Shown piece after piece: positions 1 through 48,480 of a stretch of DNA of 48,480 nucleotides. The stretch's first letter is position 1. The number at the start of each line of letters is the position of its first letter. Both the position numbers and the translations under genes were made by a program. The DNA is from Spirochaetota bacterium (GTDB lineage: Bacteria; Spirochaetota; UBA4802; UBA5550). Location: positions 1 through 48,480 of the forward strand of contig WRGT01000068.1 of the NCBI GenBank assembly GCA_009787025.1, written 5' to 3'. Below the pieces are notes generated by a model. The model was not told the origin of the DNA. It did no database searches and worked only from the letters and a program-made list of their open reading frames with translations.

Positions 1-223
1 GGGCGTTTCTTTGGTCTGTTGAACCGTCTCCAAGCTGGCCGTAATTATTCTGTCCCCAAGCCCATAGACTGCCGTCTGTCTTGATTGCTGCAGTGTGCCC
101 ATACCCTGCATAGACTGTATTTACATCATTGAAAAATTCAGGTCCGCCTGAATTGTCTTCGCACGAGGACAGCGTAAGCAAGACAAGCAGAATTACATAT
201 ACACTAATAAAATATTTCTTCAT
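1..223 (-). CDS. RCC1-repeat lipoprotein, 5' part only
   Basis: This gene enters from the left edge, so only about 74 N-terminal residues are visible. The ATG at 223 follows a strong AAGGGGAAG ribosome site. The protein starts with a lipoprotein signal peptide (MKKYF, a hydrophobic run, then LTLSSC as lipobox), so it is probably anchored in an envelope membrane. After a short linker comes [20 protein letters not shown] and then [11 protein letters not shown], the classic RCC1 / chromosome-condensation-type beta-propeller repeat. Family knowledge: bacterial RCC1 lipoproteins are usually long, with many such repeats, but nothing here shows a partner or activity. Function is unknown beyond a predicted extracytoplasmic propeller. 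Confidence 0.8.
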
Positions 224-710
224 AAACTTCCCCTTTGTTAAAATTCACTTCAACGCCGTTTGATATAAGGCGTTCAGGTTTGCTAAATTTGTTTTTTGCG
301 GTTCGGTGATGTGTCCCCATTGGTGAAACTTCGCTTTAACATGCTGTAATTTGTGTTTGTTTACCTGTGCAAGTATATGTTTTTCTGCAGGAACAGAACG
401 ATTTTTCTAATCATATCTTCACTACATCCGTCAAGCAAAAAATTTAGCATTAGTTTTTTCTCAATTTTTTTATAAAAAAATAAAGTTTGTTTGTTAAAAA
501 ATAGTTTATGTAAGGTTAAAGTTTATGTAAGGTTAAAGTTTATGCAGGGGAATGTCAAGCGTTTTTTATTGGGATATGAATGAATGTTGGTAAAATTTTA
601 TAAATAGATTATTATATAAATTAAATATGATATTAAATAATTGATTGATATATTTTAATCTTTAAATAAAATTGTTATGTATTATTAAAAATTCACAATG
701 GAGATCTATA
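224..710. other. Intergenic region between the RCC1 lipoprotein and thioredoxin genes
   Basis: About 490 bases without a convincing gene. It holds a weak hairpin (AACGCC at 252-257 with GGCGTT at 269-274) in the leader of the leftward lipoprotein gene, a tandem 17-bp repeat at 504-545, and a very AT-rich stretch (about 590-690) that probably carries the thioredoxin promoter. No clear sigma-70 boxes could be fixed by eye. Confidence 0.6.
504..545. repeat. 17-bp tandem repeat (about 2.5 copies)
   Basis: The unit GTTTATGTAAGGTTAAA occurs at 504-520 and 521-537, followed by a partial third copy (GTTTATG) from 538. The two full copies are identical. The repeat lies about 165 bases upstream of the thioredoxin start. 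It may be slippage-prone simple sequence; no regulatory role can be shown. Confidence 0.85.
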
Positions 711-1025
711 ATGAGCAGCTTATTTGAGGTAACAACAGAAAATTTTGATAAAGAAGTTCTTCAATCTGCCGGAAAAATTCTTGTTGACTTTTGGGCTCCC
801 TGGTGCCGTCCGTGCAGAATGCAGGCGCCTATATTAGAGAATATAGCAGCAGCAGGAGAGACAAAGACAAGAATTGTAAAACTCAATACCGACGAGAACG
901 GACCAATAGCACAAAAGTATGGCATTATGTCAATTCCCACACTTATTCTCTTTGAAAATGGTAAAGAAATAGCAAGATTTGAAGGGGTGCAGCCGGAAAA
1001 TGTTTTAAAGGATAAAATAAATTAA
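711..1025 (+). CDS. trxA: Thioredoxin
   Basis: A 104-residue cytoplasmic thioredoxin that reduces disulfides in client proteins and is normally recharged by thioredoxin reductase. The ATG at 711 is preferred over an upstream in-frame ATG at 672 because a GGAG site (700-703) sits 7 bases before it and the protein then begins like other thioredoxins. The fold is recognisable throughout: VDFWAPWC redox segment, cis-proline motif MSIPTLILFENGKE and C-terminal helix. The redox motif reads WCRPC (Cys32, Cys35), whereas canonical thioredoxins have WCGPC; an Arg between the cysteines would be expected to shift redox potential or partner choice. It stands alone, divergent from the lipoprotein and convergent with yraN. 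Confidence 0.93.
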   Translation: MSSLFEVTTENFDKEVLQSAGKILVDFWAPWCRPCRMQAPILENIAAAGETKTRIVKLNTDENGPIAQKYGIMSIPTLILFENGKEIARFEGVQPENVLKDKIN

Positions 1026-1054
1026 TTTGTTATAATTTATCCGCCGTCAAATCC

Positions 1055-1110
1055 GTAGGGGCGATTATCAAATCGCCCGCAAATCTATAACGGCGAATAA
1101 TTTATTCGCC
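1055..1110. repeat. GTAGGGG-type palindromic element between trxA and yraN
   Basis: Two perfect stem-loops fill the gap between the convergent trxA and yraN genes: GGGCGATT / AATCGCCC (1059-1066 and 1071-1078, 4-base loop) and GGCGAATA / TATTCGCC (1092-1099 and 1103-1110, 3-base loop). The first stem begins within GTAGGGG (1055-1061), the core shared with other intergenic repeats in this window. Neither hairpin is followed by a good U-tract, so it may act as a bidirectional 3'-end structure or simply be a repeat. Confidence 0.75.
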
Positions 1111-1113
1111 AGT

Positions 1114-1476
1114 CTATCTGATAATGTCATCTATCCATTCAACAGTTCCGTCTTTAACAATTATTAAATCAAAACGGATTAAATATTCAGATGAGTTGTA
1201 TATGGGAGTTTTCAGTAAGTAGCGTTTTGCCGCGCTTCTTAATTTTCTTTTTTTATCTTCGGTTATTGAGTAAATTCCTCCGCCGTATCTATCGGAGCTT
1301 CTTGCCTTAACTTCAACAAACAACAATAACTTGTCTTTTACGGCAATAATGTCTATCTCGCCGGATTTTCCTGCAAAAAAATTTTTTTCAATGATTGTAA
1401 AATTGTTTGATTCAAGAAATTCAGCTGCAATAGATTCTCCATCAGCGCCAAAATTTTTTTTATAGCCTTTTGGCAC
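1114..1476 (-). CDS. yraN: YraN/UPF0102 family endonuclease-like protein
   Basis: A 120-residue protein of the UPF0102 family, small PD-(D/E)XK-fold proteins related to Holliday-junction resolvases whose cellular role is not settled. The family signature is complete: GESIAAEFL near the N-terminus (about residues 13-21), then GEIDIIAVKD and LLFVEVKARSS, which supply the E, D and ExK residues of the nuclease core. It is the last gene of the long minus-strand operon; its start touches the end of the HD-GYP gene (1-base overlap), which implies translational coupling. In many bacteria yraN sits close to rnhB and rplS, as here. Length is typical for the family. Confidence 0.9.
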   Translation of the reverse strand: MPKGYKKNFGADGESIAAEFLESNNFTIIEKNFFAGKSGEIDIIAVKDKLLLFVEVKARSSDRYGGGIYSITEDKKRKLRSAAKRYLLKTPIYNSSEYLIRFDLIIVKDGTVEWIDDIIR

Positions 1477-2657
1477 TAAAAGCCCCAGAGTATATCAAAG
1501 AGATTTATCCCTGCTTCTTTTTCATCTAAAACTTTGGTTATAAATTTTGAACTATCTTCAACAAGATTTATAATCCTTGTATCAGAAATTTTTTCCCGAT
1601 TTGAATCAAAAATCAGTTTAATGATTGGTCTTAAGGGCTTTTCAGCTATAGATCCGACTACTATGCCAATGCTGTTATCATTCAATTCCAGTAATGAGCC
1701 TATTGGGTAAACGGACATTATAGATAAAAATACTCTTAAGATTTCCGGATCAAATTTACTAACGCCGCTTCCAACGAGATTTTTCATTGCATGATATGAC
1801 CCAACCTTTTCTCTATAACTTCTTTTAGATATTTGCGATTCAAAGCTGTCTGCAATTGATGTAATTCTTGCATATTCGGAAATTTCTTTCCCTTTTAATC
1901 CTCTTGGATATCCTTTGCCGTCAAATTGTTCATGATGTTGAAGTGATATGCAGGCTATGGTTTTATTAATATTCGGATAACCGGTTAGGGCTTTATAGCC
2001 ATGTACAGGGTGCGCTTTTATCATCTGAAACTCATTATCAGTCAGATTTGACTGCTTGTGTACAATATAAACAGGGATTTTCGTCATACCGGCATCAATA
2101 AGGATTGTTCCTGTACCAAGTTCAAGAAGCTGTTTATCTGTATAGTTTAGAGCTTGACCAATTAGTAAACTGTAAAAAGTTACATTAACGGAATGGGTTA
2201 CTAAATAGTTTCTTTCAATATCATCAAAGCCATTGAGAAAAATGAAAATATTACTGTTCTCTTTTAATAGTTCTATAATAGCATTTACATTCTTTTGGAT
2301 GCCTTGCAGGTCGATGGAGAGATCCTTTCTAATTGCCGTGTAAACCTGTTCAATAAAGTAGCATGCATTACCATGTACCTCTATAAGCCGCTTCCTCATA
2401 TTAAGGAGGCGCTCATATTTAGCTAAAATCTCGCTGTTTGTTGATGATGAGAGGTTTTTTTGAATATGACTTTGTATAATATCGCCTTCAGTTTCAATGA
2501 AAACAACTCCCCACCTCATAAGTCTTTTAATATCATTTTCTTTTAATGGTATATTAGATTCAATAAGAAGATTGTCACTGTCTATATAGACAGCCTTACT
2601 AAAAGCCATCCCGGGTTTAAGATTTTCAACTGGTATTTTTTTCATTTTAGTTATCAA
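1476..2657 (-). CDS. HD-GYP domain protein with degenerate HD motif
   Basis: A 393-residue cytoplasmic protein. The N-terminal 60 or so residues resemble the short domain found before many HD-GYP domains (KKIPVENLKPGMAFSKAVY). The HD-GYP domain lies at about 150-320. HD-GYP proteins are c-di-GMP phosphodiesterases. The signature QHHEQFDGKGYPRGLKGKEI is intact, as are upstream THSVNV and KAHPVHG, but the segment that should read LLHDIGK reads LIDAGM: the metal-binding His is Ile and the following Lys is Met. Catalysis may be lost and the protein may be a c-di-GMP-binding or scaffold protein. The TTG start at 2657 has AGGG 4 bases upstream; an ATG at 2645 is the alternative. It follows the FlhB-like gene directly. 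Confidence 0.85.
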   Translation of the reverse strand: MITKMKKIPVENLKPGMAFSKAVYIDSDNLLIESNIPLKENDIKRLMRWGVVFIETEGDIIQSHIQKNLSSSTNSEILAKYERLLNMRKRLIEVHGNACYFIEQVYTAIRKDLSIDLQGIQKNVNAIIELLKENSNIFIFLNGFDDIERNYLVTHSVNVTFYSLLIGQALNYTDKQLLELGTGTILIDAGMTKIPVYIVHKQSNLTDNEFQMIKAHPVHGYKALTGYPNINKTIACISLQHHEQFDGKGYPRGLKGKEISEYARITSIADSFESQISKRSYREKVGSYHAMKNLVGSGVSKFDPEILRVFLSIMSVYPIGSLLELNDNSIGIVVGSIAEKPLRPIIKLIFDSNREKISDTRIINLVEDSSKFITKVLDEKEAGINLFDILWGF

Positions 2658-2940
2658 ATAACCCTGAATTTTTTAATTTCTGTCTAAAATCCGAATTTAT
2701 TCTGTAGCAATATGCCATAACAACAGAAACGGCATTAAAAAGCGATTCAGGTATAGAATCTCCGGATTTAAACTTATAAAGTATTTCGGCAAGATCCGCA
2801 TCTTTATAAACAGGAATCCCCTTCTCTTTGGCAATTTCTATCATTTTCTCCGCTAAGAAACCCGCAGCAGAGGCAATTACCTTAGGAGCATATTCATCAT
2901 ACTGAAGAGCTATGCTTTTATCAATAAATTTTTCTTCCAT
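2647..2940 (-). CDS. FlhB C-terminal-domain-like small protein
   Basis: A 97-residue protein matching the cytoplasmic C-terminal domain of FlhB/EscU export-switch proteins (YlqH-like family): ALQYDEYAPKVIASAAGFLAEKMIEIAKEKGIPVYKDADLA, then GDSIPESLFNAVSVVMAYCY. It lacks the membrane domain and the NPTH autocleavage motif of true FlhB. In other genomes such stand-alone proteins sit beside FliK-like genes and can substitute for the FlhB tail; here the FliK-like gene lies just upstream in the operon, supporting a role in flagellar export-specificity switching. The ATG at 2940 is preferred because AGGA lies 6 bases before it; an upstream ATG at 2955 has no good site. Confidence 0.82.
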   Translation of the reverse strand: MEEKFIDKSIALQYDEYAPKVIASAAGFLAEKMIEIAKEKGIPVYKDADLAEILYKFKSGDSIPESLFNAVSVVMAYCYRINSDFRQKLKNSGLFDN

Positions 2941-2997
2941 AGTGTTCCTGATCATTAAAAAGAGTTCTTGCTCATTAAAAATCTTTCACATTAGAGA

Positions 2998-4047
2998 TCA
3001 TGCCTTTACATTAAATTCACTTTTAGTATAAAAATCAAGACTCCAAATTTTTAGTTTATCAACTATTTTTTTTGAATTATAATAAGCAATATTATATTTT
3101 TTTATATCATTCTGATTTAGCATATTCTTTAAAATATTATCATTCTCTTTCATAAAATCAATCAAATTATCCTTTTCTGACAAAAAATGGATTGACACAG
3201 CCCCTTTTCGATTCTGTATAAGAACTTCCAAAGTCCCAATTACAGAAAAATTTAGTTTTAAAAAAACAGATTTTTCTCCTATTAGATATTCAATATCGGT
3301 AAATGTTTCATTTTCGGGAAAAGCGGATTTGCCGTATATTTTTGAATCTATATTTTGATCAAAGAAAATTTTAAACATTGACTCAAAATCAGAATCGTCC
3401 TCTTGAATAACTTTTAATAAATCTTCAATAGATTCTTTAAAGTTATCATTAAAACTTTCATTAAAATCCGATGCTTTTTTTCCTGTCAAACTCAACATAT
3501 ATTGATATGAAAAAAAGAGCAAAGGATTTAATCTGCTATATATGAGATAATTCAAATTCAACAGTGTTTGAAAAGTTACGCCTTTTTGTAAAAGTCTGTT
3601 AAGCAATGCAGGCAAATCTCTCTCTTTTTCTTTCTCTTTTTTTATCCCCATAAGAAGTAAGTTTATGTCAATAAAACTGACGTTAGCGCTGTTTATAAAC
3701 TTAGCTAAGTTTTGAAGAGAGGTTTTAATGTCATTTTCATGAAGTATGGAAAAGTTTGATAACAGCTTAAAAATATAATCAGAGCCTTTACTCTCAATAA
3801 GTGAGAATTGAATTCTTTCGGTCGTTTTAGATGTTAAAATAAGATCGATATTATTCTTATTAGGAACGCCGTTGGTAAACTCTGCTGTAATAGTCTTTCC
3901 GCCTATTTCAAGAGCAGCCCTATTCCCTTCATTTTTGAGTATAAATGCAGAGATTGTATCGCCAACATTAAGATTCTTGAAAATATTACCAAGCTCTTTA
4001 GTTGAAATTACATTTATGGATAGATTTTTAATGCCGTCAATCTTCAC
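2998..4047 (-). CDS. FliK-like / hypothetical flagellar hook-length-type protein
   Basis: A 349-residue soluble protein starting at a GTG (4047). The N-terminal part (about 25-75) looks like a small beta domain (GDTISAFILKNEGNRAALEIGGKTITAEF). The middle is helical and Leu/Asn-rich. The C-terminal 100 residues (about 245-340) have the pattern of a FliK C-terminal domain: IGTLEVLIQNRKGAVSIHF followed by a helix (ENDNILKNMLNQNDI). Its position directly before the FlhB-C-like gene fits a hook-length-control or export-switch partner. The match is a pattern judgement, not a strong signature, and a FliK role is inference. The 42-base gap to the FlhB-like gene has no terminator. Confidence 0.6.
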   Translation of the reverse strand: MKIDGIKNLSINVISTKELGNIFKNLNVGDTISAFILKNEGNRAALEIGGKTITAEFTNGVPNKNNIDLILTSKTTERIQFSLIESKGSDYIFKLLSNFSILHENDIKTSLQNLAKFINSANVSFIDINLLLMGIKKEKEKERDLPALLNRLLQKGVTFQTLLNLNYLIYSRLNPLLFFSYQYMLSLTGKKASDFNESFNDNFKESIEDLLKVIQEDDSDFESMFKIFFDQNIDSKIYGKSAFPENETFTDIEYLIGEKSVFLKLNFSVIGTLEVLIQNRKGAVSIHFLSEKDNLIDFMKENDNILKNMLNQNDIKKYNIAYYNSKKIVDKLKIWSLDFYTKSEFNVKA

Positions 4048-4066
4048 TAAATTATAATCTCTTCTT

Positions 4067-4747
4067 TTAGTCTCTTTTTTTAATCTCTTCCTGTTTAATT
4101 AAACTTTTTACAGGCTCGTAACTCTTTCTATGTATATTGGAAAAACCATTATTATATAAAGATTCAATATGCTTTTTAGTGCCGTATCCCTTATGAATTT
4201 TAAAACCATAATCGGGATATTTTAAATCAGCCTTATTCATCAATTCGTCTCTTAACACCTTTGCTACAATAGATGCCGATGCTATAGAGATTGATTTGTT
4301 ATCCCCTTTAATAACAGACATAAATTTAATATCAAATTCAAATTTAAAATTACCGTCCATTATAATTATATCAGGTTTAATTTGAGATTTGGCAATGAGT
4401 CTCTCTATCCCTGTTTTTGTTGCAATATTTATATCTGTTCTGTCAATAACAGTATGAGGAACAAATACTGATGTATAATGTTGAGAAAAATTTTTAATGA
4501 TTAAAAATGCCTCTTCCCGCTTTCTAAGCGACAATTTTTTTGAGTCGGCTATTGTGTTGAGTATAGGCTCCGGCGTATCAGTATAAATTGATAAAGGATA
4601 GATTACCATTCCCAAAGAAAGAGGTCCAGCTAAAGCGCCTCTTCCCGCTTCATCAACCCCTGCGATTGTTCTATACCCTTTTGTGCAGAGTTCCTTTTCA
4701 ATTGAAAAATCAGGATTAATATGAGGTAAATCAAAAAGGGGAGACAT
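4067..4747 (-). CDS. rnhB: Ribonuclease HII
   Basis: A 226-residue type 2 ribonuclease H, which cuts RNA in RNA/DNA hybrids and starts removal of misincorporated ribonucleotides. The hallmark DEAGRG motif (Asp32, Glu33) follows an N-terminal extension of about 25 residues. Further conserved parts are GPLSLGMVIYP, the DSKKLSLRKRE segment, IIMDGNF with a catalytic Asp, and SIASASIVAKVLRDELM with the last acidic residue. It lies between rplS and the FliK-like gene in the operon, a position common for rnhB. Start ATG at 4747. All catalytic residues are visible, so the enzyme should be active. Confidence 0.96.
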   Translation of the reverse strand: MSPLFDLPHINPDFSIEKELCTKGYRTIAGVDEAGRGALAGPLSLGMVIYPLSIYTDTPEPILNTIADSKKLSLRKREEAFLIIKNFSQHYTSVFVPHTVIDRTDINIATKTGIERLIAKSQIKPDIIIMDGNFKFEFDIKFMSVIKGDNKSISIASASIVAKVLRDELMNKADLKYPDYGFKIHKGYGTKKHIESLYNNGFSNIHRKSYEPVKSLIKQEEIKKRD

Positions 4748-4805
4748 TACAGCCGCCCCTTAATTATAACTGAAATAAAAAGTAATCTTAAAGATAATAA
4801 AAGGA

Positions 4806-5219
4806 TTATTCGGCAGCCTTTTCATCAGACGGGTTGACAGATACTGCGCTCTTCTTATCTTTTTTCAGAGATTTTACTCTCTTCTCTTTAATCTTAGTCG
4901 CTTTACCTTTAAGCTCTCTAAGATAATATAGTTTAGCTCTTCTTACTTTACCTTTTCTTACAACTTCAATCTTTGCTATTTTTGGAGAAAAGACAGGGAA
5001 AATTCTCTCTACGCCGACATCAAAAGATATTTTTCTAACGGTAAATGTTTTACTTATACCTTTATTATCAATGGCAATTACAATTCCTTCATAAACCTGT
5101 ATTCTCTCTCTATTTCCTTCAACAATTCTATAGTGAACTCTAATTGTATCGCCGATTTCAAAATCCACCGTTCGTTCAATAGGCTTTATATCCTTTTCTA
5201 TTGCCTTCATTATATCCAT
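4806..5219 (-). CDS. rplS: 50S ribosomal protein L19
   Basis: A 137-residue ribosomal protein L19, which sits at the 30S/50S interface. The core is typical: [29 protein letters not shown], then [45 protein letters not shown]. After the usual end (about residue 112) there is a 25-residue Lys/Ser/Ala-rich tail ([19 protein letters not shown]) that most L19 proteins lack. Start ATG at 5219 with AGGAG upstream. It is separated from trmD by 6 bases, the standard rpsP-rimM-trmD-rplS order. Confidence 0.97.
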
Positions 5220-5225
5220 TTTAAG

Positions 5226-5924
5226 TTACTCTCCTAATATTAATCTTGTAATATATTTTTTAAAAAGATCAGGTCTTACGATCTTTGTCTTTTCAATCCT
5301 TTTTTCACGGCGCCACTTTGCAATTTCTTTATGGTCGCCGCTTACTAATACTTCCGGTACATTCATTCCGTTAAATTCTAACGGTCTTGTAAACTGAGGG
5401 TACTCAAGAAGATCCGACATAAAACTCTCTTCAAGAAGCGAATCCCTGTTTGACATAAAATCAGGAATATACCTTGCTACTGCATCTGTTATAACTAATG
5501 CGGCGTATTCACCGCCTGATAATATATAGTCCCCTATTGAAATCTCTTTGCCGACATACCTGTCTATTATCCTCTGATCAATCCCCTCATAATTACCGCA
5601 GATAATAGAAATTTCATTTAATCCGCTTAATTCTTTAACATAATCCTGTGAAAGAGGCGTCCCTGAAGGCGAAGCATATAATATGAAATGATCTTCGCTT
5701 TCATTTGCTTCAATAGCCTTAAACAGCGGAGACGGGGTTAATACCATTCCCGAACCTCCGCCATAGGGATAATCATCACACCTGCTAAACTTATCCTCCG
5801 AATAATCTCTTATGTCTATTATATCAAATTCTATAATCCCGGATTTTACAGCCTTTCCCATTAACCCGCACTGAAGAGGCGAATGAAAAAACTCCGGAAA
5901 CAGTGTATATATTCTAAATATCAA
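5226..5924 (-). CDS. trmD: tRNA (guanine-N1)-methyltransferase
   Basis: A 232-residue TrmD, which methylates G37 of tRNAs at N1 using S-adenosylmethionine and prevents frameshifting. Visible motifs: IYTLFPEFF at the N-terminus, DDYPYGGGSGMVL, ICGNYEGIDQRI (trefoil-knot SAM site) and SIGDYILSGGEYAALVITDAVAR. The start is a TTG at 5924; the codon just upstream in frame is a stop, the next Met is far inside the domain, and GAGGG lies 5 bases before the TTG, so the non-ATG start is well supported. It overlaps the end of rimM by 11 bases, suggesting coupled translation. Confidence 0.96.
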   Translation of the reverse strand: MIFRIYTLFPEFFHSPLQCGLMGKAVKSGIIEFDIIDIRDYSEDKFSRCDDYPYGGGSGMVLTPSPLFKAIEANESEDHFILYASPSGTPLSQDYVKELSGLNEISIICGNYEGIDQRIIDRYVGKEISIGDYILSGGEYAALVITDAVARYIPDFMSNRDSLLEESFMSDLLEYPQFTRPLEFNGMNVPEVLVSGDHKEIAKWRREKRIEKTKIVRPDLFKKYITRLILGE

Positions 5925-6447
5925 TCAATCCCTCAACAGGGGTTATCTCAATTACTTTATTTTCTATATTACTTGTATTAACCATTGAATCTACAAACGG
6001 TATAAGAATCTGTTTTTTATTCTCATTCTCTATAATCAGTATATCTACAGAACCGCTTTCAAGAATATCAATAACCGTACCAAAATTTATTTTTTCATGT
6101 AAGACTGTACAACCTATTAAATCCTGATAAAAAAAAGAATCTTCATCAAGATTAGATCTAATACTTTCTGCTGCTACACTATCAATAAATATTTCTACTT
6201 TACCAATGAGCTCAGCACTGTTTCTATCGTCAATACCTTCGAGTTTTAACAGAGCAATACGATTTTTAACCGGAATAAAGTTACTTATAATATACTTTTT
6301 GTAAGTGCCTTTAACCTTAAGATAAAGCGTCTCCCCTTTTTCAAATCTTTCCGCAATATCAGAGATGACATGAATTTTAAACTTTCCATCAAGACTATGG
6401 GGACTTATTATCTTTGCGACTCTTCGATAACTATTTTCAGAAATCAA
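5914..6447 (-). CDS. rimM: 16S rRNA processing protein RimM
   Basis: A 177-residue ribosome maturation factor that binds S19 and helps assemble the 30S head. The N-terminal RimM domain runs from YRRVAKIISPHSLDGKFKI to the GKVEIFID segment; the C-terminal PRC-barrel part includes FFYQDLIGCTVLHEKINFGTVIDILESGSVDILII and ILIPFVDSMV. The start is a TTG at 6447 that overlaps the stop of khpA (TTGA), with only a weak site upstream, so it probably depends on coupling to khpA. Divergent in sequence but of normal length and in the standard operon position. Confidence 0.93.
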   Translation of the reverse strand: MISENSYRRVAKIISPHSLDGKFKIHVISDIAERFEKGETLYLKVKGTYKKYIISNFIPVKNRIALLKLEGIDDRNSAELIGKVEIFIDSVAAESIRSNLDEDSFFYQDLIGCTVLHEKINFGTVIDILESGSVDILIIENENKKQILIPFVDSMVNTSNIENKVIEITPVEGLIDI

Positions 6448-6680
6448 TCAAGAATTTCCAGTACAACCCTTTTGCCGGATTTTGTTGCAGAGGCGCTGAG
6501 TATTGTCCTTATTGCACGGGCAATTCTTCCATGTTTTCCAATAACTTTTCCAATATCCTCTTTTGTTACTTTGAGTTCAAGAATCGTAGATTTTTCACCT
6601 TCGATTTCTCTTATTTCAACCCGTTCAGGATGATCTACAAGAGATTTTACCATATAACTTACAAGTTCGCTGTAATTCAT
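6444..6680 (-). CDS. khpA: KH-domain RNA-binding protein KhpA
   Basis: A 78-residue single-KH protein. The RNA-binding GxxG loop is seen in IGKVIGKHGRIARAIRTIL. KhpA-type proteins bind RNA broadly and, where studied, pair with KhpB/Jag; a Jag gene is present at 25104. The start is placed at the second ATG (6680) because GGAG lies 6 bases upstream of it, whereas the same GGAG touches the first ATG at 6686. It sits between rpsP and rimM, the usual place, with a TTGA overlap into rimM. Confidence 0.94.
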   Translation of the reverse strand: MNYSELVSYMVKSLVDHPERVEIREIEGEKSTILELKVTKEDIGKVIGKHGRIARAIRTILSASATKSGKRVVLEILD

Positions 6681-6697
6681 TCCCATCTCCAGATAGT

Positions 6698-6961
6698 TTA
6701 TTTACCGTTCTTATATTTTTGCCAAATTCCTTCTCTTTTTAGCAATGACTTAATAGTATCAGTTGGCTGCGCTCCGTTATTTAACCATTTTAGAACCTTT
6801 TCTTCATCAACTACAAACTGTTTGTCAGAAACAATCGGTTGGTATCTGCCTACATATTCTATTACATCACCATCTCTCTTTTTTTTGCTGTCCATAGCCG
6901 CTACTCTATAGAATGGCTTTTTCTTAGTACCTACTCTCTGTAATCTAATTTTAACCGACAC
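6698..6961 (-). CDS. rpsP: 30S ribosomal protein S16
   Basis: An 87-residue S16, an early assembly protein of the 30S body. The N-terminus [19 protein letters not shown] and the later VGRYQPI and [12 protein letters not shown]-like segments (here [15 protein letters not shown]) are diagnostic. The start is put at the GTG at 6961, with GAGG 8 bases upstream, giving the usual short N-terminus; a second GTG at 6970 overlaps that site and is less likely. It heads the rpsP-khpA-rimM-trmD-rplS-rnhB series. Confidence 0.96.
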
Positions 6962-7030
6962 TGAATACACCTCATGAAATATAGTTAGGGGTCAAATTAT
7001 TTTTAACCCTTATTTATTTGTCAATATTAA

Positions 7031-7708
7031 TTAACTTGCAGCAATTTTTTTTAATTTTAACGCATTTTCATTAATTTCCCCCTCTTTATAGAGGGAATTT
7101 CCTGCAACTACTATATCTGCGCCTGCAGAAACAACATCTTTAATATTCTTCTCATTAATTCCGCCGTCAACCTGTATTTTAACATTGTTAAAATTATTTA
7201 ATAACAGATGTTCCTTTAATCTGCCGATTTTTGAGAGCGACTGCTTTATAAACGGTTGACCATAAAAACCCGGATCAACAGACATTATTAAAATAATATC
7301 ACAAAACTCAATTAAATCAAAAACAGCGTCTATAGGCGTTGACGGATTTAATGCTAAGCCGGCGTTAATCCCATTTTCCTTTATAAGGTTTAAATATCTT
7401 GTATGAAATTTAGCGCTTTCATAATGTAAGGTAATATATTTAGGATTTAATTCCATATATTGTTTAAGTGAATTTTCAGGTTTTTCTATCATAAGATGAA
7501 TATCTATGGGGATTTTTGTGTGTTTTTGTAAATTCTTTATAAAGCCCGGACCAAATGTAAGATTTGGAACAAAATTTCCATCCATAACATCCATGTGAAG
7601 AATGTCTATAATATCAGAGTTATAAGTTTTAACATCTGTCCCTATTGTTGACAGGTCACCGGCAATAATTGAAGGTGATATTATTACCTTATTAGAAATT
7701 GTTGGCAT
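7031..7708 (-). CDS. rpe: Ribulose-phosphate 3-epimerase
   Basis: A 225-residue TIM-barrel enzyme that interconverts ribulose 5-phosphate and xylulose 5-phosphate in the pentose phosphate pathway. Motifs in order: PSIIAGDLSTI at the start, HMDVMDGNFVPNLTFGP (metal and catalytic residues), IDIHLMIEKP, LHYES, GLALNPSTPID, ILIMSVDPGFYGQ and IQVDGGINEKN. All catalytic His and Asp residues are present. It overlaps the preceding PASTA gene by 17 bases and is separated from rpsP by about 70 bases. Linkage of rpe to PASTA-domain genes is common in many bacteria. Confidence 0.96.
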   Translation of the reverse strand: MPTISNKVIISPSIIAGDLSTIGTDVKTYNSDIIDILHMDVMDGNFVPNLTFGPGFIKNLQKHTKIPIDIHLMIEKPENSLKQYMELNPKYITLHYESAKFHTRYLNLIKENGINAGLALNPSTPIDAVFDLIEFCDIILIMSVDPGFYGQPFIKQSLSKIGRLKEHLLLNNFNNVKIQVDGGINEKNIKDVVSAGADIVVAGNSLYKEGEINENALKLKKIAAS

Positions 7709-8723
7709 TAATACTTAAAACCCTAATATTCTTTTTATCACAATTAATGTAAACTTTCGCATTTCCAATCCTTTGAAAAACAAACTGAATCTTTTGACCC
7801 GGACCCAGCGGCGCTGAAAATCTAATGCGTTTGGAGTGGTCATCTTCTATATAAGCTTCATAGAGACCGGATTGCATATCTGACGGTATAACATATTCTA
7901 TAAGTTCATAAGAAGAATAGGGATGTTCGGAAAGCTGATAATAATTTATTCCAAGAGTAATACTGTCGCCTTCTTTAATTATATTATCTGCCGTAATACT
8001 CTGGCTGTTCACTAAACCGCTCTTATTAATTTCGTTAGTTTTGACAATCTCCTCTTTTACAATAAGACCCTTTGCAAGGAGAAGGTCGTAACATAAATCG
8101 ATTGATTGATTTACAACATTGGGCATCTTTTTATCAATACCGGAATCGCCGGTTGAAATAAGCAGATTAACTTTAACATCGGGTGAAATTTTTGAACCGG
8201 CTTTTGGCGATTGATCAATGACGATATTTGTCGCAGCCTTTTCGGAAGGGATATATGAAATAACTCCTGTAGCAATTGATATGGATTTATCCTGATAATG
8301 TAAATTTTTTAATTTATTAATTGCTATTGGAAGCTCTGACCCTGTGAGTTCCGGCACATCAATAAAGAATTTACTTCTGCTTAAAGTAAGCGTCAGTTTA
8401 CTGTTCTCATTTACTATTTCTCCGCTATTTGGATGTTGGTGGAGGATTACGCCGTCTTCAATATCATAGACGTCAATGAATTTAAGCTCTGTGCGCAGAT
8501 CTTTTCTTGAAAGGCTATTGCTCACTTCAACAAATCTTTTTCCTACAACATTCGGCACTCTTACTTCGCCTGAGGGTTTTACCAATGAAAAAAGCGTTAT
8601 TGCTGAAACAAAAAAATAGACTGCTATGCCTAATAAAAAAATCACTATAAGACTTCTAACAGGTTTAAAATACGAAAACTCTATTTTTTTGCTGTCTTTT
8701 TTATTTTCTATATCATTGCTCAT
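7692..8723 (-). CDS. PASTA-domain membrane protein
   Basis: A 343-residue protein with a short cytoplasmic N-terminus, one membrane segment (about 23-46) and three PASTA domains outside the membrane: about 55-117 (VRVPNVVGKRFVEV), 121-191 (IDVPELTGSELPIAI) and 199-261 (KMPNVVNQSIDLCYDLL). A C-terminal beta-rich domain of about 80 residues follows. PASTA domains in kinases and penicillin-binding proteins sense peptidoglycan, but no kinase or transpeptidase domain is attached here, so it is a stand-alone PASTA protein. It is the first gene of the leftward operon; the ATG at 8723 has a weak AGAG site. Confidence 0.88.
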   Translation of the reverse strand: MSNDIENKKDSKKIEFSYFKPVRSLIVIFLLGIAVYFFVSAITLFSLVKPSGEVRVPNVVGKRFVEVSNSLSRKDLRTELKFIDVYDIEDGVILHQHPNSGEIVNENSKLTLTLSRSKFFIDVPELTGSELPIAINKLKNLHYQDKSISIATGVISYIPSEKAATNIVIDQSPKAGSKISPDVKVNLLISTGDSGIDKKMPNVVNQSIDLCYDLLLAKGLIVKEEIVKTNEINKSGLVNSQSITADNIIKEGDSITLGINYYQLSEHPYSSYELIEYVIPSDMQSGLYEAYIEDDHSKRIRFSAPLGPGQKIQFVFQRIGNAKVYINCDKKNIRVLSINANNF

Positions 8724-8750
8724 AATATTACTCTTTAATATAAGAATCGC

Positions 8751-8773
8751 GGGAGACAGGCTGTCTCCCCTAC
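8751..8773. repeat. GTAGGGG-type hairpin in the divergent promoter region
   Basis: A perfect 8-bp stem (GGGAGACA 8751-8758 with TGTCTCCC 8762-8769, loop GGC) followed by CCCCTAC (8767-8773), so on the minus strand it begins GTAGGGG. It lies in the 220-base gap between the divergent PASTA and phosphoesterase genes, where a terminator is not expected; it belongs to the repeat family seen at 1055, 27756, 43810 and 45501. Confidence 0.75.
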
Positions 8774-8943
8774 AAAAGTAAACTTACTTTTTATCTCTAT
8801 TTGTCAATAAAATAACTGGCGTATATTATAAAATAAATTTAACAGTTAAATTATATTTGGATTTTTTTATCGACAAAAAATTCGTTGTGTTATATTATGA
8901 TATGTAAAAATTTTTATAAACATTAAAAACAGAAAAATCTCAT

Positions 8944-10050
8944 ATGGAAAAAATAAAGATTCTGCTTATATCCGATCTTCATCTTGGTATGGAACATGTA
9001 AATCCTATAGTTTCAAAAGAGGAGAGATTAAATACTTTTGATAAAATAATCTCAATCGCCAATGACCATGATATTATACTTATAGCAGGAGATTTAATTA
9101 ATGATGAAAATATTGATAGTACATATTTTGATATTTTAAATGAAAAATTTTTATCTCTAATTAATAGCGGCAAGGAAATTTTTTATACGCCCGGTGATGG
9201 GGAACTGACATCACAAGATAATATTAATCCTTCAATATTAAAGTTAAATACAACATTTACTTTTTCAGATGATAAGGGCTCCATGATAAAATCGTCTAAA
9301 GGGGACATATTCATATATGGATTATGGAGTAAAAATCCGTCTAATGAATGGGATATTGTAAGGTCAAATGATAATGGATTTCATATAGGTTTGTTCTATG
9401 CAGATTTTAATCCGCAAATTAATAATTTTCCGGATAAGTTCAGTATTAAAAAGGACAACATAAAAAAGATGAATCTTGATTTTTATGCTCTTGGGAAAAA
9501 TCATATCTTTAAAATGTTCAAATTTTACAATAAAATTATTGGCGCATATCCGGGAAGTTCGGAATCATGCTCAATTGATGAGAGCGGCGACAGATTTGTT
9601 ATTTCAATGGAATTAGAAGACAGAGAACTGCAAAATATTAGGAGAATTGCTGTTAATAGCAGCAAAGTATTGAGCGATGAGATAGACTGCGGTTATATAT
9701 TTAATCAGGCAGATCTCCTTGAAAAGATTAAGTCGAGCTATTCTGCTGATAGTATAATACATATTACACTTAGCGGCGATAGAGATTTTATGATAGAGAG
9801 TAATTTTATAACCGAAATTTCAGAATTTTTTAGAGACGCAAAGATAACCGATATATCAATTCCGTCTTTAAACGCGATGATTGAAGAGAATATTGGCAAC
9901 GATTCGTTAAAAGGTATATTTTTTCAGATACTAAATGAAAAAATTGATAAGAGCGCATCTAATAAAGCTGATAATGAAATACTTGCCGAAATTATTTTTC
10001 AAGAGAGCAGGAACAGTAAGAGTGAGGGGGTTGTGCTTTGCGATTTTTAA
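8944..10050 (+). CDS. Mre11/YhaO-like metallophosphoesterase, probably catalytically degenerate
   Basis: A 368-residue protein with the layout of SbcD/Mre11/YhaO nucleases. The first two metal motifs are intact: SDLHLG (Asp11, His13) and AGDLIN (Asp50). The third, normally GNHD/E, reads PGDGE (84-87), losing the Asn and catalytic His. The fourth, normally GHxH, reads ALGKNH (184-187), losing the first His. The internal His-bearing strand (HIGLFYADF, 147-155) is also changed. The C-terminal capping region keeps the AYPGSSESCSI pattern of Mre11-type proteins. It overlaps the next, YhaN-like gene by 13 bases. The family acts in DNA end processing; with so many ligands lost, a structural role is more likely than nuclease activity. 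Confidence 0.8.
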   Translation: MEKIKILLISDLHLGMEHVNPIVSKEERLNTFDKIISIANDHDIILIAGDLINDENIDSTYFDILNEKFLSLINSGKEIFYTPGDGELTSQDNINPSILKLNTTFTFSDDKGSMIKSSKGDIFIYGLWSKNPSNEWDIVRSNDNGFHIGLFYADFNPQINNFPDKFSIKKDNIKKMNLDFYALGKNHIFKMFKFYNKIIGAYPGSSESCSIDESGDRFVISMELEDRELQNIRRIAVNSSKVLSDEIDCGYIFNQADLLEKIKSSYSADSIIHITLSGDRDFMIESNFITEISEFFRDAKITDISIPSLNAMIEENIGNDSLKGIFFQILNEKIDKSASNKADNEILAEIIFQESRNSKSEGVVLCDF

Positions 10051-12086
10051 ATCTTGAGATGACCTCTCCGAATATTGATGATGTTAAGATTGAATTCAGC
10101 GAAGGTGTGAATGTTATCTCAATTTCAGATGAAAAATTATTTAATCTTTTTAAATATTTTCCAATTGCAGGACTATATGGGTCGCAGCAGAAAGAACTAA
10201 GCCAAGATGCAAAAGAGATTTCATCAACTATAAATATTTTATCCTCTACTCTTGGGCGGGAGATGAGTTTCGTAAACAATAATGGAGAAGTTGTAATAAA
10301 AGAGCCGGAACACCCCGATGACAAAATTTTTAAGAAAGAGAATAATCAATATAATAATCAATATGAGGAAGATTTTAAAAATATATACACAATCGAAAAT
10401 TTTATTATATCATCTTATTATTCTACTGACTTAGAATTTAATAATATTGATCCGGTTTTTGAGAAAGATAAGATTAAAGAGTTATTAATTAAAAGCGAAA
10501 TCGGGAGACTTAAATTTCCATATTTTATGCGCAGAGAGAAACTCCTGTCATCTAAAGAGAGAGAACTTGTTGATCTTGAAAAAGAGAAGCAGCTCCTTGA
10601 GTTAAAAAAAATCAAAAAAGAAAAAATTCTAAAGGAGATACAAGCATCAGAAAAAGATATATCGAAGCTTGAAAAGAGGAGAGATTCAATACTTAATTAT
10701 AAAAAAACACTAAATGAAATCATTGAACAGATAAATAAGAAGGATAATATTTCATCTAAGATCAATAATCTAAAAAAGGATATTATTGAATTAAAATATA
10801 TAAAAGAGAAAATAGCATCTGCTGAAGATATCATAAGTGAAAGATTTTCACACTTTTCAAAAAAAAACGGAGAGCAGCTTCCGGATCTGGAGCTTATACA
10901 GCAGTCATTTAATTCATTCAGAGATATAAATGAACAGATAGATAATTTATCTATTAGAAAAAAAAGATATGCTGCATGGGCTATAAAGATAATGTCCTCT
11001 CTGGCTATTTTTTCTTTAATAGCGCTTATGTTTCTGCTTTTTACGTTATCTGCATCACCGGCTTATCTAATATTAACATTTATATCAAGCATATCAGCAG
11101 GCGCTGCAGTACTTGCTGCTTTGGTTTATTATTTTAAGGCTAAAAGATTAAATCCGGCTGAACTTTTAGACGAGAAGGATAAGCTGGAGAACACTTTGAT
11201 TGATATATTTAAAAAAAATGATTTTCCGGTTGATGATTATAAAACTGCTGAACTATATGAAATTTTATTTCAATACTTTGATGATTTTATAACTTTCAGA
11301 GATATAAATAATGAATTAACATCACTTAGAAAGAAAAAATCAAATACTACAGATCTTACCGGTAAAGAGAAAGAACTTGAGCAGTTTATAAGTGAAATGA
11401 AAGAACTTGATAAGGTTATTGTTAAGACAATCAACAGCCTTGATATGTCTATCAATCCTTTACCTGCGCAGGAAGATATAACAAGAACTGTTCATGATAT
11501 TGATGAACTGTTAGAAGAGAATAAAACCGAAATTAATAAAAAGAGTTCACTTATAGAAAAATTTCAAGAAGAGATTGATGCGTATATTAGAGATGAAAAA
11601 GATTTACTCTCTTCGGATATGATATTGGAAGAGGCTGTTAAGCATATTAATAATTTAACAGAGGAGATTAAGCATATAAAATTTTTAGATGGAATTTTTA
11701 ATGAAGCAATAGAGAAGTGGAGTAAAGATAAATTAGAGAAATTATCATATACGGTTATAGAAAAAATAATAAAAATTACAGATAATTCATATACAAAAGA
11801 AAAGCTTAGCGATATTATCAAAAATATCCTGATGAATTACGGCGAACCAAAAGAGGAATATATGGAGTTAAAGCCGTATATTTCATTTGCAATAAAGTCA
11901 GCGCTTTCGGAACAATTGAATCTTACGCCTCTCCCGCCTGTATTTTTGATAGACCCCTTTATTCCGGATAATGAATTTTCTATGAATATGAAAAAATTAT
12001 TACCTGAATTTTTTCCTAATAGACAAGTAGTTGTAATAATAAATAATATTGACCAAAATATCAATGGGAATTTAATAACTCTTTAA
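10038..12086 (+). CDS. YhaN/SbcC-like coiled-coil membrane protein lacking Walker A
   Basis: A 682-residue partner of the phosphoesterase, starting at a TTG with GAGGGGG 7 bases upstream. Its plan matches YhaN-type ATPases: an N-terminal lobe, long coiled coils (about 165-310 and 375-520), two membrane segments between them (about 311-370) and a C-terminal lobe. The N-terminal lobe keeps the framing strand FSEGVNVISI, but the following P-loop (GPNEAGKST in relatives) is replaced by SDEKLF, with no GK[ST]. The C-terminal Walker B region survives as PPVFLIDPFIPDN with one acidic residue changed, followed by QVVVIINN. ATP binding by the usual mechanism is unlikely. The pair may be a membrane-tethered scaffold derived from a repair complex. 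Confidence 0.78.
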   Translation: MRFLNLEMTSPNIDDVKIEFSEGVNVISISDEKLFNLFKYFPIAGLYGSQQKELSQDAKEISSTINILSSTLGREMSFVNNNGEVVIKEPEHPDDKIFKKENNQYNNQYEEDFKNIYTIENFIISSYYSTDLEFNNIDPVFEKDKIKELLIKSEIGRLKFPYFMRREKLLSSKERELVDLEKEKQLLELKKIKKEKILKEIQASEKDISKLEKRRDSILNYKKTLNEIIEQINKKDNISSKINNLKKDIIELKYIKEKIASAEDIISERFSHFSKKNGEQLPDLELIQQSFNSFRDINEQIDNLSIRKKRYAAWAIKIMSSLAIFSLIALMFLLFTLSASPAYLILTFISSISAGAAVLAALVYYFKAKRLNPAELLDEKDKLENTLIDIFKKNDFPVDDYKTAELYEILFQYFDDFITFRDINNELTSLRKKKSNTTDLTGKEKELEQFISEMKELDKVIVKTINSLDMSINPLPAQEDITRTVHDIDELLEENKTEINKKSSLIEKFQEEIDAYIRDEKDLLSSDMILEEAVKHINNLTEEIKHIKFLDGIFNEAIEKWSKDKLEKLSYTVIEKIIKITDNSYTKEKLSDIIKNILMNYGEPKEEYMELKPYISFAIKSALSEQLNLTPLPPVFLIDPFIPDNEFSMNMKKLLPEFFPNRQVVVIINNIDQNINGNLITL

Positions 12087-12092
12087 TAACCT

Positions 12093-13088
12093 ATGGATAA
12101 CAATGGACAACTAACATTTTCCGATGACCCTCTTTTAAGAGAAAGCGCAGAAGTTTATCAATCTATCTCAGAGGGGAACTTTAATGAGGCAGCTAAGATT
12201 GCTGACCAATTGATGAATATTAATCCCGATTATCCCGGATTAGTTGAAGCGTATAGAACGGCAAAATTTTGGTCTAATAGAGAAAAAGAGATTAAGACGA
12301 TTGGAGATGGTAAAAAGGCTGCCGACTTTTTGATGAAGGAGTGGAATGTCTTTGAAGATTATGCATCCTACAAAGATATGAAATCGTCCTCAGCTTATAA
12401 ATCTGCAATGAGATATATCTTCTTCAAAGCGTCAGAGCAGTACAAAATTGCTTTTAAACTCAATGAAGAGACTGATAATGACTTTGAACTTCTCATAAAT
12501 CTTGGAGAATGTTTTCTTAGATTAAAGGAATATAAATATGCAATAGAGACGCTTGAGTATGCCATGTCATCATACAAGAGTGATGCCAAGCTCCTTTTTA
12601 TCTTAGGCGAATCTTATTACCACATTGATGACATACCTAAATGCCTGCTATATATGAGAGAGGCGTTTCAAATAGATCCTTCGCAAATAGATATTACACT
12701 CATTGAGGCTAAGCCTATTCTTGAAATTATTGAAGCAGTTAAAAGCAGCGGCAGGAATATAAAGGATATAAGAGAATGGATACCTGTTTTTGGCTGTTTA
12801 ACCGACATATTTTATGTAAGAAGAAATCTGAATAAACATCAGATTGAATCGCTTAAACTGGAGGTCTTTAATCTTGAAAAGGGTTTAAGCACGCTCAGCA
12901 GCGATGATATTGAAGCGACAAATATTATCCCAAGGCTGTTAAATAAATACCTTTGGCTTCTTGATTATTATGAGCATCAGAATGTTAATGTTGAAAACAG
13001 CGATGAGATAAAGAACAGACTCCTCTCCCTTGATAAAGACCTTTTTGAGGAGTTTTTTAAAAAGACTTTTTTACACAAGAAATATTGA
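12093..13088 (+). CDS. TPR-repeat protein
   Basis: A 331-residue soluble helical protein, third gene of the phosphoesterase/YhaN-like operon (7-base gap). Tetratricopeptide-like repeats are clearest at about 22-55 (SEGNFNEAAKIADQLMNINP) and 130-205 (LLINLGECFLRLKEYKYAIE, then LLFILGESYYHIDDIPKCLLY, ending FQIDPSQ). TPRs mediate protein-protein contacts, so it may be an adaptor for the two upstream proteins; no catalytic motif is seen. The C-terminal third is helical with an unassigned fold. No signal peptide, so probably cytoplasmic. Confidence 0.78.
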   Translation: MDNNGQLTFSDDPLLRESAEVYQSISEGNFNEAAKIADQLMNINPDYPGLVEAYRTAKFWSNREKEIKTIGDGKKAADFLMKEWNVFEDYASYKDMKSSSAYKSAMRYIFFKASEQYKIAFKLNEETDNDFELLINLGECFLRLKEYKYAIETLEYAMSSYKSDAKLLFILGESYYHIDDIPKCLLYMREAFQIDPSQIDITLIEAKPILEIIEAVKSSGRNIKDIREWIPVFGCLTDIFYVRRNLNKHQIESLKLEVFNLEKGLSTLSSDDIEATNIIPRLLNKYLWLLDYYEHQNVNVENSDEIKNRLLSLDKDLFEEFFKKTFLHKKY

Positions 13089-13102
13089 GTATCGTTCTTT
13101 TG

Positions 13103-13122
13103 AAAATGTCAAACATTTTTTT
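13103..13122 (+). terminator. Possible intrinsic terminator after the TPR gene
   Basis: AAAATGT (13103-13109) can pair with ACATTTT (13113-13119) around a CAA loop, and T's follow directly. The stem is short and AT-only, so it would be weak, but its position 15 bases after the stop of the three-gene operon fits. Confidence 0.4.
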
Positions 13123-13269
13123 ACATTTTGATTATTGCGGGAAGTGAATTATGTGGATGTATGTATCGTTTATATCTTAGATATAATATTTGACAAATAA
13201 GCTATATGCGGGTTAGAGGACGACAGAGAGTTTAGACGGTCTTTTCATAAAACTAAAAATCTTACAAAC

Positions 13270-14073
13270 ATGTACAAAAAGTTAAAATATCAAATTTATT
13301 TATTACTTGATCCCGCCCAAGAAGATAGAAGATGGGAAAAGATAATTGATTATTTGCTTGAAACATTAATCTTTCTAAACATCATTGCTGTAATAATAGA
13401 AACGGTTGATGCTATTTATAATTCATATAAGTTGTATTTTAATGTATTTGAGAAAATATCAGTATATATTTTTACACTTGAATATCTTCTGCGATTGTGG
13501 GTTTGTACAAACGAAGTAAAATATAGCGCCCCGGTTTTGGGGAGAATAAAATATATTTTTTCGTTAAGCGCATTGGTAGATTTGCTTGCCATTATGCCTT
13601 TTTATCTGCCATTCACAAATATTGATTTGCGCATTGTGCGTATTTTGCGGCTGTTTAGATTTTTGCGGATATTCAAATTGGGCAGGTATTTGAACGCTAC
13701 TAAATTGATTGCAAGCGTTTTTAAATCTAAGAAAGAAGAATTGATTTTGTTTTTGTTAATTACTATATCGCTAATAATTGTAGCTTCGAGTTTTGTTTAT
13801 TTTGCCGAGAATCAGGCGCAGCCGGATAAATATTCGAGTATTCCGGCAACTATGTGGTGGTGCGTAACAACACTCACAACCGTAGGCTATGGCGATATTT
13901 TTCCTATAACACCCATTGGGAAAATTTTAACTGCGGTAATTGCCATTTTGGGACTTGGAATGTTTGCGCTGCCTGCGGGTATTTTGGCTTCGGGATTTTC
14001 AGACGAATTTCAGAAAAGAAGACAGCATAAAGAAAAAAATATTTGCCCGCATTGCGGAAAAGAAATAGAATAA
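13270..14073 (+). CDS. Voltage-gated potassium channel (Kch-type)
   Basis: A 267-residue ion channel of the six-helix voltage-gated class. S1-S3 lie at about 29-115; S4 carries five arginines at three-residue spacing (Arg121, 124, 127, 130, 133), the voltage sensor. S5, pore helix and S6 span about 157-240, with the selectivity filter TTVGYGD (203-209), which is specific for K+. The cytoplasmic tail is short and ends with CPHCGKEIE, half of a zinc-ribbon-like knuckle. No Shine-Dalgarno is obvious before the ATG. Codon use looks less AT-biased than its neighbours, and it stands alone before two secreted-protein genes, which may indicate acquired DNA. Confidence 0.93.
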   Translation: MYKKLKYQIYLLLDPAQEDRRWEKIIDYLLETLIFLNIIAVIIETVDAIYNSYKLYFNVFEKISVYIFTLEYLLRLWVCTNEVKYSAPVLGRIKYIFSLSALVDLLAIMPFYLPFTNIDLRIVRILRLFRFLRIFKLGRYLNATKLIASVFKSKKEELILFLLITISLIIVASSFVYFAENQAQPDKYSSIPATMWWCVTTLTTVGYGDIFPITPIGKILTAVIAILGLGMFALPAGILASGFSDEFQKRRQHKEKNICPHCGKEIE

Positions 14074-14154
14074 AATTATAAGTAAAAAATAAAGCACAAG
14101 GAGATGAAAAGAATAGTTTTTTAGTATTCAGGGAAAAGAATTATAAGTAAAAAA
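14074..14154. repeat. 16-bp direct repeat downstream of the K+ channel gene
   Basis: AATTATAAGTAAAAAA occurs at 14074-14089 and again at 14139-14154, identical, 49 bases apart, in the gap between the channel gene and the convergent secreted-protein gene. The first copy begins immediately after the channel's stop codon. It may mark a small insertion or duplication; nothing else is seen between. Confidence 0.7.
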
Positions 14155-14181
14155 CTACGATTAAATAACATTTGCAAATTT

Positions 14182-14904
14182 TCACGGCTCTTTTGCATTA
14201 GGAACTACGGTAGCCTTTAATACTTTTACATATATTGAATCTTCATTAAAGTCGTCTTCAAAAACCGTTTTATCGCCGTTTTTAATCTCTATCTTATCAA
14301 CTGCAATTTTTACATTTCTTGAACTTATGCCTATTCGTCCGTTATAACTATTTTCAGGGAATGGCGCTGATAAAATCTTATCCCCGTTTATGTATAGAAC
14401 TGCATTTTTTTCTTCAAAGGCTATTCTGTAATTATATACCTTATCGTATTTGACTTTACATTTTGCAGATGCCAACTCATTTACAAATATGTTGTTCTTT
14501 GTTTCAAAGGGTTTTGTTTTATCAAGGCGGTCTGAAAAGATAAAGGAGACTCTGTCCATATTCCAGAAATCTCCTGTAATCTTAAATGCGTATATGTGAT
14601 AAAAGTCTATTTCTGATACTGCAAACGGGAACATTATTTCAGTGGGAGATTGAACCCTTTTAACAAGATTAACAGTATAATCTATGGACGTGAAATTATT
14701 AAAGCCCTTTAAAGTCAGGATAGTATTAAAATTCAATAATTCATAGTAATTCCAGTCTAAGCCTCTACCTCGTGTTTCAAAAGCCTTAGAGTCTTTTATT
14801 TCCCATTTCCCTGCCACTCTCATCCATTTATGATATTTCTCCTGAGAAAAGAGAGGTACAGCTACAAGGAATATTATAGAAAAAACTAAATATTTTTTTT
14901 TCAA
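14182..14904 (-). CDS. Exported protein with predicted LamG-like beta-sandwich
   Basis: A 240-residue exported protein. The signal peptide is clear (KKKYLVFSIIFLVAVPLFS, cleavage after FSQ or nearby). The mature part is beta-rich and ends in a pattern typical of jelly-roll/DUF1080-type domains: YRIAFEEKNAVLYINGDKIL, then GRIGISSRNVKIAVDKIEI, a final FEDDFNE. Such domains often bind carbohydrates, but no catalytic residues can be assigned. The start is a TTG at 14904 with AGGA 5 bases upstream; there is no nearby ATG. It is 48 bases downstream of the small lipoprotein gene and may share its transcript. Confidence 0.72.
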   Translation of the reverse strand: MKKKYLVFSIIFLVAVPLFSQEKYHKWMRVAGKWEIKDSKAFETRGRGLDWNYYELLNFNTILTLKGFNNFTSIDYTVNLVKRVQSPTEIMFPFAVSEIDFYHIYAFKITGDFWNMDRVSFIFSDRLDKTKPFETKNNIFVNELASAKCKVKYDKVYNYRIAFEEKNAVLYINGDKILSAPFPENSYNGRIGISSRNVKIAVDKIEIKNGDKTVFEDDFNEDSIYVKVLKATVVPNAKEP

Positions 14905-14952
14905 TTTTATCCTTTATTTTTTCTTTATGATGAATAATAATTTATAGTCTAT

Positions 14953-15315
14953 TTATTCGATTGATTGAATCACTAATGTTGCATCTGTATTTTTTTCTAT
15001 TTCTGCACAAGTAGCTCCACCTTCCAGTATTATGTCAGTTTCTGTTGGTGAAAAGGTACCGGTACCTGCACTAGTTTCCGCAAGAGCCGTCCCTTCACCT
15101 CTAAGAACTTCTATTTCTTTAGAATCGCTTTGAGTATTATTATTACAAATCCCTTTCCATGTTGTATCTAAAGAACCTCCACCTACCTCATACCAATTAA
15201 TATCTTTCACCGCTACACCAGATTTGTTATCCCACTTTAAAGTAGTTGCATCATCTCCACACCCTATAAAAGCAACGCTTAAAACTATAGCCATTATTAG
15301 TATTATGTTTTTCAT
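14953..15315 (-). CDS. Small lipoprotein, unknown function
   Basis: A 120-residue protein starting at an ATG (15315) with GGAGG 6 bases upstream. The signal peptide (MKNIILIMAIVLSVAF) ends in IGC, a lipobox, so it is probably an acylated envelope protein. The mature region is acidic and Gly/Thr-rich with two further cysteines (in GICNNN and GATCAEI) that could form a disulfide. No family was recognised. It precedes the LamG-like exported gene in the same direction. Confidence 0.75.
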   Translation of the reverse strand: MKNIILIMAIVLSVAFIGCGDDATTLKWDNKSGVAVKDINWYEVGGGSLDTTWKGICNNNTQSDSKEIEVLRGEGTALAETSAGTGTFSPTETDIILEGGATCAEIEKNTDATLVIQSIE

Positions 15316-15509
15316 TTTAATCCTCCAATGAAAATTTTTATTTATTCTAAGTTTTAGAACATATTTATTATATGTTGCTATAATATTTTTTTATTGTAGC
15401 AAGTCAAGAAATTTTAATGCTGGAATGGGTTCTTTTTTTGGAATTTATAATGAAAAATTTTTTATTGTTCCATATATTTTTTGGACGGATTATATCGTAA
15501 TAATTACCC
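15316..15509. other. Intergenic DNA, no gene seen
   Basis: AT-rich sequence between the lipoprotein start and two tiny ORFs. It must hold the lipoprotein promoter (leftward), but no boxes could be fixed with confidence and no repeat or RNA gene is apparent. Confidence 0.5.
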
Positions 15510-15641
15510 TTAGCATACATTATTGTCTTCTTTTTTATTAATTAGTTTTGCTTTTAATTCGGCTATTGGCGTGAAATCTTTAATTTTCTGGGCAATCTCC
15601 AAAGACTTTACAATGTTTATGCCTGTAATTTCAATTTCCAT
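15510..15641 (-). CDS. Possible small protein (43 residues)
   Basis: A short ORF starting MEIEITGINIVKSLEIAQK and ending NKKEDNNVC. GGAG lies 9 bases before its ATG, and it overlaps the end of the upstream 26-residue ORF. The composition (Ile/Lys/Glu) is protein-like and it follows the DUF1016 nuclease gene in the same direction. No family was recognised. It could equally be the remnant of a longer gene. Confidence 0.35.
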   Translation of the reverse strand: MEIEITGINIVKSLEIAQKIKDFTPIAELKAKLINKKEDNNVC

Positions 15642-15711
15642 AAATACGCACTCCTTGTTTTGCAATAATACTTTCAAGGGTGGTTAATTCTTCCTGTATA
15701 TTATCTTTCAC
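15631..15711 (-). CDS. Possible very small protein (26 residues)
   Basis: A GTG-started ORF preceded by GGAGG with 7-base spacing, encoding KDNIQEELTTLESIIAKQG and ending RIYGN. It overlaps the next small ORF by 11 bases, a typical coupled arrangement. It lies 50 bases downstream of the DUF1016 gene. The strong ribosome site argues for translation; function unknown. Confidence 0.35.
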   Translation of the reverse strand: MKDNIQEELTTLESIIAKQGVRIYGN

Positions 15712-15761
15712 TCATTTTCCTCCACAACCTTAATTTCATTCTCTGCTTTATAGAAAAAAGC

Positions 15762-16769
15762 TTATTCTGTACTATCAGCTAAAGCGTTAAGCTCACGAAG
15801 CTTTTGTTGCAGAAGTTTTTTGTCTGGCAGTTTAGCGGTATATTCGGCGACAAGAACGGGTGAAAGATTCCGCTGTAACGCATATTCAACCACCTGATCA
15901 TCTTTGTCAGCGCATAGAATAATCCCGACACTGGGGTTTTCATTGGGTTTTTTGTGGTCTCTGTCAAGTGCTTCAAGATAGAAATTCATTTTTCCGATGT
16001 ATTCCGGTTTGAAAGAGGTTGTTTTCAGTTCAAATGCGACAAGACAGGATAACCCGCGATGATAAAACAGAAGGTCTATAAAAAAATCAGAATTCCCAAC
16101 TTGAACACGGAACTCTTCTCCGATGAATGTAAAATCCTTTCCGATTTCAAGCAGGAATTTTTTCATGTTTGAGATTATAGCCTTTTGCAAAGCCGATTCA
16201 TAGTGGTTTTCAGGTAAATTCAGGAAGTCAAGGACATAGCTGTCAAGGAACCGCTCTTTTATTTCCCGCGTTACCGGCAGATTTTCAGATTTTTTCTCAC
16301 TTATGGCGGCACGTTCAAAGCGCATAGCGTCAAACTGCCGTTCCAGTTCCCGTGATGAATATTGTTCATCAATGGCGAGCCTTATATAAAAAAGACGTTC
16401 TTCATCTGTTTTGGCGCGACTCATTACCAGAAGGTTGTTTGTCCATGATAGTTCTCTCAGCAGTGATGAGAGAATTTGGTTGTCCTTGTAAGTTTCATAA
16501 AATTGCTTCATCCGCCAGATATTTTGAGGGGAAAAGCCGCGTATATTCCCGAAATTAGCGGCTATGTTATTAGAGAGTTCCTCGACAACGGACTTTCCCC
16601 AGCCTCCGTTATTTGCTTTTTCGCTCACTTCCTTGCCGATTTGCCAGTACAGGTCTATGATTTCAGTATTCACAGTTTTGAGTATACGGTCTTTGGCAGT
16701 TTTTATCAGAGTGAGGATGGAATTGAAACTGGAAGAGTTGGTGGTTGGCTGGTTCATTTCTTTTTTCAT
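15762..16769 (-). CDS. DUF1016 / YhcG-family PD-(D/E)XK nuclease
   Basis: A 335-residue protein of the DUF1016 (YhcG) family. The N-terminal DUF1016_N part has IIDLYWQIGKEV, GWGKSVVEELS, GFSPQNIWRMKQFYETY and LRELSWTNNLLVM, all diagnostic. The C-terminal nuclease domain has FFIDLLFYHRGLSCLVAFELKT (Asp, then ExK) and GIILCADKDD. Family members are nuclease-like proteins common near restriction and mobile loci. It stands alone here, followed by two tiny ORFs, and has a higher G+C than its neighbours, consistent with horizontal transfer. GGAG lies about 9 bases before the ATG at 16769. Confidence 0.93.
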   Translation of the reverse strand: MKKEMNQPTTNSSSFNSILTLIKTAKDRILKTVNTEIIDLYWQIGKEVSEKANNGGWGKSVVEELSNNIAANFGNIRGFSPQNIWRMKQFYETYKDNQILSSLLRELSWTNNLLVMSRAKTDEERLFYIRLAIDEQYSSRELERQFDAMRFERAAISEKKSENLPVTREIKERFLDSYVLDFLNLPENHYESALQKAIISNMKKFLLEIGKDFTFIGEEFRVQVGNSDFFIDLLFYHRGLSCLVAFELKTTSFKPEYIGKMNFYLEALDRDHKKPNENPSVGIILCADKDDQVVEYALQRNLSPVLVAEYTAKLPDKKLLQQKLRELNALADSTE

Positions 16770-16817
16770 CTCCTATTTCTCCAAATTACAATTTCATATT
16801 CCCAAAGATATTATACG

Positions 16818-18302
16818 TCACGAATAAAACCTGACTATCGCTTCAACAAGTCCTTCTATAGTATATTCTTCGGCTGTTATACCCGGCTTAAATCCATGAC
16901 TGATAATTGTATCTGTTGTAACAGGTCCTATGCTTGCTATGGCAGCATTAGTCTCAGGGCAGATGGAGAAAAAATTACTCACAGTTGATGAACTGGTAAA
17001 TGTAATCATATCCGCATCTTTAATCTTTTTCAGAGTATCATTATCATAGGATGGTTTTGCAGAGTTATAAATATGTATCCTGTCAACCTCTGCTCCCATT
17101 CTAATTAAGCCCTCTTTAAGAGTCATTCTTGCGTCTGCAGAACAAGGTATGAGTATATTTTGGTTTGAAATATTACGCCCTTCAAATTCTTCGAGAAGAG
17201 ATTCGGCTACAAATTTTTCAGGTATTATATCGGGAATAAGTCCGTATTTTTTTAACTCGTCTCCTGAGGCTCTTCCGATAACTGCAATTTTTGTATCCTT
17301 TAGCGCTCTTGAATCTTTTCCAAATACAAATAGTTCTTCAAAGAAAATGTTAATTGCATTTTGGGATGTGAATATTACCCAGTTATATTTTTCAATATTG
17401 GAGAGAGAGCTGCGCAGGAGGGACATATCTTCCGTCTTCTTAATCTCAATGGTTGGAAATTCTATAGCTTTAGCCCCAAGTGACGATAGTGCTTTTAACA
17501 GCTTTGATGACTGATTTCTTGTGCGGGTTACAACTATCTTTTTTCCAAAAAGCGGCTGCGAATCAAACCATCTTAACTTTTCTCTTAAACTTACTACTCC
17601 GCCTATAATAATTATTGCAGGAGGAGTTAGTTTTTCTTTATTAACGGCTTCGTGAATTTTTGAAAGAGTTGATGTTACTACTCTCTGTTCGGCTCTGGTA
17701 CCCCATGATATAATTCCTACAGGCGTATCAGGCGGGAAGTTTTTCTCTTCAATCAACGTTCTGCATATATGGTGCAGGTTCATCATCCCCATTAAAAAGA
17801 CAAAGGTCTTTTCAGGATTATAGTCCGGAAAATTTACATCTTCACCGTCATCGGAATCGGATCTTCTATGACCGCTTATTACCTCGAAAGCGTTTGAAAA
17901 ATCTCTGTGTGTAAGGGGAATCCCGGCATACGCAGGTGCAGAGTAGAATGACGAAACCCCCGGTATAATAATAAACGGGATTTCTTTATCGGACAAAATT
18001 TCAGCCTCTTCACCTCCGCGCCCAAAAATAAAGGGGTCGCCGCCTTTGAGTCTTACAACGGTTTTGCCTTCAAGAGCCTTGCTCTCAATAAGTTCATTGA
18101 TTTCATCTTGTTTAAGCGTATGATTGCTTCCCTCTTTCCCAACATAAATCATTTCACAATTAAGTCCTTCAAGGAGGCTTTTTTCAGCCAGATGATCATA
18201 TATTATACAATCTGCATATTTTAATATCTCTTTGCCTTTTACGGATATCAGGTCAGGATCGCCGGGACCGGCTCCGACAAGATAGACAACTCCCTTTTTC
18301 AT
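16818..18302 (-). CDS. cobA-hemD: Fused uroporphyrinogen-III C-methyltransferase / uroporphyrinogen-III synthase
   Basis: A 494-residue fusion. Residues 1 to about 245 are SUMT (CobA): VYLVGAGPGDPDLISVKG, VVRLKGGDPFIFGRGGEEAE, PGVSSFYSAPAYAGIPLTHR and FLMGMMNLHHI. It methylates uroporphyrinogen III at C2 and C7 to make precorrin-2 for siroheme and cobalamin. Residues from about 255 to the end are HemD: KIVVTRTRNQSSKLLKALSS, WVIFTSQNAINIFF and MITFTSSSTVSNFF; HemD closes hydroxymethylbilane into uroporphyrinogen III. Its start overlaps the end of hemC by 4 bases, so HemC product passes to a bifunctional protein. Such fusions are known in several phyla. Confidence 0.95.
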   Translation of the reverse strand: MKKGVVYLVGAGPGDPDLISVKGKEILKYADCIIYDHLAEKSLLEGLNCEMIYVGKEGSNHTLKQDEINELIESKALEGKTVVRLKGGDPFIFGRGGEEAEILSDKEIPFIIIPGVSSFYSAPAYAGIPLTHRDFSNAFEVISGHRRSDSDDGEDVNFPDYNPEKTFVFLMGMMNLHHICRTLIEEKNFPPDTPVGIISWGTRAEQRVVTSTLSKIHEAVNKEKLTPPAIIIIGGVVSLREKLRWFDSQPLFGKKIVVTRTRNQSSKLLKALSSLGAKAIEFPTIEIKKTEDMSLLRSSLSNIEKYNWVIFTSQNAINIFFEELFVFGKDSRALKDTKIAVIGRASGDELKKYGLIPDIIPEKFVAESLLEEFEGRNISNQNILIPCSADARMTLKEGLIRMGAEVDRIHIYNSAKPSYDNDTLKKIKDADMITFTSSSTVSNFFSICPETNAAIASIGPVTTDTIISHGFKPGITAEEYTIEGLVEAIVRFYS

Positions 18303-19225
18303 AAATATTTTTCAGCTCCTTGTGATTTAATTTTTATTGAAAGCTCTGCCCCCACGCTTTCAGGGTCTTTACCGGTTGCCGATTCTTTTATAACAGCAGA
18401 CCCGTCGGGTGAGGCTATGACCCCTTTTAGTATAATATTCTCTACATTTTTTTCATCCTTTTCATCGTAGTTCGCATAAGCGCCTAAAGGGACGTGGCAT
18501 CCTCCCCCGAAATGTTTAAGGAATGATCTCTCTGCTGTTACTAAAGTTTCGGTTTTTGTATGGTTGAGTTTTCTGATAATATTATATATATGTTCATCAT
18601 CCGACCTTACCTGAATTCCGAGAGCTCCCTGAGCCGGAGCAGGAAGGAATATATCCTCATTAAGTATTTGTGTAATAAAACCTTCCGTATTAAGATTTAT
18701 TCTATCTATGGCAGCCTTTGCCATTATGATTGCATCGAATGTGTTTTCTTTAAGTTTTCTTAGTCTTGTATTTACATTTCCTCTAATCGCTTCGATTATG
18801 AATGTACTATCAAAAGATTTTAGCTGCGCCATTCTCCTTGCAGAACTTGTTCCGATTATTGATCCTTTTTTTATATTGATACCGTTTCTCTCTATGAAGA
18901 GATTTTTGCGCATTATTATAACATCATGATGGTCGCCTCTTTCGGGAATCGCCGCAAGCCTTAATCCGCTCACTTCATCGGTCGGAAGGTCTTTAAGTGA
19001 GTGAACGGCTGCATCAATCTTTTTATTAAGAAGAGCCTCTTCCAATTCCTTTGTAAAGAAACCTTTTCCCTCCATCTTGTTGAATGATACATTTTGTATC
19101 TTATCGCCTTCGGTTTTTATTATAACAAGTTCTGTATTGTCCTCGCCTAATAATTTTGCCGCATATTTAGCCTGCCAGAGAGCCAGCTCGCTCCCTCTTG
19201 TTCCTATCCTTATTTTTTTGCTCAT
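18299..19225 (-). CDS. hemC: Porphobilinogen deaminase (hydroxymethylbilane synthase)
   Basis: A 308-residue enzyme that joins four porphobilinogens into hydroxymethylbilane in tetrapyrrole synthesis. Motifs: RIGTRGSELALWQAKY at the start, DAAVHSLKDLPTD with the catalytic Asp, GTSSARRMAQL, IRGNVNTRLRKL, LPAPAQGALGIQVR and AERSFLKHFGGGCHVPLGA, in which Cys243 carries the dipyrromethane cofactor. Full length, with an N-terminal start like other HemC proteins. It is followed by cobA-hemD with a 4-base overlap. hemA, hemB and hemL are not in the window. Confidence 0.97.
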   Translation of the reverse strand: MSKKIRIGTRGSELALWQAKYAAKLLGEDNTELVIIKTEGDKIQNVSFNKMEGKGFFTKELEEALLNKKIDAAVHSLKDLPTDEVSGLRLAAIPERGDHHDVIIMRKNLFIERNGINIKKGSIIGTSSARRMAQLKSFDSTFIIEAIRGNVNTRLRKLKENTFDAIIMAKAAIDRINLNTEGFITQILNEDIFLPAPAQGALGIQVRSDDEHIYNIIRKLNHTKTETLVTAERSFLKHFGGGCHVPLGAYANYDEKDEKNVENIILKGVIASPDGSAVIKESATGKDPESVGAELSIKIKSQGAEKYL

Positions 19226-19454
19226 AATTATTCTCAGAGACTTTTATTTTTATTTATTTAGTTTTAATCGAATAATTTATGTCAATGTATTATTTTTCAA
19301 TGAATTATTCTTAAAATTAATTACAAGATAATTATTTATGGATTGAATATATATTTGAAGATTTCAGCAAATAAAAAAATCTTGACAATTAAATTTCTTA
19401 GTTTTTTTTATTGAGAGGGTCAAAGCAGGTTTCACAAAATATCTTTAATGTTAT

Positions 19455-19658
19455 TTATTTTATACTTCCTGTCTCTTGTTCAAACAGTTCAACAATTTCT
19501 CTCGGTGGAAATGTAAATATTCCTGTTTTTTCGTCAGATAAGCCTTTGCATACATTAGAATTATAAAATTTATCCAGAGTATATTCGTAATTCCAATTGT
19601 GTTTTTGTGACAAATCGGTTATTACCATACGAATCAGCGCAGTGTCATACCCTTTCAT
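19455..19658 (-). CDS. DUF3791-family protein (second copy)
   Basis: A 67-residue protein, last gene of a three-gene module. Its ATG overlaps the end of the DUF3990 gene (ATGA, 4 bases). The sequence MKGYDTALIRMVITDLSQKH...YTLDKFYNSNVCKGLSDE has the shape of DUF3791, small helical proteins usually encoded next to DUF3990. No membrane segment or signal. By context it may be a cognate antitoxin or accessory factor for the DUF3990 protein, though that is inference. Confidence 0.7.
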   Translation of the reverse strand: MKGYDTALIRMVITDLSQKHNWNYEYTLDKFYNSNVCKGLSDEKTGIFTFPPREIVELFEQETGSIK

Positions 19659-20188
19659 TTGTTTGCGTCCTCCACTTCATAGCTATGTAAAAATTTCAAC
19701 AAAGCAAGGCTTTTGTTCGTAACAAAACAGTACTGGTCGTTTGGATGTGAAAATGTAAGTTGATAGAGAAGAGCGTCTTTTACTGTTTTATTTACTCTGT
19801 TTTTCCTCAGCAGTTCCATATACGCGTCAACTGCCTGAGCCACATCGTCGTCTGCCACATTGCCATAAATAACATCATACTTGCTGTTATAAACGGCTTC
19901 TAAATTTCCTCTGTTTGCCACAACAAAATCAAGCCAACTTTCGCTATAGCCGTCAAAAGACAATATATTTAAACCTGCACTATCCAAATCACTTTCGTAA
20001 ACAGTTACAAATCCGGCTTGTGCAAATCCTCTTATATGTCTTGCAGCCATAGCGCGTCTGAGCGCCCATTTTTCAGCTTGTTCCTTATGCCCTGTAACAT
20101 AAAAACCTTTACCAAAATCGAGATTATATCTTCCATAATTCAAGTCCGGCGTTTTAATCTCGCTATATGAGCCGTGGTATAGCAGCAT
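19655..20188 (-). CDS. DUF3990 protein, probable ADP-ribosyltransferase-fold toxin
   Basis: A 177-residue protein starting MLLYHGSYSEI, the usual start of the family; an in-frame start at 20212 lies inside the preceding gene and is rejected. Features of an ART fold are visible: LLYHGS (His of the H-Y-[E/D/Q] triad), NLDFGKGFYVTGHKEQAEKWA (Tyr and following helix) and a late acidic stretch (VIYGNVADDDVAQ). As I recall, DUF3990 is grouped with ADP-ribosyltransferase families, which transfer ADP-ribose from NAD+ to a target. It sits between two DUF3791-type genes with coupled junctions (TAATATG upstream, ATGA downstream), the layout of a toxin-antitoxin or defence module. The target is unknown. 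Confidence 0.75.
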   Translation of the reverse strand: MLLYHGSYSEIKTPDLNYGRYNLDFGKGFYVTGHKEQAEKWALRRAMAARHIRGFAQAGFVTVYESDLDSAGLNILSFDGYSESWLDFVVANRGNLEAVYNSKYDVIYGNVADDDVAQAVDAYMELLRKNRVNKTVKDALLYQLTFSHPNDQYCFVTNKSLALLKFLHSYEVEDANK

Positions 20189-20189
20189 A

Positions 20190-20417
20190 TTACACAGCCT
20201 CTTTAGCGGCAAGTATTTCTCTGATTTCTTCCAGAATATAGCTTTTACCTAAAGTGTGTGTTACATCATAATGCTCTATATATAAATCCCAAATTCCAAA
20301 TTTTTTTAGTGTCTGATACGCAAGCGTCTTATCGCCACTAAAAAATTCAACTGATACAATCTCAACTACCCAAACCATATACTCCATAATTTCGGTAGTG
20401 ATATTCTGTCTATCCAT
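20190..20417 (-). CDS. DUF3791-family protein (first copy)
   Basis: A 75-residue protein starting MDRQNITTEIMEYMVWVVE, the first gene of the DUF3791-DUF3990-DUF3791 module. The ATG at 20417 follows AAAGGA; an apparent longer frame begins with a TTG and adds only six residues. The pattern of helix, then AYQTLKKFGIWDLYIEHYDVTHTLG and ILEEIREIL, is that of DUF3791. Its stop lies one base before the DUF3990 start, so the two are surely coupled. A role as antitoxin is inferred from position. Confidence 0.75.
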   Translation of the reverse strand: MDRQNITTEIMEYMVWVVEIVSVEFFSGDKTLAYQTLKKFGIWDLYIEHYDVTHTLGKSYILEEIREILAAKEAV

Positions 20418-20572
20418 ACCTGCATATCCTTTCAATAAATAACATATTTATTTGTTACATTTTTTATTATATATTGATAGTATAATCATGTCAAGAAAAA
20501 AGACGCCTATTCCCAATGCACATTGTATTTACGGTTTCAAATAAACCTTCATTGCTTAGTTTCCGCAGGTTT

Positions 20573-21010
20573 TCAATCAGCAGTGAATTCGGAGATTTCT
20601 GTAACTGTTTCTGTAATTGAGTCAATGATAAGGATTGAACCACCTCCACCACCCATAACAACTTTATTTCCTGCGACTGCTGTACTTCCTAAGCCCAAGC
20701 CAGCTTTTGATAGCCCGTCTTTTTCAGTAACTTTTCCGGTAATGGCGTCAATGATAAGGATCGAATTGCCGGCATCACCATAGCCGCGCCCCATAACGAC
20801 TTTATTCCCAACGACTACCGTACTGTAAGAACCCCAAGGAGCCTCAGAGATACTAACCTTTTCGTCTTCTGTAGTTTTATCCGAGTCATCGTCATCGTAA
20901 GCCGAAAGAGTTATTGTCGTAATCAAAATAAAAATAAATAAGATTATATGCAGTCCGGTAAAACGCTTGTTTATTGTATGAAACAGTTTATGCAAAATTT
21001 TAGAAATCAT
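20573..21010 (-). CDS. Small exported protein with two beta-propeller-like repeats
   Basis: A 145-residue protein with an N-terminal hydrophobic segment (about 19-38) that looks like a signal peptide or anchor, an acidic linker (DDDDSD, TTEDE) and two copies of a repeat of about 38 residues. Each copy has NKVVMGxGxG, then SILIIDxITxxVTE. Such repeats resemble propeller blades, but two blades cannot close a propeller, so this may be a truncated or decayed gene or a blade set that assembles with others. Start ATG at 21010 with AAAAGGAG upstream. No homologous family was named with confidence. Confidence 0.6.
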   Translation of the reverse strand: MISKILHKLFHTINKRFTGLHIILFIFILITTITLSAYDDDDSDKTTEDEKVSISEAPWGSYSTVVVGNKVVMGRGYGDAGNSILIIDAITGKVTEKDGLSKAGLGLGSTAVAGNKVVMGGGGGSILIIDSITETVTEISEFTAD

Positions 21011-21112
21011 AGAAAACTCCTTTTCAAATTACAATGTACAAATTACAAATGTGGGTTGTTACAAATTACAGTTTGCTTAAAACTGATTCTTTCCTTTCTC
21101 CATTTGTACATT

Positions 21113-21134
21113 GTAATCTGTAATCTGTAATCTG
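21113..21134. repeat. 7-bp tandem repeat TAATCTG
   Basis: Three adjacent copies of TAATCTG end just before the serC stop codon region. Together with ACAATGTACAAATTAC (about 21028-21047) and its near-reverse TTGTACATTGTAATCTG (21104-21120) it forms an imperfect inverted repeat in the gap between the repeat-protein promoter and serC. Confidence 0.6.
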
Positions 21135-21136
21135 CC

Positions 21137-22213
21137 TCACCTCTCCAGCTCAAACTTCTCCATAAACTTTATTAAACTCTCCACACCCTCAACAGGCATT
21201 GCATTATAAATACTCGCTCTCATGCCGCCGGCTGATTTATGTCCTTGCAGATTGGCAAAAGAATTTTTTTCGGACTCTTTTACAAAGAGACTGTCTAACT
21301 CCTTTGAACCTGTTGTAAAGGGAATGTTCATTAGAGACCTGAAATTTTTATCAACATTGCTTTTAAATAACTTTGAATTATCAATAAAGTCATAAAGGAG
21401 CGCAGCCTTATGCCTGTTAATCTTCTCTATCTCTTTAACTCCTCCAAGGTCTTTAATCCATTGAAATACCAGCTTTGATATATAGATTGCGTATGTAGGG
21501 GGAGTATTAAACATTGATTTGTTTTCCGCGTAAACGTTAAAGTTAAGCATTGAGGGCAGATTTGCATCAGCTCTTTTCATTAAATCTTTTTTTATAATTA
21601 CAACCGTAACACCAGCAGGACCGATATTTTTTTGAGCTCCGGCAAAGATGACGCCGTACTTACTGACATCATACTCTTCCGACAAAATACATGACGACAT
21701 ATCTGCAACTACAGGTATATCCGCTTCCGGCAGGGTATTATACTTTGTGCCGCAAATAGTATTATTATAGCATATATGTATATAGTCCGCATCTTTATTA
21801 TAGTGTAATTTTTCAACAGACGGTATATATGTAAACATTCTGTCTTCCGATGATGCAATAATGTTTACTTTCCCTAATTTTTTTCCTTCTTTTATAGCTT
21901 TTTCCGTCCATACGCCTGTGTGGATAATGTCAATTGTCTTATTATCCGTCATTAAATTCATAGGTATCATTGTAAATTGAGTTGATGCGCCGCCTTGGAG
22001 AAAAAGAACCTGATAATCCGACGGAATATTCATAAGGCCAGTTAAAAGTTCTTCCGCCTCATCAATTATATCCGTAAAAGCGCTTGATCTGTGGCTCATC
22101 TCCATAACAGACATGCCGTATTCGCCGTATTCTAACATTTCACTTGCAGCTTTTTTAAGTACGGTTTCAGGAAGAACGGCAGGACCTGATGAAAAATTGT
22201 AAACTCTTGACAT
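21137..22213 (-). CDS. serC: Phosphoserine aminotransferase
   Basis: A 358-residue PLP-dependent aminotransferase that makes O-phosphoserine from 3-phosphohydroxypyruvate in serine synthesis and also serves vitamin B6 synthesis in many bacteria. The N-terminus RVYNFSSGPAVLPETVL, the FLQGGASTQF loop, VADMSSCIL and the PLP lysine in FAGAQKNIGPAGV (Lys195) are all present; the C-terminus contains GHKSAGGMRASIYNAMP. ATG at 22213 is chosen because SerC proteins begin M-x-RVYNF; an in-frame TTG at 22225 is the alternative. Its nearest AAGGAG is 35 bases upstream, separated by a hairpin. serA and serB are not in the window. Confidence 0.96.
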   Translation of the reverse strand: MSRVYNFSSGPAVLPETVLKKAASEMLEYGEYGMSVMEMSHRSSAFTDIIDEAEELLTGLMNIPSDYQVLFLQGGASTQFTMIPMNLMTDNKTIDIIHTGVWTEKAIKEGKKLGKVNIIASSEDRMFTYIPSVEKLHYNKDADYIHICYNNTICGTKYNTLPEADIPVVADMSSCILSEEYDVSKYGVIFAGAQKNIGPAGVTVVIIKKDLMKRADANLPSMLNFNVYAENKSMFNTPPTYAIYISKLVFQWIKDLGGVKEIEKINRHKAALLYDFIDNSKLFKSNVDKNFRSLMNIPFTTGSKELDSLFVKESEKNSFANLQGHKSAGGMRASIYNAMPVEGVESLIKFMEKFELER

Positions 22214-22222
22214 TGTTATAAT

Positions 22223-22254
22223 CAACGCTCAACGTACAATGAGCGTTGCTCCTT
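22223..22254 (-). promoter_or_regulatory. Hairpin between the serC Shine-Dalgarno and start codon
   Basis: Reading leftward: AAGGAG (22254-22249), then CAACGCTCA (22248-22240) that pairs perfectly with TGAGCGTTG (22231-22223) across an 8-base loop, then 9 bases to the serC ATG. If the stem forms, AAGGAG is brought to normal spacing. If not, the gene has no evident ribosome site. An inserted palindromic repeat is the simpler alternative. Confidence 0.45.
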
Positions 22255-22493
22255 TATTGTATTTTTTGAAATTGATATTAAATTTTTATTTAATGTTCAA
22301 TTATTGTTTTCTTGCATTTATTGTTTTTTTACATGGAGCGTTGAATATTGTAAAACGTCAAGTTTTATAAATTAATATTGACAAAACTTTGGCTGATTTT
22401 AGGGTGACCACAAAACATTTATTATTTTATCAGGAAAATTTGTAATAAAGTACATAAATATACATCAAATTAATTGAAAGAGAGGTATTTTAG

Positions 22494-22652
22494 ATGAAAA
22501 GGACATTCCAGCCAAGCAAGCTAAAAAGGGTTAGAACGCATGGTTTTATGGCACGAATGGAATCGACAGAGGGGAAAAAAGTGCTTATGAGAAGAAGAAG
22601 AAAGGGAAGAAGAAAGTTGACGGTATCAGATGAAAAAAGGATGCCTAAATAA
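22494..22652 (+). CDS. rpmH: 50S ribosomal protein L34
   Basis: A 52-residue L34: [22 protein letters not shown], then the basic stretch [18 protein letters not shown]. Typical L34 is about 45 residues; this one has a few extra residues at the C-terminus (VSDEKRMPK) and an insertion-like STEGKKVLM segment common to the family. AGAGAGG lies just upstream of the ATG. It starts the rpmH-rnpA-yidD-yidC-jag-mnmE cluster, a classic arrangement often near the replication origin, although no dnaA or DnaA-box cluster is seen here. Confidence 0.95.
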
Positions 22653-22679
22653 GGAATTATACATTTAATAAATTATGAT

Positions 22680-23027
22680 GTGAAAAGGATATATTCGTTA
22701 AAAAGCAGGGAATCTTATAAGTTTATTTTTTTGAATGGGAAGAAAATCAGAGGTAAGGGTAATATTATTTTTTTTATAAAAAACAGCTCTTTAAATGACA
22801 TTAAAATAGGAATTGCAATAGATAAAAAATTAGGAAATGCCGTTAAAAGGAATTGGATTAAAAGACGTATAAGAGCTGTATGTACAGACTTAATTATTCA
22901 AATGAATCGCGGATTTTTAATAATAATTAAACCTGTGCCGGAAAATGTAATGATGAATTTTGAAGACTTGAAGAGCGAACTTGTTATGCTTTTCAAAAAA
23001 GCTGGAGCGCTTAATGGAAGCAATTAG
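22680..23027 (+). CDS. rnpA: Ribonuclease P protein component
   Basis: A 115-residue basic protein that helps the catalytic RNase P RNA bind and cut the 5' leader of pre-tRNAs. The signature [18 protein letters not shown] (RNR motif) is present, and the N-terminus ([16 protein letters not shown], then GKKIRGKG) fits. The start is a GTG at 22680, 27 bases after rpmH. It overlaps yidD by 14 bases. The RNase P RNA gene was not recognised in this window. Confidence 0.95.
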
Positions 23028-23286
23028 ATTTATGATGAATTTTGTTAATAAAGCATTAATAGGCTTTATTGTATATATAATTAAATTCTATAAATTTTTT
23101 ATTTCTCCCGTTCTGCCTCCATCGTGTAAATATTACCCTACATGTTCTGTTTATTCAATTCAGGCTATTAAACGATTCGGTTTAATAAAAGGAGGATATC
23201 TTTCATTGAAGAGGATTATATCTTGCAATCCTTTTTCAAACGGAGGATTTGATCCGGTTCCCGAAGTTTTTAGTATTAGAAAATAG
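23014..23286 (+). CDS. yidD: Membrane protein insertion efficiency factor YidD
   Basis: A 90-residue YidD, a small membrane-associated protein encoded between rnpA and yidC that aids insertion of inner-membrane proteins. Motif: [24 protein letters not shown], with the family cysteines, then [18 protein letters not shown] and [13 protein letters not shown]. The start at 23014 has GGAG 7 bases upstream and overlaps the rnpA end; a longer frame to 22981 has no such site. Confidence 0.95.
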
Positions 23287-23391
23287 TCTTTGAACAAATT
23301 ATATCTACCCTGCATTATAATCTCTCTTTTCACATCTTAAAGTAACTATATTTATTGGTTATGGAAATAATAATAGAATAAGGATAAGTAA

Positions 23392-25086
23392 ATGGAAAAA
23401 AGAACACTACTGGCAATTTTGCTTACTGCGATTGTATGGGCTTCTTTATTTTGGCTTATGGGACCAAAGCAGGGAGTACAGGATGACCAGGATTCAACGG
23501 TTCAGACTGATACCGTACAAGATGATAAATCGAATGATAATAAGAATGAGAATAAGAATGATAAAAGCGCAGAGCCTAAAAAAAATTGGGTAAGCATAAG
23601 TAAGAATATTAAAGAAGAGACTGTAAATCTACAGACAGAAAAGTTTGCCTTTACGCTTTCAAACAAAGGCGCTTTAATATCTAAAGCAAATTACATTGAG
23701 AGAAATATCGAACTCACATCTAATGAAAATCAGTTTAACTCAAACGGATATTTTGATTTTTCAATTCACCTTTCGGATGATGAATTTTTTCAGGGTAATA
23801 ATCTAAATTCGGACAATTGGAAAATTGAAAAAGCGGATGATAAGGTTGTTCAATTTGCTATTAGTATGATTGTCGATGGAAATCCCATTAGAATAGAAAA
23901 GATCTATAGATTTACCGACAATGGTTATGAGTTTACTGTTGATTACAGATTCACCAACACAGGTAAAAATCCTGTAAAATTTAAGGATAGCAGGATAATA
24001 TTCTCTCCATCCGATACTTTAGGTCCTAACCTTGATTATTCCAAATACTATAATCTAATGACAGGTTTTTACTCTATTGATGACAGCTATTCCCAGAATA
24101 CTAAAGGGAGCGGGTTTTTCTCTAAAGCCGGAGATTTAAAAAAAGAGAAAGGCAGAGTTGACTATGTCGGGATAATGAGCAGGTACTTTCTCCTCATAAT
24201 GATACCGCAGAATTTTATCGGAACAGAGACGATATTTGACAACAGGGAACAGGGCGGTTTCAGAACAGGCATGTATGTTACTATGGATGAACTTCTTCCG
24301 GACATGGAACAGACTAAGTCATTTAAGATATATCTTGGCGAAAAAGATAAAAAGACATTAAAGGCGGTAGATCCGAAGATTGTAAAAGCATCTGATGTCA
24401 GCATGATTATCGAACCGATAAGATATTTTGTTATATGGTGTTTACTGTCAATAAACAGTATTATAGGTAATCTTGGCTGGTCTTTAATAATATTTTCTAT
24501 ACTGACAAAAATTGTGTTCATGCCTCTTACAAAAAAATCTACAGACTCAATGAAAAAGATGCAGGAAATAGCTCCTCAGCTTAAAAAACTTCAAGCAAAG
24601 TATAAAGATAAACCTGAAGTTCTGCAGCAAGAGACTGTTAAGCTTTATAAAGAGTATAAGGTCAATCCGCTTGGCGGATGCCTCCCATTACTTTTGCAGA
24701 TGCCTTTTTTCTTCGGACTTTACAGCGGTTTAATCAATTCAATAGATCTTTGGAATGCTGAGTTCATGTTATGGATTAAAGATCTTTCTATGCCTGATAC
24801 AATATATACAATATCGGGTTTTGATATAAATATACTCCCTGTTCTTATGATTGTTACAACAATAATTCAACAAAAGCAGACAATGGTTGATACGGGGAAT
24901 CAACAGCAGAAGATAATGATGTATATGATGCCGGTTATTCTTCTGTTTGTTTTTTGGAAAATGCCTTCAGGGCTTGTCCTTTACTGGTTCTTGCAAAATC
25001 TATATCAGATTATGCATCAATTTATAGTAAATAAGATCGGGATGAGCAGGAAAGCTATAGATAATGTTAGTAATAAAAAATCATAG
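23392..25086 (+). CDS. yidC: Membrane protein insertase YidC
   Basis: A 564-residue YidC of the Gram-negative type. It has an N-terminal membrane helix (about 4-22), a charged Asp/Lys/Asn linker (about 28-65), a large periplasmic beta domain (about 70-335, including AFTLSNKGALISKANY) and a C-terminal set of membrane helices starting near 345. The conserved insertase core includes WSLIIFSILTKIVFMPLT, MKKMQEIAPQLKKLQAKY and NPLGGCLPLLLQMPFFFGLY. It inserts and folds inner-membrane proteins alone or with SecYEG. A 105-base gap separates it from yidD, and jag follows. Confidence 0.97.
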   Translation: MEKRTLLAILLTAIVWASLFWLMGPKQGVQDDQDSTVQTDTVQDDKSNDNKNENKNDKSAEPKKNWVSISKNIKEETVNLQTEKFAFTLSNKGALISKANYIERNIELTSNENQFNSNGYFDFSIHLSDDEFFQGNNLNSDNWKIEKADDKVVQFAISMIVDGNPIRIEKIYRFTDNGYEFTVDYRFTNTGKNPVKFKDSRIIFSPSDTLGPNLDYSKYYNLMTGFYSIDDSYSQNTKGSGFFSKAGDLKKEKGRVDYVGIMSRYFLLIMIPQNFIGTETIFDNREQGGFRTGMYVTMDELLPDMEQTKSFKIYLGEKDKKTLKAVDPKIVKASDVSMIIEPIRYFVIWCLLSINSIIGNLGWSLIIFSILTKIVFMPLTKKSTDSMKKMQEIAPQLKKLQAKYKDKPEVLQQETVKLYKEYKVNPLGGCLPLLLQMPFFFGLYSGLINSIDLWNAEFMLWIKDLSMPDTIYTISGFDINILPVLMIVTTIIQQKQTMVDTGNQQQKIMMYMMPVILLFVFWKMPSGLVLYWFLQNLYQIMHQFIVNKIGMSRKAIDNVSNKKS

Positions 25087-25103
25087 ATCAGGAGAGTGAC
25101 TAA

Positions 25104-25760
25104 ATGAAAGTGACGGAATACGAAGGAAGAACTCCGGATGATGCAACAAAGAAAGCAATGGCTGAACTTGGTATTAGAGATATTTCTAAAATAAAAGTAG
25201 AGGTTATAGATCCCGGTAAAAGCGGGATTTTTGGATTTGGCGTCTCAAGGCCGGCAAAGGTAAGAATTCTTTTTAATGAAAGCAAGGAGAATGTCGGGGA
25301 TAAAGTTAAAGTTTACTTGGAAGAAATTTTTTTAAGAATGGGAATTGACGGCGGAGTTAAAGATATTAAAGAGAGTGATTCCAAGGTTTATGTTGAACTT
25401 GAAAGCAAGCTAAGCTCGGGATTGCTCATTGGGAAAAAGGGTAAAACTTTAGAGGCGCTTCAATTTATGGTAAACCTGATGATTAATAATAGTACAGGCA
25501 GTGAGAAGAAGATTATTTTAGATATTGAATCATACAGAGATAAAAGAGAAATAGCCCTTAAAAAGATGTCTAAAGAGATTGCGCAAAAGGTTATTAGATC
25601 AGGGAGACCTATGATTTTAGAGCCCATGAATCCTTTTGAAAGACGTTTAATACACTTAACCCTTCAAAACGATAAAAGGGTAATGACAAAGAGCGAGGGT
25701 CAGGGTATATATAGAAAAATAAAAATTTCACCTGCTAACAATAAAAAACAAAATGTTTAA
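25104..25760 (+). CDS. jag: Jag/KhpB RNA-binding protein
   Basis: A 218-residue protein with three parts: Jag_N (about 1-50: VTEYEGRTPDDATKKAMAELG), a KH domain (about 75-150, with SGLLIGKKGKTLEALQFM) and an R3H domain (about 155-212, with MNPFERRLIHLTLQ, where Arg and His form R3H). KhpB/Jag binds RNA together with KhpA (a khpA gene is at 6444) and in Gram-positives affects cell elongation. AGGAG precedes the ATG and the gene overlaps mnmE by 8 bases. Confidence 0.94.
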   Translation: MKVTEYEGRTPDDATKKAMAELGIRDISKIKVEVIDPGKSGIFGFGVSRPAKVRILFNESKENVGDKVKVYLEEIFLRMGIDGGVKDIKESDSKVYVELESKLSSGLLIGKKGKTLEALQFMVNLMINNSTGSEKKIILDIESYRDKREIALKKMSKEIAQKVIRSGRPMILEPMNPFERRLIHLTLQNDKRVMTKSEGQGIYRKIKISPANNKKQNV

Positions 25761-27105
25761 TGATACAATCTGTGCGCCTGCGAGCGCGCCGGTAAATTCA
25801 TCTCTTGCAATAATCAGAATAAGCGGTTCAAAGTCATACGGAACCGCTTATTCTTTCTTTTCACCTAAAGAAAAAATAAAACACAGATTTGCAGCATACG
25901 GTTCAATAAGGGACGGCGATGAGATTATTGATGATGTTATATTAATATATTATAAATCCCCTTCAAGTTTTACAGGAGAGGATATGGTTGAGATATTTTG
26001 TCATGGGAATCATCTTATTGCAGGGAGAATACTGCGCTTGCTTTATAAGCATGAGATCAGGATTGCAGAACCGGGTGAGTTTTCTAAAAGGGCATTTCTT
26101 AACGGAAAAATGGACCTGACCGAGGCAGAGGCTATTAATGCCTTAATCAATGCGCGGAGTGATTGGGAGATTAAGGCTTCCATTAATCAGATGCATGGTT
26201 CGCTTAGAGCGATTATAGATAAATTGCGAAACGATGTAATTATGCTTAAGGGGGATATTGAAGCAGGGATAGATTTTTCAGATCAGGATATTGAATTTGT
26301 TTCAAATACAGAGAGTTTAAATATAGTAAGTGATATATTGGATTCGTTAATTGAGCTGCAGAGAAGATGCAATATTGGGAACAGAACGGCAAGGGGCATA
26401 GATGTTGTTCTTGCAGGAAGACCTAATGTCGGGAAGTCGAGTCTTTTAAATCTTATTCTCAATGAGGAGCGCGCCATTGTATCTCATATCCCGGGAACAA
26501 CAAGAGACCTTATCAGAGAGAGTATTCAGATAGGCGGCGTCAGAGTTAATTTAACCGATACTGCCGGTCTGTGTATTCCGGGTGATGATATTGAAAAAAT
26601 AGGAGTTGAACTTTCACGCAAAAATATTGATAAGGCATCGCTTGTGCTCATGGTAGTTGACGCATCTTGCGGAATTACCGATGAAGACAGAGATATAATC
26701 TCTATGCTGAGAGAGAAAAATGTTATATATGCGCTTAATAAAATCGATTTAACCGGTGATAAATGGAAGGATATTATTAAGTCTGAAGAGCTATCCTTGG
26801 TTCCGATCTCTGCAAAATTTGGGACAGGTTTTAAAGAGTTAGAGAACAAAATCGCATCTGTCATTGCCGGAGAGTTTGTAGATATAAACGGTTCTTTTTT
26901 GGTTGATGAAAGGATAATATCTATAATTGACGGTTCAATTGAAATAGCGCAAAGAGTAGTGGAGTTGTTAAAGCTTAAAGAACCATGTGAGATTATTACA
27001 TTTGAGCTTGACGAGCTTATTTCAAGATTATCGGATATTACAGGCGAGATTACTACTGAGGATGTTCTTGGTTCTATATTCAGCAGGTTTTGTATTGGGA
27101 AATGA
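25753..27105 (+). CDS. mnmE: tRNA uridine-5-carboxymethylaminomethyl modification GTPase MnmE
   Basis: A 450-residue GTPase that with MnmG installs carboxymethylaminomethyl groups at U34 of certain tRNAs. The N-terminal formyl-THF-binding domain starts DTICAPASAPVNSSLAIIRISG; the helical part contains GEFSKRAFLNGKMDLTEAEAI; the G domain (from about 218) has GRPNVGKSSLLN (G1), GTTRDL (G2), DTAG (G3) and NKID (G4). It ends in FCIGK, the C-terminal Cys motif. mnmG is not adjacent, which is common outside some groups. Confidence 0.97.
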   Translation: MFNDTICAPASAPVNSSLAIIRISGSKSYGTAYSFFSPKEKIKHRFAAYGSIRDGDEIIDDVILIYYKSPSSFTGEDMVEIFCHGNHLIAGRILRLLYKHEIRIAEPGEFSKRAFLNGKMDLTEAEAINALINARSDWEIKASINQMHGSLRAIIDKLRNDVIMLKGDIEAGIDFSDQDIEFVSNTESLNIVSDILDSLIELQRRCNIGNRTARGIDVVLAGRPNVGKSSLLNLILNEERAIVSHIPGTTRDLIRESIQIGGVRVNLTDTAGLCIPGDDIEKIGVELSRKNIDKASLVLMVVDASCGITDEDRDIISMLREKNVIYALNKIDLTGDKWKDIIKSEELSLVPISAKFGTGFKELENKIASVIAGEFVDINGSFLVDERIISIIDGSIEIAQRVVELLKLKEPCEIITFELDELISRLSDITGEITTEDVLGSIFSRFCIGK

Positions 27106-27113
27106 AGTAGAGA

Positions 27114-27398
27114 CTACCACGAGGCTGTCTGATAAGTGGCACCCTTAAAATCAGTTTGCCATAAATCATTACAATGTTTGCGTGAAAATCGCTTAAATGC
27201 TTGATGCTTTAAAGATTCTTCTTGTAAAATACAACCATTACGGCTTAAAATATTACAGCATGTTCTTGAAGACGGCAAGTTATCTTTTCCTTGATTAACA
27301 GGATAATCATGTATCATCCTGCCTCCCCAAGAAGGGTTATCATTTCGTACCGTAAGACTCTGGATTGCTCCTGCGTCTATTGTTATTGACAAAAACAC
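27114..27398 (-). pseudogene. IS481-family transposase remnant
   Basis: A minus-strand reading frame of 94 codons keeps the middle of an IS481-type transposase: NPSWGGRMIHDYPVNQGKDN (DNA-binding region), ILSRNGCI, then EESLKHQAFKRFSRK and NDLWQTDFKGA, where the Asp begins the DDE catalytic core. Directly after DFKG the frame runs into an end-like sequence (GGCTGTCTGATAAGTGGC on the plus strand at about 27123-27140), so the rest of the catalytic domain, with the other two acidic residues, is gone. The N-terminal part is also missing. It is a dead fragment between mnmE and a small membrane protein gene. Confidence 0.7.
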
Positions 27399-27475
27399 TC
27401 CATTATAATTTGACTAAATAATGTATTAACAGATTTCAATTCCTTATAAAGAATTAATATTATTTGGGGACTAAT

Positions 27476-27766
27476 ATGAGTTTTGTAATTCTCGGATTAA
27501 TCATTTTTTTACTTTATGCAACACTTTCAAAATACGGCAGCCTGTTTAAGACACTGTCTATGATTGTAATAGTATTAGGTATGACATTTGCATTTCTTTT
27601 CTATGGGCTGCATTTTTTTAGTGAGAGCGATATTATTGTAATTGTAAAAACCGAATTGAACATGAAATATTTTATGCATGTATGCGGGATATGGTTTTGC
27701 GCAGATATTTTAGTCATTGTTAAAATAATAGGGAATTACAAAAGGTATTTGGAGGTGAACTCGTAG
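27476..27766 (+). CDS. Small integral membrane protein, unknown function
   Basis: A 96-residue hydrophobic protein with three likely membrane helices (about 2-18, 25-45 and 66-86). The ATG at 27476 has GGGG 6 bases upstream; a longer frame from 27464 begins with a TTG in that same site. The last residues (EVNS) and the stop codon lie inside a palindromic GTAGGGG repeat, so the C-terminus may have been created by the repeat's insertion. No family was recognised. Confidence 0.7.
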   Translation: MSFVILGLIIFLLYATLSKYGSLFKTLSMIVIVLGMTFAFLFYGLHFFSESDIIVIVKTELNMKYFMHVCGIWFCADILVIVKIIGNYKRYLEVNS

Positions 27767-27807
27767 GGGTTCACAGGCTGCAAAATTTGCAGTCCCCTAC
27801 GGGTTCA
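27756..27807. repeat. GTAGGGG palindrome spanning the stops of two convergent genes
   Basis: TGAACTCGTAGGGG (27756-27769) pairs with CCCCTACGGGTTCA (27794-27807) with a single G-U type mismatch, giving a 14-bp stem around an inner hairpin (CTGCA/TGCAG). The TAG in the left arm (27764-27766) ends the plus-strand membrane protein gene, and the same TAG on the other strand (27799-27797) ends the minus-strand gene. It could also serve as a bidirectional terminator. Confidence 0.85.
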
Positions 27808-28996
27808 TCTTTAAAAACTTATCATACTGCTTAATCTTTTTATTTATATACTCTCTGCTGTAGTCGCTGATCCAAATAGATTTCATGTTGGCAGCCTTCC
27901 CGTATAACTTAATAAGCTCGCCGGCGCTTCTTCTTATATCTAATCTGTATTTTTCAATCATATTTAAACTGCTCACATAGAGTTTCCCAAGGTATATTGA
28001 TGTAAATTTTCTCCCGTCAGGAGAAAAATACGACTCTTCGCCTTCAATTCCGGTCTCTACTCTGGTGTTTAAATCACGGGGAATTACTATTATGATTTGA
28101 TTTTCTAATGCGGTAATAATACCGGGCTTATCCGAATAATTTATGTCGGGATTTAAAGTACCTGAAATTAACTCTTTCGATTTTTTTGCAGCAACATCAT
28201 AAACTTTGGCGGAATAATCCCCAGCCCCTCCGGACATATATACAAATCTATTATTATCTATCCACCTTAAATCCGAACATGAAGTTACTCCGTTTAATGT
28301 CTGATTGCCCTGATCTGTTAAAATTTTTGTTTTATAAACGCCGCCGTTTCCTGTGACAATAACAGTCTTCTTTTCATCAGGCGATATATATGCAAGAACA
28401 GGGTCATTACCCGAAGCAATATCGTTATATTTATTACTTGGAATTATAAGTTTACTCTCAAAGCTAATTAAGCTCGTTTTGGTAATACCATTCTTTGATT
28501 CGTTTAAAACCGAATCTTCCGACGGATGCATAGTATAATCAATGAAGAGATATTTTGAGCTCTTCTTTGTTATCTCCTTTGTATTTATATTTATTACAAC
28601 GGATTCGGATTTTGCCGCGCCGTTGTCGTCAAGAGACAATACCTTGGCATAGACAATATTTCCTGTCCTGTTTAAATCGGCATAAGTCACATTACCGTAA
28701 AATCTTACTATCTCAACCTTTTCTCTGCTGTTCCTCTTGTATTTATACACTATATTTAGCTGAGAGAATTCCTTAATATAAACTATCTCATCACCATTGC
28801 ACCATTGTGCAAATATAACATTGCTGTCAATGTATAGAGATGATATACGCGTATAGAGTTTCTCCTTTACTGCAATAATCTCCCTGTAAAGCCCGGAACT
28901 CTTCTCAATATAAACCGCATCTAAATCAATGTCCCTCGAAAGAAGAGGGACATTGATAAGCAAAAGGAGCAATATTAAATGAAACTTTTTTATCAT
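27797..28996 (-). CDS. Exported beta-propeller (TolB/WD40-like) protein
   Basis: A 399-residue exported protein with a signal peptide (KKFHLILLLLLINVPLLS, cleavage near LSRD). The mature part has repeating strands with TolB/WD40-like elements such as LAYISPDEKKTVIVTGNGGV, SDLRWIDNNRFVYMSGG and ESYFSPDGRKFTSIY. A C-terminal helical tail (about 360-399) follows. Propellers of this type serve as scaffolds in the periplasm; no enzyme motif is seen. It sits 24 bases downstream of the LysM lipoprotein gene and likely shares its operon. Its last codons come from a palindromic repeat. Confidence 0.75.
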   Translation of the reverse strand: MIKKFHLILLLLLINVPLLSRDIDLDAVYIEKSSGLYREIIAVKEKLYTRISSLYIDSNVIFAQWCNGDEIVYIKEFSQLNIVYKYKRNSREKVEIVRFYGNVTYADLNRTGNIVYAKVLSLDDNGAAKSESVVININTKEITKKSSKYLFIDYTMHPSEDSVLNESKNGITKTSLISFESKLIIPSNKYNDIASGNDPVLAYISPDEKKTVIVTGNGGVYKTKILTDQGNQTLNGVTSCSDLRWIDNNRFVYMSGGAGDYSAKVYDVAAKKSKELISGTLNPDINYSDKPGIITALENQIIIVIPRDLNTRVETGIEGEESYFSPDGRKFTSIYLGKLYVSSLNMIEKYRLDIRRSAGELIKLYGKAANMKSIWISDYSREYINKKIKQYDKFLKMNP

Positions 28997-29020
28997 TTAG
29001 ACTTGTCTTTCATCTCTTCA

Positions 29021-30526
29021 TTAATTTTTTTTATATAAAGGTTTTTTCGCAGGTTTTGGCGGAATGATTAACCTCTGTCCCGGGAAAATAAGATCAGGAT
29101 TCTTTATCTGATCCTTATTTGCAATAAATATTGCAGGCCAAAATGACGCATCCTTGTAAACCTTCAGTGAAATTTTCCAAAGACAATCAGTATCTTTCTT
29201 TCTCCATTGAACTATATATGTTTTTCCCTGCGCAGGTTTATAATTAGGATCATTTAAAACTCCATCCTCATCATCTGCTTTGGTATCTTCAGCTTCATTA
29301 GCAGCTATACTGCCATCTTTAGACTGATTATCATCTCCGGAGCTGACTGCCATGTTCTGCGCGTCATTCTCCATAGAATTAAGTGCAGCATTGATTATAC
29401 TCTCAGCCTCATCTGCATTATTTATCGCATCATTAAATTTTCCGGAGGTAACTAATGATTTACCGCTCTTAATTAAATTCTCCGCTTTGTTAAGATTATC
29501 ATAATATTTTTTATCACGATCTTTATTGCGAGCCTGAGCTAATTGATTTTCAGCTTTATTAAGCGCAGCTACGGCTTCATTCTTTTTAATCTTAAACTTT
29601 GCATTGTTTACAATATCGGCAGCTCGAATAACTCTTGCATCTGCATCTTTAATATTATTCTGTCCAAGAGAAAGTTCTGCGCCATTTAACTCAGATGTCG
29701 CGCTGTCAAGATCGCTCGTTATATCCTGCGCCAAACCGCCAGCCTGCATACCTTTTATATCAGTTCTCATTTCGGCAATTGAAGCGGATATTCTCTGTTT
29801 ATTAATGGCTATTGAGGCAGCATCAAGTTCTTTTTTTGCAGAATCAATCTCACGCCATGAGGTTTTAAAATCTTTACCGTCAAACGCCTTTCTTGCATTT
29901 TTGATAGAATTTTCAGCCTTTGTCAGATTACTCGCTGCAGCATTGCTGTTTTTATCTCTCTTAATCTCAGCCAATTTTTTTTCTGTTGAAGAAATTTCGT
30001 TACTAATTGAAGAGGAATTCTGTAATGAATCATTAAGAGCGGTTGTAAAAAGGGCTGATGATTTTTCTGCCAATTCGACAGATTTTATATAATCCCCCTG
30101 TTCATATTGTGATTTTGCTTCACTGTTAAAATTCTTACCTTGCTCGAAATTATCAGGAGAAAATTTTTCTGCATAAGCCTTTTCTGCCAAGTCATACATT
30201 TCGCCGGACTGTTTGATTTTACTGTCGGCATATGGTTGAAGCGATTTATTCTTAGCATTATTTGCAGCTAAGATTGCATCATTTGCCGACTTTCTGGCAT
30301 CATCTGTATTGCCGTCAACAAGTTTTTTATGACTTTGAATCAGAAGCTCTTCTGCATTTTTAATTTCATTTGGCGCATATTTTTCAGCATCATATTTCTT
30401 TGCATCTTCAATTCCATTCCTTGCAGCAGCCATCTCTTTTATAGGAACATCAACTTCACATGATGATATAAATATTGCGCATGTTACAGATACTAAAAGC
30501 AATATTAAATTCTTTCTTCTTTTCAT
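29021..30526 (-). CDS. LysM-domain lipoprotein with Ala/Lys-rich helical repeats
   Basis: A 501-residue envelope lipoprotein. The signal peptide (KRRKNLILLLVSVTCAIF) ends in the lipobox ISSC. From about 30 to 370 the protein is an Ala/Asn/Lys/Asp-rich helical array of repeats with patterns such as ADDARKSANDAI-like stretches, AEKSSALF and LNKAENQLAQARNKDRDKKY. A disordered acidic segment follows, then a C-terminal LysM domain (YIVQWRKKDTDCLWKISLKV to FPGQRLIIPP), which binds peptidoglycan. It probably tethers the outer membrane or cell body to the wall. ATG at 30526 is used because GGAG lies 7 bases before it; a GTG two codons upstream overlaps that spacer. Confidence 0.88.
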   Translation of the reverse strand: MKRRKNLILLLVSVTCAIFISSCEVDVPIKEMAAARNGIEDAKKYDAEKYAPNEIKNAEELLIQSHKKLVDGNTDDARKSANDAILAANNAKNKSLQPYADSKIKQSGEMYDLAEKAYAEKFSPDNFEQGKNFNSEAKSQYEQGDYIKSVELAEKSSALFTTALNDSLQNSSSISNEISSTEKKLAEIKRDKNSNAAASNLTKAENSIKNARKAFDGKDFKTSWREIDSAKKELDAASIAINKQRISASIAEMRTDIKGMQAGGLAQDITSDLDSATSELNGAELSLGQNNIKDADARVIRAADIVNNAKFKIKKNEAVAALNKAENQLAQARNKDRDKKYYDNLNKAENLIKSGKSLVTSGKFNDAINNADEAESIINAALNSMENDAQNMAVSSGDDNQSKDGSIAANEAEDTKADDEDGVLNDPNYKPAQGKTYIVQWRKKDTDCLWKISLKVYKDASFWPAIFIANKDQIKNPDLIFPGQRLIIPPKPAKKPLYKKN

Positions 30527-30629
30527 AAACACTCTCCGGATTAAAATAGTTACATTTAATTGGAATTTGACTATAGATATTCATACTAATATATAATTGC
30601 TCTATGTCAATTTTTTTTACATATTATTT

Positions 30630-31328
30630 CTATTTTACTATTTCCAGAAGCTCCACTTCAAAAACAAGGACGGAATTACCGGGAATAGCCTGATTCCCAT
30701 TAGGTCCGTATCCTAAATCAGAAGGTATAAAAAATTCATATTTTGACCCTACGGTCATAAGTTGAAGCCCTTCTGTCCACCCCGGGATGACCTGGTCAAC
30801 CCTAAACTGTGCCGGTTCTTTTCTCTTATGCGAACTGTCAAACTCCTTACCGTCTATAAATTTTCCCGTATAATGAACTTTAACGGTATCGTTACTTTTA
30901 GGTTTTATTTCACTGTCTCCCTTGCTGATAATCTTATATTGTAATCCGCTTGATGTTGTAACCACGCCCTCTTTTCCCTTATTTTTAGAAAGAAATTCCT
31001 TGCCCTTTTTTACATTTTCAGCAGCTAAATCGCTTCTTTTTTTCTGCAGACTCGTCATAAGATTCTGCATGACAGTTTGGGTCTCTTCCTGACTCAGTTT
31101 ACTGTCAACGCCATTTAAGGCATCCTCTATCGCTGCAATGAAAGAATCCATATCAAGCTCTAAATGGTCTCTTGCCATGCCTGATCCTACATTATAACCG
31201 ATTGCATAGCTGTATCTCCCCTTATCGCTTTTAAGATCAGCCTTGCTGCTATTTTGTTCGCTTTTACCGCAAACGACAGTGGATACAAACAAAACAGATA
31301 GAAACATATAAATAATTTTTGTTTTCAT
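30630..31328 (-). CDS. FKBP-type peptidyl-prolyl isomerase, exported
   Basis: A 232-residue FkpA/Mip-like isomerase that speeds folding at proline bonds in the periplasm. A signal peptide ends near VSTVVCGKSE; the Cys could be a lipidation site with an unusual residue (Val) before it. The N-terminal dimerisation domain (about 38-118: YSYAIGYNVGSGMARD, MDSFIAAIEDALNG) is followed by the FKBP domain (about 125-232) with VKVHYTGKFIDGKEFDSS, VIPGWTEGLQLM and DLGYGPNGNQAIPGNSVLVF. Active-site aromatic residues are conserved. About 100 bases separate it from the LysM gene downstream. Confidence 0.94.
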   Translation of the reverse strand: MKTKIIYMFLSVLFVSTVVCGKSEQNSSKADLKSDKGRYSYAIGYNVGSGMARDHLELDMDSFIAAIEDALNGVDSKLSQEETQTVMQNLMTSLQKKRSDLAAENVKKGKEFLSKNKGKEGVVTTSSGLQYKIISKGDSEIKPKSNDTVKVHYTGKFIDGKEFDSSHKRKEPAQFRVDQVIPGWTEGLQLMTVGSKYEFFIPSDLGYGPNGNQAIPGNSVLVFEVELLEIVK

Positions 31329-31450
31329 ATTTAACCTTTTTATTTTTTAATTATTTAAAAGTAGATTTATATATAATTTTTAGTCAAGATAGAATTGAGT
31401 GTTATGAAAAAAAACAACTTAATCTGTCATAAAATAGGGAATATGTATAT

Positions 31451-32377
31451 TTATATCGCCATCTTTAAAATCAAAAGCACAATCGGCAGAGTAAAAAGAG
31501 ACAAAAGTGTTGATATAAACATGAGGCGTGAAGCAAGGAGCGCATTGCCGTTATACTCGTGAGCAACTAAAGGCGCATTTACCGCCACAGGCATAGCAGC
31601 AATAACAACAGGCACATATATCATCATGGGGTCATCGGTAAATAATCTAACAAAGAAAAAAACTATAGCCGGCAAAATAATAAGGCGCATAAAACTTATG
31701 AAATACACCCTCCACCCTGCAACAAGCTCTCTGTGATGAATTTCTGTAAGCATAGAACCTACTGTAACCATAGACATGGGTATAGTAATATTGCCAATGA
31801 GCTTTAAAGGGTCGTAGATAATTGAAGGGAGCTTTATACTAAAATAAAAGAATATAAATCCAAGTACTGTAGCTATTACCCCGGGATTAAAAAAAAGTCT
31901 AAGATTAAACTTTGTACTGTCGGAATGACCTCTTGTCATTAAATATACTCCGATTGTATAAACAAAAAAATGAAAAGGAATGTTAAACATTGCAGCATAG
32001 AATATTGATTCATCGCCAAAAACACTGCTCAAAACAGGAAATCCCATAAAACCAACATTTGAAAAAAGTATGGCAAACTGATAAGCTCCCGTATCCTTAT
32101 TACCCCCTTTTAAAAGCTTATCAATAATAATTGCTATAATAAAATAAACGGCATATATGCCAAAGGAAAGACCGGTGATTATGAAACTCCGGCTTAAAAG
32201 TTCTTCTGCAAACTCTTTCTGCATTGAAGCAAATATAAGTACGGGTAATGTTATCTTTATTAATAGCGCAGAGAGTCCCTTAGTAGTCTGTTTATCTATA
32301 ACATTGCTCTTTCGTCCGATAAACCCGACTAAAATCATTAAAAACAATTTCATTACCGATATAAAAATTACGCTCAT
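31451..32377 (-). CDS. AEC-family transporter (auxin efflux carrier-like permease)
   Basis: A 308-residue integral membrane protein with about ten helices. AEC signatures: LMILVGFIGRKSNVIDKQTTKGLSALLIKITLP at the start, with the proline in a helix break; LFSNVGFMGFPVL in the middle; and ITIPMSMVTVGSML and AAMPVAVNAPLVAHEY near the C-terminus. In bacteria these transport organic acids such as malate or malonate; the substrate cannot be read from sequence. Monocistronic, with its leader carrying a duplicated 21-bp unit. Confidence 0.92.
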   Translation of the reverse strand: MSVIFISVMKLFLMILVGFIGRKSNVIDKQTTKGLSALLIKITLPVLIFASMQKEFAEELLSRSFIITGLSFGIYAVYFIIAIIIDKLLKGGNKDTGAYQFAILFSNVGFMGFPVLSSVFGDESIFYAAMFNIPFHFFVYTIGVYLMTRGHSDSTKFNLRLFFNPGVIATVLGFIFFYFSIKLPSIIYDPLKLIGNITIPMSMVTVGSMLTEIHHRELVAGWRVYFISFMRLIILPAIVFFFVRLFTDDPMMIYVPVVIAAMPVAVNAPLVAHEYNGNALLASRLMFISTLLSLFTLPIVLLILKMAI

Positions 32378-32419
32378 TTTTATCCTTTAAATTTAATCTT
32401 TTATTCTTTAAGTTTAATC
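32378..32419. repeat. 21-bp tandem duplication in the AEC leader
   Basis: Two adjacent 21-bp units (32378-32398 and 32399-32419) differ at two positions. The copy next to the AEC start contains AAGGAT, its likely ribosome site; the second copy has lost the GG. The rest of the 32420-32655 gap is AT-rich with no other structure seen. Confidence 0.7.
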
Positions 32420-32655
32420 TTCTTTTACTTGCGAGACTAAGGCGCGCTGTGTTTTGAAGTCAAGGGTTTTATTTCATGCATAACAGGACACACTTCCGAG
32501 TTTTTGATATTGATTACTGTAAGTGATAAATAAACTTTTTTTACTGCAATAAAATAATTATTGTATTATTTCTAATATTAAAAAATATTTAATATAATAA
32601 TGTATGCTGCAATTTTGTAAGATATAAAACTAATAATATTATTTGGAGATATTCT

Positions 32656-32901
32656 ATGAAACCTACAAGTTACATTGAAAAAATGATTGCAGAGTTAAAT
32701 AAGGCAAAAACTCCTGCTGAATATATAATCATGGGTAAAAAATACTTCTATGAATGGATGATTGAACAGGCACGCACAGGCGACATCTCTTTGGAAAAAA
32801 ACAAAAAAAAGTATAAGTTCACTCATAACGGAATAAAAATAATCTTATGTGAAAGCGATATACTGGAGGTGGTTCCAAATCCAAAGCATATTATCGAATG
32901 A
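32656..32901 (+). CDS. Small hypothetical protein
   Basis: An 81-residue soluble protein. GGAG lies 9 bases upstream of the ATG. It starts with an amphipathic helix (SYIEKMIAELNKAKTPAEYI), contains GKKYFYEWMIEQARTGDISL and ends with a short beta segment (GIKIILCESDILEVVPN). No signal peptide or membrane helix. No family was recognised. It stands alone upstream of the transhydrogenase genes with a 190-base gap. Confidence 0.65.
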   Translation: MKPTSYIEKMIAELNKAKTPAEYIIMGKKYFYEWMIEQARTGDISLEKNKKKYKFTHNGIKIILCESDILEVVPNPKHIIE

Positions 32902-33093
32902 TTTTTCAGGCTATATTTTAGATGATTATTCACATTAATGTTTAGTTGTCACATAAAAAACTTGACGGTTAAATTCCTGTTTTGCTACTTAAGAATTATA
33001 GTGCTTAATAATCGACATTTATAAACATTATCAATAAATAAACGCTAATATAATGATTAAACAAAATAACAAGTCTAAAAAAAGGAATCAAAT

Positions 33094-34209
33094 ATGAGAA
33101 TCGGAATACCAAAAGAGACACGCCCCGGAGAACTCCGTGTTGCCGGAACTCCTGATTTTGTAAAAAAGATGATTAAGAAGGGATTTAAAATCATTGTTGA
33201 ATCCGATGCCGGAGTAAATGCCGGTTTTTCGGATAACGATTTTATTGAATCAGGAGGAGAGATTGCGGACAAAAAGAGCGCTTTCGGCTGTGATATTGTG
33301 ATAAAGATTACGCGTCCTTCAGAGGAAGAGATAGCGCTCTTTAAGAAGGATTCAATATTAATATGTATGATTGAACCATATCTGAACGACGGACTGATAG
33401 ATAAACTCGCAGGCGCAGGCATAAATGCCTTTGCTATGGAACTTATTCCGCGCACATCAAGGGCGCAGTCTATGGATGTACTGTCATCACAGGCTAATAT
33501 TGCAGGTTACAGAGCCGTATTAGAGGCGGCAGCAAACTATCCGAGATTTTTTCCGGTAATGATGACCTCAGCCGGAATGGCTAAAGCAGCCAGACTTATT
33601 GTCCTTGGAGCAGGGGTTGCCGGGTTACAGGCAATAGCAACAGCCCGCAGACTGGGAGCAAATGTTGAAGCATTTGACATACGTCCGGAGGTAAAAGAGC
33701 AGATACTTTCACTTGGCGCTAAATTCATAGAGATAGACGTGGGAGAATCAGGTACCGGAGACGGAGGATATGCAAAAGAGCTGTCCGAAGACGGTAAAAA
33801 GCGGCAGCAGGAACTCCTTATGGAGAAGATCTCCAAAGCGGATATTGTAATTACAACAGCTTTAGTCCCGGGGAAAAAAGCGCCTGTTCTAATTACTGAG
33901 GATGCGGTAAAAAAGATGCGTACAGGTTCGGTTATAGTGGATATGGCTGCTGCGCAAGGCGGGAACTGCCCATTATCCGAAGAGGGAAAAGTAGTAAAAA
34001 AACATGGAGTTACAATTGCAGGAATAGCTAATTATCCTTCACTTGTCGGAGCAGACAGCTCGCTATTTTACGGGAATAATATTATTAATCTCTTGGCTCT
34101 TTTTGCAGTGTCGGATAAAGAGGGCAATGTAAATATAAATTTTAATTTTGAAGACGATATTATTGCAGCGTCTATGATAACGCATAACGGCGTTGTGAGA
34201 ATTAAGTAG
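33094..34209 (+). CDS. pntAA: NAD(P) transhydrogenase subunit alpha part 1
   Basis: A 371-residue soluble NAD(H)-binding subunit (domain I) of the proton-translocating transhydrogenase, which couples hydride transfer between NAD(H) and NADP(H) to the proton gradient. It begins RIGIPKETRPGELRVAGTPD, contains ELIPRTSRAQSMDVLSSQAN and the Rossmann site LIVLGAGVAGLQAIATARRL with FDIRPEVKEQ, and ends near YPSLVGADSSLFYGNNI. It is the split form (alpha1, alpha2, beta), known in Rhodospirillum, Bacteroides and others. AAAGGAA precedes the ATG. Confidence 0.96.
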   Translation: MRIGIPKETRPGELRVAGTPDFVKKMIKKGFKIIVESDAGVNAGFSDNDFIESGGEIADKKSAFGCDIVIKITRPSEEEIALFKKDSILICMIEPYLNDGLIDKLAGAGINAFAMELIPRTSRAQSMDVLSSQANIAGYRAVLEAAANYPRFFPVMMTSAGMAKAARLIVLGAGVAGLQAIATARRLGANVEAFDIRPEVKEQILSLGAKFIEIDVGESGTGDGGYAKELSEDGKKRQQELLMEKISKADIVITTALVPGKKAPVLITEDAVKKMRTGSVIVDMAAAQGGNCPLSEEGKVVKKHGVTIAGIANYPSLVGADSSLFYGNNIINLLALFAVSDKEGNVNINFNFEDDIIAASMITHNGVVRIK

Positions 34210-34235
34210 TGTAAGAATTAAATAGGAGAAAATTT

Positions 34236-34565
34236 ATGGAAATAATTTCAAATATTTCTACACCAATGCTTGGACTCTATGTATTTGTTCTTGCATGTTT
34301 TGTCGGTTACCATGTAATATGGGGTATTACTCCTGCGCTTCATACACCTCTTATGGCTGTTACTAATGCCATCAGCGCTATTGTAATTGTCGGAGCAATA
34401 CTAATCGGCGGATTCTCTAATCCAAGCGTAGAAACAGTCGGCGGTACGGAATTAAATATAATTGAGATCATAGGATTCTTTGCTGTAATAATGGCATCTG
34501 TCAATATATTCGGCGGATTTACAGTAACGAACAGAATGCTTGCCATGTTTAAGAAAAAGAAGTAA
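34236..34565 (+). CDS. pntAB: NAD(P) transhydrogenase subunit alpha part 2
   Basis: A 109-residue membrane subunit with three to four helices ([32 protein letters not shown] and [18 protein letters not shown]). It supplies part of the proton channel (domain II) of the transhydrogenase. Conserved [19 protein letters not shown] and the [11 protein letters not shown] ending are seen. AGGAG precedes its ATG and it lies 26 bases after pntAA and 10 before pntB. Confidence 0.95.
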
Positions 34566-34575
34566 GGAGACATAG

Positions 34576-35985
34576 ATGAATTTAAGTAATGATATTTACG
34601 CTCTTATATACCTTGTTGCATCTATACTATTTATATTCGGATTAAAAGGTCTTGCATCTCCAAAAAGCGCAATACTGGGCAATACACTTGCAATGACAGG
34701 TATGGCTATTGCTGTAATAGCAACAGCAATCCACCCTGACGTAACAAGTTATTGGTGGACAATAGCTATGGCTGCAGGCGGCATAATAGGTTATGTAATA
34801 GCAAAAAAAATTACCATGACGTCAATGCCTGAGCTTGTGGCTGCATTCCACAGTCTTGTTGGTCTTGCGGCTGTATTTATTGCCGTAGGTACATACTTTA
34901 AAGATATTAATTTAGGACACATTGAGGCTCTCACTGCCGTTGAATTGTCGCTTGGGAGCGCAATCGGCGCATTGACATTTTCAGGTTCTGTTATTGCATT
35001 TGGCAAATTAAAAGGAACATTTAAATTCCCCTTATTCTCATCTAATCCGGTAAAATTTCCCGGGCAGCATTTTGTTAATCTGATAATGATTCTTGGCATT
35101 ATCGGGCTATGCGTTTATTTTTCAATAAACAGCGATTCCCTTGAGGCATTCCTTATCCTTACTGCTATAGCATTTATACTTGGAGTGACAATGATAATCC
35201 CAATAGGTGGAGCGGATATGCCTGTTGTAGTATCAATGCTCAACTCGTATTCGGGGTGGGCTGCATCAGCTACAGGTTTTACTCTTAATAACAATCTCCT
35301 TATACTTACAGGCGCTCTTGTAGGATCAAGCGGCGCTATTTTGTCATACATTATGTGTAAGGCAATGAACCGTTCATTTATCAGTGTAATACTTGGCGGT
35401 TTTGGAGGCGAGAGCGCCGACAGCAGCGATGATACACAGGTAAAGAAAAACTACAAGTCTGCCGGGTCAGAAGATGTTGCATATATGATGGAGAACTCAT
35501 CTAAGGTAATAATAGTTCCCGGATATGGAATGGCTGTCTCACAGGCGCAGCATACGGTTAAGGACCTCTGGCAGTCTCTGTCGGATAAAGGCGTGGAGGT
35601 TAAATTTGCCATACATCCTGTCGCAGGCAGGATGCCGGGTCACATGAATGTTCTCCTTGCCGAAGCCGATATACCCTACGATGTTGTACTTGAAATGGAT
35701 GAGGTGAACAGCGAATTTCCGACTTATGATGTTGCGCTCATTATCGGAGCTAATGACATTGTTAATCCCGACGCTCTTACAAATAAATCATCTCCGCTCT
35801 ATGGAATGCCGATACTTGAGGTTCATAAAGCCATGCAGGTCTTTATCTGTAAGCGTTCTATGAATGCAGGTTATGCGGGAGTTGATAACAGTCTGTTCTA
35901 CTATGAAAATGCGTCAATGGTCTTTGGCGATGCCAAGCAGACTATTCAGACAATAGTTAATGCTATAAAAGGTACGGGGCATTAA
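34576..35985 (+). CDS. pntB: NAD(P) transhydrogenase subunit beta
   Basis: A 469-residue subunit with nine or so membrane helices (to about 275) and a cytoplasmic NADP(H)-binding domain III (about 285-469). Domain III motifs: VIIVPGYGMAVSQAQHTVKD (NADP-binding), FAIHPVAGRMPGHMNVLLAEA, LIIGANDIVNPDA and IFICKRSMNAGYAGVDNSLF-like (here VFICKRSMNAGYAGVDN). With pntAA and pntAB it forms a complete enzyme that makes NADPH at the expense of the proton gradient. Confidence 0.97.
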   Translation: MNLSNDIYALIYLVASILFIFGLKGLASPKSAILGNTLAMTGMAIAVIATAIHPDVTSYWWTIAMAAGGIIGYVIAKKITMTSMPELVAAFHSLVGLAAVFIAVGTYFKDINLGHIEALTAVELSLGSAIGALTFSGSVIAFGKLKGTFKFPLFSSNPVKFPGQHFVNLIMILGIIGLCVYFSINSDSLEAFLILTAIAFILGVTMIIPIGGADMPVVVSMLNSYSGWAASATGFTLNNNLLILTGALVGSSGAILSYIMCKAMNRSFISVILGGFGGESADSSDDTQVKKNYKSAGSEDVAYMMENSSKVIIVPGYGMAVSQAQHTVKDLWQSLSDKGVEVKFAIHPVAGRMPGHMNVLLAEADIPYDVVLEMDEVNSEFPTYDVALIIGANDIVNPDALTNKSSPLYGMPILEVHKAMQVFICKRSMNAGYAGVDNSLFYYENASMVFGDAKQTIQTIVNAIKGTGH

Positions 35986-36019
35986 GGTTGGTGAAGGATT
36001 AGAAATTATAGAATAAAGT

Positions 36020-36051
36020 CTGTAAGGACAAAAAAACTTTTGTCTTTACAG
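36020..36051 (+). terminator. Stem-loop after pntB
   Basis: CTGTAAGGACAAAA (36020-36033) pairs with TTTTGTCTTTACAG (36038-36051) with one G-U pair and a 4-base loop. It lies 35 bases after the pntB stop. No U-tract follows the stem, but the inner A/U pairs could serve; a 3'-end hairpin is the likely role. Confidence 0.5.
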
Positions 36052-36185
36052 AACAATTATCATATCATTACAAATATCTCATAGGAAGTCTATTTTGCAA
36101 AGAATTTTCCACACTCCCGATTAAGAGAGATTAAACAATCATTACTTCTTTTGTGATAAATGTATTGTAATTCTGACATGTATTA

Positions 36186-36581
36186 CTATCTTTTTATTTT
36201 AGCTTTCAATACTTCGTCTTTAAATCCTTTACTGAAAGTAAACTTAGGCGCTATACTTGCTTTCTTTGCTGCTATTGTAATTTCCTCTCCGGTAATAGGA
36301 TTTCTCCCTTTCCTCGCCTTAGTTGCAGGTTTAACCTTTGCATAGATTTTACCTATTTTACCTAATGGAACTCTCTCGCCTTTAAGCACTCCCGATTCTA
36401 TTAAATTAATAACTATTTCAAGAATCTCCTTAGCCTCTTTTTTTGAAATTTCCTTTACAGCTGCAAGATAATCTGCCATTGAATTTAAGGTATAACTTTC
36501 CGGTAATAACACACGGTTTTTTCCCGGTGTAGTTTTTTCTGAATTTTGCTTAACCTTATTAGAAATTGATTCTTTTGCCAT
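36186..36581 (-). CDS. HU/IHF-family DNA-binding protein
   Basis: A 131-residue nucleoid protein. The HU core runs from about 33 to 125: YLAAVKEISKKEAKEILEIV, GERVPLGKIGKI and the signature KARKGRNPITGEEITIAAKK, with the Pro that intercalates DNA (NPITG). A 30-residue Lys/Ser-rich N-terminal extension (AKESISNKVKQNSEKTTPGK) precedes it, which typical HU proteins (about 90 residues) lack. Such extensions may add DNA contacts. AAGGATATGAT precedes the ATG. Its 240-base upstream region has no feature I can name. Confidence 0.9.
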   Translation of the reverse strand: MAKESISNKVKQNSEKTTPGKNRVLLPESYTLNSMADYLAAVKEISKKEAKEILEIVINLIESGVLKGERVPLGKIGKIYAKVKPATKARKGRNPITGEEITIAAKKASIAPKFTFSKGFKDEVLKAKIKR

Positions 36582-36825
36582 ATCATATCCTTATTTAATT
36601 AAATATTTTGATGATTTTAAGACTTTATATATTCAATGTCGGAAAGTTAAATAACTCCGGCTGAATAATTCTTTTATAAAACTATTTTCAATAAAAAAAA
36701 TGAGATGAAATTGAAACTATAACAACATTAATGTTAATATTATAATTATTTTTAGTATTTCTTAACGCTTTCGCACCTTAGTTTTCGCTCAATAATATGT
36801 CAGGCTCAGCGTAATCAGTTACATT

Positions 36826-37377
36826 TTAATAGAACTTAACCTCTTGATTATCAAGAAACAATTTTGAAATAGCGCTGTCGCCGTTATCCGAAATAGAGAC
36901 TTCAACTGAAACATTATCTAAACTCTTTTCAATTATCTTCCCCTCTCCCTGCGGAACAAAATAACTCTCCACGCCATATTTAACTCTCAGTTCGTCAACG
37001 TCAGCCCATTTAACTCTGCCTCTGATTACAGTTGAATATTTCTGTTTAAGCTCGGCAAGGTTGTCGGATACGGCAGCTATATTACAATGCCGGTCATTTG
37101 CTCTTAGTCTAAGCGCAACATAAATATCCTTTCCTTCAAGATTGGCAATATCCTTTAAATTGGATTTTGAAATTATATCATGTTCTATTGTTGAAATTTC
37201 ATAGTTAAGATTAACATAATCGCCGCTGAATAGGGAGCGCGGATCTATTGGCTCGCATTTTAGCAACACCTTAGCGCCATTGGCAAGCAGCAACTCCTGT
37301 TTGGCAATCATAAAGACAAGTACAAATAGCTGCGCCGCTACAATTACAGGGAATAAAATTTTTTGGTATGGTCTCAT
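36826..37377 (-). CDS. GDYXXLXY-domain membrane protein
   Basis: A 183-residue protein with one N-terminal membrane segment (about 8-27) and an external domain carrying the family motif SGDYVNLNYEI. GDYXXLXY proteins are usually encoded next to DUF2157 or DUF4401 membrane proteins, as here; their role is unknown. The start is the ATG at 37377, which overlaps the stop of the DUF2157 gene (ATGA); GGGAG sits 7 bases upstream inside that gene. The C-terminus is acidic and beta-rich. Confidence 0.85.
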   Translation of the reverse strand: MRPYQKILFPVIVAAQLFVLVFMIAKQELLLANGAKVLLKCEPIDPRSLFSGDYVNLNYEISTIEHDIISKSNLKDIANLEGKDIYVALRLRANDRHCNIAAVSDNLAELKQKYSTVIRGRVKWADVDELRVKYGVESYFVPQGEGKIIEKSLDNVSVEVSISDNGDSAISKLFLDNQEVKFY

Positions 37378-39827
37378 ATTTTTTTCTCCCATTTATCTTC
37401 ACCAGATGTTTTAATGATCTTTGAAATATCACCCCTTTTCTTCTCTAATAAGTATCCGCCTGCAAGACCTATGATCCCTGTTATAATGAACAGTAATGAT
37501 CCTGAAAACATATCCCAAAAGAGGTCAAAGTATCTTGTTAAGATATGGATAACTATTGCGGCTGTTGCAAAATTAAGCAATAGCTTTGATTTAATAATTG
37601 AACTATAGTACATATATACAGCCGAAATAATTAAAAGCAGAAGATTAAATGTAAAGGAGTAAACCTCCCATGGGATACGGGCATCAGCAGTAAGTAATAT
37701 AACCCCGGAAGATATAAATATAATCAGCGATAGATATAAAATTATTCTATCCTTTTTTATCATCTTTAATAAAATAGAATATAGAATAACAGATAGAGCT
37801 AAAAATATAAATGTCATCTCAATGACAACAGGCTGCGCCTCAAAAATAGATCTCTGCGCTTCAACCCTGAAAGAGGCAAGATAGACTGAAATCCAAACCG
37901 CTGCTGCGCATATTACGTCAAGAATATTCACAGGAAAATATCTTCCTCTATCAGAAAGCATTTTATCTGCAAGTTTATTTATGAGAAAGCATATAATTAC
38001 AAGGAGTATAAAACCGATCAAATAGGCTAACTTAAACTGCTTATCATCATAAGAGAGAAATATAAATCCGGCGCCTTTAATAACTATTAGACCTATTGCA
38101 AAGATAAAGGCAAAAATATTTTCAAACGACTTTCCTTCAAAGAACAGATATGAATAAAATAGAAGTAAGAAAATAAAACCTATAGCAGCAAGGTGAAGAG
38201 TTATCATCCTTGTTGCCGTATGATGAAACGGTAGAAAAAATACCAACAGTCCTAAAAATAGTACCGGCGCTGCAAATATAATACTCTCATTTCTCTTTTT
38301 TAAGATTAAGAAAGATAATCCGGCTAATGCAGCGACAGACAAAACTATATATTCTATGGAACAATTTTTTATAATACCAAAGTTTATGAGTGACGGCATA
38401 TTGGTCATGTTCATTGGCCATGAAATTAAAATAAAAGGTATTGATAAAGAAAACCATCCGAATACATTAAAGATTCTCCCTGCGTTTTTCAATAGTTCGT
38501 GATTCGTCATGATCTTTCCATATATTATAAGAAAAGCTGCAAGAGGGAATTGCATCATTATCATACAAAGAACATCAGCTTCTTCTCCTATTAATATTGT
38601 ATCAGCAATGCCTATTGTAAAGTAATAGTAAAAATATATAAATGAAACGGCTGAAATCATAATACCTAACGGATCCTTTTCAATGTAAAAAATTATTGCA
38701 AGGACAGTCAGCGGGATGGCATACCAATATGCCGTAGCAGGAGTTAATATTGCGCTGCTCCACAAAAAAAACAGAAAAGCTGAAAAATAGCAGCCATATT
38801 TATCTCTTATCAGCAGGGACACTATGAGTACAGCAGATCCCCATATAATAATACTCAATGAACTTTCCGGCTGAAAATTAACTAATTTGTAGAACGGAAT
38901 TAAATAGAATATCCATCCTGTAATTAAAAAAACAGTTCCGGCATTATTGAGATCCGAGTTCTTCCTTAATTCTTTTCCGAATTTATTCATAAGTAAGCCG
39001 GCAATTATAAAACCTGTAATCATCAAATATCCGACATAGCCGTTAGCTGCATAATGATTTATCCAAAAAATCGAAAGCTGCAAACAATAGACACTAAACA
39101 GAATAGAGGAAGCGGTTACGCCCCTATACTCTTTAATCTTAAAACTAAACCATAGGGTAAGTATTACGGGAATACCGAAAATATATGCAGCATTAGCAAA
39201 ATAGAAATATTCCCACATATCCCATATTACAAATAGCAGCATTGAAAGAACCAGACTATATTTTTCACGCATTAATACTGCCATCGCATAAGCGCCTATT
39301 GCCCATGCAAGAAGTCCGTTTGCAGGATGGGAACTTATGTGATATATCTGCGCAACAAGCATTATGCCGGTACCATAAGAGATAATACCGAGCAGAAGGA
39401 GAGATCTGCCGATAAGGAGAGAGCTGTCAATAACAGATCTGTCAGTAATCGAAGATTTTCTTTTTGCTTGCAGAAAATAGTATGCGCCGCCATATAGGGC
39501 TATGATCACAAAAAATATTTGAATAAGCTTAAAAACAGGGGGCATTTTTCTCCAATTTGAAGCATAAAAAATTATTATACCCACTGAGAGTGATAATACT
39601 GCCAAGCCTATTATTACTCTGGCAAAATTTATATTATCTTTAATATCAGATTTTTTTTCTGCAGCAGCGCTATCCTTTAATGCAGGTTGTTTTGGCGGAT
39701 CTTCTTCAGCCGGAGCAGAATAAAGATTCTCTATTTTTATCTTCTGAGATGAGGTAATTATCCCACGATCAACCCATTCTTTTAATTCTTTAAATAGCTG
39801 TTGTATAAATTCAGTATTTTTAAGCAT
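37374..39827 (-). CDS. DUF2157-family polytopic membrane protein
   Basis: An 817-residue membrane protein. The N-terminal 45 residues form the DUF2157 start (FIQQLFKELKEWVDRGIITSSQKIKIENLY), followed by an acidic/proline linker and then more than 20 predicted membrane helices, beginning with FARVIIGLAVLSLSVGIIIFY near residue 70. The helices occur in repeated pairs with INHYAANGYVGYL-like loops, suggesting internal duplication. Function is unknown. The downstream GDYXXLXY gene overlaps its stop, so the two are surely co-translated and likely form a complex. Confidence 0.85.
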   Translation of the reverse strand: MLKNTEFIQQLFKELKEWVDRGIITSSQKIKIENLYSAPAEEDPPKQPALKDSAAAEKKSDIKDNINFARVIIGLAVLSLSVGIIIFYASNWRKMPPVFKLIQIFFVIIALYGGAYYFLQAKRKSSITDRSVIDSSLLIGRSLLLLGIISYGTGIMLVAQIYHISSHPANGLLAWAIGAYAMAVLMREKYSLVLSMLLFVIWDMWEYFYFANAAYIFGIPVILTLWFSFKIKEYRGVTASSILFSVYCLQLSIFWINHYAANGYVGYLMITGFIIAGLLMNKFGKELRKNSDLNNAGTVFLITGWIFYLIPFYKLVNFQPESSLSIIIWGSAVLIVSLLIRDKYGCYFSAFLFFLWSSAILTPATAYWYAIPLTVLAIIFYIEKDPLGIMISAVSFIYFYYYFTIGIADTILIGEEADVLCMIMMQFPLAAFLIIYGKIMTNHELLKNAGRIFNVFGWFSLSIPFILISWPMNMTNMPSLINFGIIKNCSIEYIVLSVAALAGLSFLILKKRNESIIFAAPVLFLGLLVFFLPFHHTATRMITLHLAAIGFIFLLLFYSYLFFEGKSFENIFAFIFAIGLIVIKGAGFIFLSYDDKQFKLAYLIGFILLVIICFLINKLADKMLSDRGRYFPVNILDVICAAAVWISVYLASFRVEAQRSIFEAQPVVIEMTFIFLALSVILYSILLKMIKKDRIILYLSLIIFISSGVILLTADARIPWEVYSFTFNLLLLIISAVYMYYSSIIKSKLLLNFATAAIVIHILTRYFDLFWDMFSGSLLFIITGIIGLAGGYLLEKKRGDISKIIKTSGEDKWEKKI

Positions 39828-40091
39828 TTATTACACCAAAATTATTGTTTATAATTATCTATAATTTTCATAATATTAAATAAATTATATTTCTATTTTT
39901 TAGTAGACATAATTTGATAGAGCTCTTTAAATATATCAAGAAGTTTATTAAATATAATCTTTTTATATAAAACTTAAGATTGAATATAAGAATGACGACC
40001 TTTATATAGAAGGAAACACTTAACTCTATAATTGAGTTATTTATTATTAATTATTGACAGGAATTTCAATACTTCAATTAGAATAAAATTC

Positions 40092-41324
40092 ATGAAAGAA
40101 AATAAACTACAAAAAACATCCATATTAAAAAATTTACCAATATTCCAAGGTTTAACAGATAAGGAATTAGCTGTAATTACTAAAATTATAAAACCAATGA
40201 CTTTTGAGTATGGAGAAATAGTTATAAGCGAAGGAGAAAAAGGAGATTCTCTATTTATAGTGATGGATGGTTCTGTTGAAGTATTAAGAGAAAGCGGAGA
40301 TAGTGATAATATCAGTCTTGGCATATTAACTGAAGGAGCTTATTTTGGCGAGCTGTCATTATTTGATGATTATCTGCGTTCGGCAACTGTAAAAGCGCTT
40401 GAATATACTCTTTTTTTCACTATAACAAGAAAAGATTTTACGACTATCTTTGAAAAACATCAGAGAATCAAGAATATCATTTACAAGAACACGATCTCTG
40501 AAACTTTCAGCAGATTCAGGGAAGTTTCGGAGAATTTCACTTTTTCGCAAAACCACCTTAGAACAAAAAATAAAGTTATCAATGAGATAAATCAGGATTT
40601 ACAAACTGCAGCTGAAATTCAGGAATATTTTATAATGACCGAAGATAGCGATGAAATAAATTCCATGAAAGGAATAAGGCGTTCGTTTATGTATCTTCCG
40701 GCAAAAGCTATAGGCGGTGATTTTATAAGCACAAAAAATGATAATTATGGGAATATATGCGCTATTATTGCTGATGTCGAAGGAAAAGGTATAAGCGCTT
40801 CTCTTGTTACCGGAGTTCTGAAGAGTGCATTTTCATTTCTCGTTCAAGATTGCGGAAATCAACCTGACATCTTGATGTCTAAACTTAATAATCATCTATG
40901 CAATGTGCTAAATAGACTTTATGCAACATGTTATTATGCTTATATTAATATAACAAATAACACGGTAAGTTTTTCAAAGGCGGGGCACCCTCATCCATTA
41001 TTTTGGCGCTCAAAGGAAGAAAAATTTGAAACAATAATGATTAAAGGTCAATTGCTTGGTTTGAATAAAGATGCGGAATATAATACAAAGACTTATGCAT
41101 TAGACAAAGGGGACAAGATACTTTTTTACACTGATGGAATAATAGAAGAAAGAAAAGATGATGCTGAAATGCTTGGTGAAGAATATCTTGAAAAATGTTT
41201 TAAGAGAGCTATTGCTCAAAAGCCGGATTCTATTTTAGACGATATAATTTTAAAATTGAACGCTTATACTCAAAAAGACGTTTATGAAGATGATATAACA
41301 CTTCTTCTTTATGAGTTTGATTGA
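40092..41324 (+). CDS. cNMP-binding-domain SpoIIE-type PP2C phosphatase
   Basis: A 410-residue cytoplasmic regulator. Residues about 15-125 form a cyclic-nucleotide-binding domain with GEKGDSLFIVMDGSVEV and the phosphate cassette GELSLFDDYLRSATV (Arg96). After a helical linker (QDLQTAAEIQEYF) comes the SpoIIE/PP2C domain: AIGGDFIS (metal Asp210), IADVEGKGISAS, AGHPHPLFW, LFYTDGIIEE and EDDITLLLYE, all metal-binding acids retained. Such enzymes dephosphorylate anti-sigma-factor antagonists; here cAMP or cGMP may gate activity. The ATG at 40092 is preferred over an upstream TTG, which adds a poor N-terminus. The HATPase gene follows 70 bases later. Confidence 0.9.
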   Translation: MKENKLQKTSILKNLPIFQGLTDKELAVITKIIKPMTFEYGEIVISEGEKGDSLFIVMDGSVEVLRESGDSDNISLGILTEGAYFGELSLFDDYLRSATVKALEYTLFFTITRKDFTTIFEKHQRIKNIIYKNTISETFSRFREVSENFTFSQNHLRTKNKVINEINQDLQTAAEIQEYFIMTEDSDEINSMKGIRRSFMYLPAKAIGGDFISTKNDNYGNICAIIADVEGKGISASLVTGVLKSAFSFLVQDCGNQPDILMSKLNNHLCNVLNRLYATCYYAYINITNNTVSFSKAGHPHPLFWRSKEEKFETIMIKGQLLGLNKDAEYNTKTYALDKGDKILFYTDGIIEERKDDAEMLGEEYLEKCFKRAIAQKPDSILDDIILKLNAYTQKDVYEDDITLLLYEFD

Positions 41325-41394
41325 TTATTAATAAAAAATTCTATATTTGCATGATTATAAAAGTAGTGTTTCAGGAGTATGATGGAGATGATTT

Positions 41395-42486
41395 ATGTTC
41401 GTCGATATGAGAAAAACATTTAAAGAAATACTAATTAATTCCTTAAATACTCAGCAGATGAATTACTTAGGTACGCTTTCTGACAGTTCATTTGATATAT
41501 ACAGCAAATCCGGCTGTACTCCAACAACGCCAATACAAGAACAAACAGCTGCGGATATTCTATTAGATCATTTTAAAGATGATGACGATATTATACGCTT
41601 ATTTTCAATAATGCTTCGCAATGAGGGAGAACATTTCCATAACAATGACCTGACAATATGGGGCAGAGATGATTTTATATCTTTCCTTAAACGTGATAAA
41701 TGGATATATGATCAAGACCTGAAGGTTTTTTTACACGATCCCTTCGCTGAGCGTGAGACAAACTTTTTTAAAGATATCCAAACAATTGATTTGCGCTATG
41801 ATATTGATATAGATAAACAAATAGATACAATTAGTACTGCAAGTACAGAAATGAGTACTCAAGATGCAGAGTGGAGTATTACTGCAAAACTTTACGATCT
41901 TGACGCTCATATTGAAGAATCTGTAAAGAAAATAATAGATCTTCTACTTTCTCAACAGCTTCAGCCATTAAAAAGAGTGGTATTTTTCTGTCTTAAAGAA
42001 TTAGCAATTAATGCGGGTAAAGCAAATTACAAACTACTCTTTGAAAAATATTTCGCATCGAAGCTTGGAGTTTTGCCAAATGAAGACTATAATACATTTC
42101 TTGAACTATTCAAGGAAGAGATTTCAAAAAACGGGAACAAAAATCTTTTAGAATTAGCTAAAAAAGATGATCAATATTATACTATTACTTTTCAATCTAC
42201 AGTTGATTCAATCAAAATTTGGGTTACAAATACACGCCATATCACTTTGATAGAAAAGGCTCGGATACTGAAGAAAATTTCTCCTGAAAATTTTGATGAT
42301 GATTATTTTTTTTATGACGACATCAATAAAGAAGGAGCCGGTCTTGGTCTTAATCTAATAATAAATATTTTAAGACAATATACAAGCGATCCTCATCCTC
42401 TAAAGGGCGTATTTTATGATGATTTTATAAAGATGGGATTTGAGCTTAAGTATCCTAATATCAAAATAAAATCTTACACAGAATAG
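41395..42486 (+). CDS. HATPase-domain regulatory protein next to SpoIIE phosphatase
   Basis: A 363-residue cytoplasmic protein. The N-terminal half (about 1-180) is unassigned and acidic. From about 190 a GHKL-type ATP-binding fold is visible: N box in CLKELAINAGKANYKLLF (about 198-214), a central beta part (YYTITFQSTVDSIKIWVTN) and the G box KEGAGLGLNLIINIL (about 312-326). No phosphorylatable His region is seen, so it is not a standard sensor kinase; it may be an anti-sigma-like or serine-kinase partner. GGAG lies 7 bases before the ATG. Position after the SpoIIE-type gene suggests a kinase/phosphatase switch. Confidence 0.75.
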   Translation: MFVDMRKTFKEILINSLNTQQMNYLGTLSDSSFDIYSKSGCTPTTPIQEQTAADILLDHFKDDDDIIRLFSIMLRNEGEHFHNNDLTIWGRDDFISFLKRDKWIYDQDLKVFLHDPFAERETNFFKDIQTIDLRYDIDIDKQIDTISTASTEMSTQDAEWSITAKLYDLDAHIEESVKKIIDLLLSQQLQPLKRVVFFCLKELAINAGKANYKLLFEKYFASKLGVLPNEDYNTFLELFKEEISKNGNKNLLELAKKDDQYYTITFQSTVDSIKIWVTNTRHITLIEKARILKKISPENFDDDYFFYDDINKEGAGLGLNLIINILRQYTSDPHPLKGVFYDDFIKMGFELKYPNIKIKSYTE

Positions 42487-42579
42487 ATAGAGATTATTAC
42501 AGATAAAATTATAAAATTCAAATTTAAGCGATTTTTTAAATTTTTAATGTTCTAATATAATAAAATAAGGAGAAGAGCT

Positions 42580-43776
42580 ATGTCAAAAAAAGAAGTGGTA
42601 ATAATTTCCGGTTGCAGAACGCCTATTGGATCTTTTGGACAATCTTTAAAAAGCATGAAGGCTTTTGAGCTTGCGGCTATAGTTATGAATGAAGCCCTTA
42701 AACGAGCCAATATCAAGGGTGAAATGCTTGATGATGTTATTTTCGGAGATTGTATTCAAACCAGCGAAGAGGCTAATACAGCCCGTACGGCAATGCTTAA
42801 GGCCGGTATCCCTGTAGAAGTTCCTGCTACAACAATTCAAAGACAGTGCGCGTCAGGTATGCAGGCGACTATTTTTGCATCACAGCAGATAATTGCAGGA
42901 GATTCGGATTTTGTTTTAGCCGGTGGTACCGAATCAATGAGTAATGCCCCCTATGTGCTTAAAAATGCAAGATGGGGACAAAGACTTCAACATGGAGAAA
43001 TGACCGACAGCATGTGGGAGTTATTGCACTCAGGCAGTCCTCTTCTTGGGAAAGGTTATATTATGGGAGAAACAGCAGAGAATCTTGCAAAAAAATATAA
43101 TATAACTCGTGAAGAGCAGGATCAGCTCGCTTGTGAAAGCCATATGAAGGCTATAGCTGCAATAGATTCAGGCAGGTTTAAAGATGAAATTGTTGAAGTC
43201 CCCATACCGCAGAGAAAAGGCGAACCGAAAATGTTTACAACCGATGAACATCCCAAAAGAGATACAACCTTAAAATCTCTAGCGAAATTAAGTCCGGCAT
43301 TTGACAAGAACGGCACAGTAACTGCCGGAACATCATCAGGAATAAACGACGGCGCTGCTGCAATGGTGCTTACATCAATGGAGAAAGCTAAGGAGATAGG
43401 AGCAAAACCTTTGGCAAAAATTGCAGCTAATGCAATTGCAGGCTGTGAACCTCACCTAATGGGTATTGGACCAGTCCCTGCAATAAAAAAACTTTTAGCA
43501 AAAACAGGCTTGACCATTAAGGATATAGACCTTTTTGAAATAAATGAAGCTTTTGCATCTCAATACATTGCATGTGAAAAAGAATTAGGGCTTGACAGAA
43601 CAATTGTGAATGTCAATGGGGCAGGAATAGCTCTTGGTCATCCTGTCGGATGTACAGGCGCCAGAATAATTATCTCTTTAATGTATGAGCTAAAAAATAG
43701 AAACAAAAAGTTAGGAATTGCATCACTCTGTGTGGGCGGCGGCATGGGCGCAGCAGTTTTAATAGAAAGTATTTAA
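42580..43776 (+). CDS. Acetyl-CoA acetyltransferase (thiolase)
   Basis: A 398-residue thiolase that joins two acetyl-CoA to acetoacetyl-CoA or cleaves 3-ketoacyl-CoA. Active-site Cys90 lies in IQRQCASGMQA; the substrate-loop NEAFASQY, the catalytic His in GIALGHPVGCTGAR and the second Cys384 in SLCVGGGMGAA are present. TGGTESMS (here AGGTESMSNAPY) is conserved. AAGGAG precedes the ATG. No other beta-oxidation or butyrate gene is adjacent, so the direction of use is open. Confidence 0.95.
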   Translation: MSKKEVVIISGCRTPIGSFGQSLKSMKAFELAAIVMNEALKRANIKGEMLDDVIFGDCIQTSEEANTARTAMLKAGIPVEVPATTIQRQCASGMQATIFASQQIIAGDSDFVLAGGTESMSNAPYVLKNARWGQRLQHGEMTDSMWELLHSGSPLLGKGYIMGETAENLAKKYNITREEQDQLACESHMKAIAAIDSGRFKDEIVEVPIPQRKGEPKMFTTDEHPKRDTTLKSLAKLSPAFDKNGTVTAGTSSGINDGAAAMVLTSMEKAKEIGAKPLAKIAANAIAGCEPHLMGIGPVPAIKKLLAKTGLTIKDIDLFEINEAFASQYIACEKELGLDRTIVNVNGAGIALGHPVGCTGARIIISLMYELKNRNKKLGIASLCVGGGMGAAVLIESI

Positions 43777-43809
43777 TTTTTATTATTAATGAATATTACG
43801 AATGTTTAT

Positions 43810-44050
43810 GTAGGGGCTGTATAATAAGTAACAGGCAATCAGTTACGTTCTTACGTCACTTCAGAGCCGTATTTTAAGTTCACCCGATAGAACAATGTAA
43901 ACTTGCGCGTGGCAATCCAGTAGGATAAATTAAGACTCTGGATTGCCACGCGCAAGTTACACAATCTATACTCAAACATAGTTGAAGCGCTCGCAATGAC
44001 ATAATAATGTACTTGCCGTTTACTCTTGTTACTTATTAGACAGCCCCTAC
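43810..44050. mobile_element. Putative MITE-like element with terminal inverted repeats
   Basis: A 241-bp non-coding element. The left end (43810-43832, starting GTAGGGGCTGT) and the right end (44028-44050, reverse complement) match at 22 of 23 positions. Inside lies a perfect 21-bp inverted repeat (43900-43920 and 43938-43958) around a 17-base loop, containing GGCAATCCAG/CTGGATTGCC. Neither strand has a transposase; an ORF in it is incidental. No clear target duplication is seen. The motif GGCTGTCTAATAAGT resembles the end of the IS481 remnant at 27123. Confidence 0.7.
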
Positions 44051-44072
44051 TGCATTCAGAAAGGAACAAATA

Positions 44073-44990
44073 ATGAAAAAAATCGACAAGGTATATATAT
44101 CCGGACTTGGGGCAGTCGGCGGCGCCTATGGCAGTATATTCTTCAATCACAACCCTGAATCTATAACTGTTATTGCAGACAAAAACCGCATAGCCGGCTA
44201 TCGGAAAAATGGGATTGTTATCAATAACAATATATACCCGTTTAACTATTCATCTACCGAAGAGAAGAACCATAAGGCAGATCTAATCTTAATTGCAGTA
44301 AAGTATCATCAATTAGAACAGGCGCTTAAAGACATTAAAAATTTTGTAAAAGAAGATACCATTATTTTATCGCTGCTAAACGGCATAACAAGTGAAGAGA
44401 TAACAGGTAAAATGTATGGAGAGGACAAGGTTCTTCATTCATTCGTTGTCGGTATTGATTCTGTGCGTGAAGATACAAAGATAAATTTCAGCAACATAGG
44501 AAAGTTATTCTTTGGAACTAATGCAGAGAATCTTAAATACAAGGTTGATGCGGTAAAAGATTTTTTTGACAAGACAGGCGTTCCGTATATTGTACCGCAA
44601 GATATAATCCGGGAATTATGGTGGAAGTTTATGATGAATGTGGGACTTAATCAGGTATCGGCAATATTGAATGCAGGCTATGGAGTATTTCAAAGCATTA
44701 AAGAGTCCCGCGATCTGATGGAGTCCGCATCAATGGAGGTTGTCTATATCGCCGAAAAAGCAGGGATAAATCTAAGCAGAGATGATATTTCAAAGTGCTT
44801 TGAAATTATTAATACGCTGTCGCCGGCAGGCGAGACGTCAATGCTTCAGGATATTAAGGCAAGGCGCAAAACAGAGGTCGAGATGTTTTCGGGGACAGTA
44901 ATAGAGCTTGGGGAAAAGTATAATATCAATACCCCTGTAAATAATATGTTGTTTAAGATGATTAAAACGCTTGAACAAATGAACAATTAA
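44073..44990 (+). CDS. Ketopantoate reductase-like (ApbA/PanE family) protein
   Basis: A 305-residue NADP-dependent 2-dehydropantoate 2-reductase family protein. The Rossmann start is KVYISGLGAVGGAYGSIF (GxGxxG), followed by LILIAVKYHQLEQALKDI, the usual VKxxQ segment; the C-terminal helical domain has LWWKFMMNVGLNQVSAI with the Lys and Asn that bind substrate, and ETSMLQDIKARRKTEVEMFSGTVI, which is typical. In pantothenate synthesis the enzyme reduces ketopantoate; several paralogues have other substrates. It starts 22 bases after the MITE-like element, with GAAAGGA before the ATG. Confidence 0.88.
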   Translation: MKKIDKVYISGLGAVGGAYGSIFFNHNPESITVIADKNRIAGYRKNGIVINNNIYPFNYSSTEEKNHKADLILIAVKYHQLEQALKDIKNFVKEDTIILSLLNGITSEEITGKMYGEDKVLHSFVVGIDSVREDTKINFSNIGKLFFGTNAENLKYKVDAVKDFFDKTGVPYIVPQDIIRELWWKFMMNVGLNQVSAILNAGYGVFQSIKESRDLMESASMEVVYIAEKAGINLSRDDISKCFEIINTLSPAGETSMLQDIKARRKTEVEMFSGTVIELGEKYNINTPVNNMLFKMIKTLEQMNN

Positions 44991-45032
44991 AATATTTTTA
45001 GTCGAATTTTGAAATTTAACAGGGAGAGCCTT

Positions 45033-45473
45033 ATGGAAAAAACATTTTACGCCGGATGGAAAGATATGGACTTTAATCAGCACATGAAGAATACGGCCTT
45101 TCTGGAAAAAGCCGATGATATCCGCTTGATGTTTTTTGTTGAAAACGGTTTTTCAATGAGCGAGTTTTCCCGCATAAAAATCGGTCCTGTAGTCTTTAAA
45201 GACGAAGTAGAATATTTTAAAGAGATAAATCTATTAGATGAAATAAAAATCACTATTGCATCAGGCGGTCTCTCTGACGACGGCAGCCGTTTTATTATCA
45301 GAAACGAATTTTATAACCTTAACGGGAAGATTGCTGCAAGAGTTACCAGTTACTGCACATGGTTAGATCTTAGCGAAAGAAAAGTTACAGTTCCTCCCGA
45401 AAAATTACTCATGGTATTAAAATCTCTGCCAAAAACCGATGATTATAAGGACTTGCCTACGGGCTTAAAATGA
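45033..45473 (+). CDS. Hotdog-fold thioesterase
   Basis: A 146-residue acyl-CoA or acyl-ACP thioesterase-like protein. The start ATG at 45033 has GGGAG upstream; a TTG 24 bases earlier is rejected. The hotdog pattern is clear: YAGWKDMDFNQHMKNTAFLE (catalytic Asp/His loop), VVFKDEVEYFKEINLLDEIKI and ARVTSYCTWLDLSERK. The last residues LPTGLK and the stop are part of a tandem repeat (CCTACGGGCTTAAAATGA), so the tail may have been altered when it arose. It follows the PanE-like gene by 42 bases, likely in one transcript. Confidence 0.85.
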   Translation: MEKTFYAGWKDMDFNQHMKNTAFLEKADDIRLMFFVENGFSMSEFSRIKIGPVVFKDEVEYFKEINLLDEIKITIASGGLSDDGSRFIIRNEFYNLNGKIAARVTSYCTWLDLSERKVTVPPEKLLMVLKSLPKTDDYKDLPTGLK

Positions 45474-45620
45474 TCTATTTCTTTGACTTAAATAGACATT
45501 GGAGGCAGAATGCCTCCCCTACGGGCTTAAAATGATCTATTTCTTTTGACTTAAATAGACATTGGAGGCAGAATGCCTCCCCTACGGGCTTAAAATGATC
45601 TATTTCTTTTGACTTAAATA
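45456..45620. repeat. 62/63-bp tandem repeat covering both convergent gene ends
   Basis: Units at 45456-45517 (62 bp, one T shorter) and 45518-45580 (63 bp), then a 40-bp partial copy 45581-45620. Each unit begins CCTACGGGCTTAAAATGA, the end of the thioesterase gene, continues with TCTATTTCTTTTGACTTAAA, the reverse of the EamA gene's end, and finishes with GGAGGCAGAATGCCTCC, a 7-bp hairpin of the GTAGGGG family (45501-45517, 45564-45580). The hairpins may terminate transcription in both directions. Confidence 0.9.
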
Positions 45621-46484
45621 TACTCCGGCAAAAATTAAACCGCAGCCGCAGTACTGCATAATATTCATATTTTCACCAAGAAATATCCAGCTGAAAAATA
45701 TTGTAAAAACAGGTATAAGATTAGTAAATGCCGCTGCCGTACTTGCTCTGATTTTGCTCACACCTACGCTAAAAAGACCGTATCCGCCGATTGTAACAAC
45801 AGCGCCAAGATATACAATGCCGAGAATCGGCAGAGCAACAAATTCTTTGGGAAATCCTCCGCCTTCAATTAAAGCTAACGGAAGAAAAAAAATTGAACCT
45901 ACAAAGGATAGAACTGCAGTAAGAAAAAATGGGTCATATCTTGCGCTGAGCCTTTTAAGTAAAATCGTATATCCTGTGGCGCAGATCATTGCGCAAAATT
46001 CTAAAAAATTTCCCAGTACAGGTTCAGGCGCGCTTGCCGTTACTTCGCTGTATATGCTCAAGATAACAGCCCCGGATACTGCAACAAAAAATCCTAACCA
46101 TGTTAGTACGGTTGTTTTTTCTTTCAGTATAAAGAACGCAGCAATTGCAACAAGTATTGGAAGGGTTGATGTAATCATTCCTGCCTGTGATGCCGCAGTT
46201 TTAGTAATTGCCATAGCTTCAAAGATAAAATAGAGGCATGGCTCAAATACTGCCATTAAAAGCAGAAGAATATAGTCGCCCCTTTTGTAACTGCATTTTT
46301 TCCATAATTTTTTTATAACAAAGAGGAAGATCAATGATGCAATAATCATCCTCCCCCATATAACAAACATGGGACCATATATTTTAAATGTAGCCTTAAG
46401 TACAACAAATGATGTAGCCCATATTATCATTGCCAAAATGAGCGCTATTGTTGCCTTTATATCGGTTTTTTCAATCTTTTCCAT
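45600..46484 (-). CDS. EamA-family (DMT superfamily) transporter
   Basis: A 294-residue membrane protein with ten helices arranged as two EamA halves. First half: ALILAMIIWATSFVVLKATF and WGRMIIASLIFLFVI, then AITKTAASQAGMITSTLPIL. Second half from about 150: EFCAMICATGYTILLKRL, LAVVTIGGYGLF-like (here LGAVVTIGGYGLFSVG) and FTNLIPVFTIFFSWIFLGE. These export or import amino acids, sugars or other small metabolites; the substrate is unknown. It converges on the thioesterase gene, sharing the tandem repeat at its 3' end. Confidence 0.92.
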   Translation of the reverse strand: MEKIEKTDIKATIALILAMIIWATSFVVLKATFKIYGPMFVIWGRMIIASLIFLFVIKKLWKKCSYKRGDYILLLLMAVFEPCLYFIFEAMAITKTAASQAGMITSTLPILVAIAAFFILKEKTTVLTWLGFFVAVSGAVILSIYSEVTASAPEPVLGNFLEFCAMICATGYTILLKRLSARYDPFFLTAVLSFVGSIFFLPLALIEGGGFPKEFVALPILGIVYLGAVVTIGGYGLFSVGVSKIRASTAAAFTNLIPVFTIFFSWIFLGENMNIMQYCGCGLIFAGVYLSQKK

Positions 46485-46632
46485 TTATCGAGTTTTTCCA
46501 TCTGTTTATTCTCTTTACAGCGTATAATGGCGTACATTAAAATAATTAATTACATTTTTACGCTATTGCTCTACATGTCAAATAATTACATGAAGATGTT
46601 ATAATTTTGCGCCATTTCATTTTGTTTACCTG

Positions 46633-47853
46633 TTACACCATTGACAGCGGGATAATATAGTTCTTTTCATCAAGCTGCAACAAATCATTGGCAAGACAGA
46701 CAATGCCGCCTTCGCCTATATTGACGCCCTTAATATCATCAAGCATATCAAAACTCTTGATATCCCTTTCGTCAGGTTCGGCTTTTGTTTTGATCTCAAT
46801 CGGATATAGAGTATTATTTTCGTGGATTAATAAATCAATTTCCTTTTTATTTCCATCCCGTAAAAAATACAAATCCGCTTCTTTCCCCGCATTTGTATAG
46901 CTTTTGAGTATCTCCGAAACAACAAAGCTTTCAAAAAAGCTGCCGTTATTTGCTCCAATAGACAAATTATCAGAGCTCATCCAACGGGTCAGGTAAGAAG
47001 CCAGACCTATATCCAAAAAATGCAGTTTTGGCGTTTTTACAGCTCTTTTAATCGCGTTGCTGCTATATGGCTTTAACAAATAAACTATTCCGCTTGTTTT
47101 TAATACGGAAAGCCATCTTTTTGCAGTGGTTACACTTATTCCAACATCATTCGCGAGGTTCGCTAAGTTTAACAATTGCCCTGACATGGCCGCGCAGACG
47201 GTCATAAATCTGTAGAAACTGTCTTCGTCAGCGACTTGTGTGAGCGTGCGGACATCACGCTCAATGTAAGTTTTAATATAGTCGGCGTAAAAATCAGCCC
47301 AGTCAAAATCTGCGTTCAATGCGAGTTCGGGAAGGGAGCCGCGATGAATAATCTTCCAAATATCGGGTATGCGTAAATCTGTTTTGTTTGTGCTGCGTTT
47401 TTTTAAGTTTTCTAAGGTCGGTATAAAAGGTTTATTCCAGACCTCACCGTTTATCTCTCTTAGAGACAGCCCTAACAGCTCTAAAATCCCTGCGCGACCG
47501 GCTAAACTTTCCGTAACGTTTTTCATAAGTTCAAAGCTCTGTGAGCCTGTAAGAAAAAAATCGCCCTTATTATGACTATTGTCCAACAGAATTTTTATGT
47601 AATGAAAAATCTCCGGAGCATATTGCACTTCATCAACAAAAATTGGGGGAGGTGTTATATTAAAAAAAGTCGAAGGCGAATTAATCGCGCGGCGTCTGGT
47701 TGGTAAATCGTCGAGGGAAACTTTTGGAATCTGCGGCTTTAAGTTTTCAATTAAAGTGGTTTTCCCAACTTGTCTTGCGCCCGTAACAACAACAGCGCCT
47801 TTCATGTTTGCGCGTTTCAAAACAGCTTCTTCAATATGACGTTTGATATACAT
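46633..47853 (-). CDS. AAA-family ATPase with DUF4143 domain
   Basis: A 406-residue protein: AAA_14 domain (about 15-145) with Walker A TGARQVGKTTL and Walker B PIFVDEVQY plus the sensor FFLTGSQSF; then a winged-helix-like segment (VGISVTTAKRWLSVLKTSGIVYLL) and the C-terminal DUF4143 domain (about 190-375), which includes ADLYFLRDGNKKEIDLLI and PIEIKTKAEP, a PD-(D/E)XK-like pattern. Such proteins are abundant and scattered in bacteria and archaea, with patchy inheritance; role unresolved. Two 15-bp palindromes lie just upstream and may bind a regulator or the protein itself. Confidence 0.92.
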   Translation of the reverse strand: MYIKRHIEEAVLKRANMKGAVVVTGARQVGKTTLIENLKPQIPKVSLDDLPTRRRAINSPSTFFNITPPPIFVDEVQYAPEIFHYIKILLDNSHNKGDFFLTGSQSFELMKNVTESLAGRAGILELLGLSLREINGEVWNKPFIPTLENLKKRSTNKTDLRIPDIWKIIHRGSLPELALNADFDWADFYADYIKTYIERDVRTLTQVADEDSFYRFMTVCAAMSGQLLNLANLANDVGISVTTAKRWLSVLKTSGIVYLLKPYSSNAIKRAVKTPKLHFLDIGLASYLTRWMSSDNLSIGANNGSFFESFVVSEILKSYTNAGKEADLYFLRDGNKKEIDLLIHENNTLYPIEIKTKAEPDERDIKSFDMLDDIKGVNIGEGGIVCLANDLLQLDEKNYIIPLSMV

Positions 47854-47870
47854 GGCAAATCTCCGTTTTT

Positions 47871-47903
47871 ATGTTAATTTAACATGAGATGTTATAATAA
47901 CAT
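47871..47903. promoter_or_regulatory. Twin 15-bp palindromes upstream of the AAA/DUF4143 gene
   Basis: ATGTTAATTTAACAT (47871-47885) and ATGTTATAATAACAT (47889-47903) are both perfect 7+1+7 palindromes sharing the half-site ATGTTA. Their centres are 18 bases apart. They begin 18 bases before the start codon at 47853, the position of a promoter/operator. They look like a pair of binding sites for a dimeric DNA-binding protein. Confidence 0.6.
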
Positions 47904-48182
47904 AAAAAGTCAAGCCTTTTAGAGCAACCGGCGGTTTTTTGCAATCTCCCGCTGCCGCGTTATTTTGTATTATTAAAATTATAATGATTATTATTTGTCA
48001 TTTATCAAACTTGCTTAACTATTTTTGAATATATGTTCTTAAAAAAAATAAAAACAACTTGATGCCGAAGTTTAAAAAAGTTTAACTGTAATATATGAAT
48101 TTAATATAGGAGAATTTTTTTAAAATCCAAATTTTATGATAAATATTTTAATTGACATAAAACTGAAAGCATGGCATAATAA
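47904..48182. other. AT-rich intergenic DNA
   Basis: AT-rich DNA between the palindromes and the 8-bp repeat. No gene, RNA or clear promoter was recognised. The AAA gene's promoter (leftward) should lie in the first part. Confidence 0.5.
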
Positions 48183-48250
48183 TTATCCGTTTATCCGTTT
48201 ATCCGTTTATCCGTTTATCCGTTTATCCGTTTATCCGTTTATCCGTTTAT
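48183..48250. repeat. 8-bp tandem repeat TTTATCCG (about 8.5 copies)
   Basis: TTATCCG at 48183-48189 is followed by seven perfect copies of TTTATCCG (48190-48245) and a partial copy TTTAT. A perfect simple repeat of 8 bases is prone to copy-number change. It lies 200 bases upstream of an exported-protein gene. It is not a CRISPR (no spacers). Confidence 0.95.
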
Positions 48251-48449
48251 TGTAAAACCTTGTCTGCCCTGTAATAATAATTTCAGCAATCATCGTTTTT
48301 ACACTCACACTATCAGTTGCAGGTCCCCAAACTGCGTCTATACTGCGTCAAAAATTTTTAGACTCAATTTTTCTTTATCATAGAAAAAATAATTAATACA
48401 ATAATCAAAAAGGATAATTCCTGTTGATAAAATAAACAAGGAGAAACAC
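48251..48449. other. Upstream region of the last gene, with a possible gene remnant
   Basis: On the minus strand, from about 48340 to the repeat, an open stretch reads AVWGPATDSVSVKTMIAE, then IIITGQTRFYN, which looks protein-like but has no start and is preceded by a stop. It may be the tail of a lost gene. The promoter of the plus-strand gene at 48450 should lie in the last 100 bases. Confidence 0.3.
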
Positions 48450-48480
48450 ATGAAAAAAATTATATTAGCATCATTAATGG
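48450..48480 (+). CDS. Exported protein, first 10 codons only
   Basis: The ATG at 48450 follows AAGGAG (48439-48444) at good spacing. Only MKKIILASLM is visible, the start of a signal peptide. The rest of the gene runs off the right edge, so nothing more can be said. Confidence 0.65.
   Translation, partial: MKKIILASLM

Follow-up and report, generated by a model that had tools for sequence, protein, structure and literature searches.

The window, i.e., the whole 48,480-nucleotide stretch of Spirochaetota DNA that was analysed, carries three open reading frames tightly packed on the forward strand, which we call D, N and T. N overlaps D by 13 nt and T starts 6 nt after N (Table 1). An earlier note on this DNA, made from the letters alone, had described the first two as a degenerate pair with the architecture of the YhaO/YhaN complex and the third as their TPR partner. 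The frames lie where that note placed them, its readings of PGDGE and GKNH in D and of no Walker A in N were all confirmed, and the YhaO/YhaN-like architecture was borne out by an Mre11-type D, a Rad50-type N, a hairpin within the coil and overlapping genes. No RNA element or tRNA was found near the trio. A promoter scan told little in this AT-rich DNA, with 39 promoter-like sites compared with 27 ± 4.5 in shuffled sequences.

Table 1. Features of the D-N-T locus (positions are those of the window; residue numbers are those of the protein named).
Feature	Position	Strand	Description	Basis
D	8944..10050	+	Mre11/SbcD (YhaO)-fold protein, 368 aa, degenerate active site	model and Foldseek to Mre11
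D, motif I	8971..8988	+	phosphoesterase motif SDLHLG (D11, H13); first-metal ligands kept	motif alignment
D, motif III position	9190..9204	+	PGDGE (residues 83-87); PGNHD in intact relatives	motif alignment
D, motif IV position	9397..9399	+	Tyr152; His in active enzymes	motif alignment
D, motif V	9493..9504	+	GKNH (residues 184-187) for GHxH; second His, H187 (first metal), kept	motif alignment
N	10038..12086	+	YhaN/Rad50-type membrane protein with ABC head and coiled coil, 682 aa, TTG start	motifs and Foldseek
N, former Walker A position	10122..10145	+	relatives read GKNGSGKS	motif alignment
N, membrane hairpin	10989..11126	+	helices at residues 318-336 and 345-363	hydrophobic segments
N, membrane-proximal motif	11250..11285	+	LYEILFQYFDD, residues 405-416; order-specific	entropy
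N, former ABC signature position	11862..11882	+	MELKPYI; CGAEEQL in the outgroup	motif alignment
N, eroded Walker B region	11934..11978	+	PPVFLIDPFIPDNEF; relatives read LPLIIDDPFLFMDDER	motif alignment
T	12093..13088	+	TPR protein, 331 aa; most conserved of the trio, phylum-wide in Spirochaetota	profile and alignment
T, N-terminal stretch	12105..12131	+	GQLTFSDDP, near-invariant	sequence comparison

In 40 of the 41 loci fetched from the window's taxonomic order, D, N and T lie side by side in the same gene order; the single exception is a locus whose contig ends at D. Since the arrangement recurs throughout the order, it is not due to chance. The genes that flank the trio differ between families when these loci are compared (family and genus groups are those assigned by the search tool). 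Of 59 sampled genomes, 44 carried D and 41 carried N; D, N and T are all absent from the draft assemblies G007, G013 and G036. When public genomes were scanned, clear relatives turned up only in metagenome-assembled genomes, nearly all of them titled Spirochaetota. Identity to the window across the order ranges between 43-79% for T, 24-62% for D and 15-48% for N, and the nearest intact outgroup is distant, the D protein of genome G056 being ~22% identical. Several genomes that bear the trio also encode a separate canonical SbcD, therefore the trio is not the sole SbcCD-like machine of these carriers, and the idea that it replaces the normal SbcCD was rejected. No second SbcD was found in the window's own genome, the assembly of which is 74% complete.

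The Pfam Metallophos profile matched D (E 1.6e-6) over its first quarter only, and the SbcD/Mre11 models of NCBIfam gave weak scores. Profile methods, by which the earlier note had suggested that both proteins be checked, thus tied D weakly to SbcD/Mre11 but matched the window's N to no ATPase family by sequence. An AlphaFold2 model of D (mean pLDDT 86), for which the top Foldseek matches were solved Mre11 proteins (E 6e-14), has the Mre11 fold, i.e., a phosphoesterase and a capping domain. Motifs I and II (DxH, GD) are present in the window as SDLHLG and AGDL, and all four ligands of the first metal (D11, H13, D50 and H187) are kept; canonical active-site positions, such as H173, follow the Mre11 numbering of Pyrococcus furiosus. 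The window has D85, Y152 and K185 at the second-metal positions, where the ligands are gone (H173 to Y, H206 to K), and G86 in place of the catalytic His. As for a metal site rebuilt from other residues, D85 alone is a new acidic residue at one of the former second-metal ligands. The window's D is thus probably non-catalytic. The catalytic loss put forward in the earlier note therefore stands for the catalytic residues, but D retains four first-metal ligands and could thus bind a single metal, with weak or altered activity.

It could be argued from the kept first-metal ligands that D is an altered enzyme, either a single-metal phosphoesterase in the window or, in most other families, a two-metal one with Glu in place of Asn84. 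Many relatives do have Glu at this position, where it is a potential metal holder, and retain the remaining His ligands. However, the catalytic His85 is replaced in 40 of the 42 D proteins of the order, the exceptions being G031 and G033, the window has lost both His ligands of the second metal, and one family (f3) has separately lost motif I and the GD aspartate with its operon still under selection, all of which makes this explanation quite unlikely.

The model of N returned Rad50 first in Foldseek (E 2e-9), followed by other SMC-like heads. As its pLDDT is 77 and its pTM 0.47, only the local shape is reliable, and the ABC head that it contains, interrupted by a long coiled coil, is predicted with low global confidence. 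The window's N lacks Walker A, the ABC signature (LSxGxxxQ) and the His-loop, and its Walker B is eroded. The model also resembles Lamassu SMC subunits, among others, and the LmuB profiles of PADLOC matched G012 (E 7.5e-14) and the outgroup G056 (1.2e-20), as would be expected if the trio were an SMC-like (Lamassu-like) anti-phage defence module. Yet the window's N reached only 1e-4, PADLOC gave no match for D or T, no LmuA-like effector is present, descent is vertical and gene content is nearly constant. A defence role is very improbable on these grounds and was rejected, the weak PADLOC signals being explained by the Rad50-type fold common to SMC proteins.

Motif losses across relatives fall into an order. 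None of the 42 D proteins of the taxonomic order retains GNHD, which is intact in all 12 comparison proteins; these come from outside the order or are canonical paralogues inside it. The ABC signature is missing in every N protein of the order that has residues at this position (the N of G042 is masked there). In the closest outgroups (G056, G068 and G078) GNHD is intact, the ABC signature is recognisable as CGAEEQL, and T is not nearby. Most of the order has an intact Walker A, and the seven genomes that have lost it (G000, G001, G002, G009, G010, G014 and G016) form one clade, holding the window, with 100/100 support in a tree that was built from D and T so that the columns of N stayed out. 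Given this single clade, Walker A was lost once and later than GNHD and the signature. The groups of the tree match families, as in vertical descent. The earlier note had asked whether the lost motifs are lost in all related trios, and this proved true of GNHD and the ABC signature, which are gone order-wide, but not of Walker A. The second metal site of D was lost mostly within the window's family. Nearly all members of that family have also lost the first His of GHxH, which most other families retain. Since Walker A and Walker B both persist in most of the order, binding of ATP may remain important beyond the window's clade.

Selection was estimated as dN/dS by the Nei-Gojobori method on close pairs, and overall was 0.05-0.21 for D and N and ~0.01-0.06 for T. 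Values were 0.109 (D), 0.169 (N) and 0.010 (T) for G014/G016, which have no Walker A, and 0.112, 0.052 and 0.010 for G026/G038, in which motifs I and III of D are lost; other unsaturated pairs gave 0.09-0.19 for D, 0.11-0.21 for N and 0.045-0.064 for T. In the window's own pair (G000/G001) D and T are saturated, and the 0.20 of N rests on a dS of 2. Purifying selection, a conserved operon and frames free of frameshifts agree with the earlier view, for which dN/dS had been proposed as a check, that the genes are maintained and not decaying. A decaying remnant of a repair operon would account for the successive loss of several catalytic motifs and for the fast divergence of N, but it is hardly credible where frames are full length in relatives, dN/dS is well below 1, T is nearly invariant, the translational overlap is kept and a motif has been gained (see below). 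Decay was rejected on the dN/dS, the full-length frames and the gained motif. Since the catalytic residues are lost, yet strong selection persists beside a very conserved T, D and N probably act as a scaffold.

The two membrane helices that had been noted between the coiled coils of N are present. The membrane tether that they suggest is real but not new, since hydrophobic segments occur at the same place in all members of the order and in the three intact outgroups, and the hairpin is therefore ancestral. The most conserved stretch of N is formed by residues 405-416, ~40 residues beyond the second membrane helix and outside the ATPase head. Its mean entropy is 0.90 bits, compared with 1.28 for Walker A and 1.13 for Walker B, and other 12-mers of the coiled coil have 2.67 ± 0.23 bits (lowest 1.96). 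The consensus of the order is YExLLQYFE(D/E)Y, in short form YExLxQYFED; this motif is absent from the N proteins of the three intact outgroups and survives in the window although Walker A has been erased there. The gain of an order-specific motif gives good support to the new role proposed in the earlier note, though which role it is we infer. A second conserved patch of N, with FPQF and NLxxIQ (residues 271-288), precedes the first membrane helix.

The main rival to the scaffold is a structural role on DNA, in which the complex would still bind or bridge DNA ends or the nucleoid at the membrane but not cut, and T would serve as an adaptor. Apart from its nuclease role Mre11-Rad50 is known for tethering, the model of D is matched across its whole length by DNA-bound Mre11 entries, and the hairpin would supply a tether between nucleoid and membrane. 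However, Rad50 heads normally require ATP and the signature motif to engage DNA, and both are lost here; the conservation of N is strongest at the membrane end and not at the head. DNA tethering is thus possible, if rather unlikely, and we prefer the scaffold.

A T profile matched 261 of 296 Spirochaetota genomes, a count in which weak matches may be generic TPR proteins, and GQLTFEDDP or a similar stretch is found in several T proteins outside the order. There, 15 of 17 fetched loci have T together with a protein of ~900 residues, in 14 as direct neighbours and in one with a single gene in between. This neighbour belongs to the GreA-fused family NF011309, as tested for a Borrelia-like copy and for the copy of the window's genome. 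Within the order the gene for the long GreA lies away from the trio, elsewhere in the genome (at G000:C30 in the window's). Because the long GreA usually adjoins T outside the order and D-N do so inside it, a switch of neighbours by T seems to have taken place in the same ancestor that saw D and N lose GNHD and the signature. The TPR partner of the earlier note therefore does stand beside D and N, but it is not private to their complex. A connection of T with transcription is a lead that comes from gene neighbourhood in other orders only.

The catalytic loss, the change of neighbour and the gain of a conserved site all fall on the stem of the order, which argues for repurposing and not decay. 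On balance, we think it probable that a YhaO/YhaN-type complex has become a non-catalytic scaffold at the membrane, with T at its centre. The ancestor of D and N would have been a working Mre11-Rad50 complex of this type, the coiled-coil apex of which was anchored in the inner membrane by the hairpin. In the common ancestor of the order the pair lost GNHD and the ABC signature, became linked to T and gained the motif at the base of the hairpin. At present D and N would form the platform of a membrane-tethered scaffold, T may be held by the membrane-proximal motif of N or by a reshaped surface of D, and through T the platform could be connected with the long GreA-fused transcription factor, the ancestral partner of T, or with some other client. 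The N proteins of the window's clade would have given up even ATP binding. A bolder version, in which an order-wide, vertically inherited pseudo-Mre11-Rad50 serves as a membrane anchor for T and ties the transcription machinery to the membrane with neither nuclease nor ATPase, is rather unlikely.

Mre11-Rad50 is among the most conserved of repair machines, and a whole order of uncultured spirochaetes in which a membrane-bound form has lost its catalytic motifs stepwise under selection is a natural experiment on the passage from enzyme complex to scaffold. Also brought into focus are T and the 900-residue GreA fusion, which are spread across spirochaetes, including Borrelia- and Treponema-like genomes. 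In the open-access literature we found nothing on the trio, on T or on its GreA neighbour, and no dedicated study of T or the GreA fusion.

The YhaO/YhaN (SbcEF) proteins of Firmicutes carry membrane helices in the coil. As in the window, the Mre11-type protein comes first and a Rad50-like protein with a coiled coil second, and the window has the hairpin in the coiled coil and the adjacent, overlapping gene pair of this type; it differs in its lost catalytic motifs, added TPR partner and gained membrane-proximal motif, the likeness being one of architecture. SbcEF has been implicated in double-strand break repair and is poorly characterised (PMC6452273). The intact D-N pairs of other Spirochaetota (G056, G068 and G078) have the same gene pair, the hairpin and similar lengths (N of 713-718 aa) but, unlike the window, they retain GNHD, GHxH, Walker A and the ABC signature, with no T adjoining and no YExLxQYFED. 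With SbcD/SbcC and Mre11/Rad50 the window shares the Mre11 fold of D and the Rad50 head and long coil of N, whereas it is without the second metal site, Walker A and the ABC signature. Finally, the operon of T and the long GreA fusion (NF011309) in other Spirochaetota has a T of the same family as the window's, whereas in the window's order T follows D-N and the GreA fusion is encoded elsewhere.

In family f3 of the window's spirochaete order (loci L107 and L110 from genomes G026 and G038, and L106 and L109 from G021 and G030), even motif I (DxH) and the GD motif of the Mre11/SbcD-fold protein D are gone, while Walker A is retained in N, the YhaN/Rad50-type membrane coiled-coil protein. These losses are an erosion path separate from the others. 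The f3 branches are long. Searches of three further order members (G007, G013 and G036) found none of D, N and the TPR protein T, and detected the long GreA-fused protein (NF011309); the trio was either lost jointly from these genomes or falls in a gap in the assembly.

Two cysteines of D are missing from most of its relatives with intact catalytic motifs. The ion channel in the window shared no common cluster with the genes downstream of the trio in relatives.

Conserved cysteines of D and the gene downstream of the trio
Feature	Window position	Remark
Cys249 of D	9688-9690	Kept in about 90-98% of the order
Cys366 of D	10039-10041	Close to C-terminus; conservation about 90-98% across the order
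Voltage-gated-type ion channel (Pfam Ion_trans)	13270-14073	After the trio

T and the GreA-fused protein (~900 residues) lie apart in the window's order. Outside it they sit together at 15 loci (L142:3281-6963, L143-L155 and L157), a pairing spread through Spirochaetota, including Borrelia- and Treponema-like genomes.
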